Assembly: GCA_003151495.1 (NCBI GenBank)
Contig: PLXR01000107.1
Span: forward strand, 4,716 to 37,925
Source: Opitutaceae bacterium
Lineage (GTDB): Bacteria > Verrucomicrobiota > Verrucomicrobiia > Opitutales > Opitutaceae
Length of the DNA: 33,210 nt
Reading direction: 5' to 3'
In this document: positions 1-33,210 of the stretch, in pieces
Layout of the letters: every line of letters begins with the position of its first letter
Numbering within the stretch: the stretch's first letter is position 1
The notes under the pieces: model-generated
The model's input: the letters and a program-made list of their open reading frames with translations, nothing else
Database searches by the model: none
Told to the model about the DNA's origin: nothing
Program-made: the position numbers and the translations under genes

Positions 1-2
1 TC

Positions 3-128
3 GCGGCCAAGCGGATGGGCGTCGCCCCCGCGGGCTGCCTCGTGTTCGAGGACGGCCAGCCCGGCATCAAGGCCGCGGAGGCCGCGGGGATGAAGTGGGT
101 CTTCGTCCAGAGCCGGCTACCTGCGTAG
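3..128 (+). CDS. HAD-superfamily hydrolase, C-terminal end (partial)
   Basis: Only the last 41 codons of a gene entering from the left edge are present. They read in frame as a typical end of a beta-phosphoglucomutase/phosphatase-like HAD hydrolase. The segment VFEDGQPGIKAAEAAGM carries HAD motif IV, in which acidic residues (E, D) hold the Mg2+ ion, followed by the usual Gly-Ile-Ala helix. HAD enzymes of this group transfer or hydrolyse phosphate on small sugars and metabolites through an aspartyl-phosphate; the substrate cannot be told from this end. The stop codon lies inside the 3' end of the convergent hydrolase gene, so the two genes overlap tail to tail by 12 bp. Confidence 0.85.
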   Translation, partial: AAKRMGVAPAGCLVFEDGQPGIKAAEAAGMKWVFVQSRLPA

Positions 129-1256
129 CGGCGCGCCCGGGTCCACGGGGGTGAGCGACACGGGGTCGCCGACCTTCAGGCTCGCCGTGCCCGCGGCGTC
201 GGCGAAGTTCCTCGAGAGGACGGTCCTGCCGTCCGCGTCGGGGAACGCGACCCACTCGCCGCTCCTCACGTCGGTGTACGTCCTCCCGTAGAGGGTCCGG
301 TAGCTCTTCCCGCCGACCTTCACGGTGCAGTAGGTCATGGGCGGGATGCCCCCGGCCTTGAAGTCCCCGGCCTGGGCCTCCAGGAGGAGCGTCCCGTAGA
401 CCTGGTCGATCTCGGCGACGCGGGTGTCGAACCCCCGGCCGTCCTCGTGGGCGGCCGCCGTCGAGGGGCCCGGGTCGGGCTCCACGGTGGCGTCGAAGTA
501 CGGCGCCTGGTCCTTCGGCTTGGGGAGGGCGTCCGGACCCTTCTCCACCCAGGCGTCCAGGGCGCGGAGGGCCTCCAGGTGCTCGGCCTGGTTCACGTTC
601 GTGTGGCCCTCCCTGGAGATGAGGAAGAGCGCGGGCTGGACGACAGGCTCGGGCCGGGAAACGAGCGCGGTCAGGTAGCTCTTCGGCCCGGCCGCCTCGC
701 GCTGCGTGGCGACGAAGAGGAGCGGGATCCTCGGGAGCAGCGAAAGGCCGACCTGCGTGTTGGACTCCTTGAGGTAGAGCGTGGCGTCGAACACGAACGC
801 CCCGTCGTACGGGCCCTTGTCGCGCTCGGCCATGATCACGGCGACCAACCCCCCCATCGACTCCCCCTCGAGGAGGGTGCGCTCGGGGTCCCCGTAGGCC
901 GTGGCGATGAACGCCCGCAGCGCGTCCAGGTCCGCGATCGCGTCGCCCACGATGACCCCGTTCCTGCGGTAGCTCGTCGTCGCAACCATCCACCCCTCGT
1001 CCAGGATCGCCTTGATCCAGGCCCTGTCGGTGTGGAGGTCGGGGATCAGCGGGGCCGTGTCCGGCCGGTAGCCGTGGGCGATGAGGAGGAGCCGGTGGTT
1101 CCACGCCCCCGGCGGGCTCGCGATCGCAAACCGCGCGCCCAGGATCTGCCCCGTCTCGACCTTGACCGTGTCCTCGGCCCGGGCGGGGAGGGCGCACGAG
1201 AGGGCGAGCGCCCAGGCGAGGGCCAGCGCGGGCGGGGGCAGGCGTGTCGGCATCAA
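117..1256 (-). CDS. Secreted alpha/beta hydrolase fused to a SAM-hydroxide-adenosyltransferase-like C-terminal domain
   Basis: 379 residues. A signal peptide (about residues 1-27, ending LPARA) predicts export. Residues 55-245 look like an alpha/beta hydrolase: an HGY oxyanion-type turn at 61-63, a nucleophile elbow GESMGG at 131-136 (Ser133) and a candidate catalytic His218 in REGHTN. From about residue 279 the protein changes character. VAEIDQVYGTLLLEA and RTYTDVRSGEWVAFPDADG, then RNFADAAG and LKVGDPVSL, follow the pattern of the C-terminal barrel of SAM hydroxide adenosyltransferases (DUF62), without their N-terminal catalytic domain. Substrate unknown; an esterase or peptidase role is inference. 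Two adjacent Met codons start the frame; the second is equally possible. It is divergent from hisC across a 75-bp gap. Confidence 0.8.
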   Translation of the reverse strand: MMPTRLPPPALALAWALALSCALPARAEDTVKVETGQILGARFAIASPPGAWNHRLLLIAHGYRPDTAPLIPDLHTDRAWIKAILDEGWMVATTSYRRNGVIVGDAIADLDALRAFIATAYGDPERTLLEGESMGGLVAVIMAERDKGPYDGAFVFDATLYLKESNTQVGLSLLPRIPLLFVATQREAAGPKSYLTALVSRPEPVVQPALFLISREGHTNVNQAEHLEALRALDAWVEKGPDALPKPKDQAPYFDATVEPDPGPSTAAAHEDGRGFDTRVAEIDQVYGTLLLEAQAGDFKAGGIPPMTYCTVKVGGKSYRTLYGRTYTDVRSGEWVAFPDADGRTVLSRNFADAAGTASLKVGDPVSLTPVDPGAPLRR

Positions 1257-1331
1257 GCCCCCGTTCTAGCCGCATGCGGGCGGCCATTGCGAATCCCTTT
1301 TGGCTTCAACCCGGTTGCCGGTTCGTCTCCA

Positions 1332-2441
1332 ATGGCCGCCCCAAGTCCCGTGAAGCCCTCCGACCTCGCGAAGCCCTTCGTCCACTCCTACCCGTCCTAT
1401 GTGCCGGGCAGGCCGATCGAGGACGTCGCGCGCGACATGGGACTGGACCCCTCGGGCATCATCAAGCTCGCCTCCAACGAGAACCCGTTCGGCCCGTCGC
1501 CGATGGCCGTGGAGGCGGGCAAGCGGGCCCTTGAGCAGGGGCAGCTCTACCCCGACGGGGGGTGCTACGCGCTGCGCAACCGGCTCGCGCGATTCCACGG
1601 CCTCGCCCCGGAGCAGTTCGTGATCGGCAACGGCTCCAACGAGGTGATCGAGCTCCTGGGCCACGTCTTCCTCGGGCCGGGCGACGAGGTCGTCATGGGC
1701 AAGCCGGAATTCGTGGTCTACAGCCTGGTCGCCGTCCTCTTCGGCGCGAAGGCGGTCGAGGTGCCGCTCGTCGGCCACAGGAACGACCTGAGCGCGCTCG
1801 CCCGGGCGGTGACGCCGCGGACGAAGCTTGTCATCGTCGCGACGCCCAACAACCCGACGGGCACCGCGAACTCCCCCGAGGAGCTGGCCTCCTTCATCCG
1901 GTCCCTTCCCGGCACGGCCATCTGCGTGGTGGACGAGGCCTACTCCGACTTCGCCGGCGCCCCGCCGGACATCCGGCCGCTGATCAGGGAGGGCCGCAAC
2001 GTGATCGGCCTGCGGACCTTCTCCAAGGTCTACGGGCTCGCCTCCCTGCGGGTCGGCTACGGCTACGCGAGCGCCGAGCTCGCCACGCTCCTCGACCGGG
2101 TGCGCCAGCCCTTCAACGTGAACGCGATCGCGCAGGCGGCGGCCATCGCCGCGCTCGACGACACGGGATTCTCCCGGAGGTGCGTGGCCGAGACGCGCAG
2201 CGGCCTCCGGCGGCTGGAGAAGGGGTTCGCGGACCTCGGGCTCGAGTTCGTCCCGAGCGAGGCGAACTTCATCCTGGTCAGGGTGGGGGATGGCGACCGG
2301 GTGTTCGACGCCCTCCAGCGCCGGGGCGTCATCGTGCGGCCCGTCAGGAGCTACGGCATGCCGGAATGGGTCCGCGTGACCGTGGGCACGCCCGAGCAGA
2401 ACGAGCGGCTCCTGCGGGAGCTCGCAGCCGTCGTCCGCTAG
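1332..2441 (+). CDS. hisC: Histidinol-phosphate aminotransferase (HisC-type)
   Basis: 369 residues, the normal family length. This PLP enzyme converts imidazole-acetol phosphate plus glutamate to histidinol phosphate in histidine synthesis, and relatives also act on aromatic 2-oxo acids. Visible landmarks are SNENPFGPSP (48-57), YPDGG (73-77), GNGSNE (99-104), TPNNPTGT (171-178), DEAYSDF (201-207) and the PLP lysine K232 in FSKVYGLASLRVGYG. The start at ATG 1332 was chosen because the HisC-like sequence begins just after it; no clear Shine-Dalgarno sequence precedes it. No other his gene is in the window, so it stands alone. Its stop overlaps the convergent tsaC stop by 3 bases. Confidence 0.93.
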   Translation: MAAPSPVKPSDLAKPFVHSYPSYVPGRPIEDVARDMGLDPSGIIKLASNENPFGPSPMAVEAGKRALEQGQLYPDGGCYALRNRLARFHGLAPEQFVIGNGSNEVIELLGHVFLGPGDEVVMGKPEFVVYSLVAVLFGAKAVEVPLVGHRNDLSALARAVTPRTKLVIVATPNNPTGTANSPEELASFIRSLPGTAICVVDEAYSDFAGAPPDIRPLIREGRNVIGLRTFSKVYGLASLRVGYGYASAELATLLDRVRQPFNVNAIAQAAAIAALDDTGFSRRCVAETRSGLRRLEKGFADLGLEFVPSEANFILVRVGDGDRVFDALQRRGVIVRPVRSYGMPEWVRVTVGTPEQNERLLRELAAVVR

Positions 2442-3421
2442 CCCGCGGCCCGCGTCAGGCGGTCGCGCAGGGCCTCGGCCACGCCCGTCCCCGGGGGCAG
2501 TTCCGCGCGGATGCGCCGGAATCCCCCCTCGTCCAGGTCCCTGAGGACCGCAAAGAGGCGCCGCGCGGCACGCCTCAGGTCGCCCCGCTCGTCGAGCCAG
2601 AACACGTTCACGGGCTGCCTCCCGACGGGTTTGGACACGAAGAGCCAGGCGTCGCGCGGGCCCTTCGCCGCCTGGGCGGGGCGGAGCGACGCGTGGAGGC
2701 TGACCGGCGTCCTCGGGCTGTAGTGCCGCGCCATCTGGCCGGGCGCCACCCTGGGGCGGTTCCCGCCCCGCGGCCGTCCCGCATTCCGGACCGGCACCCC
2801 GAGCACCCTCGAGATCTCCTCCCGGGTGATGATCCCCGGCCTCAGGAGGACCGGGCGGCCGGGATCGCGCAGGTCGACGATCGTCGACTCAAGGCCGACC
2901 CGGGAAGCCCCGCCGTCCAGGATGTGCCCGACGCGCCGGCCCAGGCTCCTTCGGACATGCTCGGCGGTAGTCGGGCTCACATATCCGAACGGATTGGCGC
3001 TCGGCGCGGCGAGCGGCACGCCCGCCAGGCGGATCAGCCGGCGGAAGAGGGGGTGCGCCGGCATCCGGACGGCCACGCTCGGCAGGCCCGCCGTGACCAC
3101 GCCGGGCACGGCCCCCGTCTTCGGGAGCACGAGGGTGAGCGGCCCCGGCCAGAATTTCCCGGCAAGCCTGAGGGCCGCGGCATTGGGCACGGCCACCCGG
3201 CCCAGGTCCCGGAGGGAGGCGATGTGGACGATCAGCGGGTCGCTCGAGGGCCGGCCCTTCGCCGCGAAGATCCGGAGGCACGCGGCCCGGCTCGTGGCGT
3301 CGGCCGCGAGGCCATAGACCGTCTCCGTCGGCACCGCCACGATGCCGCCGCCGCGCAGCACCCGGGCGAGAAGGGCCAGGTTTCGCGGGGTTCCGGTGTA
3401 GGTCCGGGGGGCGTGGGCCAT
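2438..3421 (-). CDS. tsaC: Threonylcarbamoyl-AMP synthase, Sua5 type
   Basis: 327 residues. The enzyme makes threonylcarbamoyl-AMP from threonine, bicarbonate and ATP, the first step of t6A37 modification of ANN-decoding tRNAs, in the cytoplasm. The YrdC domain (about 12-200) shows PTETVYGL (31-38), KGRPSSDPL (55-63), WPGPLTLVL, SAN (141-143) and STIVD (179-183). A Sua5 C-terminal domain follows the linker APGQMARHYSPRTPV (226-240), so this is the long Sua5 form rather than the short TsaC form. The start ATG lies downstream of the rpsR terminator, so the gene probably has its own promoter or depends on read-through. Confidence 0.93.
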   Translation of the reverse strand: MAHAPRTYTGTPRNLALLARVLRGGGIVAVPTETVYGLAADATSRAACLRIFAAKGRPSSDPLIVHIASLRDLGRVAVPNAAALRLAGKFWPGPLTLVLPKTGAVPGVVTAGLPSVAVRMPAHPLFRRLIRLAGVPLAAPSANPFGYVSPTTAEHVRRSLGRRVGHILDGGASRVGLESTIVDLRDPGRPVLLRPGIITREEISRVLGVPVRNAGRPRGGNRPRVAPGQMARHYSPRTPVSLHASLRPAQAAKGPRDAWLFVSKPVGRQPVNVFWLDERGDLRRAARRLFAVLRDLDEGGFRRIRAELPPGTGVAEALRDRLTRAAG

Positions 3422-3443
3422 GGGGTGAGTGCCGAGAAATGGG

Positions 3444-3475
3444 CAAAAAAAGACCGGAGCCTTTTGAGCTCCGGC
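3444..3475 (-). terminator. Rho-independent terminator of rpsR
   Basis: On the minus strand a perfect 7-bp stem CCGGAGC / GCTCCGG (3474-3468 and 3460-3454) with a 7-nt loop is followed within two bases by seven T residues (3451-3445). It lies 26 bp past the rpsR stop codon and upstream of tsaC. Confidence 0.85.
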
Positions 3476-3500
3476 AATTATGCGTTGGCCGAGCGCCCGC

Positions 3501-3695
3501 TCACTTCGTGAGCAGCATGTTGCGCGAGTGCTTGATCGTGCGCGTCACGGCGCGCTGGTGCTTCGCGCAGAGCCCGGTGTACTTGCGGGGAAGGATCTTG
3601 CCGGTGTCGGTGACAAAGCGCACCCAGGCCTGGGGATCCGTGAACGGAATCTGGGCGGGTGTGGGTGTCTGCTGCTTGGTTTCAACGGTGCTCAT
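3501..3695 (-). CDS. rpsR: 30S ribosomal protein bS18
   Basis: 64 residues. It binds the 16S rRNA platform of the small subunit, normally as a dimer with bS6. The family core is visible as [19 protein letters not shown] followed by [14 protein letters not shown]. The ATG at 3695 gives a normal bS18 N-terminus; the longer open frame upstream is not S18-like. In most bacteria rpsR sits with rpsF, ssb and rplI. Here it stands alone with its own terminator. A TTGACA-like hexamer lies on the minus strand at 3748-3743, a possible -35 element, but no convincing -10 follows. Only one Cys is present, so it is not a zinc-type copy. Confidence 0.92.
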
Positions 3696-3779
3696 GGCGT
3701 GTGTAAAAAGTGGAAGGGAGAGCGTGGAACCCCGCAGGGGGTTGTCAACGCAGCAGTTTGGGCCCCGCAAGCGCCTCCC

Positions 3780-3801
3780 GGGTCGCTACTTGTGGCGACC
3801 C
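3780..3801 (-). other. Short perfect hairpin between ubiB remnant and rpsR
   Basis: GGGTCGC (3780-3786) and GCGACCC (3795-3801) form a 7-bp stem with an 8-nt loop. There is no T-tract. It sits at the end of the decayed ubiB-like fragment and could be a weak terminator or an rpsR leader structure. Confidence 0.4.
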
Positions 3802-3961
3802 TGGCGGATGATGTCCCAGGTCAGTCGCCTTGGGGATCACCTTCTGCAGGAAGCCCGGCTGCAGGTCGGGCTGGCAGCAGGATGGCAAAGCCGTGCCGCG
3901 CCGGCACCGCGAGAATGTGCTTCGCGCGGACCGCCTCGTGCAGGACCTTGAACGGCTTCAC
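3797..3961 (-). pseudogene. Decayed N-terminal fragment of a UbiB/AarF (ABC1) kinase-like gene
   Basis: Downstream of the phasin-like gene, after TAGGGAGC, a GTG opens VKPFKVLHEAVRAKHILAV and continues ARHGFAILL. After one frame change it reads QPDLQPGFLQKVIPKA, and after a second RRLTWDIIRQGRHK before a stop. This succession matches the N-terminus of ABC1/UbiB-family proteins (typically KPF...VRA..I..VL.RHGF..LL, then LPPGF, a Pro-Lys, then TW..IR). UbiB-like atypical kinases act at the membrane in quinone synthesis or lipid handling and are normally about 450-560 residues. About 55 codons with two frameshifts remain, and no kinase motif is left. The order phasin-like gene then ubiB-like gene fits a known gene pair. 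Identification is by remembered family pattern. Confidence 0.6.
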
Positions 3962-3966
3962 GCTCC

Positions 3967-4269
3967 CTAGCCCTTGGCCCCGTGCTTGTGCTCGAGATTC
4001 TTCACGCGGGCCTCGAGGGCGTCGAGGCGGTCCTGGGTGCTGCGGCTGAAGCCCGCAAGCACGTCCCGGATCTTCTCGTTGAGCTCCCCGCTCAGGGTCT
4101 CGAATTCCCTCTTTCCCTCGGCTGCGATCTTGTCGGCCATCTCGCGCGCCTCCGCGGAGGTGACCTTGCCCTGCTTTACGAAGTCCGCGAGCGCGGACTC
4201 GACCTTGTCCTTGGTAACCACTGCGGCGCCGACTCCGGCCAGCAGGGTCTTCTTGATGGTATCGATCAT
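3967..4269 (-). CDS. Phasin-like small coiled-coil protein
   Basis: 100 residues. A short alanine/glycine-rich N-terminal stretch (TLLAGVGAAVVTKDKVESAL) is followed by a long charged helix with heptad character to the end (ARVKNLEHKHGAKG). The pattern is that of small proteins annotated as polyhydroxyalkanoate-synthesis regulator phasins; DFVKQGKVTSAEAREMADKI is typical. Such genes often precede a UbiB/AarF kinase gene, and here only the decayed start of one remains just downstream. No PHA synthase is in the window, so granule binding is not supported. A TAGAAT -10-like hexamer lies very close upstream (minus strand 4285-4280), implying a very short leader. Confidence 0.75.
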   Translation of the reverse strand: MIDTIKKTLLAGVGAAVVTKDKVESALADFVKQGKVTSAEAREMADKIAAEGKREFETLSGELNEKIRDVLAGFSRSTQDRLDALEARVKNLEHKHGAKG

Positions 4270-4341
4270 GGTGATGTATATTCTACCCTAAATCATCCCG
4301 TATGCCAGCGGGACGGCGGTGTGCCCCGCGGACCGGGGTTC

Positions 4342-4641
4342 TCAGTCCCTCTGCATGAGCATGGGCATGGGGTGGATCTCACACCTGAATCCGACACCCG
4401 CTTTGAGGGCGGGATCCTCCTGGCCCAGCTTTTCGGGGTCCATGTCGTCCGGTAGCTGAATGATCCCCAAACCGTAGCCGCCCCTGGGATCCGCCACGGG
4501 CCCGAATGCCACGGCGCGGCCCTCCTCAAGGACGCTCGACCAGTAGAGCACGTGCGCCTGCATGAGCCTCGCCTCGTCCTGCGTCATGGTGTGCGCAAAG
4601 TCCGTGCGGGGCGGGATCAGCTTGTAGAGGTGGTATTTCAT
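4342..4641 (-). CDS. YciI-like family protein
   Basis: 99 residues with the compact alpha/beta fold signature of the YCII-related family. There is a beta start (YHLYKLIPP), a helix with LMQAHVLYWSSVLEEG (His30 is the usual conserved histidine), then VAFGPVADPRGGYGLGIIQL and an acidic segment DPEKL.QEDPAL before a last strand. Function in the family is largely unknown; some members act as small dehydratase-like or regulatory enzymes. It follows the small membrane protein gene by 12 bp on the same strand and is probably co-transcribed with it. Confidence 0.85.
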   Translation of the reverse strand: MKYHLYKLIPPRTDFAHTMTQDEARLMQAHVLYWSSVLEEGRAVAFGPVADPRGGYGLGIIQLPDDMDPEKLGQEDPALKAGVGFRCEIHPMPMLMQRD

Positions 4642-4653
4642 GGGAGTGCGGGT

Positions 4654-4845
4654 TCAATGGCGGTCCGGAGGTCTGTCCCCCGCCCTCATCACCCGCCACA
4701 CGTTGACCGAGACCACGAGAAGGCCGGCGACCAGGAAGACCCACTGAAAGAAAGCCGGAAGGTGCAGCTGAAGGGAGACCTGGGAGAGCAGCAGGAGTGT
4801 AGAGCCCGCGAGGATGGCGGCCAGCGTTTTTCCGCGTTTGGTCAT
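4654..4845 (-). CDS. Small two-helix membrane protein, unknown function
   Basis: 63 residues from the chosen ATG (MTKRGKTL). Two hydrophobic segments are evident, about residues 8-26 and 33-52, joined by a short turn, with a charged C-terminus (RVMRAGDRPPDRH). An in-frame ATG lies three codons upstream. The downstream ATG is preferred because AAGGG lies 9 nt before it, whereas that same sequence abuts the upstream ATG. I do not recognise the family. The gene is the first of a minus-strand pair with the YciI-like gene. Confidence 0.65.
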   Translation of the reverse strand: MTKRGKTLAAILAGSTLLLLSQVSLQLHLPAFFQWVFLVAGLLVVSVNVWRVMRAGDRPPDRH

Positions 4846-4944
4846 AGGGGGCATCCCTTGAATTGGACACCGAAAATACCGTCACGGCCCGCCCCGGTCA
4901 CCCCCTAAGTGCCCGTGGGCGGGGGGGGTGGACGGGTTTCCCGC

Positions 4945-5002
4945 GGGCGCCCATTACTGCTTGCCCGGCCATTTGGCCGAGCCGTAATGGCTCCCGGGCG
5001 CC
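4945..5002. repeat. Nested inverted repeat (cruciform-like) upstream of tRNA-Arg
   Basis: An outer imperfect inverted repeat pairs GGGCGCCCATTAC (4945-4957 region) with GTAATGG and CGGGCGCC (4984-5002). It encloses a perfect inner hairpin CGGCCA-TT-TGGCCG (4966-4979). It has no T-tract and lies in a gene-free stretch between the small membrane protein gene and the tRNA. Its role is unknown: a terminator-like, REP-like or structured RNA element. Confidence 0.5.
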
Positions 5003-5016
5003 TGCCCCCATGATCC

Positions 5017-5047
5017 TTGCCTGTTGCATTCTGGCCGCCGTTATATT
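5017..5047 (+). promoter_or_regulatory. Candidate promoter of tRNA-Arg
   Basis: TTGCCT (5017-5022) and TATATT (5042-5047) are separated by 19 bp (18 bp to TTATAT). This is a plausible sigma-70 promoter about 30 bp before the mature tRNA end. The spacing is slightly long. Confidence 0.45.
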
Positions 5048-5076
5048 CGATTCAGCCGTCTGTCGGCTGGTAACTA

Positions 5077-5152
5077 GTCCCCGTAGCTCAACTGGATAGA
5101 GCAGCGGTTTCCTAAACCGCTTGTCCCGGTTCAAGTCCGGGCGGGGGCACCA
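5077..5152 (+). tRNA. tRNA-Arg (anticodon CCT)
   Basis: A full cloverleaf can be drawn over 76 nt. The acceptor stem is GTCCCCG (5077-5083) with CGGGGGC (5142-5148), with one T-G pair. The D stem is GCTC/GAGC. The anticodon stem GCGGT/ACCGC has loop TTCCTAA, giving anticodon CCT (5111-5113), which reads AGG (Arg). The T stem is CCCGG/CCGGG around TTCAAGT. The discriminator is A (5149) and CCA is encoded (5150-5152). A degenerate partial copy follows about 200 bp downstream. Confidence 0.97.
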
Positions 5153-5234
5153 CTTCTGGGACAGGTGCGTGGATAAGAGCGTTGGGATGGTTTTTATGCG
5201 CTTTCGGTTCGGGGCGCGGTCAAGGGAGTAAATT

Positions 5235-5275
5235 GTGACGCCCTCGGGTGAAGCCTTGCTTCGACTTAACGTCAC
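5235..5275. repeat. Nested hairpin in the gene-free stretch after the tRNA
   Basis: An outer inverted repeat GTGACG (5235-5240) / CGTCAC (5270-5275) encloses an inner hairpin GAAGC-CTT-GCTTC (5250-5262). No coding sequence is supported between 5153 and 5481 apart from the tRNA remnant. The structure may be a remnant of the element that duplicated the tRNA end. Confidence 0.4.
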
Positions 5276-5353
5276 CTTGCGCGATCAGAGCCCATTTGCG
5301 GCGCTCGTGGCCCGGTATGCGGGGCCGTCTGCCATAAGGCACACATTAATAGA

Positions 5354-5408
5354 TGGATAATGCTATTTCATAGGCCGCTTGCCTCGGTTTAAGTCCGCGC
5401 GGGCAGCA
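5354..5408 (+). pseudogene. Degenerate copy of the 3' part of tRNA-Arg
   Basis: The stretch aligns to tRNA-Arg positions 5093-5152 with one 3-nt and one 2-nt gap; by hand about 43 of 55 aligned bases match. The best-kept parts are CCGCTTG (end of the anticodon stem) and CGGTTTAAGTCCG (T arm). The acceptor and D stems can no longer form, so it cannot be functional. Partial tRNA 3' copies typically arise when an integrative element uses the tRNA gene as its attachment site, so this may be an old attachment-site scar. Confidence 0.7.
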
Positions 5409-5461
5409 ATGACTGTCCCCAATTTTGGAGGGTTGCGTCCGGACTTGCCGAGGAACGCGTA

Positions 5462-5483
5462 ATGTGTCACATGTGTGACACAT
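5462..5483. promoter_or_regulatory. Inverted repeat, probable autoregulatory operator of the toxin-antitoxin pair
   Basis: ATGTGTCAC (5462-5470) and GTGACACAT (5475-5483) form a perfect 9-bp inverted repeat with a 4-bp spacer. The right arm ends on the first two bases of the antitoxin ATG (5482-5484). Phd/YefM antitoxins usually repress their own operon by binding such repeats. No Shine-Dalgarno sequence fits between the repeat and the ATG. Confidence 0.7.
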
Positions 5484-5736
5484 GAAGACTATAACAATAA
5501 GAGAGCTTCATCGTGCCACCGGTGCATGGGTGCGGCAGGCTGCCGTGGGCGAAGTAAATGTCACGGAGAGAGGGCGATTGATCGCAAAAATAGTGCCGGC
5601 GCGGCCGTCGCCCGTGAAACCATTTTTCGCCATGCCCCGCTTCACACGCGCATTTCTGGCGCACCGCAAGCATCTCAGCGGCGGAATGGATTCCACAAAA
5701 TTGATCAGCGAGGAACGTGACCGCGAGATAGAGTGA
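5482..5736 (+). CDS. Type II antitoxin, Phd/YefM family
   Basis: 84 residues. The N-terminus MKTITIRELHRATGAWVRQA followed by VNVTERGRLIAKIVP is the characteristic DNA-binding Phd/YefM fold. The C-terminal part (about 45-84, LISEERDREIE) would be the flexible toxin-neutralising tail. The gene overlaps the downstream PIN toxin gene by 4 bp (GTGA), the usual antitoxin-first arrangement. The inverted repeat across its start codon is the likely operator for self-repression. Base composition from about 5460 to 6160 is clearly less GC-rich than the surroundings, which suggests acquisition by transfer. I infer the specific pairing from position. Confidence 0.85.
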   Translation: MKTITIRELHRATGAWVRQAAVGEVNVTERGRLIAKIVPARPSPVKPFFAMPRFTRAFLAHRKHLSGGMDSTKLISEERDREIE

Positions 5737-6173
5737 TCTATTTCGACACCAGCTATCTCGTCAGGCTTTACTTCGACGATCCTGGAGCCGACAAAGTCCG
5801 TGCCTTGGCGGCAACGGACAACGTAGCGTGCGCGGCGCACGGCAGCGCCGAAATGATTGCGGCGTTCCATCGCAAGCTGCGAGAAGGGGCGATTTCTCAA
5901 GGCACCTATGCTGCGCTGCTTGGACAGGTACGCGCTCACGACAAAGCGGGAGCCTTTCATTGGCTCTCATCTGGGCCGGAAATTTACGGGCGAATCGCAG
6001 AAGCCTACGGCCGCCTTCCCGCTTCGGTATTTCTCCGCGCAGCTGATGCGCTTCACTTGGCCACTGCCGGTCAAAATGACTTTCGACACGTTTATTCAAA
6101 CGACACGCACCTTCTGGCTGCCGCGAGACACTTCGGAATTGAAGGTAAAAACCCGATCGGCCGGCCTACCTAG
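5733..6173 (+). CDS. PIN-domain toxin ribonuclease (VapC-like)
   Basis: 146 residues with a GTG start that overlaps the antitoxin stop. PIN-domain toxins are Mg2+-dependent RNases that cut tRNA or rRNA when the antitoxin is lost. The acidic active-site set is visible: D5 (MIYFDTSYLVRLY), E40 (GSAEMIAAFHRK), D105 (RAADALHLATA) and D124 (SNDTHLLAAA). The length is normal for the family. The protein is complete and looks intact. Together with the Phd-type antitoxin it forms a stand-alone addiction or growth-control module next to the tRNA-Arg remnant. Confidence 0.9.
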   Translation: MIYFDTSYLVRLYFDDPGADKVRALAATDNVACAAHGSAEMIAAFHRKLREGAISQGTYAALLGQVRAHDKAGAFHWLSSGPEIYGRIAEAYGRLPASVFLRAADALHLATAGQNDFRHVYSNDTHLLAAARHFGIEGKNPIGRPT

Positions 6174-6475
6174 GCTCGGATTTTCGGCTCTTATATGCGG
6201 GTGGAATTCCATCCCCCATTCCCGGGTGGCCATGGCCCCCGCGGAGAGGCCCCGCGATCCCTCCCCCAGGCAGTGGAGAGCGCCGAAGTTTATCGAAATT
6301 ATGCTGATTGAGGGCGATATTATCCTCATGGCCGGGCCGCCTTAGGTGTACTATCGCCCGCTGGAAAGACCCCTGCCACGGAAGACCCAACCCATCGACT
6401 GAGAGACATGGAGCCCCGAACCCAAGCGACCGCCCCGTCGCCGCGCCAGACCGAAGGGGGGGCCTGGCGATCCCC
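6174..6475. other. Gene-free stretch before the sugar operon
   Basis: No convincing gene is seen in these 302 bp. An A/T-rich patch around 6285-6330 (including GATATTAT) is the most likely place for the promoter of the downstream operon, but I cannot assign -35/-10 elements. A G-run (6464-6471 region) lies just before the oxidoreductase ATG and may help ribosome binding. Confidence 0.4.
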
Positions 6476-7471
6476 ATGAGCATCCGCATCTGCATGATTG
6501 GATGCGGCAGCTTCGCCAGGCTCTGCCACGGGCCGGCCCAGCGGAAGATCCGCGATTCGGGCGCGGGCGTGGAGCTCGCGGCGTGCTGCGACTCCGATCC
6601 GGGGAGTTCCGCGTCCTACGCCGAGGCGTTCGGGTACGGGCGCAGCTTTTCGGACGTGCGGGGCATGCTTTCCCGGGAAAAGCCCGACGCCGTGGTGATG
6701 GCCGTCCCGCCGTCCGTGACCGCATCGGTTGCGGGAGAGGTGCTCGGGCTTGGCTTTCCCCTCCTCCTCGAGAAGCCGCCCGGGCTGACGCCGGGCGAAT
6801 TGGGGAAACTGATCTCCGCCGAGGCGCAGGGAGGGGCTCGGGCGCAGGTTGCGTTCAACCGCCGCTACATGCCAGTGGTCCGGAGGGCCATGGAGTTGCT
6901 GGAGGGGCTTGGGGGCCCGGGGGGCGTGGGGAGGATCGACTACGAGATGATACGGTACAACCGGTGGGACCCCGATTTCTCGACCACGGCCATCCATGCG
7001 ATAGACACGGCGATCTACCTTGCGAGGAGCCCGTTCCGCTCGGCGCAGATCCGATTCCAGGAGATGGGCGACGGGGAACGGAAGGCGGTCAATGTCGTCC
7101 TGGACGCCGTATGCGCCTCGGGCACGGCGGTGCAGGTGAAGCTCCTGCCGGTCTCGGCGGCCAACTCGGAATCCGCGAGGATACACGCCGTGGGACAGTC
7201 GCTGGACCTGAGGATCCCCATGTCGCCCCAGTTCCAGGGGGACGGACGCGTCGAGCACTGGAGCGCCGATTCCCTCGTGAGCTCGTTCTCGGACGGGGCC
7301 TTCGGCCCCGTGGACAGGCTCGGCGTCCTGGCGGAGACGGAGGCGTTCCTGGGCGGCGTGCGCACCGGCGCCCCTCTCGCCCCGCGCCTCGAGGACTGCC
7401 GCCAGCAGGTTGCGCTCATGGAGGCCATCCGGACGCGCCGGACGGGCCCGATCACCCTCGAGGCCTGTTGA
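6476..7471 (+). CDS. Gfo/Idh/MocA-family NAD(P)-dependent oxidoreductase
   Basis: 331 residues from ATG 6476, chosen because the Rossmann start ICMIGCGSFARLCHG follows at once. The N-terminal nucleotide-binding domain carries GCGSFA (9-14) and LLLEKPPGLT with the family EKP motif at 99-101. The C-terminal alpha/beta domain has TTAIHAIDTAIYL, with H174 as the usual catalytic histidine and D177. Such enzymes oxidise or reduce a sugar or cyclitol hydroxyl, or cleave glycosides by a redox mechanism. It is the first gene of a tight plus-strand run (17 bp to the symporter) whose content points to catabolism of one imported sugar. The substrate is not determinable from the sequence. Confidence 0.9.
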   Translation: MSIRICMIGCGSFARLCHGPAQRKIRDSGAGVELAACCDSDPGSSASYAEAFGYGRSFSDVRGMLSREKPDAVVMAVPPSVTASVAGEVLGLGFPLLLEKPPGLTPGELGKLISAEAQGGARAQVAFNRRYMPVVRRAMELLEGLGGPGGVGRIDYEMIRYNRWDPDFSTTAIHAIDTAIYLARSPFRSAQIRFQEMGDGERKAVNVVLDAVCASGTAVQVKLLPVSAANSESARIHAVGQSLDLRIPMSPQFQGDGRVEHWSADSLVSSFSDGAFGPVDRLGVLAETEAFLGGVRTGAPLAPRLEDCRQQVALMEAIRTRRTGPITLEAC

Positions 7472-7488
7472 GCCGACGGTCCTGACCC

Positions 7489-9312
7489 ATGCATCCCGCG
7501 ATCCTCAAGCTTCTCCTCGGCGGGCTGCCGCTCGGTGCCTTCATGCTGCAGGACCGCAGGACCGTCTTTGCCGTCATGGGCGGCTACCTGCTGACGCTGA
7601 TCTCGGTGGGCCTCGTGTTCCGGCGCTTCAGCAAGGACACGAGCGACTACTTCCGGGCGGGGGGAAAGGCGACCTGGTGGCTGATCGGCGGAAGCGTGTT
7701 CATGCGGGGGTTCAGCGCATGGACCTTCACCGGGGCGGCGGGCGCGGCGTTCCAGGCGGGCTGGAGCCTGCCGCTCATGTTCGGGGCGAACGCCACGGCG
7801 TTCGTGATCGTCGCCCTTTTCACGGGCGGGTGGTTCCGGCAGCTGCGGTGCGTCACGTCGGTGGACATCGTCCGGCTTCGGTTTGGTGCGGGCCTTGAGC
7901 AGTTCTCCGCCTACCTCGGCATCCTGACCGGGCCCATCTACGGGGGGATACAGCTCTACGGCCTCGCAATCTTCACGTCGATCCTGCTGGGGACCAACAT
8001 GTACTACACGATCATCCTGCTGGGATTCGTGGTGCTCTTCTACGCGGGGATCAGCGGTGCCTGGGCCGTCATGGCGGCCGACTTCATCAAGGCGCTCGTG
8101 CTCGTGCCGATCACCGTCCTCCTTGGCGTCGTCTGCCTGCACGCGGTGGGCGGGATCGGGGGCCTCGTGGACGCCATCTCCCGCGCGGGGCTCGCCCAGG
8201 ACTTCAGGCCGGTGAAGACGGCGGAGGTGCTCGGCACCATGAAGGGGATCAATCCGGGATGGTTCACGTGGGCGTTCTTCCTGGCCTGGTACGGCAACGC
8301 GGCTCTCCTCGGGAACGAGCCCTCGAGCGCCGGGAGATACCTGAGCGCCAAGGACGGGCGCGGGGCCAGGCTGGCGGCCCTGCTGGCCGCGGGCCTCTTC
8401 GCGCTGGGGCTCTTCATCTGGTTCATCCCCCCCATGACCGCGCGCGTCCTGATCGCCGACCAGGTCGCGGCGATGCCGCTGCCCAAGCCGGCGGAGGGCG
8501 CCTACGCGGCGATCGCGATCCATTTCCTTCCGGCGGGGCTCGTCGGGCTCGTGCTGGTCGGCATGTGCGCCGCGACGATGAGCGCCCTCGACGTCGGCCT
8601 CAACAGCCTCGCGGGAAACATCACGCAGAACGTCTACCCCGCGGCCTGCCGCGCGCTCAAGGCCGCCCCGCTTGAGGGGCGGGCGCGGCTCGTCCTCGCG
8701 AGGTTCGTCACGCTCTGCTGCGCCGTCGCTGTCATCTGCTGCGGCCTCGCGATGGCGAGGTTCGGGCACGGCGGGATCTTCAACATCCTGATCGACGTGA
8801 TGGCGACCGTCGCCGCCCCCCTGTCCGTGCCGCTGGTCCTGGGGATGTTCCTGCGCGGCGTGCCCTCTGCCGCCCCGTTTGTCTCGATCGCCGTCGGCGC
8901 CTGCGTGTCGCTGGCGATCTACCTGTCGCCCTTTGTCCTGGGCACGGGAGCGTGGGTCTTCCAGTACCAGGTCGGCACCGTGGTCGCTGTGAGCCTCGTC
9001 ACCTTCCTTCTCGTCCGGGCCCTTGTGAGGCCCGACGAGGAGGCGCTGGCCAGGGAGCGCGAGTTCTTCTCCCGGCGCGACCGCCCGGTTGATTTCGCGT
9101 CCGAGATCGGAGAGGCCAACGACGGCCGGCAGCTGCGGATCGTCGGGGCCTTTGGCATCATCCTTGGCCTCGCGGTCCTTCTCCTTCTCTTTCCGGAGAG
9201 CAGCGCCGGGCACGCGGGGATGATCTGCGCGGTGGCGCTCTCGACATTGGGCATCGGCAGCCTCATGGCATGGTTGGGCGTCAGGTCCGACATGCAGGGA
9301 CGCAGCGACTGA
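7489..9312 (+). CDS. Sodium:solute symporter (SSS family)
   Basis: 607 residues with many hydrophobic segments spread over the whole length, consistent with a 13-helix LeuT-fold SSS transporter. Family-like features include [19 protein letters not shown] followed by [17 protein letters not shown] near the N-terminus and [20 protein letters not shown] in the sodium-binding helix region (about residue 365). Residues 505-545 form a charged cytoplasmic loop ([18 protein letters not shown]) before the last helices. SSS members with this context import sugars or sugar acids with Na+. It is the only transporter in the sugar run, so it probably sets the substrate for the flanking enzymes. Confidence 0.93.
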
Positions 9313-9334
9313 CCTTCCCCATCCCCGGACACCC

Positions 9335-10558
9335 ATGGAGACCTCCCCCGATAAGGGTTACCTGGAGCAGGCGCAGCGGTATCGCCGCGCCCTCCTGGAC
9401 GACGTGATCCCATTCTGGGAGAAACACTCCCTGGACCGCGAACGCGGGGGTTTCTTCACATGCCTCGACCGCGGGGGGTCGGTCTACGACACGGACAAGT
9501 TCGTGTGGCTGCAGGCGCGGCAGGTCTGGACGTTCTCGATGCTCTGCAACCAGGTCGAGAGGCGCGGCTCGTGGCTCCAGGTGGCGAGGCACGGGGCGGA
9601 ATTCCTGGCGCGGTGCGGCAGCGACGGGGACGGGAACTGGTACTTCAGCCTGACGCGGGACGGGAGCCCCCTCGTGCAGCCCTACAACATCTTCTCCGAC
9701 TGTTTCGCGGCCATTGCGTTCGGCCAGTATTCCCGTGCGGTCGGGGCCGACGCGGCCCTGAAGGCGGCGGCCGGGGACGTCGCGATCCGCGCCTACCGCA
9801 ACATCCTCGCCCGCAGGGACAGCCCCAAGGGCAAGTACGAGAAGAGGGTCCCCGGTGTGCGCCCCATGAGATCGCTGGCGCTTCCCATGATCCTTTCCAA
9901 CGTGACCCAGGAGATCGGCGACCTCCTGGATCCGGGCGTGTACGAGCGCACCCTTGACGAGTGCCTGGGCGAGATCTTCTCGCTCCACCTGGATGAGGAG
10001 AGGCGGGTGCTCCACGAGTACGTGGCCCCAGGCGGGGGCAGGCTCGACTGCTTCGAGGGACGGCTGCTCAACCCGGGCCACGGGATCGAGGCCATGTGGT
10101 TCGTGATGGACATAGCCGAGGCCAGGAACGACGGGGCCCTTGCGGGCCGCGCCGTCGACGTCGTCCTCAGCACCCTCGAGATCGGCTGGGACGCCGAGTT
10201 TGGAGGGATATACTATTTCCTGGATGCCAAGGGCCGGCCGCCCCAGCAGCTGGAATGGGACCAGAAGCTCTGGTGGGTGCACATGGAGACGCTCGTCGCG
10301 CTGCTGAAGGGATACCGCCTCACGGGCCGGGAGGCCTGCTGGGAGTGGTACGAAAGGGTGAGCGCGTACACTTGGGGTCATTTTCCCGATCCCAAATTCG
10401 GGGAGTGGTTTGGCTACCTCAACCGGCGCGGGGAGGTTCTCCTCCCGCTAAAGGGGGGAAAATGGAAGGGCTGCTTCCACGTGCCGCGCGGCCTCTACCT
10501 GTGCATGAGGGAGCTTGAAAAGCTGGGCGGAGCCGGCCCGGCGGGGGGTGCGCCATGA
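9335..10558 (+). CDS. AGE-family epimerase/isomerase (N-acylglucosamine 2-epimerase-like)
   Basis: 407 residues, the normal length for this (alpha/alpha)6-barrel family, which includes N-acetylglucosamine 2-epimerase, cellobiose 2-epimerase and aldose-ketose isomerases. Family motifs are [11 protein letters not shown] (37-47), [15 protein letters not shown] (56-70), [13 protein letters not shown] (244-256, with His249) and [10 protein letters not shown] (311-320, with His316 at the position of the second catalytic histidine). The C-terminal repeat has [13 protein letters not shown]. It overlaps the DUF4127 gene by 4 bp (ATGA), implying translational coupling. It likely epimerises or isomerises the imported sugar; the exact sugar is unknown. 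Confidence 0.92.
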
Positions 10559-12213
10559 AGCGCGTCGCGGTGCTGCCGATGGACGACCGCCCGGTCAACT
10601 ACGACTATCCGCTCTATCTTTCCCGCTCCGCCGGCCTTGAGGTCGTCCTGCCCCCGCGCGAATGGCTGGGCAATCCCTGGAGGGCGAGCCGCCACGCGGA
10701 ACTAGTCGACTGGCTGGCGCAGGCCGTGCCCGCGGCCGACGCCGCGGTGGTCGCCCTGGACACGCTCGGCTACGGGGGCCTCATCCCCTCGCGCACGTCC
10801 CCCGAGACGGCCGAGGCCGTCCTCAGTCGGCTTGCGGTCCTTCGCCGCCTGAGGGCGGCGCACCCGGGATGCCCGATCCTTGCCTCGAGTGTCGTCATGC
10901 GGATCAACCGGTCGGACTCCTGCGAGGAGGAGAAGCCCTACTGGGCGACCTTTGGCTCCCGGATGTTCCGGCTGTCGTCGCTCGAGCACAAGATCGAGCT
11001 CGGGGAGGCGGATTCCGCCGAGATCGCGGAGCAGCGCGGGCTCCGCTCGCAGGTCCCCGACGAGGTCTACCTGGACTACCGCCGCGGTCGCGCCCGCAAC
11101 CATGCCGTCAACCTCGCCATGCTCGACTGGGCGGGGGAGGGGGTGTTCGACTTCCTGCTTCTTCCCCAGGACGACACCGACGACTACGGCTGGAACGTGG
11201 CCGAGGCCCGAAACCTCCAGGCGCGGATCCGCTCCCGCGGCCTGGCGGACAGGGCGATCACCTATCCGGGCGCCGACGAGATCGGCTGCCTCCTCCTCGC
11301 GCGGTACGCCTGCCGCCAGGGCGGCTATGCGCCGAGGGTATGGCCCGCGTACTCCTCCGCCGAAGGCCGGTCCATCGTGACGGCCTACGAGGACCGGCCG
11401 CTCCACGAACTCCTCAGGGCCCACCTGGCCCCGCTCGGCGGCGCCCTGGCGGATTCTCCGGAGGACGCGAACCTGCTCCTCTTCTTCAACTCTCCGGTCG
11501 AGGTGCAGGGCAACGGGGACAGCCAGTGGATCGTGGAGGAGGGGGTCGGCGCCGTCCGCGCCCGGATGCCCGAGAAGTTCCACCCGTGGCTCGACCGGTT
11601 CACGGGCAGCGAGGGTTTCCAGGCGACGCTCCGCGAGATCCAGTCGCCCGGCCGCAACCCCGCGGGGTTTGTCCGGGCCATCGTCGATGCGCTGAAGACC
11701 GGCAAGCCGGTGGCGGTCGCCGACGTGGCCTACGTCAATGCCTCGGACCTCGCGCTCTGCCGGCTCCTGCGCGAACAGCCCGAGGTGCCGGGTCTCGCGG
11801 CCTACGGCGGATGGAACACCGCGGGCAACACCCTGGGCACCGTGCTCGCCCAGGCTGTCATCTTTGCGGTCGCGCGGCGCGCGGGCCCGACGCGCGCGCA
11901 GCTCGCCGCGCACCTGGAATTCCTCTTTCTCCGGTTCCTGGATGACGAGATGTTCCAGGGCCGTGAGCGCGAGCGGTGCATGTTCGAGGACCTCCCGTCC
12001 ATGGGCCTCGAGCCCACGATGGAGCGCCTGCCCGACGGGAAGGCGGGCGATATCGAAGGCCGGGTTGCATCCCGCCTGGGACTCGCCGCCGCGGAACTGC
12101 GCAGGCTCTTCGTTGCCCCGGGAGCGGTCCGGGCGGTCCGCGTCGACCGGATCCACCTTCCCTGGCGGCGCCTTTTTGAGGTCGGATTCGACGTCGGCGT
12201 CGAGCTCGACTGA
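10555..12213 (+). CDS. DUF4127 family protein, function unknown
   Basis: 552 residues. The N-terminus [16 protein letters not shown] is the hallmark of the DUF4127 family, followed by [15 protein letters not shown] (67-81), [11 protein letters not shown] (114-124), [14 protein letters not shown] and [26 protein letters not shown] segment lies near residue 420. The many conserved Asp, Asn and His residues suggest an enzyme, but no activity is known to me. No signal peptide or membrane segment is visible, so it is cytoplasmic. Tight coupling to an AGE epimerase, a symporter, an oxidoreductase and a TIM-barrel isomerase argues that it acts on the same sugar, perhaps as a missing catabolic step. 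Confidence 0.88.
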
Positions 12214-12238
12214 GCGCCCGGTCCCAACCCCGATCCGC

Positions 12239-13036
12239 ATGCCCATCCGCCGCGCCTTCTCAACCCTGGGCTGCCCCGACCTAACCCTGGAGGGGGCGCT
12301 TTCGCTCGCCTCACGGCACGGCATCGAGGCGGTGGAGCTCCGCACCCTGGAGGGGACCACGGACCTTCCGGGGCTCTTCGCCCGGATGGGAGCGGGGGAG
12401 TTGCGGCGCATCCTCGCCGGGCAGGGCGGGGTCCAGGTCATGTCCCTTTCGACGTCCTTCAGGCTCGTCGGCCCGGCGGACGCCGACCGAGAGGCGTTTC
12501 TCTCGTTTGTCCCGTGGGCCGAGTCGCTCGGCGTGCCATGGCTGCGGGTATTCGACGGCGGGGAGGCCCCTGACCCCGATGCGGCCCGTCTGGCCGCCGA
12601 GACCCTTCGCTGGTGGCGAAGGCTGAAGGACGGGAAGGGGTGGAAGGTGGACGTCATGGTGGAGACCCATGACAGCCTCGTGGCCCGCGAGGCCATCGGC
12701 CGCTTTTGCGCCGAGTCCCGGGGCGTGGCCCTCCTGTGGGATGCGCACAACACCTGGCGGCGGACGGGAGTGCACCCGCTCGACCTTTGGCCCCACATCG
12801 CCGGGAGCGTCGTCCACATCCACGTGAAGGACAGCGTGAGCCGCGCCTCGGACGGACTCCCCTACACCTATGTGCCCCCGGGCGACGGGGAGTTCCCAAT
12901 GGGGCCGCTCAGGGATGCGCTCATGCGCCAGGGGTACAAGGGGCGCGTCAGCCTCGAATGGGAGAGGCAATGGCATCCCGGCCTGGCGCCCCTCGAACGG
13001 GCGCTGCAGTGCGCGGCCGAGCGCGGCTGGTGGTAG
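12239..13036 (+). CDS. Sugar phosphate isomerase/epimerase-like TIM-barrel protein
   Basis: 265 residues of the xylose-isomerase-like/AP-endonuclease-2 TIM barrel family. The start ATG 12239 lies 25 bp after DUF4127. The metal site of the family can be traced: E142 (VMVETHD), D168 (LLWDAHNTW), H195 (VHIHVKD) and E240 (VSLEWER). VPPGDGEFP (213-221) is also typical. Members isomerise or epimerise ketoses, inosose or related compounds with Mn2+ or Mg2+. It is the last of the five-gene run. Whether it acts on a phosphorylated or free sugar is unknown; no sugar kinase is present in the run. Confidence 0.9.
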   Translation: MPIRRAFSTLGCPDLTLEGALSLASRHGIEAVELRTLEGTTDLPGLFARMGAGELRRILAGQGGVQVMSLSTSFRLVGPADADREAFLSFVPWAESLGVPWLRVFDGGEAPDPDAARLAAETLRWWRRLKDGKGWKVDVMVETHDSLVAREAIGRFCAESRGVALLWDAHNTWRRTGVHPLDLWPHIAGSVVHIHVKDSVSRASDGLPYTYVPPGDGEFPMGPLRDALMRQGYKGRVSLEWERQWHPGLAPLERALQCAAERGWW

Positions 13037-13266
13037 GGGGCCGACGGGGACCCTGCGGACGACCGTGCCGCATCGCTCCGCTCGCCCGTGGGGGTGTCGC
13101 GGTCGACGTTTATCACCTGCCAGGTTCCCGATGGGAGGTCCGTGCCACGTCCGTGGGGTGATTTCGACCCGGGTGCTGTGAATCGGATTGTTTGCCCGGG
13201 CGTCTTTTGGCACCTTGGGCGTTTCGCCAGACTGTTCCAAGCGCCCCAAAAAGCAGAATCCGCCAG

Positions 13267-15435
13267 ATGACGATTCCCGCCAGAATCTCAACGGTGAGTC
13301 ACCCCGGCCTTTTCGTATTCGCGCTTGCGGCGTGCAGCCTGGCCTGGTGCCCGGCCTTGCGCGCCAGCGATGGCGCCGGGAATGAGTCCCCCCGCACCAC
13401 GTGGATGCCGGACAACGGCAACGGAACCTACACGAACCCGCTCTTCTACGAGGAGTTCTCCGATCCCGACCTCATCCGTGTGGGTGGCGACTTCTACCTC
13501 GCGGGAACAACGATGCACGCGATGCCCTGCCTTGTGGTCCTGCACTCAAGGGACCTGGTGAACTGGAAGTTCCTCAGCTATGCGGCCGATAAGCTGGATC
13601 TTGGCCCGGAATTCCGCCTCGAGGGCGGCCGTGACATCTACGGCCAGGGCATCTGGGCCCCGTGCATCCGCTACAGCAAGGGGACCTTCTACATCTTTTC
13701 CAACATCAACGGTCACGGCCTGCAGGTGTTCACCAGCCGCAATCCCGCGGGCCCCTGGCAGCACCGGACCCTGGAGCGGGGACTGCACGACATTTCCGTG
13801 CTCTTTGACGACGACGGACGGATCTACGCGGTCTTCAACTACGCCGAGGTAAGGATGATCGAGTTCAAGCCCGACCTGAGCGGCTTCATCGAGGGAAGCG
13901 AGCGGATCGTCATCCCGCGGGGAAGCGGCATGGGCGAGGGCCACCACTTCTATAGGATCCGGGGCAAATATTACATCATTAGCGCCGACTACGCGCCGGT
14001 GGGTCGCATGCAGTGCGCGCGTGCCGACCGTCCCGAAGGTCCCTATGAAACGACCGTTATCAGCGCCGGTGAAACGATGGGCACGCAGCGCGGGTGGTGG
14101 TGCGGGAGCGTGGGCCAGCGCACGCCCCTGCCGGGGCCCGGCGCAAAGTTCGACGTCATCAAGCCTGGCGACAACGAGTTCGGGGCGGTGACGCTCCATC
14201 AGGGCGGCATTGTCGACCTCCCCAACGGCGACTGGTGGGGTGTGTCGATGATGGACTTCAGGTCGATAGGACGAACCACGGTCCTCTCGCCGGTGACCTG
14301 GGAGAATGGCTGGCCCTATTTCGGCCTGCCGGGAAACCTTGGCCGTTCCCCGCGCACCTGGATCAAGCCGGCGGTTGGGGTCGGGGACCCGCCGGCGGCC
14401 GCCTACGAGCGCGATGACGACTTCTCCAGCGGCACCCTCCAGCCGGTTTGGCAATGGAATCACGCGCCGGTGGCCGGGAAGTGGTCGCTTGCCGAGAAGC
14501 CGGGGACATTGCGCCTGCACACGCTGCCGGCGGGGCATTTCCTCGTGGCCAGGAACACGCTCACCCAGCGCGTCGTCGGTCCGGAATCTTCCGCGACCGT
14601 TGTACTCGATGGCTCCGGGCTCAAGCCCGGGGATATCGCCGGACTTGGGTTGCTCAACATCCCCTGCGGGTGGATAGGCGTCGCTCGCACCAACAATGGC
14701 CGCGTATTGCGTTGGTATAACCAGGCCACCGACGAGACAATCGACCAGCCGCTTGCCTCGGAACATGTCAGCTTGCGAGCGACCGGGGACTACGATGCCG
14801 ATCTTGCCCAGCTTAGCTACAGCACCGACGGCGGTAAAAGCTTCGCCCCGGTCGGCGGCAGGATCCGCCTGCCGTTCCAGCTGAAGACCTTTCAGGGCGT
14901 CCGCTATGCCCTGTTCGCCTTCAACGCGGCGGGCCACGAGGGCGGCGTCGCCGAGTTCAGCACCTTCCGGGTCGCCGAGCCGCTGGCCGACCGCTCGGGG
15001 AATCTGCCGGTTGGAAAGGTCATCGCGCTTACGAACCTCGCGAACGGCTCCGCCGTATGGGCCAATGGGAATGGCATGCTGCATTGGGCGGCGCCCGACT
15101 CAAGGGAGGCGGCGGGCGCGTCGGCGCATTTCCGGGTGCACGATCACGGCCGGGGCCGCGTCAGCTTGGAGGCGATGGACGGCAGCGGCTTCGTCACAGT
15201 GGAGGGCATTGGCCTTTCGGGCGACGTCCGCCTGTCGAAGAAGGAGTCCGATGACAGCCTCTTCCAGTGGCAGGACATGCTCCGCGGCCAATGCATGCTC
15301 CTTTCGTTGAAGACCCACCGCTACGTCGGCATCGACGCGCTCACGGGCGGGCCGTATTCTGCGGATTCGCCGGGTGCACGCCCCGACCGGAAGGACGGTG
15401 CAGTGCTTGCCTGGACCGACGCCGGGCCTGAGTGA
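13267..15435 (+). CDS. Secreted GH43-family glycoside hydrolase with C-terminal beta-sandwich and beta-trefoil domains
   Basis: 722 residues from ATG 13267, chosen because a signal peptide starts there; a longer frame upstream is less likely. LFVFALAAC (15-23) resembles a lipobox, so the protein may be lipid-anchored; otherwise cleavage near ALRAS is expected. The catalytic five-blade propeller shows YTNPLFYEEFSDPDLIR (D66 as base), HDISVLFDDDG (D175) and GEGHHFY (E224 as acid). A GH43 C2-type beta-sandwich covers about 400-590. From about 610 a fascin-like or ricin-like beta-trefoil (FRVHDHGRGRVSLEAMDGSGF; YVGIDALTGG) probably binds carbohydrate. Likely activities are beta-xylosidase or arabinofuranosidase. 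It follows the sugar run after 230 bp and converges on the acetylesterase gene. Confidence 0.9.
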   Translation: MTIPARISTVSHPGLFVFALAACSLAWCPALRASDGAGNESPRTTWMPDNGNGTYTNPLFYEEFSDPDLIRVGGDFYLAGTTMHAMPCLVVLHSRDLVNWKFLSYAADKLDLGPEFRLEGGRDIYGQGIWAPCIRYSKGTFYIFSNINGHGLQVFTSRNPAGPWQHRTLERGLHDISVLFDDDGRIYAVFNYAEVRMIEFKPDLSGFIEGSERIVIPRGSGMGEGHHFYRIRGKYYIISADYAPVGRMQCARADRPEGPYETTVISAGETMGTQRGWWCGSVGQRTPLPGPGAKFDVIKPGDNEFGAVTLHQGGIVDLPNGDWWGVSMMDFRSIGRTTVLSPVTWENGWPYFGLPGNLGRSPRTWIKPAVGVGDPPAAAYERDDDFSSGTLQPVWQWNHAPVAGKWSLAEKPGTLRLHTLPAGHFLVARNTLTQRVVGPESSATVVLDGSGLKPGDIAGLGLLNIPCGWIGVARTNNGRVLRWYNQATDETIDQPLASEHVSLRATGDYDADLAQLSYSTDGGKSFAPVGGRIRLPFQLKTFQGVRYALFAFNAAGHEGGVAEFSTFRVAEPLADRSGNLPVGKVIALTNLANGSAVWANGNGMLHWAAPDSREAAGASAHFRVHDHGRGRVSLEAMDGSGFVTVEGIGLSGDVRLSKKESDDSLFQWQDMLRGQCMLLSLKTHRYVGIDALTGGPYSADSPGARPDRKDGAVLAWTDAGPE

Positions 15436-15444
15436 AATGGGCGC

Positions 15445-17436
15445 CTAGGGGCTGGCGTCCGTGAAGGCCCAGTCATCCGTCCGGAATGGGGTCGCAGGCA
15501 GGCCCGCTCCGTTGAACAGGGTGGCGATGGGGTTTCCCTGCCACGCATACCGGGCGGCGACGGGCTCCGGGACCGCGGGGGAGGAGACGATCACGGCATC
15601 ACCCTCGATCCTGGCGTCGGCCCAGCTCCACTTGTGGTCGGCACCGGCCACGCTGAATTCGCCGGGCTTCTGGCCGCGCACGACGAGCCCGCCGGCGACG
15701 TCCGTGAAGTGAAGCCTCAGCGTGCCTGCGACGCGTTCCATCGACCCGAGCGCCGGGCCGCGGTCGGCGACGCCGACATGGTAGTGCCCGGCCAGCGCGC
15801 ACAGGGCAAGCCGCTCCCCGACCACCTTCTTCTCCTTCGGGTGGATGTTGTCGGCGTCCCCGGTGTCGATCGTGACCGCCAGCCCTGAGTTCGGCACGGT
15901 CCTGGCGGCGATGGCCTGGGCCTCCCTCAATTCCGCCCAGCCGTCGTCGCCGGGCTCGGCCCGGCGGTGCATGAAGGCGGGAAGGCTCACGATGTAGAAG
16001 GGGAAGTCGCCCTGCCCGAAGGTTGCGCGCCAGTCGGCGATCAGCCCGGGTAGGAGCTTCCTGTACTGCATGGCCTGGGAGGTGTTCGCTTCGCCCTGGT
16101 ACCAGATGGCCCCGGTTATCGCGAGGGGCGCAACGGGTGCGATCATGCCGTTGTAGAAGACGGTGGGCATGGTCGGGTAGTTCTCGAGGTCCATCGGCAG
16201 GGGATGCGGCGGGCGCGCATCGACGCTGACGGTCGCCCTCCATCCCTGGGCCAGGGGGATGGACGAGCCGTCCCCGAGCTTGAGCTGGAGGGTCTCGGGC
16301 TTTGCCATGAATCCCTCGACCGGCTTCACCTTGAACACGCGGATTGCGAGCGAGTTTCGGCCGGGCTTGAGGACGCCAGCCGGGAGGCGGTACACCCTCG
16401 GGTTCTCGACCCAGGAACTGGAGCCCACCCAGCGGCCGTTGACGTAGGTCGTGTCCATCTTCTCCACGGGACCGAGGAAAATGACCGCGTCGCCGGCCGG
16501 GAGCGGGTCCGGAAGCGAGATTTCCCGCCGGAACCAGCACACGCTCGGGATGGACCCGACGCCGAGCTCCGCGAAGGCGCCCGGAAGCTCCACGGGCTTC
16601 CATCCGCTGACGTCCAATCCGGGCGCCTCCCAGCCGTCGCCCTTTGCGCCCGGATCGTATTCATCCAGCCAGTGCATGAGGAAGCTCCCGTGCTGGGGGC
16701 CGCCCGCGGCCCCAAGCTTCCCGATGGCCGCGACCTGGGGCGCGAATTCCCCCATGCCCGAGAGGCTTTCACCGCTCATCCACGCCTCGGCGGGGCTTCC
16801 CCCCGAGCAGTCCTCGACAAGCCCGATCGGAACGTGCACGTCCGCCTGGATCCTGCGGGCAAAGTAGTAGGCGGCCGCGGAGAACCCGCCCGGGCCCCCC
16901 TCGGCGAGCGTGGCGGGGGAGCATACCTTCCAGGAGCCCGCGGGGGCCGCGACCGGGGAATATGCAACCTTCTGCCCGACGATGTACAGGCGCAGGTCGG
17001 GGTGGTCGGCCGACTTGATCTCCTCCTGCCCGTTGTTCGCGGCCCCGACCCCCAGGTTCATGTTCGACTGGCCGCCGCAGAGCCAGACGTCGCCGACCAG
17101 GACGTTGCGCAGCTCCATCTTCCTGGGACCGCTGACTTCCACCGCATAGGGACCTCCGGACTGTGGGACCTCCAGGGTCGCGCCCCATTTCCCGTCGGCG
17201 GCAGCCACGGCGTCGGCGGCTCTTCCCGCTATCTCGACCCGCACCTTGTCGCCGGGATTCGCCCATCCCCAGAACCGGTTCGGCTTGCCCCGCTGGAGCA
17301 CCATGTTGTCGCCGAAGATCGGGCTCAGGAACGGCCGGGAGTCCTTGGCCGCAGGCTGGTCCGCAGAGGCTGCGAGCGTCGCCGCAACGGCCGCGGCGAG
17401 CGCGATGATCGGGCGAACGGACGGGAAGATTCGCAT
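15445..17436 (-). CDS. Secreted sialate O-acetylesterase-family protein with inserted jelly-roll domain
   Basis: 663 residues with a signal peptide (1-25, ending ASA). SGNH-type esterases of this family remove O-acetyl groups from sialic acid or from plant polysaccharides such as acetyl-xylan. Visible are the entry LSPIFGDNMVLQRGKP (38-52), the nucleophile block GGQSNM (121-126, Ser124), WYQGEAN (445-451) and the DxxH pair D529/H532 in DADNIHP. Residues about 275-390 form an inserted beta-galactosidase-like jelly roll (WFRREISLPD; TYVNGRWVGSSSW; LKPGRNSLAIRV). It converges on the GH43 gene with 9 bp between stops. Joint removal of acetyl groups and glycosidic cleavage outside the cytoplasm is a reasonable inference. 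Confidence 0.92.
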   Translation of the reverse strand: MRIFPSVRPIIALAAAVAATLAASADQPAAKDSRPFLSPIFGDNMVLQRGKPNRFWGWANPGDKVRVEIAGRAADAVAAADGKWGATLEVPQSGGPYAVEVSGPRKMELRNVLVGDVWLCGGQSNMNLGVGAANNGQEEIKSADHPDLRLYIVGQKVAYSPVAAPAGSWKVCSPATLAEGGPGGFSAAAYYFARRIQADVHVPIGLVEDCSGGSPAEAWMSGESLSGMGEFAPQVAAIGKLGAAGGPQHGSFLMHWLDEYDPGAKGDGWEAPGLDVSGWKPVELPGAFAELGVGSIPSVCWFRREISLPDPLPAGDAVIFLGPVEKMDTTYVNGRWVGSSSWVENPRVYRLPAGVLKPGRNSLAIRVFKVKPVEGFMAKPETLQLKLGDGSSIPLAQGWRATVSVDARPPHPLPMDLENYPTMPTVFYNGMIAPVAPLAITGAIWYQGEANTSQAMQYRKLLPGLIADWRATFGQGDFPFYIVSLPAFMHRRAEPGDDGWAELREAQAIAARTVPNSGLAVTIDTGDADNIHPKEKKVVGERLALCALAGHYHVGVADRGPALGSMERVAGTLRLHFTDVAGGLVVRGQKPGEFSVAGADHKWSWADARIEGDAVIVSSPAVPEPVAARYAWQGNPIATLFNGAGLPATPFRTDDWAFTDASP

Positions 17437-17496
17437 GGGGATGAACCGAGCGTGGGGCCCGGGCAGCCGGCAGGCAACAGATTGTCCCCGGGGGGC

Positions 17497-17522
17497 GACG
17501 GGTCGGCGAGGCGCCGCCCGTC
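17497..17522 (-). terminator. Candidate hairpin between thioredoxin-like and acetylesterase genes
   Basis: GACGGG (17497-17502) and CCCGTC (17517-17522) pair, with further G/C pairs inside (CGGCG / CGCCG) and a small bulge. No T-tract follows on the minus strand, so it may be a weak terminator or a processing site in the 90-bp gap. Confidence 0.35.
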
Positions 17523-17526
17523 CCCG

Positions 17527-17988
17527 CTATTTGAACCAACCGGTGACCAACACGTAGGCGGGCTTGCCCTCGGCCACCAGCCTTCCATCGGGACCGAAGA
17601 CCTTGAGGTGCGGGGTCCCCGGCAGGTCGAACTGCTTCGAGACGGGAGAATGCCAGTCGATGACCTTCATGCCCGGCCTGTTGATGTTGACCAGCACAAC
17701 GGCCACGTCCTCGCGGCCCCTGTGCAGCTTCTCCATGTCCCCGGCGATCGCCCTGCATGTGGGGCAGAACTCACTGTAGAAGTCGAACACCGTGGTCTTC
17801 CCGGGAACGAGGTAGTCGGCCAGCTTCACCTTCTGGCCATTCGAGATGACAAGCGGCATCGTCCCCTTCTCGTGGACCTCGGCGGCCGGGAGGGCGGCCG
17901 TCCCGGCCAGCAGGAGGAGGAGCCAGGCAAAGCGCGCGCGGCCGCCCATGAACGAAGGTCCGCGGGACCGATCTGGGTTCGAGGGCAT
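17527..17988 (-). CDS. Exported thioredoxin-like protein
   Basis: 153 residues, with a hydrophobic segment at 20-36 acting as signal peptide or anchor; an internal Met14 is an alternative start that leaves a shorter n-region. The thioredoxin fold is indicated by TTVFDFYSEFCPTC (65-78; active-site pair C75/C78) and the cis-proline segment DLPGTPHLKVFGPDG (P126). It probably reduces or exchanges disulfides in the periplasm. The gene lies 18 bp downstream of the outer-membrane beta-barrel gene on the same strand, so the two are likely co-transcribed. No partner such as DsbD is visible. Confidence 0.87.
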   Translation of the reverse strand: MPSNPDRSRGPSFMGGRARFAWLLLLLAGTAALPAAEVHEKGTMPLVISNGQKVKLADYLVPGKTTVFDFYSEFCPTCRAIAGDMEKLHRGREDVAVVLVNINRPGMKVIDWHSPVSKQFDLPGTPHLKVFGPDGRLVAEGKPAYVLVTGWFK

Positions 17989-18006
17989 GGGCGGGCGCGC
18001 CGGGGC

Positions 18007-19116
18007 CTACCACCTGTGCGAATACGAGATCAGCACGAGGAACTTCGCGAAGAATGCGTCCCCGTGCCCGCCGGTGAGCGTGTCCGGGTAGCTCTGTGTG
18101 CGGTTCATGTATTCCGCGACCGGCACGCTCAGCGAGAGCGAGTCGTGGGGGAGCACATAGGACAGGCCGGGCTCGATGGAGAGGACATAGCCCGGGCGCC
18201 GGAACCCATCGCTCCTGCCGACCAGGTCGTCCGAGGGCACGCCCTCCCATCGGCCGCCGAGGCTGCCGTTGAGCGCCCCGTGCTGGAAGCGAACGAGCTG
18301 CTGGGTGACCCCGGCGCGGAGCTCGTATTGGTCGTAGATGGAGTCGAAGGCGGTTTCCGAGGTGATGGCCGACGAGGTGCGGGTTCCGTTGACGTTCTGC
18401 GGCGTCACCATGTAGAAGCCGTTGGCGTAGAGCGTGGTGGTCGGCAGCACCCTGAAGTAGGCGCTACCCTCGAAGATGTATCCCCATCCTCCCAGGCCGG
18501 GCTGGATCGACTGGTCGACGTTCTTGTACACGAGGCCGGTGGTGGTGTGGAAATAGTCCTTCACGTTGCTCTTGCCGGTCGGAACGCTCAGCCCGAGCCC
18601 GAGCGAGAGGTTACCCCTCGGGCTGCTGGCCGGGTCGAACATCCAGCGGCTGACCCCCAGGCGCGTGTCGCCCAGGTCGTTGGCCCGCGTCTTGAACCTG
18701 CCGAGTCCCTTGACGAGCTGCGACCGGGTTGCGGCGAAGTAGGCCACGTCGAGGCTCGCGGTGTCGCGGGGGTTGAAGGAGTAGCTCAGCGCCGTGTCGA
18801 ACTGGTCGACGACGTTGATCACCTGGTTGGTCAGGGCCGCGCGACCGGGCGTCATGTCCTGGCTGCCGACATAGTCGAGGTAGGAGCGGAAATGTTCGTA
18901 GCTCTCGGTGAAGTCCCACTTGTCGGCACCGGAGGCGAGGGAGATGCCCTCGATGGAGGGGGTCTGGTCGCTCATCTCCTTGATGGGAACGCACCCTTGG
19001 GCGCGGATGCGGGGCGCCGTCGCGATCGCGAGCAGCAGCATTGAGGCGATGCCGAGCGAGATTCGCCGGCGGCTGACGTGGGACGACAGGCAGTCCATGG
19101 GTGATGTGTGTAGCAT
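18007..19116 (-). CDS. Probable outer-membrane beta-barrel protein
   Basis: 369 residues from the chosen ATG; an in-frame ATG at 19098 would give 363. The signal peptide is clear (SLGIASMLLLAIATAPRIRAQG). The mature part is made of alternating amphipathic strands rich in Tyr, Phe, Ser and Gly (for example NLSLGLGLSVPTGKSN; LYANGFYMVTPQN; YVLSIEPGLSYVLPHDSL). It ends in an aromatic residue (SYSHRW), as outer-membrane barrels do. Exact function and family are not recognised; it may be a porin-like or transporter protein. It is divergent from the NMT1-type binding-protein gene and heads a pair with the thioredoxin-like gene. Confidence 0.78.
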   Translation of the reverse strand: MLHTSPMDCLSSHVSRRRISLGIASMLLLAIATAPRIRAQGCVPIKEMSDQTPSIEGISLASGADKWDFTESYEHFRSYLDYVGSQDMTPGRAALTNQVINVVDQFDTALSYSFNPRDTASLDVAYFAATRSQLVKGLGRFKTRANDLGDTRLGVSRWMFDPASSPRGNLSLGLGLSVPTGKSNVKDYFHTTTGLVYKNVDQSIQPGLGGWGYIFEGSAYFRVLPTTTLYANGFYMVTPQNVNGTRTSSAITSETAFDSIYDQYELRAGVTQQLVRFQHGALNGSLGGRWEGVPSDDLVGRSDGFRRPGYVLSIEPGLSYVLPHDSLSLSVPVAEYMNRTQSYPDTLTGGHGDAFFAKFLVLISYSHRW

Positions 19117-19351
19117 TGGGTGTTGGGTTTCTTCCCGGACCCGGGTTTGCCGGGGCCGCCGGGCGGCAAGGTGGGCCGCTCCGGGACGCTGGTTGTCGCG
19201 AATTCCGGCGTTTCGGAAAGGACTTTGTGACGAAGAGCTTAACACGGTCCGTGAAGCGCTGAAAAAACGTTCCGGGATCCCGGCGCCGGGGGGACGTCGA
19301 CGGGGCCTCGAGTCCCCGGGGCCTTGGCGCAGCTTCTGCTCCCGGCGGAAC

Positions 19352-20305
19352 ATGCACCTGGTGAGGAAGCCGCTCCTGTTCGCCTGCGTCTGCCTTGCCG
19401 GGGCATTCTGCCGCGGGGCCGGCATTCCGCTGACGGTGCAGCTGGACTGGATCCCCAACGTCCAGTTCGCCGGCGTTCTGGTGGCCAGGGAGAAAGGGTG
19501 GTACCGGGAGGCCGGGCTCGACGTCTCGGTCAGGCAGCTCGACGTTCAGGCGATGTCCTCCTCGGTTGGGCCCGTTCTGGAGGGTCCGGCCGCAATCGGC
19601 ATCGCCGACGGCCTTGTCCTTCTCAACGCGAGAGCCGACCACAAGCCGGTCAAGGCCTTTGCCACCATGCTGCAGGCCTCACCCCTCTGCATCCTGGCGC
19701 TCAAGGGGGGGCCGGTCCACAGATTCCGCGACCTGGCGGGCAGGAGGATCGGGCTGCATTCGTACGACCACCCCCAGCTCCAGCTCATGCTGGGCTACAA
19801 TCACCTGGCCGAGAGGGACGTCAGCGCGATCGACATCGGCGACGACCTGACCTCACTCATAGAGGGCAGGATCGACGCCCAGGTCGCGTACTCCATCGAT
19901 GAGAAGGTGGCGATCGAGCTCAAGGGGCACCCCACGGTCGTCTTCCCGGGCCACGAGAACGGATTCGTGGCCTACTCCCAGGTGTACTATACGACGGACA
20001 GTTTCCTCATGAACCATGAACGCGTGCTGGTGGCGTTCATGGAGGCGACCAACCGGGGCTGGAGGGAGGCCTTCGCGCATCCCCGGGAGACCGCGGGGAT
20101 GGTGGTCGGCACCTACCTGGGGAAGGGCGACGCCGCCTACCAGGAGAGATCGCTCGTCGAGCTGGAGCACTTCGCGACGCTGGAGTCGGGCCACCTCGGC
20201 GGGATGCGCATCTCGACCTGGGAGCGGAGCTGCGAGGTCTTCCACCTCCCGAAGAGCCTTGTGGGCGGGCTGGTGGACCTCGGCATCCTCAGGCAGCTGA
20301 AGTGA
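19352..20305 (+). CDS. ABC-type substrate-binding protein, NMT1/THI5-like (orphan)
   Basis: 317 residues. A signal peptide (1-22) precedes LTVQLDWIPNVQFAGVLVAR and EKGWYREAGLDV, the standard start of NMT1/SsuA/THI5-like binding proteins. It continues with FATMLQASPLCILAL, FRDLAGRRIGLHS and ALxGRIDA-like positions (LIEGRIDAQVAY). Such proteins capture thiamine-precursor pyrimidines, sulfonates or related small molecules in the periplasm for an ABC importer. No permease or ATPase gene is adjacent; the next gene, 149 bp away, is a LytTR response regulator. It may use components encoded elsewhere or serve a sensory role. The ATG was chosen for the signal peptide; there is no strong Shine-Dalgarno sequence. 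Confidence 0.88.
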   Translation: MHLVRKPLLFACVCLAGAFCRGAGIPLTVQLDWIPNVQFAGVLVAREKGWYREAGLDVSVRQLDVQAMSSSVGPVLEGPAAIGIADGLVLLNARADHKPVKAFATMLQASPLCILALKGGPVHRFRDLAGRRIGLHSYDHPQLQLMLGYNHLAERDVSAIDIGDDLTSLIEGRIDAQVAYSIDEKVAIELKGHPTVVFPGHENGFVAYSQVYYTTDSFLMNHERVLVAFMEATNRGWREAFAHPRETAGMVVGTYLGKGDAAYQERSLVELEHFATLESGHLGGMRISTWERSCEVFHLPKSLVGGLVDLGILRQLK

Positions 20306-20454
20306 CCGGTCCCGGCCGGGCGGCAGCCCGCCACATCCGATCGGCGTTTCGCGGCGATTTGGCCGCCACGCACAACATATCGGTTTCTTTCGGCCCGCGG
20401 CGCGTCAGCGTCCGCCTGCGGGGGCCCTGACCCGCACAGGCATTTCGCCGAAAT

Positions 20455-21219
20455 ATGACAAAGCTCAAGATCCTGATCGTCGACGACGAACCCCTGGCGC
20501 GGGAGCGCATCCGCTCCTTTCTACGGGACAACCGGTCCGTCGAGATCTCAGGCGAGTTCGGGGAGGGGACCGGGGCGCTGGAGGCGATCAGGGGCGCGCC
20601 GCCCGACATCGTGTTCCTGGACGTCGAGATGCCGGGGTGCGACGGCATCCAGCTGCTGGAGGGCCTGCCCCCGGGGCGGCGGCCGGCGATCATCATGGCT
20701 ACGGCGCACCATCGGTTCGCGGTGGACGCGTTCTCCCACGAGGTCGTCGATTACCTTCTGAAGCCCTTTGACAGGGTGCGCTTTGGCCGCGCCCTGGAAC
20801 GGGCCATCGGGTTCCTGGACGCGAGGCGGGCGGGCGACGTGGAGAGGCGCGTCGAGGGAGTGCTCAAGGCGGTCCTTGACCGTCGGCCCGAGCAGGTGGT
20901 CGTGAAGGCCGACGGGCGCCATGTGTTCCTCAGGCCGGGCGAGATCGTCTGGGTGGCGGCCGCCAACAACTACTGCACGCTGCATCTGGCGGGCTCAAAG
21001 CGCCTCCTGCTGCGCGAGACACTCACTTCGATCGAGGGCAGGCTGGGGCCCTCCTTCGCCCGGGTGAACCGGTCGGCCCTCGTCAACCTGGGGGAGATCC
21101 AGGAGCTGCAGCCCTCAAGGTACGGCGACTACCTTGTGCTCCTCAGGAACGGCGAGCGGCTGCCGCTCAGCCGGAGCCTGCGGGGCAGGTTCAGGGACAT
21201 CGCGGGCGACCTCTCCTGA
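20455..21219 (+). CDS. LytTR-family response regulator
   Basis: 254 residues. The receiver domain (1-120) has the acidic pair D10/D11, phospho-acceptor D56 in FLDVEMPG, T83 and K103 (DYLLKPFD). A LytTR DNA-binding domain (about 148-250) shows VVVKADGRHVFL, EIVWVAAANNYCTLH, FARVNRSALVNL and LPLSRSLRGRF. These regulators are phosphorylated by a histidine kinase, usually of the LytS/5TM type, and bind direct repeats upstream of target genes. No kinase gene is in the window, so it is an orphan here. Its position after the orphan binding-protein gene suggests, but does not prove, a functional link. Confidence 0.93.
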   Translation: MTKLKILIVDDEPLARERIRSFLRDNRSVEISGEFGEGTGALEAIRGAPPDIVFLDVEMPGCDGIQLLEGLPPGRRPAIIMATAHHRFAVDAFSHEVVDYLLKPFDRVRFGRALERAIGFLDARRAGDVERRVEGVLKAVLDRRPEQVVVKADGRHVFLRPGEIVWVAAANNYCTLHLAGSKRLLLRETLTSIEGRLGPSFARVNRSALVNLGEIQELQPSRYGDYLVLLRNGERLPLSRSLRGRFRDIAGDLS

Positions 21220-21254
21220 AAGCGCCGGAGGCGGCGGGGGATTTCCCGCTTCGC

Positions 21255-21383
21255 CTAGTGGCCGATCGCGATTGTTATTGCTGCAAGCGCTATCGCCCCG
21301 GCGAAGACGAAGAATGCGGTCCTCTTTGAGACCTTGGGCTCGGCGCGGGTGGTGTAGTTCACAGTGCTGGTTGAGTGTTCCAT
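21255..21383 (-). CDS. Small single-pass membrane protein (42 aa)
   Basis: 42 residues starting MEHSTSTVNYTTRAEPKVSK, then one hydrophobic helix (TAFFVFAGAIALAAITIAIG) and a C-terminal His. The frame extends upstream but the hydrophilic head fits the internal ATG at 21383. No family is recognised and no Shine-Dalgarno sequence is evident. It is divergent from the DUF1328 gene, another very small membrane protein, across the 172-bp region holding an ACCCCAT box. Confidence 0.5.
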   Translation of the reverse strand: MEHSTSTVNYTTRAEPKVSKRTAFFVFAGAIALAAITIAIGH

Positions 21384-21485
21384 CGGCGCAATGGAGCATA
21401 ATTGATACCAGATCCGGTGCGATGGTCCCCGCGTCGCCCCTGGCTGCCGGATCGCATTCGCGCCGCGCCGGTCGGGTGGGGAATC

Positions 21486-21521
21486 ACCCCATACCGCGTC
21501 GAGGTCCCTCCGCGCTATAGT
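21486..21521 (+). promoter_or_regulatory. ACCCCAT-box promoter of the DUF1328 gene
   Basis: ACCCCAT (21486-21492), preceded by GAATC, lies 23 bp before TATAGT (21516-21521), a TANNNT-type -10. The DUF1328 ATG is 34 bp further on. It is one member of the set of similar sites described under findings, with 1 bp more spacing than the rest. Confidence 0.6.
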
Positions 21522-21555
21522 GCGGCCGTACAGCACCCCCCCCTGAACCCGCACC

Positions 21556-21729
21556 ATGCTCCGCTGGGCCCTAATCTTCTTCATAGTGGCGATCGTCGCC
21601 GCAGTCTTCGGGTTCACCGGCATCGCAGGGGCTGCCACCGAGATCGCCAGGACGCTGTTCTTCGTCTTTCTCGCCCTCCTTCTCTTCTCGGCGCTCGCGC
21701 ATGTCTATTGGAATTCGCCGCCGAAGTGA
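21556..21729 (+). CDS. DUF1328 (UPF0391) small membrane protein
   Basis: 57 residues. The N-terminus [20 protein letters not shown] and the sequel [19 protein letters not shown] are the near-invariant DUF1328 pattern: two transmembrane helices with a Gly-rich turn. The role is unknown; related genes in other bacteria belong to general stress regulons. It sits 34 bp after the -10 of an ACCCCAT-box promoter and 28 bp before a lipoprotein gene on the same strand, probably one operon. The Met was chosen as the only family-consistent start. Confidence 0.92.
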
Positions 21730-21757
21730 TCCTCCCGCCCCCCTTTCCCTAAAAAAA

Positions 21758-22201
21758 ATGAAATCAACAAAGCTCCTCCTCCTCCTCGCCGTCGGGTTCA
21801 GTCCCGCGGCTCTCCTTGTGTCCGGCTGCTCCAAGAGCGACGACACCTCCGCAACCGCCGCCAACGTGAAGGCCGACGCCAAGGACACGGTCGCCGACGT
21901 CAAGGCAACAGCGGTCGACTCGTGGGACTCCGTCAAGGACTACACTTTTGAGAAGCGCGCCGAATTCTCGGCCTCATTCGACCGCATGACGGCGAAGCTC
22001 GACGAGAAGGCCTCCGCGGCCAAGGCCAAGGCCTCAGGTGCGCCTGATGCCGCGTCCAAGGAATACGACGAGGCGCGCGCCGAGCTGAAGACAAAGCTCT
22101 CCGACCTCGGCAACGCCACAGCCGACACGTGGGCCGACGCGAAGGCGAAGGTCGCCGAGTCCTGGAAGCGCGTGAAGGCCGCTTCCGACAAGACGAGCTG
22201 A
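21758..22201 (+). CDS. Lipoprotein with helical repeat region, unknown function
   Basis: 147 residues from ATG 21758 in a run of A residues. The lipobox is LLVSGC with C24 as lipid-modified cysteine. The mature protein is Ala/Lys/Asp-rich and almost entirely helical, with repeated KADAKDTVADVKATAVDSWD-type segments and a last part DTWADAKAKVAESWKRVKA, similar to LEA-like or coiled-coil envelope proteins. It is clearly related to the 148-residue protein encoded convergently at 22785-23231, especially in the final W..AK..V.E.WKR segment. It is probably co-transcribed with the DUF1328 gene. Confidence 0.85.
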   Translation: MKSTKLLLLLAVGFSPAALLVSGCSKSDDTSATAANVKADAKDTVADVKATAVDSWDSVKDYTFEKRAEFSASFDRMTAKLDEKASAAKAKASGAPDAASKEYDEARAELKTKLSDLGNATADTWADAKAKVAESWKRVKAASDKTS

Positions 22202-22223
22202 GGCGACAGCCAACCTCATCCGC

Positions 22224-22373
22224 TTGCGCGGCCGTTCCGTTCCTTGCCTCCTTACTGCGATCATCGCGGGCGCCTTGGGCTTCGGTGTTGTTGCCGGGGC
22301 GCCCGCCTTGATCGCAAAGGGTAAGGTCCGTGATCTTCTGCCTGATTCGCTCACGGTCGGCGAGAAGGCATAG
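22224..22373 (+). CDS. Possible small membrane protein with TTG start (49 aa), or gene remnant
   Basis: A frame without an ATG reads, after a TTG, RGRSVPCLLTAIIAGALGFG, then VVAGAPALIAKGKVRDLLP and DSLTVGEKA before TAG. It has one hydrophobic helix, a basic stretch and a regular hydrophilic tail, and it looks more protein-like than the other frames here. The in-frame sequence continues upstream over the lipoprotein stop without an ATG. It may use a rare start or be the rest of a damaged gene. The family is not recognised. Confidence 0.35.
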   Translation: MRGRSVPCLLTAIIAGALGFGVVAGAPALIAKGKVRDLLPDSLTVGEKA

Positions 22374-22454
22374 GAAAGAGGCTGCGCTGGAGGCACTTGG
22401 CCCCGAATCGGGACCTGGCCCCCGGTTCCGACGCCGGGCCCCTGGAGCGATCGA

Positions 22455-22772
22455 TCAGAAGCGCCGAAACATCTCCCAGGGATAGGCGTCGGCCTCGATC
22501 GGCATCGTGTCCCACTGGAGCGAGTCCATCGGATGGGCGTCGCACACGGCCTTCCACGCGCTCCCAATCTTGGTCGTGGTCGCCCAGCTGCCGTCCGGGA
22601 GCTTCGAGACAATGACGGCCTCAACCCCGGTCCGCTCGACGAGCTCGATGTAGGCGGCCGGCCCGCCCGCGGCCTCGTATTGGTCCCTGGGGATGTGCAC
22701 AACGAGGATCGGCGGGCCGGACTCACGCGGCGGCCTGGCCACTGTCAGCGCGAACCGCTTGCTGGGCTGCAA
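22455..22772 (-). CDS. Hypothetical protein (about 105 aa)
   Basis: The frame begins at a TTG (22772) 12 bp past the stop of the upstream 148-aa gene; a GTG at 22742 giving 95 residues is an alternative. The sequence PPILVVHIPRDQYEAAGGP, then AYIELVERTGVEAVIVSKLP and DGSWATTTKIGSAWKAVCDA has regular secondary-structure spacing and high-GC codon use, so it is likely expressed, with no recognised domain. No signal peptide or membrane segment is seen. Its closeness suggests co-transcription with the gene at 22785-23231. Confidence 0.55.
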   Translation of the reverse strand: MQPSKRFALTVARPPRESGPPILVVHIPRDQYEAAGGPAAYIELVERTGVEAVIVSKLPDGSWATTTKIGSAWKAVCDAHPMDSLQWDTMPIEADAYPWEMFRRF

Positions 22773-22784
22773 TGGGGTCCCCGG

Positions 22785-23231
22785 TCAGGAGGTCACCGTC
22801 GAGTTCATCTTGTCGACGGCGAGTTGGGAGCGCTTCCAGGCCTCGCCTACCCAGTCCTTGGCCGCAATCCATGCGTCGGGGGTCGTGGCATTCTTCAGGT
22901 CGGTGATGCGGCTTGTGAGGGATGAGCGGGATTCGTCCACTTCCTTGATCGCCAGGTCCCAGTCCTTGGTGTCGGTCGTCATCGGGGCGCGCTTTGCCTT
23001 GAGCATTGCGATCTCGCGGTCGAGCCACGCGGAGAGGCGGTCGGCGCCCGCGGCAAAATGGGCGCGCTGCTCATAGGCGTCGTTCTTGATGTCGACCCAC
23101 GTCGGGGCCGTTGTCCCGTCCGAGCCGGCTATTGCAACGACCTCGGCGGATGCGCGCGTCACGAACGCCGCACCCGACGCGGCGGCCAGCGCGACGGCAA
23201 CCCCGAACAGCCGCATGTGATGGGTTTTCAT
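22785..23231 (-). CDS. Exported helical protein, paralogue of the nearby lipoprotein
   Basis: 148 residues. The signal peptide (about 1-29, ending TRASA) has no lipobox cysteine, so the protein is probably periplasmic. The mature part is helical: TWVDIKNDAYEQRAHFAAGA, LSAWLDREIAMLKAK, DLAIKEVDESRSSLTSRITD, DAWIAAKDWVGEAWKRSQLA. The order of elements matches the 147-aa lipoprotein at 21758-22201 (a W-D-K segment, a DR..A.L..K segment, then a final AK..V.E.WKR segment), so the two are paralogues with different anchoring. An ACCCCAT box lies upstream in the right orientation, but its -10 is poor. Confidence 0.82.
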   Translation of the reverse strand: MKTHHMRLFGVAVALAAASGAAFVTRASAEVVAIAGSDGTTAPTWVDIKNDAYEQRAHFAAGADRLSAWLDREIAMLKAKRAPMTTDTKDWDLAIKEVDESRSSLTSRITDLKNATTPDAWIAAKDWVGEAWKRSQLAVDKMNSTVTS

Positions 23232-23689
23232 ACCCGCGTTGGTAGCTTTTGGGAGCGAGAAGTTCCGTTTTCTCGGGGGGGTATGGGGTCCTCACCCCAT
23301 GGACGCGGGCGGGCCGCCATGCGACGATGTTTCACACGCGTAGCGCCTGCGGCCCAGGGCCCTATGCGCCGCCGGCCGGATTTCCCTGTCCATCCCCCCT
23401 CAGTGGGCATCTAATCACTTCTTGAAGCAGAAAAAATTAAACCTGTCGCAGCATTGCCAGGAGGAGCTGTGCTGGACGACGAGCGATTCCGCCGGGCGGT
23501 CCCGAGGGAGGTCCGCGGCGTTGCTTCATTTGGCGGTCAGGACGGCCACGCAGGCTCGAAGCGCGGGGGTCGCCAGGCTCTGGCGCGTTGAGATCGCGGC
23601 CGAAATCCTGGGCGTCGATACCCTGCCGGGCTGGGGCGCCGCATGTCCCCCGACCGCACCCTTCATACTTAACAGAGGAAATTGAAACC
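23232..23689. other. 458-bp gene-free region with back-to-back ACCCCAT boxes
   Basis: No convincing gene is seen. The notable element is the inverted pair ATGGGGT (23283-23289) CCTC ACCCCAT (23294-23300): two boxes of the window's recurring motif facing away from each other, one toward the gene at 22785-23231 and one toward the NarL-type regulator at 23690. The plus-facing box has GACGAT at the usual -10 distance (23323-23328); the minus-facing one has TCTCGC (23260-23255), a poor match. Confidence 0.5.
23283..23300. promoter_or_regulatory. Inverted pair of ACCCCAT boxes
   Basis: ATGGGGT-CCTC-ACCCCAT is a perfect 7-bp inverted repeat with a 4-bp spacer. It matches the motif found 22-23 bp before -10 hexamers elsewhere in 21-32 kb. 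Here the -10 matches are weak, so the pair may be a regulator-binding site rather than two promoters. Confidence 0.5.
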
Positions 23690-24367
23690 ATGAAACCCAT
23701 CACCACCCTCCTTGCCGACGACCACATGATAGTGCGCGAGGGGCTTCGGGCCCTGTTGCTCGCCGACGGGAGTATCCAGGTGGTGGGCGAGGCCCGCAAC
23801 GGTCGAGAGGCGGTCGAGATGGCCATTGCGCTGCGTCCGGACGTGGTGGTCATGGACATCGCGATGCCCCTCCTGAACGGCCTCGAGGCCACCAAGCAGG
23901 TCCTTACCGCGCTTCCGGGCACGAAGGTGCTTATCCTCTCGGCGCACAGCGACGACGCCTACATAGACCGCGTAGTCGCGGTGGGGGCCGTCGGGTTCCT
24001 CATCAAGCAGACCTCCGCCCAGATCCTTGCGAAGGCGATCCACGAGGTGATGGCGGGCAACACGTACTACAGTCCGCAGGTCTCCAAGCGCATGCGCGAC
24101 CACTATCAGGCGCCGGACAAGGCGGGCGGCCTCATGATCAAGAAGGCGACCGGCCTCACGTCGCGTGAGCTCGAGGTCCTGCAGCTCGTGGCCGAGGGCC
24201 AGGCCAACAAGCAGGTCGCGGCGGGGCTCAACATCAGCATCAAGACGGTCGAGAAGCACCGGCAGCACCTGATGGACAAGCTGAACATCCACGACACGGC
24301 CGGGCTCACCCGCTACGCGATATCCCGGGGCATAATCGAGAGCAGCGTCCAGGTGACGATCGTCTGA
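23690..24367 (+). CDS. NarL/FixJ-type response regulator with LuxR HTH domain (orphan)
   Basis: 225 residues. The receiver domain has D10/D11 (LLADDHMIVREGL), phospho-acceptor D56 (VVVMDIAMP) and K105 (GFLIKQTSA). The C-terminal LuxR-type helix-turn-helix (about 155-215) shows LTSRELEVLQLVAEGQANKQ and ISIKTVEKHRQHLMDKLNIH. A good ribosome-binding site GAGGAA lies about 9 nt before ATG 23690. No histidine kinase gene is close. Its location among genes carrying the ACCCCAT box, and the paired box upstream of it, make it a candidate regulator of that set. NarL-type proteins bind short heptamers of TACYYMT type, which resemble YACCCCAT. Confidence 0.94.
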   Translation: MKPITTLLADDHMIVREGLRALLLADGSIQVVGEARNGREAVEMAIALRPDVVVMDIAMPLLNGLEATKQVLTALPGTKVLILSAHSDDAYIDRVVAVGAVGFLIKQTSAQILAKAIHEVMAGNTYYSPQVSKRMRDHYQAPDKAGGLMIKKATGLTSRELEVLQLVAEGQANKQVAAGLNISIKTVEKHRQHLMDKLNIHDTAGLTRYAISRGIIESSVQVTIV

Positions 24368-24400
24368 CCCGCGGCGGCCGCGCGAAAGAGGGGCGCGCTG

Positions 24401-25153
24401 CTAAGCGGTCGCCGCGTTGATCCGACCGAAGGACCGGACGGGATCGAAAAGGGCGGCGCCGGGGGACTCGGTCGCCATCTCGGGATAGGCCTCGGCGATC
24501 AGCTCGCGAAGGGTGTCCCGGGCGCGGGCTATCCGGCTCTTGACCGTGCCGATGCTGATCCCGAGCGCCTGGGAAATCTCCCCATAGGACTGGCTCAGCA
24601 CGTTCCGGTGTGTGAGAATCTCGCGGTGGCTGGCGCCGAGCGTCCCCATGCACCGGGAGACGGTGGCTGTGAACTCGCCGAAGGCGGCCTCGCGGGCCGG
24701 GTCCGGCGCCTCGCACGCAATCATGTCGGAGATGGTCTCCTGGTTCTCGGTGCTGCAGGCGCAGTCGAGGGAGAGCATGTCCTGGCGGCGCCGACGGAAA
24801 TTGTACTGGTAGCGGTTGTGCGAGAGGTTGCGGGCTATGCTGTGCAGCCATGTGGCCAGCGAGCACTCGCCGCGGAACTGCGCCAGGCCGCGGTGGGCCC
24901 GGATCAGCGTGTCCTGAGCGATCTCCTCGGCGTCTGCATGGTTGTGGAGGTGGCCGAACGCGACGGAGAACATCTTCTCGCGGTAGCGCGCCACGATCTC
25001 ATCGAACGCCGTGGCATCCCCGGAGCGGAAGCGGCTCACGAGCTCCGCGTCGTGCGCGGCTTCCAGCTTGGAGTGGACTTCCTTGCTGGTGCGTGCGGCC
25101 GCGGCCGCTGATTCGTTGGGGATGGCGCCGAGTTCCAAGGTGGTTGAAATCAT
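24401..25153 (-). CDS. Sigma-70 family RNA polymerase sigma factor, ECF-like
   Basis: 250 residues. Region 2 (about 38-110) has LVSRFRSGDATAFDEIVARY, EEIAQDTLIRAHRGLAQFRG and TWLHSIARNLSHNR; region 4 (about 165-222) has SYGEISQALGISIGTVKSRI followed by ARARDTLRELI. Regions 1 and 3 are missing, as in ECF sigma factors, though a linker of about 45 residues and an unrelated N-terminal extension of 35 residues are present. No anti-sigma gene is adjacent. A TACTCT -10 hexamer with an ACCCCAT box ends 9 bp before the ATG, so the mRNA should be almost leaderless and the gene belongs to the ACCCCAT set itself. Confidence 0.92.
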   Translation of the reverse strand: MISTTLELGAIPNESAAAAARTSKEVHSKLEAAHDAELVSRFRSGDATAFDEIVARYREKMFSVAFGHLHNHADAEEIAQDTLIRAHRGLAQFRGECSLATWLHSIARNLSHNRYQYNFRRRRQDMLSLDCACSTENQETISDMIACEAPDPAREAAFGEFTATVSRCMGTLGASHREILTHRNVLSQSYGEISQALGISIGTVKSRIARARDTLRELIAEAYPEMATESPGAALFDPVRSFGRINAATA

Positions 25154-25162
25154 CTTGGGCGG

Positions 25163-25197
25163 AGAGTACACGTTTCGCCCAGCAGCCGAAATGGGGT
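25163..25197 (-). promoter_or_regulatory. ACCCCAT-box promoter of the sigma-factor gene
   Basis: On the minus strand ACCCCAT (25197-25191), preceded by GTTC, lies 22 bp before TACTCT (25168-25163). The sigma-factor ATG starts at 25153. The spacer also shares TCGG and GGGCG with the divergent BON-gene site. Confidence 0.75.
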
Positions 25198-25241
25198 GAA
25201 CAACTATCCGGCTTTTCCCCCATGATCCGTATGCGCTGAAT

Positions 25242-25276
25242 ACCCCATATCGGTCCCGGGCGTCGCGCTGTACTCT
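25242..25276 (+). promoter_or_regulatory. ACCCCAT-box promoter of the BON-domain gene
   Basis: ACCCCAT (25242-25248), preceded by TGAAT, lies 22 bp before TACTCT (25271-25276). It is back to back with the sigma-factor site, 44 bp between the two boxes. The leader to the BON gene would be about 170 nt. Confidence 0.75.
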
Positions 25277-25452
25277 GCTCCCATGGCAGGCATACACACG
25301 ACCATGCGCGCTCCCGCTACATCAGGATGCAAGAAAGCCGCTACCGGCGACCGTTCGGTCAGGAGATTCCCGAACTAGGCAACAGTCTTCCTGTCCGCCG
25401 TCCGACCGTCCGCAACGCAGCGGAACCCTTTGGCTCCCCAAAACTCAACAAC

Positions 25453-26196
25453 ATGAAAACATACACACGTCTAGCATTGATACTCGTCGCGACCCTTCCG
25501 GTCGCTCTGTTCGCCTCCACCGACAGCAAGATCGAGGACGCCGCCAAGGCCTCCTATAACTATCACACCGTCCTTGAGGGTCGTGTGCACGTGAAGTCCA
25601 ACGACGGCGTCGTCACGCTGTCGGGCACCGTCCTGGACAGGGACGACAAGGCGCTCGCCGAGGACACCGTGGAGAATCTCCCGGGCGTCGTCCGCGTCAA
25701 CAACGAGATCGAGATCAAGTCCGACGTCGCGGAGCATTCGGACGGCTGGATCGCCCTCAAGGTCCGCGGGCAGCTGCTCGTGAAGGCCAACGTAAGCGCC
25801 ACCTCCACCAAGGTGGACGTCAAGGACGGCATCGTCACGCTGACCGGCACCGCGATCAACATCGCGCAGAAGGACCTCACCGGCATCTATGCGAAGGAGA
25901 TCGACAACGTTAAGTCCGTCAGGAACGAGATCGTCGTCGTGGCTCCGGCACCCGGCACCTCAACCTCAACGGCGGGCGAGATCGTGGACGACGCCTCGAT
26001 CACGTCGCAGGTCAAGTACTCCCTCCTGAGCCACCGCGCGACCAGCGCCCTCTCGACAAAGGTCGTGACGGAGAACGCGGTTGTTAACATCTCAGGAGTC
26101 GCGGACTCGGACGCCGAGAAGGCCCTGGTGACGAAGCTCGCCCAGGACACCCGTGGCGTGAAGTCGGTCGTCAACGACATGACGGTCAGGGGCTGA
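25453..26196 (+). CDS. Exported protein with three BON domains
   Basis: 247 residues with a signal peptide (about 1-22, ending LFAST). Three BON domains follow, at about 24-95, 98-165 and 178-247. Each shows the V....GVVTLSGTV and A......PGV..V.NEI pattern (VKSNDGVVTLSGTVLD; VDVKDGIVTLTGTAIN; VVTENAVVNISGVADS). BON domains of OsmY-type proteins bind phospholipid surfaces and stabilise the envelope under osmotic stress. The gene has an ACCCCAT-box promoter and is followed by strong hairpins before dps. The ATG was chosen for the signal peptide. Confidence 0.92.
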   Translation: MKTYTRLALILVATLPVALFASTDSKIEDAAKASYNYHTVLEGRVHVKSNDGVVTLSGTVLDRDDKALAEDTVENLPGVVRVNNEIEIKSDVAEHSDGWIALKVRGQLLVKANVSATSTKVDVKDGIVTLTGTAINIAQKDLTGIYAKEIDNVKSVRNEIVVVAPAPGTSTSTAGEIVDDASITSQVKYSLLSHRATSALSTKVVTENAVVNISGVADSDAEKALVTKLAQDTRGVKSVVNDMTVRG

Positions 26197-26215
26197 TGCG
26201 GGAAAATCGGAAACC

Positions 26216-26232
26216 CCGGCCGAAACGGCCGG
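26216..26232 (+). terminator. Hairpin 1 after the BON gene
   Basis: CCGGCCG-AAA-CGGCCGG forms a perfect 7-bp stem 19 bp after the BON stop codon. No T-tract follows, so termination strength is uncertain. Confidence 0.45.
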
Positions 26233-26247
26233 AATCCTATCTGGTGG

Positions 26248-26271
26248 TGCGGCCGGCCTCTGCCGGCCGCA
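26248..26271 (+). terminator. Hairpin 2 between the BON gene and dps
   Basis: TGCGGCCGG-CCTCTG-CCGGCCGCA is a perfect 9-bp stem with a 6-nt loop, followed by a weakly T-rich stretch (ATCCATTGTT). It probably ends or attenuates transcription before dps, or stabilises the upstream mRNA. Confidence 0.55.
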
Positions 26272-26291
26272 TCCATTGTTAAGGACCATCC

Positions 26292-26798
26292 ATGAAGACT
26301 AACATCGGACTAAACGACGAGACCCGCCTCGAGGTGGGCCAGATCCTCAACCTGATCCTCGCCGACGAGACGGTCCTCTACGCGAGCACCCGGGACTACC
26401 ACTGGAACGTCACCGGGCCGGAGTTCAGGAGCCTCCACCTGGAGTTTGAGGCCCAATATGAGCAGCTGGCCAAGTGGATCGACGACGTCGCGGAGCGGAC
26501 CCGCTCGATAGGCGTGGGAGCCCAGGGCAACTTCGCCGCCCTCGCGAAGTCGGCCCGCAGCTCCGCCGATCCGGGCATCGGCCTTTCCGGCGACGACATG
26601 CTCGAGGAGCTCCTCGCCCTGCATGAGGACCTTGTCGTCCAGCTTCGCGCCGATAGCGCTGCCTGCGGCGAGCGCTACGGGGACTCGGGCACGGCGGACT
26701 TCCTGACCGGCCTGATGGAGAAGCACGAAAAGACGGCCTGGATGCTCAGGTCGCAGCTCGAGGGCAGCGAGGTGGCTGCCCCACAATTCCAATCATGA
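26292..26798 (+). CDS. dps: Dps-family DNA-protecting ferritin-like protein
   Basis: 168 residues, a normal Dps length. Dps dodecamers oxidise Fe2+ with H2O2, store iron and shield DNA. The inter-subunit ferroxidase site can be traced by its spacing: H37 (DYHWNVTGPEF), H49 (SLHLEFEAQYEQL), D64 and E68 (KWIDDVAERTRSIG). The position of the fifth ligand Asp is E53 here. A ribosome-binding site AAGGA lies 6 nt before ATG 26292. The stop overlaps the DUF3185 start by 4 bp, so the two are coupled. No ACCCCAT box precedes it; expression may come from the BON transcript or an unseen promoter. Confidence 0.94.
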   Translation: MKTNIGLNDETRLEVGQILNLILADETVLYASTRDYHWNVTGPEFRSLHLEFEAQYEQLAKWIDDVAERTRSIGVGAQGNFAALAKSARSSADPGIGLSGDDMLEELLALHEDLVVQLRADSAACGERYGDSGTADFLTGLMEKHEKTAWMLRSQLEGSEVAAPQFQS

Positions 26799-27001
26799 AC
26801 AAAATAATACCGCTCGCCCTCTTCCTTGGGGGGATTCTCCTGGTCGCCTACGGCATCAACGCCTCCAACTCGGCAAGCTCAAGCGTTTCCCGGGCCTTTA
26901 CCGGAAACCCGACCGACAAGACCATCTGGCTCCTCGTAGGGGGCGGCGTCGCCGCCCTGGTGGGGTTGGCCGGGATCATGCGAGGCTCGAAGTCGAGCTA
27001 G
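26795..27001 (+). CDS. DUF3185 small membrane protein
   Basis: 68 residues. An N-terminal helix (IIPLALFLGGILLVAYG), the stretch NASNSASSSVSRAFTGNPTD followed by KTIWLLVGGG, and a second helix form the very recognisable DUF3185 pattern. Function is unknown. The start overlaps the dps stop (ATGA), so the two are translated together. The gene ends 7 bp before the convergent aldolase stop. Confidence 0.92.
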   Translation: MNKIIPLALFLGGILLVAYGINASNSASSSVSRAFTGNPTDKTIWLLVGGGVAALVGLAGIMRGSKSS

Positions 27002-27008
27002 CCTGGAC

Positions 27009-28040
27009 CTAGACCCCGTCGGCGCGCGCCCCGCGTTCCGCCGCGTCCGAATACAGGCCCTGCACGGCGAGTCCGTTGCACGAGGCCCTGTGCAGCAGGG
27101 CCGCCTGGGCCGCCGCCGCGTTGCGCCGCGAGCCCTTCCACGCCTCCATCGCCTGGTCCTGGAGCGCCCGCCCAAACGAGAAGCTCAGCTTCCATGGGGC
27201 TCCGGCTGTGCCGCAGATGGCATTGAGGTTTGCCGTCGCCGAAGTGCCGGACTGGCCCCCGGAGAGGAAGACGATCCCGGGAACGGCTGCCGGGACGCTG
27301 CGCCTGAGGCACCGGAGTGTGGCCTCCGCCACATGCGCCGGGTCCTCCCGCTGCTGGCAGTCCTTGCCCGGCAGGACCATTCCCACCTTCAGGAGCATCG
27401 TCTCAAGCGCGACCCTCTGGTTGGAGAGTGCCGCGAATACGGAGTTTAGGACGCGTTCGGTGACCTCCTCGCAGCGCGCGAGCGTATGGTTCCCGTCCAT
27501 CAGGACCTCCGGCTCCACGATGGGGACGAGACCCGCCTCCTGGCTCATCGCGGCGAAGAGCGCGAGGGCACGGGCGTTGCCCTCGATGCAGGTGCGGGTC
27601 GGGAGGCTGTCCCCGGCCGACATGACGGCGCGCCATTTCGTGAACCGTGCGCCGAGCTCCCGGTATTGCACGAGCCTCTCGCGGAGGCCGTCGAGCCCCT
27701 GCGTGAACTTTTCGCCGGCAAACCGGGGCAGGTCCGAGGTGCCCCCGTCGACCTTGATCCCCGGGATGATTCCCTCCAGGGCCAATGCGTCGGGCATCGG
27801 CACGGGGCCGATCTGCTGGCGCAGGGTCTCGTCAAAAAGGATGGCTCCGCTGATGTGCTCGGAGAGCCCGCGCGCCGTGAACAGGAGTTCGCGATAGGCC
27901 CGCCGGCTCTCCGCCGTGGACGCAATGTTGAGGGCCCGGAACCTGCCGCCGATCGTCTTAAGGCTCTCGTCGGCGGCCAGGATCCCCTTGTGCGGCGCCA
28001 GGAGCGAGGCGACGGTGGATTCGGGTGAGGGTGAGTCCAT
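27009..28040 (-). CDS. Class I fructose-bisphosphate aldolase
   Basis: 343 residues of the eukaryote-like class I aldolase fold, which cleaves fructose-1,6-bisphosphate to dihydroxyacetone phosphate and glyceraldehyde-3-phosphate through a lysine Schiff base. Matching landmarks are D24 (ILAADES), K96 (GIKVDGG), K135 (TKWRAV), E176/E178 (VEPEVL), Schiff-base K218 (TMLLKVGMVLPG) and FLSGGQS. The C-terminus is shorter than in the muscle enzyme and lacks a terminal Tyr. It converges on the dps-DUF3185 pair. It may link the neighbouring phosphoketolase pathway to glycolysis. No ACCCCAT box is seen upstream. Confidence 0.94.
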   Translation of the reverse strand: MDSPSPESTVASLLAPHKGILAADESLKTIGGRFRALNIASTAESRRAYRELLFTARGLSEHISGAILFDETLRQQIGPVPMPDALALEGIIPGIKVDGGTSDLPRFAGEKFTQGLDGLRERLVQYRELGARFTKWRAVMSAGDSLPTRTCIEGNARALALFAAMSQEAGLVPIVEPEVLMDGNHTLARCEEVTERVLNSVFAALSNQRVALETMLLKVGMVLPGKDCQQREDPAHVAEATLRCLRRSVPAAVPGIVFLSGGQSGTSATANLNAICGTAGAPWKLSFSFGRALQDQAMEAWKGSRRNAAAAQAALLHRASCNGLAVQGLYSDAAERGARADGV

Positions 28041-28180
28041 GGTGTTTGTCGGGACTCGGTTTCGGGATCACGGGCGGCCGAGCGCCGCCTACTTGCGGCC
28101 GGGGGCCCGGGTGGCGCGCCCGATGACCGATAGCCTCGCCATTTCGGAGCCCGCCCGCCCAAATGGGAATCCGGGAAAAC

Positions 28181-28591
28181 TCACGGCTTCTGGCGGTCCG
28201 ATTTCGCGGCCGCCCGTGCAGCCTGGAGCATCAGGTCGTGATTGGCCTCCTCAACGCCCTGCAGGACAATCTGTTCGCCCTCGCTCCGGCCCTCGTCGTC
28301 CATGTCCTCGCTTTGCGCACCCGGGGTTTCACTCCCGGCTGAACCCGGCACGGGATCCCAGCGCTTTGATTCGGGCAGGGCGTCGAGGACCGCATCCTGG
28401 CGGTCCGTGTCCGACTCGCCTGTCAGCTCCCGCTTGGCCTGCTCGTAGTCGGACTGCAGGACCGCCGGCGATCCGCGGCCCGCGATCAGGGCCAGCTCGG
28501 CCGCCCGCTGGTGCAACATCGCACGGGACACGGGTCCGATTCCTGCAAGCTTCTCGCTGATGACGCCCTTGTTCACGGGGTTGTTCTTCAT
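28181..28591 (-). CDS. Hypothetical protein (136 aa), soluble, acidic
   Basis: 136 residues, no signal peptide or membrane segment. The N-terminal half (NPVNKGVISEKLAGIGPVSR, MLHQRAAELALIAGR, SDYEQAKRELTGE) reads like a helical domain found in many verrucomicrobial and related proteins of unknown function. The middle is acidic and probably disordered, and the end is a helix (EEANHDLMLQAARAAAKSD). The DYEQAKRELTGE stretch resembles DUF2934-type proteins, but I am not sure. It lies between the aldolase and PRC-barrel genes on the same strand, without evident promoter motif. Confidence 0.72.
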   Translation of the reverse strand: MKNNPVNKGVISEKLAGIGPVSRAMLHQRAAELALIAGRGSPAVLQSDYEQAKRELTGESDTDRQDAVLDALPESKRWDPVPGSAGSETPGAQSEDMDDEGRSEGEQIVLQGVEEANHDLMLQAARAAAKSDRQKP

Positions 28592-28644
28592 GGGTTGGGT
28601 GGCTTGGGTGCGGGCAAAATGCTGCGGGGGCGCACCGGTTCGAA

Positions 28645-29379
28645 TTAGTCCTGGAAAAGGGCTGTCGCGGGCATTTCAGATTCGGCGTCGGCGGTCTTGT
28701 TGGCCGTGGCCCGCATGATTTCGGCGGGGGTCAGGGTGACGAAGACCTTGGACTCGTCGTAGCTGATCCTGACAACCTGCTTGGTCGTTATCTGGATCGA
28801 CCTTTCAGAGTACCAGTGGCCGGCGTCAACGAGCAGGTCGTAGACGGCCCAGCTCCTGTCGTCCACGATCAGGCCGCTGACGCTTCCGATGCTGTCGATG
28901 GGACCGTTGATGACCTGGATCCCGTAGCCCGTCAGCGCCTGGACGCTCTGCAGGTGCTTGTCGTCCCTTTGGTGGATGTGCACCCGGTCTTCCATCTCGG
29001 CCTTCGACGGCACCTCGGCCATGGGATACCCGCCGATGCCCCACATGGCGCCGCCGTTCCAGTATGCGGGCCATCCGTAGTGCCGGTAGAAGTCGATCTC
29101 GTACTGCCGCGACACCGGCTTGTGCGCCTCGATCGATGGGCTACCCTCGATCTGTGCGCGGGTCAGCTTGATCTCGAGGACCTTGGCCTCGAGGTCGAGG
29201 CGGCCGAACGAATGGGGCGAGAGGAGCACCAGCCGGCTCGTCAGCCATGTCCCGGTGTCGACCACCATGTAGCGGACGACCCAGTTCTTGTCGTCGAAAT
29301 AGAAGTCCTTCACGTGGCCGATGTCGCCGTCGATGGCCGCAAGCCGCGTGCCGTATAATTCTTTTGTGTTTCTTAGCAT
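28645..29379 (-). CDS. Protein with two PRC-barrel domains
   Basis: 244 residues from ATG 29379, chosen because the first PRC barrel begins there (MLRNTKELYGTRLAAIDGDI, then GHVKDFYFDDKNWVVRYMVV). A second copy lies at about 150-215 (VQALTGYGIQVINGPIDSIG, then SVSGLIVDDRSWAVYDLLVD). A linker rich in Tyr, Trp and Gly (YGWPAYWNGGAMWGIGGYP) separates them. PRC barrels bind RNA, photosystem or adaptor partners; stand-alone ones often occur in stress-induced gene sets. An ACCCCAT-box promoter lies about 70-100 bp upstream. The leader has no Shine-Dalgarno sequence. Confidence 0.9.
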   Translation of the reverse strand: MLRNTKELYGTRLAAIDGDIGHVKDFYFDDKNWVVRYMVVDTGTWLTSRLVLLSPHSFGRLDLEAKVLEIKLTRAQIEGSPSIEAHKPVSRQYEIDFYRHYGWPAYWNGGAMWGIGGYPMAEVPSKAEMEDRVHIHQRDDKHLQSVQALTGYGIQVINGPIDSIGSVSGLIVDDRSWAVYDLLVDAGHWYSERSIQITTKQVVRISYDESKVFVTLTPAEIMRATANKTADAESEMPATALFQD

Positions 29380-29447
29380 AAGGCGGGATTCGCGCGTCGG
29401 CCAGAGGGCCGGCCCGGCCGGCAGTCCTGCTCCGAGAGCGCTCCCCC

Positions 29448-29482
29448 AGTGTAAGCTTGGAGGCCGGGCGGAGCCATGGGGT
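29448..29482 (-). promoter_or_regulatory. ACCCCAT-box promoter of the PRC-barrel gene
   Basis: On the minus strand ACCCCAT (29482-29476), preceded by GTTTC, lies exactly 22 bp before TACACT (29453-29448). The expected leader to the ATG at 29379 is about 60 nt. Confidence 0.7.
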
Positions 29483-29518
29483 GAAACCCGCCACGGAAGG
29501 CGCCCCGCACGGGACACC

Positions 29519-30220
29519 TCACGCGGGCGATAGCTGCGGTGCTGCGAAGAAGTCCCTCGCCTTCTTGAGAAGCTGCCCGTCGGTCAGATGGTGCCCGTCG
29601 ACCACAAGGCAGCCGACGACCCGCCTCGAGAGCTCCGGTCGGTGAAGCGAGAGCCAGCCCGTGAACTGGTCCATCTCGCTGCTCGTTCCCGTTCCGGAGC
29701 CGAAGATGAGGATCTTCCCGGCGTGAAGGAGCGCCTTGGCCAGCGGCTCGAAATAGCTGTTCGGATCCGGCTTCTCCTTACCCCTCGAGAAATCCTTGGA
29801 GTTGTGCGCGTGCCGGAAGAAATGCCCCGGCTCGGGCGGCAGGATCTGCAGCGGGGAGGCGCCGCCCGCCTCGGACATGAAGAGGCGGGCCTCATGGTGG
29901 TCGATCACGACCAGCCACTGGGAGTCCCCGGGGCCGGACGCCGGCTCGGACGCCTCCGACTTTTCAAGGAAGTGCCGGATCGCCATGACCTCCTCGGTCT
30001 CGGCGACGTCCTTCGTCCGCGGCGGGGGCAGGACGACGAGCTGGCCATTGCGGGTGACCCGAAGGTTCCCATTGGCCTCCTCCTCGACCTGTCCCAGCTG
30101 GCGGAACATCCCGAGGACGTCGAGCCATCCCAGGTTGTGCGAGACGGGATGCTGGAATATTCGCTCGTAGGTGCGCAGGTGGGATCCCTTGAGGGACGGG
30201 GGTGCATTCATTTTTTTCAT
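29519..30220 (-). CDS. Release-factor-like (baeRF/host-attachment type) hypothetical protein
   Basis: 233 residues from ATG 30220 (MKKMNAPP); the second ATG at 30211 is an alternative. The N-terminal part (TYERIFQHPVSHNLGWLDVL, GMFRQLGQVEE, NGQLVVLPPP) is not assigned. The C-terminal half resembles bacterial archaeo-eukaryotic release-factor-like domains: QWLVVIDHHEARLFMSEAGG, then SYFEPLAKALLHAGKILIFGSG, then DQFTGWLSLHRPEL. The function of these proteins is unknown; roles in ribosome or stress biology are proposed for the family. An ACCCCAT-box promoter lies just upstream, back to back with that of ackA. Confidence 0.72.
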   Translation of the reverse strand: MKKMNAPPSLKGSHLRTYERIFQHPVSHNLGWLDVLGMFRQLGQVEEEANGNLRVTRNGQLVVLPPPRTKDVAETEEVMAIRHFLEKSEASEPASGPGDSQWLVVIDHHEARLFMSEAGGASPLQILPPEPGHFFRHAHNSKDFSRGKEKPDPNSYFEPLAKALLHAGKILIFGSGTGTSSEMDQFTGWLSLHRPELSRRVVGCLVVDGHHLTDGQLLKKARDFFAAPQLSPA

Positions 30221-30249
30221 GTTTGGAGGCGTTGGCCCGGGCGAGGGGG

Positions 30250-30284
30250 AGCATGCGCCCGCAGGCGCCCGGATAGAATGGGGT
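30250..30284 (-). promoter_or_regulatory. ACCCCAT-box promoter of the release-factor-like gene
   Basis: On the minus strand ACCCCAT (30284-30278), preceded by GAAAC, lies 22 bp before CATGCT (30255-30250), a variant -10. The start codon follows at 30220. Confidence 0.65.
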
Positions 30285-30329
30285 GTTTCCCGAACCAGGT
30301 GTGCCCGGCCCGGCGACCTTGGGTCGAAT

Positions 30330-30364
30330 ACCCCATTGTTGCTATCCGCCGGGTCCTCCATCCT
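30330..30364 (+). promoter_or_regulatory. ACCCCAT-box promoter of ackA
   Basis: ACCCCAT (30330-30336), preceded by CGAAT, lies 22 bp before CATCCT (30359-30364). The box is 45 bp from the divergent box of the release-factor-like gene. The ackA ATG is 53 bp after the -10. Confidence 0.65.
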
Positions 30365-30417
30365 AAGGGGCGCATGAGAAACCCGACGCCCGAGAGTCTC
30401 GCGATGGGGAGGCGGCT

Positions 30418-31629
30418 ATGACCCCGATGCAGGCCTGCGTGCTCACGTTCAATGCGGGCTCCTCGAGCATCCGGTTCGCCCTGTTCGCGGGAGCGGGGTC
30501 GCAGCGGCGGCTCCACGGCAAGATCGACCGCATCGGCCTCAGTGGCACGACGTTCACCGTGAGCGGGCCGCCCGGGGGGGCGCGCCTGCCGGACAGGATC
30601 GTCGCGACCGACCACAACGCCGCCGTGGGGTTCCTGCTGGATTGGCTGGAGGCGCACCCGGTCTTCGAGTCGGTCACGGCCGTGGGCCACCGCGTCGTGC
30701 ATGGAATGCGGCACACCTCGCCCGAGAGGGTGACGCCGAGGCTCCTGGCGGGCCTCCGCCGCATAACGCCCTACGACCCGGATCACCTTCCCGTCGAGAT
30801 CGCGCTGATCGAGGCGGTCCGAAGGCGCCATCCCGGCCTGCCCCAGGTCGCCTGCTTCGACACGGCCTTCCACTGCGCCATGCCGCGGGTCGCGCGGCTG
30901 CTGCCGATCCCGTGGCGCTACTCGGCGAAGGGCGTGGAGCGCTACGGCTTCCACGGGCTGTCCTTTGAGTTCCTGATGGAGGAGATCGTCCGGCTGGGTG
31001 GGCCCTCGGTCGCCAACGGGAAGATCGTCCTCGCCCACCTGGGCAACGGCGCGAGCCTCGCGGCTGTGGACCGCGGCAGGAGCGTCGACACCAGCATGGG
31101 ATTCACACCCGCCGCGGGCCTCGTCATGAGCACGCGCTCCGGCGACCTTGACCCGGGGCTACTCTCATTCCTCGCGCGCCGGGAGAAGATGACGCCGGCG
31201 CAGTTCGACCGGATGGTGAACCACGAGTCGGGTCTCGTCGGGATCTCGGGCATCAGCTCGGACATGCGCGACCTGCTCGCGAGGGAGGCGCGCAGCGACC
31301 GGGCTGCCGCGGCGGTTGAGCTCTTCTGCTACCAGGCGAAGAAATGGATCGGCTCCTATTGCGCGGTGCTCGGGGGAATCGACCCGCTTGTGTTCGCCGG
31401 TGGCATCGGCGAGAACGCGCCCGAGGTTCGGGCGCGCATCTGCGGCGGCCTCGGCTTCCTCGGGATCGGGCTGGACCCGGGGGCGAATTCAAGGAATGAC
31501 CCGGTGATCTCCGGCCCCGCGGGCAGGGTGATGGTCCGGGTCATCCGGACGGACGAGGAGCTCATGATCGCGCGCTCCGTGCACAGGACCCTGGGGACGG
31601 CCCCCCCCGCCGTCCGGGCGGGCCGCTGA
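30418..31629 (+). CDS. ackA: Acetate kinase
   Basis: 403 residues, normal length. It converts acetyl phosphate plus ADP to acetate plus ATP in the cytoplasm. ASKHA-fold motifs are visible: FNAGSSSIRF (11-20), GHRVVHGMRH, FDTAFHCAMP, YGFHGLSFEF, HLGNGASLAAV, GFTPAAGLVMSTRSGDLDPG and FAGGIGENAPEVR. A good ribosome-binding site GGAGG lies 6 nt before ATG 30418. It has an ACCCCAT-box promoter and is followed after 181 bp by phosphoketolase, which makes its substrate. No phosphotransacetylase gene is nearby, so the pair probably works as phosphoketolase to acetyl phosphate to acetate plus ATP. Confidence 0.95.
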   Translation: MTPMQACVLTFNAGSSSIRFALFAGAGSQRRLHGKIDRIGLSGTTFTVSGPPGGARLPDRIVATDHNAAVGFLLDWLEAHPVFESVTAVGHRVVHGMRHTSPERVTPRLLAGLRRITPYDPDHLPVEIALIEAVRRRHPGLPQVACFDTAFHCAMPRVARLLPIPWRYSAKGVERYGFHGLSFEFLMEEIVRLGGPSVANGKIVLAHLGNGASLAAVDRGRSVDTSMGFTPAAGLVMSTRSGDLDPGLLSFLARREKMTPAQFDRMVNHESGLVGISGISSDMRDLLAREARSDRAAAAVELFCYQAKKWIGSYCAVLGGIDPLVFAGGIGENAPEVRARICGGLGFLGIGLDPGANSRNDPVISGPAGRVMVRVIRTDEELMIARSVHRTLGTAPPAVRAGR

Positions 31630-31645
31630 GCGCCGGGCGGGTTAC

Positions 31646-31680
31646 ACCCCATTATGCCCCCGGCCCCGGGGGAGTAGGCT
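31646..31680 (+). promoter_or_regulatory. ACCCCAT-box promoter of the phosphoketolase gene
   Basis: ACCCCAT (31646-31652), preceded by GTTAC, lies 22 bp before TAGGCT (31675-31680). Phosphoketolase starts at 31811, giving a leader of about 120 nt. The spacer holds a G/C-rich inverted repeat (CCCCCGGCCCCGGGGG). Confidence 0.7.
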
Positions 31681-31810
31681 CGCGGTGAACCAGACTCCGG
31701 CCGAATTCGATGGCGACAAGGGCCGTCTGCCGGAGCCTGTTTAATCACCTTACCACGAGCTCCGCGCCGTCGGCGGGGAGGGGCGAACGGGGCCGCATCC
31801 ATTCCGATCC

Positions 31811-33210
31811 ATGATTCCATCCGCACCCACGCTCGACCCGGACATGCTCCGCAGGATGGACGCCTACTGGCGGGCGGCCAACTACCTCTCCGTTGCGCAG
31901 ATCTACCTCGCCGACAACCCGCTGCTGAGGCGCCCGCTGGTGCCCGCGGACGTGAAGCACATGCTGCTCGGCCACTGGGGCACCACCCCGGGCCAGAACT
32001 TCATCTATGCCCACCTCAACCGGGTCATAAGGAAGTACGACCTCGACATGATCTACGTCTCGGGCCCCGGGCACGGCGGTCCCGCGGTGGTGGGCAACAC
32101 CTACCTTGAGGGCACCTACAGCGAGGTGTATCCCGACATCAGCCGCGACGAGGCGGGGCTTCGGAGGCTCTTCCTCCAGTTCTCCTTCCCGGGTGGGATT
32201 CCCAGCCACGCCTCGCCCGAGTGCCCGGGCTCGATCCACGAGGGCGGCGAGCTCGGATACTCGCTCAGCCACTCGTTCGGCGCGGTGTTCGACAACCCGG
32301 GCCTGGTGGTGGCCTGCGTCGTGGGCGACGGGGAGGCTGAGACGGGGCCCCTGGCCACCGCATGGCATTCCAACAAGTTCCTGGACCCGGCCTCGGATGG
32401 CGCCGTCCTGCCCATCCTCCACCTCAACGGGTACAAGATCTCAAACCCGACGCTCCTCGCCCGCATATCCCGGGGGGAGCTCGAGCAGCTGCTGCGCGGC
32501 TACGGATGGGACCCCCTCTTCGTGGAGGGCCACGAGCCCGGCCCGATGCACGAGGCCATGGCCTCGGCCCTGGACGCGGCGGTCGAGCGCATCGGGAAGA
32601 TCCAGGCCGGCGCCCGGGCGGGCGGGAGCACCGAGCGTCCCATCTGGCCGATGATCGTGCTCAATTCCCCAAAGGGCTGGACCGGGCCGAAGACCGTCGA
32701 CGGCCTCAAGGTGGAGGGGACGTTCCGCGCGCACCAGGTGCCCATCTCCGTGTCGCCCACCTCCCCGCCGGGGCACCTCCGGCTGCTCGAGGACTGGCTT
32801 AGAAGCTACCGTCCCGAGGAGCTCTTCGACGCCCAGGGCCGCCTGATCCCGGAATTGGCCGAGCTTGCGCCCGTGGGGGACCGGAGGATGGGCTCGAACC
32901 CCCACGCGAACGGGGGGATCCTGCTGCGGGACCTGAGGATGCCCGACTTCCGGGACTATGCCCTGGAGGTGCCCAAGCCGGGGACCGCGGGCCCGGGGGA
33001 CACCCACGTGCTGGGGCGCTTCCTCAGGGACGTCGTGAAGCTGAACGCCGAGGCGCGCAACTTCCGGGTCTTCGGCCCGGATGAGACGCTCTCCAACGGC
33101 CTTGAGGCGGTGTTTGAGGCGACCGCCCGGCAATGGGACGCCGGGACCATCCCGGGCGACGAGTTCCTGGCGCCGGCCGGGCGGGTGATGGAGATGCTCA
33201 GCGAGCACCA
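31811..33210 (+). CDS. xfp: Xylulose-5-phosphate/fructose-6-phosphate phosphoketolase (partial, N-terminal 466 aa)
   Basis: The gene starts at ATG 31811 and runs off the right edge after 466 of about 790 codons. This thiamine-diphosphate enzyme splits xylulose-5-P or fructose-6-P with phosphate into acetyl phosphate plus glyceraldehyde-3-P or erythrose-4-P. Diagnostic segments are [17 protein letters not shown] (23-39), [13 protein letters not shown] (52-64), SGPGHGGPA (84-92), [19 protein letters not shown] (140-158) and [17 protein letters not shown] (170-186), the last being the cofactor-binding motif. Acetyl phosphate goes to acetate kinase encoded just upstream. An ACCCCAT-box promoter precedes it, tying the bypass to the stress gene set. 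Confidence 0.96.

Follow-up and report, generated by a model that had tools for sequence, protein, structure and literature searches.

Known stress regulons and activator-dependent promoters

The general stress response is switched by a sigma factor in alphaproteobacteria (EcfG), gammaproteobacteria (RpoS) and Bacillus (SigB), and the EcfG-type response joins GGAAC/GTT promoters to PhyR-NepR-EcfG. The genes described below are alike in kind to those of the EcfG, RpoS and SigB regulons, but in those systems a sigma factor is the switch, whereas here a sigma-70-like -10 with an upstream element marks the genes. For promoter architecture the closest likeness is to class II activator-dependent sigma-70 promoters, where the activator site adjoins the -35, as for CRP (class II), LuxR and DosR/DevR. 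The box found here likewise abuts or overlaps a poor -35, keeps a constant distance to the -10 and points toward the gene, but it differs from the sites of these activators in sequence and asymmetry, and we know of no site that matches it in both respects. A search of the open-access literature found no paper that treats this motif or a general-stress regulon in Opitutaceae.

The spaced element and its genes in the window

The window, the whole 33,210-nucleotide stretch of an Opitutaceae contig that was analysed, contains 14 copies of ACCCCAT against 3.8 expected, a count reached in 0 of 100 shuffles. Seven are followed by a -10-like hexamer, at exactly 22 bp in six promoters and at 23 bp in the seventh, and all seven, first noticed in a sequence-only reading, were re-found at their positions with these spacings; the other seven copies have no such hexamer at that distance. 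The promoter with spacing 23 (21476..21521, + strand; box 21486-21492, -10 TATAGT at 21516-21521, score 24.0) precedes a gene for a DUF1328 small membrane protein (21556..21729, +), 3' of which lies a gene for a sll1863-like stress protein (21758..22201, +; 29.2 bits, under the model cut-off of 35). On the minus strand, the gene for an ECF-type sigma factor (24401..25153) has its ATG 9 nt 3' of the -10 of its box promoter (25163..25207; box 25197-25191, spacing 22, -10 TACTCT at 25168-25163), an arrangement that is equal in same-genus relatives.

The promoter of the BON (OsmY-like) gene (25453..26196, +), kept in relatives, lies at 25232..25276 on the plus strand (box 25242-25248, spacing 22, -10 TACTCT at 25271-25276). 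A likely BON operon continues with genes for a Dps/ferritin-like protein (26292..26798, +), in an order kept at loci L204 and L192, and a DUF3185 membrane protein (26795..27001, +). Two further promoters are on the minus strand: that of a PRC-barrel gene (28645..29379, -) at 29448..29492 (box 29482-29476, spacing 22, -10 TACACT), and that of the gene at 29519..30220 (-) at 30250..30294 (box 30284-30278, spacing 22, -10 CATGCT). The product of the latter, which had been called release-factor-like, has no Pfam or NCBIfam match at E 0.001, and its cluster holds 9 target entries. The remaining two promoters, both on the plus strand, belong to the acetate kinase gene ackA (30418..31629, +; promoter 30320..30364, box 30330-30336, spacing 22, -10 CATCCT), which has the lowest score of the seven (19.1), and to a phosphoketolase gene cut by the contig end (31811..33208, +; promoter 31636..31680, box 31646-31652, spacing 22, -10 TAGGCT). 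The phosphoketolase promoter is the top own-genome match of the promoter model, but is itself a training sequence.

Domain matches assign targets to the BON/OsmY-like, Dps, DUF1328, DUF3309, PqiA, VIT1 and DnaJ families, and CsbD, OsmC and entericidin-like products were added as judged by eye. The targets look like general-stress genes, and the stress-type character first ascribed to them is borne out. Because the gene caller was crude, some frames in the target lists are wrong, and cluster sizes count overlapping loci repeatedly.

The full element is about 17 bp long and asymmetric, approximately GTnGGGT(A/T)AC-ACCCCAT. The flank of the box had been read as A/T-rich (GWWWY), which is corrected here to about GT[CA]GGGT[AT]AC; for the flank call, as for the spacing and ATG counts given below, duplicates among the sites were collapsed to one and those too near a stretch end were dropped, and one flank/hexamer alignment was restricted to sites scoring at least 21 at spacing 22. 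Dyad symmetry of the element is not significant (500 column permutations were made, and a fraction of 0.568 of them reach the observed value), and a palindrome (TnGGGTnnnACCCnA, GntR- or LuxR-like) was rejected on this ground. Such an absence of dyad symmetry is unlike what is expected of a site for a NarL-type dimer.

Conservation across Opitutaceae

The fixed-distance signature before general-stress genes is real and common to many Opitutaceae. A hexamer lies at exactly 22 nt from 85 of 97 extended boxes in 44 stretches, 43 of them from relatives, these stretches having been found mostly via a model that includes the -10. The spacing, which had been claimed to be constant, is thus nearly invariant. 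Ten extended boxes, picked by an upstream-half rule that was formulated after sight of these sites, lie in other contigs of the window's own genome, and six of them are followed by [TC]AnnnT at exactly 22 nt (P 7e-10).

A sequence-only model of 26 promoters, from whose alignment three of 29 candidate sites had been dropped (one coding-looking, two with doubtful hexamers or flanks), has matches at E of 0.1 or less in 27 of 61 family genomes. In a second set of 38 relatives, which shares members with the 61, it matches in 17, and among genomes from other families of the order it does so in 1 of 13. Zero counts of this model, R1, are lower bounds because it misses boxes, as in G020, where it has no match at E of 0.1 or less and where four boxes scoring at least 20 stand at the regulator locus. 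Hexamer conservation in the score-matrix results is partly built in, since the matrix was trained on [TC]AnnnT sites. With no -10 requirement at all, the core box has 176 matches in the 61 genomes against 32 of the reversed pattern. Conservation in related genomes, together with the fixed spacing, supports the regulon first proposed from the window.

Predicted transcription starts and leaderless transcripts

Distances from the hexamer to a following ATG peak at 6 nt (23 of 167 sites), while from 20 nt on each position has about 2. An ATG stands at 4-11 nt in 62 sites, and in 51 of these it opens a frame of at least 41 codons. The peak supports the proposed -10 assignment, since the start predicted for these 167 sites fits it, and many transcripts of the regulon should therefore be leaderless. 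At the BON gene, a leader ORF of 31 codons (25283..25378, +) begins 6 nt after the -10, and has equal length and offset in L003, L005 and L010. As the geometry is fixed, the regulon is directly testable, with start sites predicted nearly to the base.

Proposed mode of activation

The seven sites are best read as activator-dependent promoters, of class II type, that belong to a single general-stress regulon conserved in Opitutaceae. To this reading we give a probability of roughly 0.7, which covers the regulon and its mode of action and leaves aside the identity of the activator. Two features speak for it. The site abuts or overlaps the -35 and keeps its distance to the -10, in 85 of the 97 extended boxes and in 6 of the ten in the own contigs, and no consensus -35 is seen, positions 6-11 after the box start reading T[AG]GC.. 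with weak conservation past the T. A box at about -41 to -35 over a weak -35, as first suggested, is placed as expected for class II-type activation. Its final T would be the first base of the poor -35, and an activator occupying about -51 to -35 would touch RNA polymerase and offset this deficiency.

A wider picture can be offered tentatively, and with distinctly less than even confidence: that the general stress response of Opitutaceae employs a dedicated, kinase-fed activator acting through one rigid, asymmetric element on sigma-70 promoters, with no alternative sigma, many leaderless mRNAs and the ECF sigma as a secondary branch.

The NarL-type regulator and other candidate activators

Within the window, a NarL-type response regulator (23690..24367, +) is the likeliest single activator candidate, although we rate its chances as somewhat short of even. 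Like NarL/FixJ response regulators it combines a receiver (PF00072) with a GerE domain (PF00196), both over cut-off, and its best solved chains are VraR, NarL and DevR. No histidine kinase gene adjoins it in the window; in several relatives it follows one, as is familiar from that class. Among NCBIfam models, MctR comes closest to the regulator and MctS to the L133 kinase, with scores so far under the cut-offs (194.5 against 300, 165.6 against 700) that neither protein is a member.

Of the 20 genomes with the regulator, 19 contain core boxes, against 16 of 41 without it (Fisher P 2e-5, kinship uncorrected). Boxes scoring at least 17 are found at 14 of 19 regulator loci (29 sites in 315 kb), a count that left out L202, which holds no regulator copy, and five loci found through the model; at control loci of a related regulator they occur in 2 of 21 (2 sites in 366 kb). 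At stricter scores the regulator loci with a box number 12 of 19 (at least 20) and 8 of 19 (at least 22), the control staying at 2 of 21. Exceptions are G073, where the regulator is present but core matches are absent, and the five regulator loci with no box at score 17: L189 (G018), L191 (G065), L193 (G073), L197 (G046) and L200 (G084). Weaker boxes stand 5' of the kinase gene in L141 (22.0, hexamer TATTAA) and L133 (18.4, hexamer TCTAGT). The kinase-regulator pair can be named as the first candidates for stress control in Opitutaceae.

The regulator, put forward as a candidate from the window, is thus linked to the boxes statistically and physically, but it is rejected as their sole reader and cannot be the whole answer, because box-rich genomes exist without it and one copy lacks the DNA-binding part. 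No orthologue is found in G013, G042, G049, G050 and G074 (5-11 core matches) or in G067 (4). Of the same-genus genomes, G007 and G009 have no regulator at E 1e-45 despite 5 and 23 model matches, and the G009 copy (L141) stops before the DNA-binding domain. If the NarL-type regulator is the activator, the ECF sigma gene would form a downstream branch, and in genomes without the regulator another activator of equal specificity would have to act.

These same genomes, and the asymmetry of the element, give close to an even chance that the regulon is real and activator-dependent and that a different DNA-binding protein reads the box, for example an AraC-family protein, asymmetric sites being frequent in that family; the NarL-type regulator would then be just a frequent member of the stress island. 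G013 adds to this, as just two GerE proteins there exceed the family cut-off and neither fits: one is of a group also present in box-free genomes, and the window's genome contains no relative of the other at E 1e-42. However, no other candidate was found near boxes: among transcription factor domains within 3 kb of boxes in regulator-free genomes, only LexA was noticed (72 of 150 proteins; the 25 commonest families were viewed per group, out of 42, 42 and 35). Moreover, the boxes of box-poor G015 and G020 stand at the kinase-regulator locus, with 1 of 1 and 3 of 4 core matches, and three scored boxes stand there in G066.

Three further regulators were considered and set aside. RR B, a related NarL-type regulator near a sigma paralogue, occurs in box-rich and box-free genomes alike; its recognition helix is unchanged among aligned copies, and just 2 boxes occur across its 21 loci. 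TVEKHRANIM-type helices mark a third group, which is also present in box-poor G011 and box-free G012. The association of the DevR-like regulator of G013 with boxes is weak (P 0.086); at E of 1e-42 or less this regulator has matches in 32 of the 61 genomes, but none in G000, G017, G042, G070, G077 and G084.

The ECF sigma factor

It is very improbable that ACCCCAT is instead the -35 of the ECF sigma factor, which would then read these promoters and control its own gene. The idea draws on the frequency with which the sigma gene is itself a target, at 15 of the 39 best loci of its group (best match per genome only, other copies such as the second of G048, with a box in L128, being uncounted), on the 26 entries, overlapping loci included, that it has in the largest target cluster, and on the association of its group with core boxes (P 6e-5, again uncorrected for kinship). 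Sigma factors space -35 and -10 by about 16-19 bp, however; the 22 bp found here exceed this, and the -10 is sigma-70-like. In addition, no sigma of the group is present in G013, G049 and G074, which have 5, 8 and 11 core matches, or in G020 and G039, with 4 and 3. The factor, once suggested as a reader, is rather a target than a likely reader of the box.

The bare word in the window's genome

The bare word was also followed through 354 kb of further contigs of this genome, which are low-numbered, contain ACCCCAT and were chosen irrespective of any -10. Of its 55 copies there, 6 are followed by TAnnnT at 22 nt, 2 at 21 nt, 1 at 23 and 0-1 at each other spacing from 14 to 33. Each of 19 control words has at most one TAnnnT at spacing 22. 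Chance or compositional bias in a GC-rich genome with a common word, which would suit the 49 of 55 copies that are unspaced, has a negligible probability in view of the P value for the own contigs, the single spacing of most extended boxes and the excess of core boxes over the reversed-pattern control. Over the whole genome of the window, ACCCCAT occurs 389 times and the reversed word 202 times.

A conserved box promoter

The ACCCCAT promoters belong to a real, conserved general-stress regulon which, as far as the literature searches made show, is apparently undescribed in print. All seven spaced sites proposed in the sequence-only reading are present in the window (gene identities around them are from Pfam and NCBIfam), six with 22 bp between the ACCCCAT box and a -10-like hexamer and one, at the DUF1328 gene, with 23. 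The window closes contig 103, in a 4.1-Mb genome assembly of 165 contigs and 80% completeness. ACCCCAT occurs 14 times in it where 3.8 are expected, and 389 times in the genome versus 202 for the reversed word. Within 354 kb of other contigs of this genome, low-numbered ones listed with ACCCCAT and chosen regardless of any -10, spacing 22 is prominent (6 of 55 boxes). When the upstream half of the element is also required, a rule formulated after those sites had been seen, 6 of 10 boxes in these contigs lie at 22 (P 7e-10, background 1.2% per position), and spacings 21 and 23 account for a further box each.

The first sign of conservation was in the divergent promoters of the ECF-type sigma factor gene (24401-25153, minus strand) and the BON gene (25453-26196, plus strand), for which same-genus relatives keep the box, the 22 bp and TAnnnT on both sides. 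A sequence-only promoter model built from 26 promoters gave 15 matches at E<0.01 in the window's own genome, 6 of them not among the training sequences. At E<=0.1 the model has matches in 27/61 family genomes; within the genus 10/12 other genomes have matches, and in other families of the order there is one weak match, in 1/13 genomes. A -10-free test, using a 14-letter core with one mismatch allowed, yielded 176 matches in the 61 genomes versus 32 for the reversed pattern; 35 of the 61 genomes have at least one match, and counts per genome range from 0 to 25. A set of 44 stretches totalling 720 kb, one from the window's genome and the other 43 from relatives, was mostly fetched around model hits and is therefore partly biased; in it the hexamer lies at exactly 22 in 85 of 97 extended boxes, at 23 in four and at 21 in one.

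Promoter anatomy and start sites

The box promoters are a rigid class II-type arrangement. The element consensus from 153 sites is G(-10) T(-9) [CA] G G [GT] [TC] [AT] A C ACCCCAT [AG] G C, followed downstream by G at 26 and TA...T at 29-34; the hexamer in this consensus is partly forced by selection, while the set of 97 extended boxes was selected on the box alone. A -35 with 17 bp spacing would begin with the box's final T; the G and C that come next are weakly kept, so that this -35 is poor. Dyad symmetry of the element was tested and is not significant.

ATG peaks 6 nt past the hexamer, at 23 of 167 sites compared with about 2 at each position 20 nt or more away, which supports the hexamers as -10 elements independently of the spacing. 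With the -10 at -12 to -7, this offset places the A of ATG on the start site. The first ATG lies 5-10 nt past the hexamer in 59 of the 167 sites, and roughly one third of box-promoter transcripts look leaderless or nearly so. A 31-codon ORF (25283-25378, plus strand) begins 6 nt past the -10 of the BON promoter; it may encode a small protein or a leader peptide, translated from a leaderless transcript, in front of the BON operon. It has equal length in three relatives (loci L003, L005 and L010), which share a comparable K[KR]A[AT]xGDR stretch; L002 also has 31 codons open at this position, of different sequence.

Candidate activators

The NarL-type response regulator (23690-24367, plus strand), together with its kinase, is the leading candidate for activator. 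Orthologues, separated from paralogues by a bit-score gap (>=237 versus <=194), occur in 20/61 family genomes. The regulator is statistically associated with the boxes: core boxes occur in 19/20 genomes with the regulator and 16/41 without (Fisher P 2e-5, kinship ignored). Among loci fetched for the regulator and not for boxes, 14/19 have boxes at score 17 versus 2/21 control loci of a related regulator (12/19 at score 20 and 8/19 at score 22). Of the 29 sites, 7 come from one of these 19 loci, L204, the copy of the window's island in a same-genus relative. The fit is incomplete, however, since six genomes without the regulator (G013, G042, G049, G050, G074 and G067) carry 4-11 core matches and G073 shows the reverse, regulator present and core matches absent. 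In G007 and G009 the regulator gave no match at E 1e-45, and the G009 copy stops before the DNA-binding domain. The closest relative in box-rich G078 (L203:8825-9697) has a well-kept DNA-binding domain with a nearly identical recognition helix; the expected phospho-acceptor aspartate was not seen in its receiver.

A histidine kinase gene precedes the regulator in L115, L116, L128, L133, L136 and L141, with weaker boxes ahead of the kinase gene in L133 and L141. Neither in the window nor in G003 does a histidine kinase gene lie beside the regulator, which makes it an orphan here. In same-genus relatives L005, L008 and L010 a kinase gene adjoins the regulator, and in L003 a partial copy of it.

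The sigma factor, also put forward as a regulator in the sequence-only reading, instead belongs among the targets and may form a second tier: a box lies upstream in 15/39 sigma loci (best one per genome), and G013, G049 and G074 are box-rich without a sigma factor of this group. Its genes occur in 31/61 genomes at >=218.9 bits (a partial G053 hit left out), and its closest named relatives are Opitutaceae MAGs (best three named of 6 loci found), which places the organism in this family or close to it. In 8/39 loci (L006, L009, L014, L252, L255, L260, L264 and L272) the sigma gene lacks the box and is preceded by a different promoter-like pattern, TGGCAC-N(4-8)-GGTAA. Other GerE regulators fit no better than the NarL-type regulator.

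Genes near boxes

Downstream and operon genes (254 entries, from crude gene calls with overlapping loci included) fall into 92 clusters, among them those of the sigma factor (26), BON (16), PRC-barrel (9) and the 29519-30220 family (9), along with small membrane proteins and a wide range of other genes. Families recognized by Pfam near boxes include BON, PRC, DUF3309, PqiA, DnaJ, VIT1, ferritin, G6PD, cyclopropane synthase and zinc alcohol dehydrogenase; by eye, CsbD, dodecin and KefB-, YqjD-, OsmC- and entericidin-like genes are recognized. Gene content of this kind is typical of general stress regulons.

Two boxes also lie 5-7 nt before the ATG of secreted-protein genes that appear ice-binding-like by eye (L115:9693-10565, L130:12864-13736), a class unexpected in a stress regulon; there is one Ice_binding match among proteins near boxes. 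In three genomes, the window's own included, the neighbourhood of box genes holds genes judged KaiC-like by eye, accompanied by a PAS-type histidine kinase (L117:200-3834, L202:6516-10241, L199:8186-11887); L117 has two KaiB-like genes in between.
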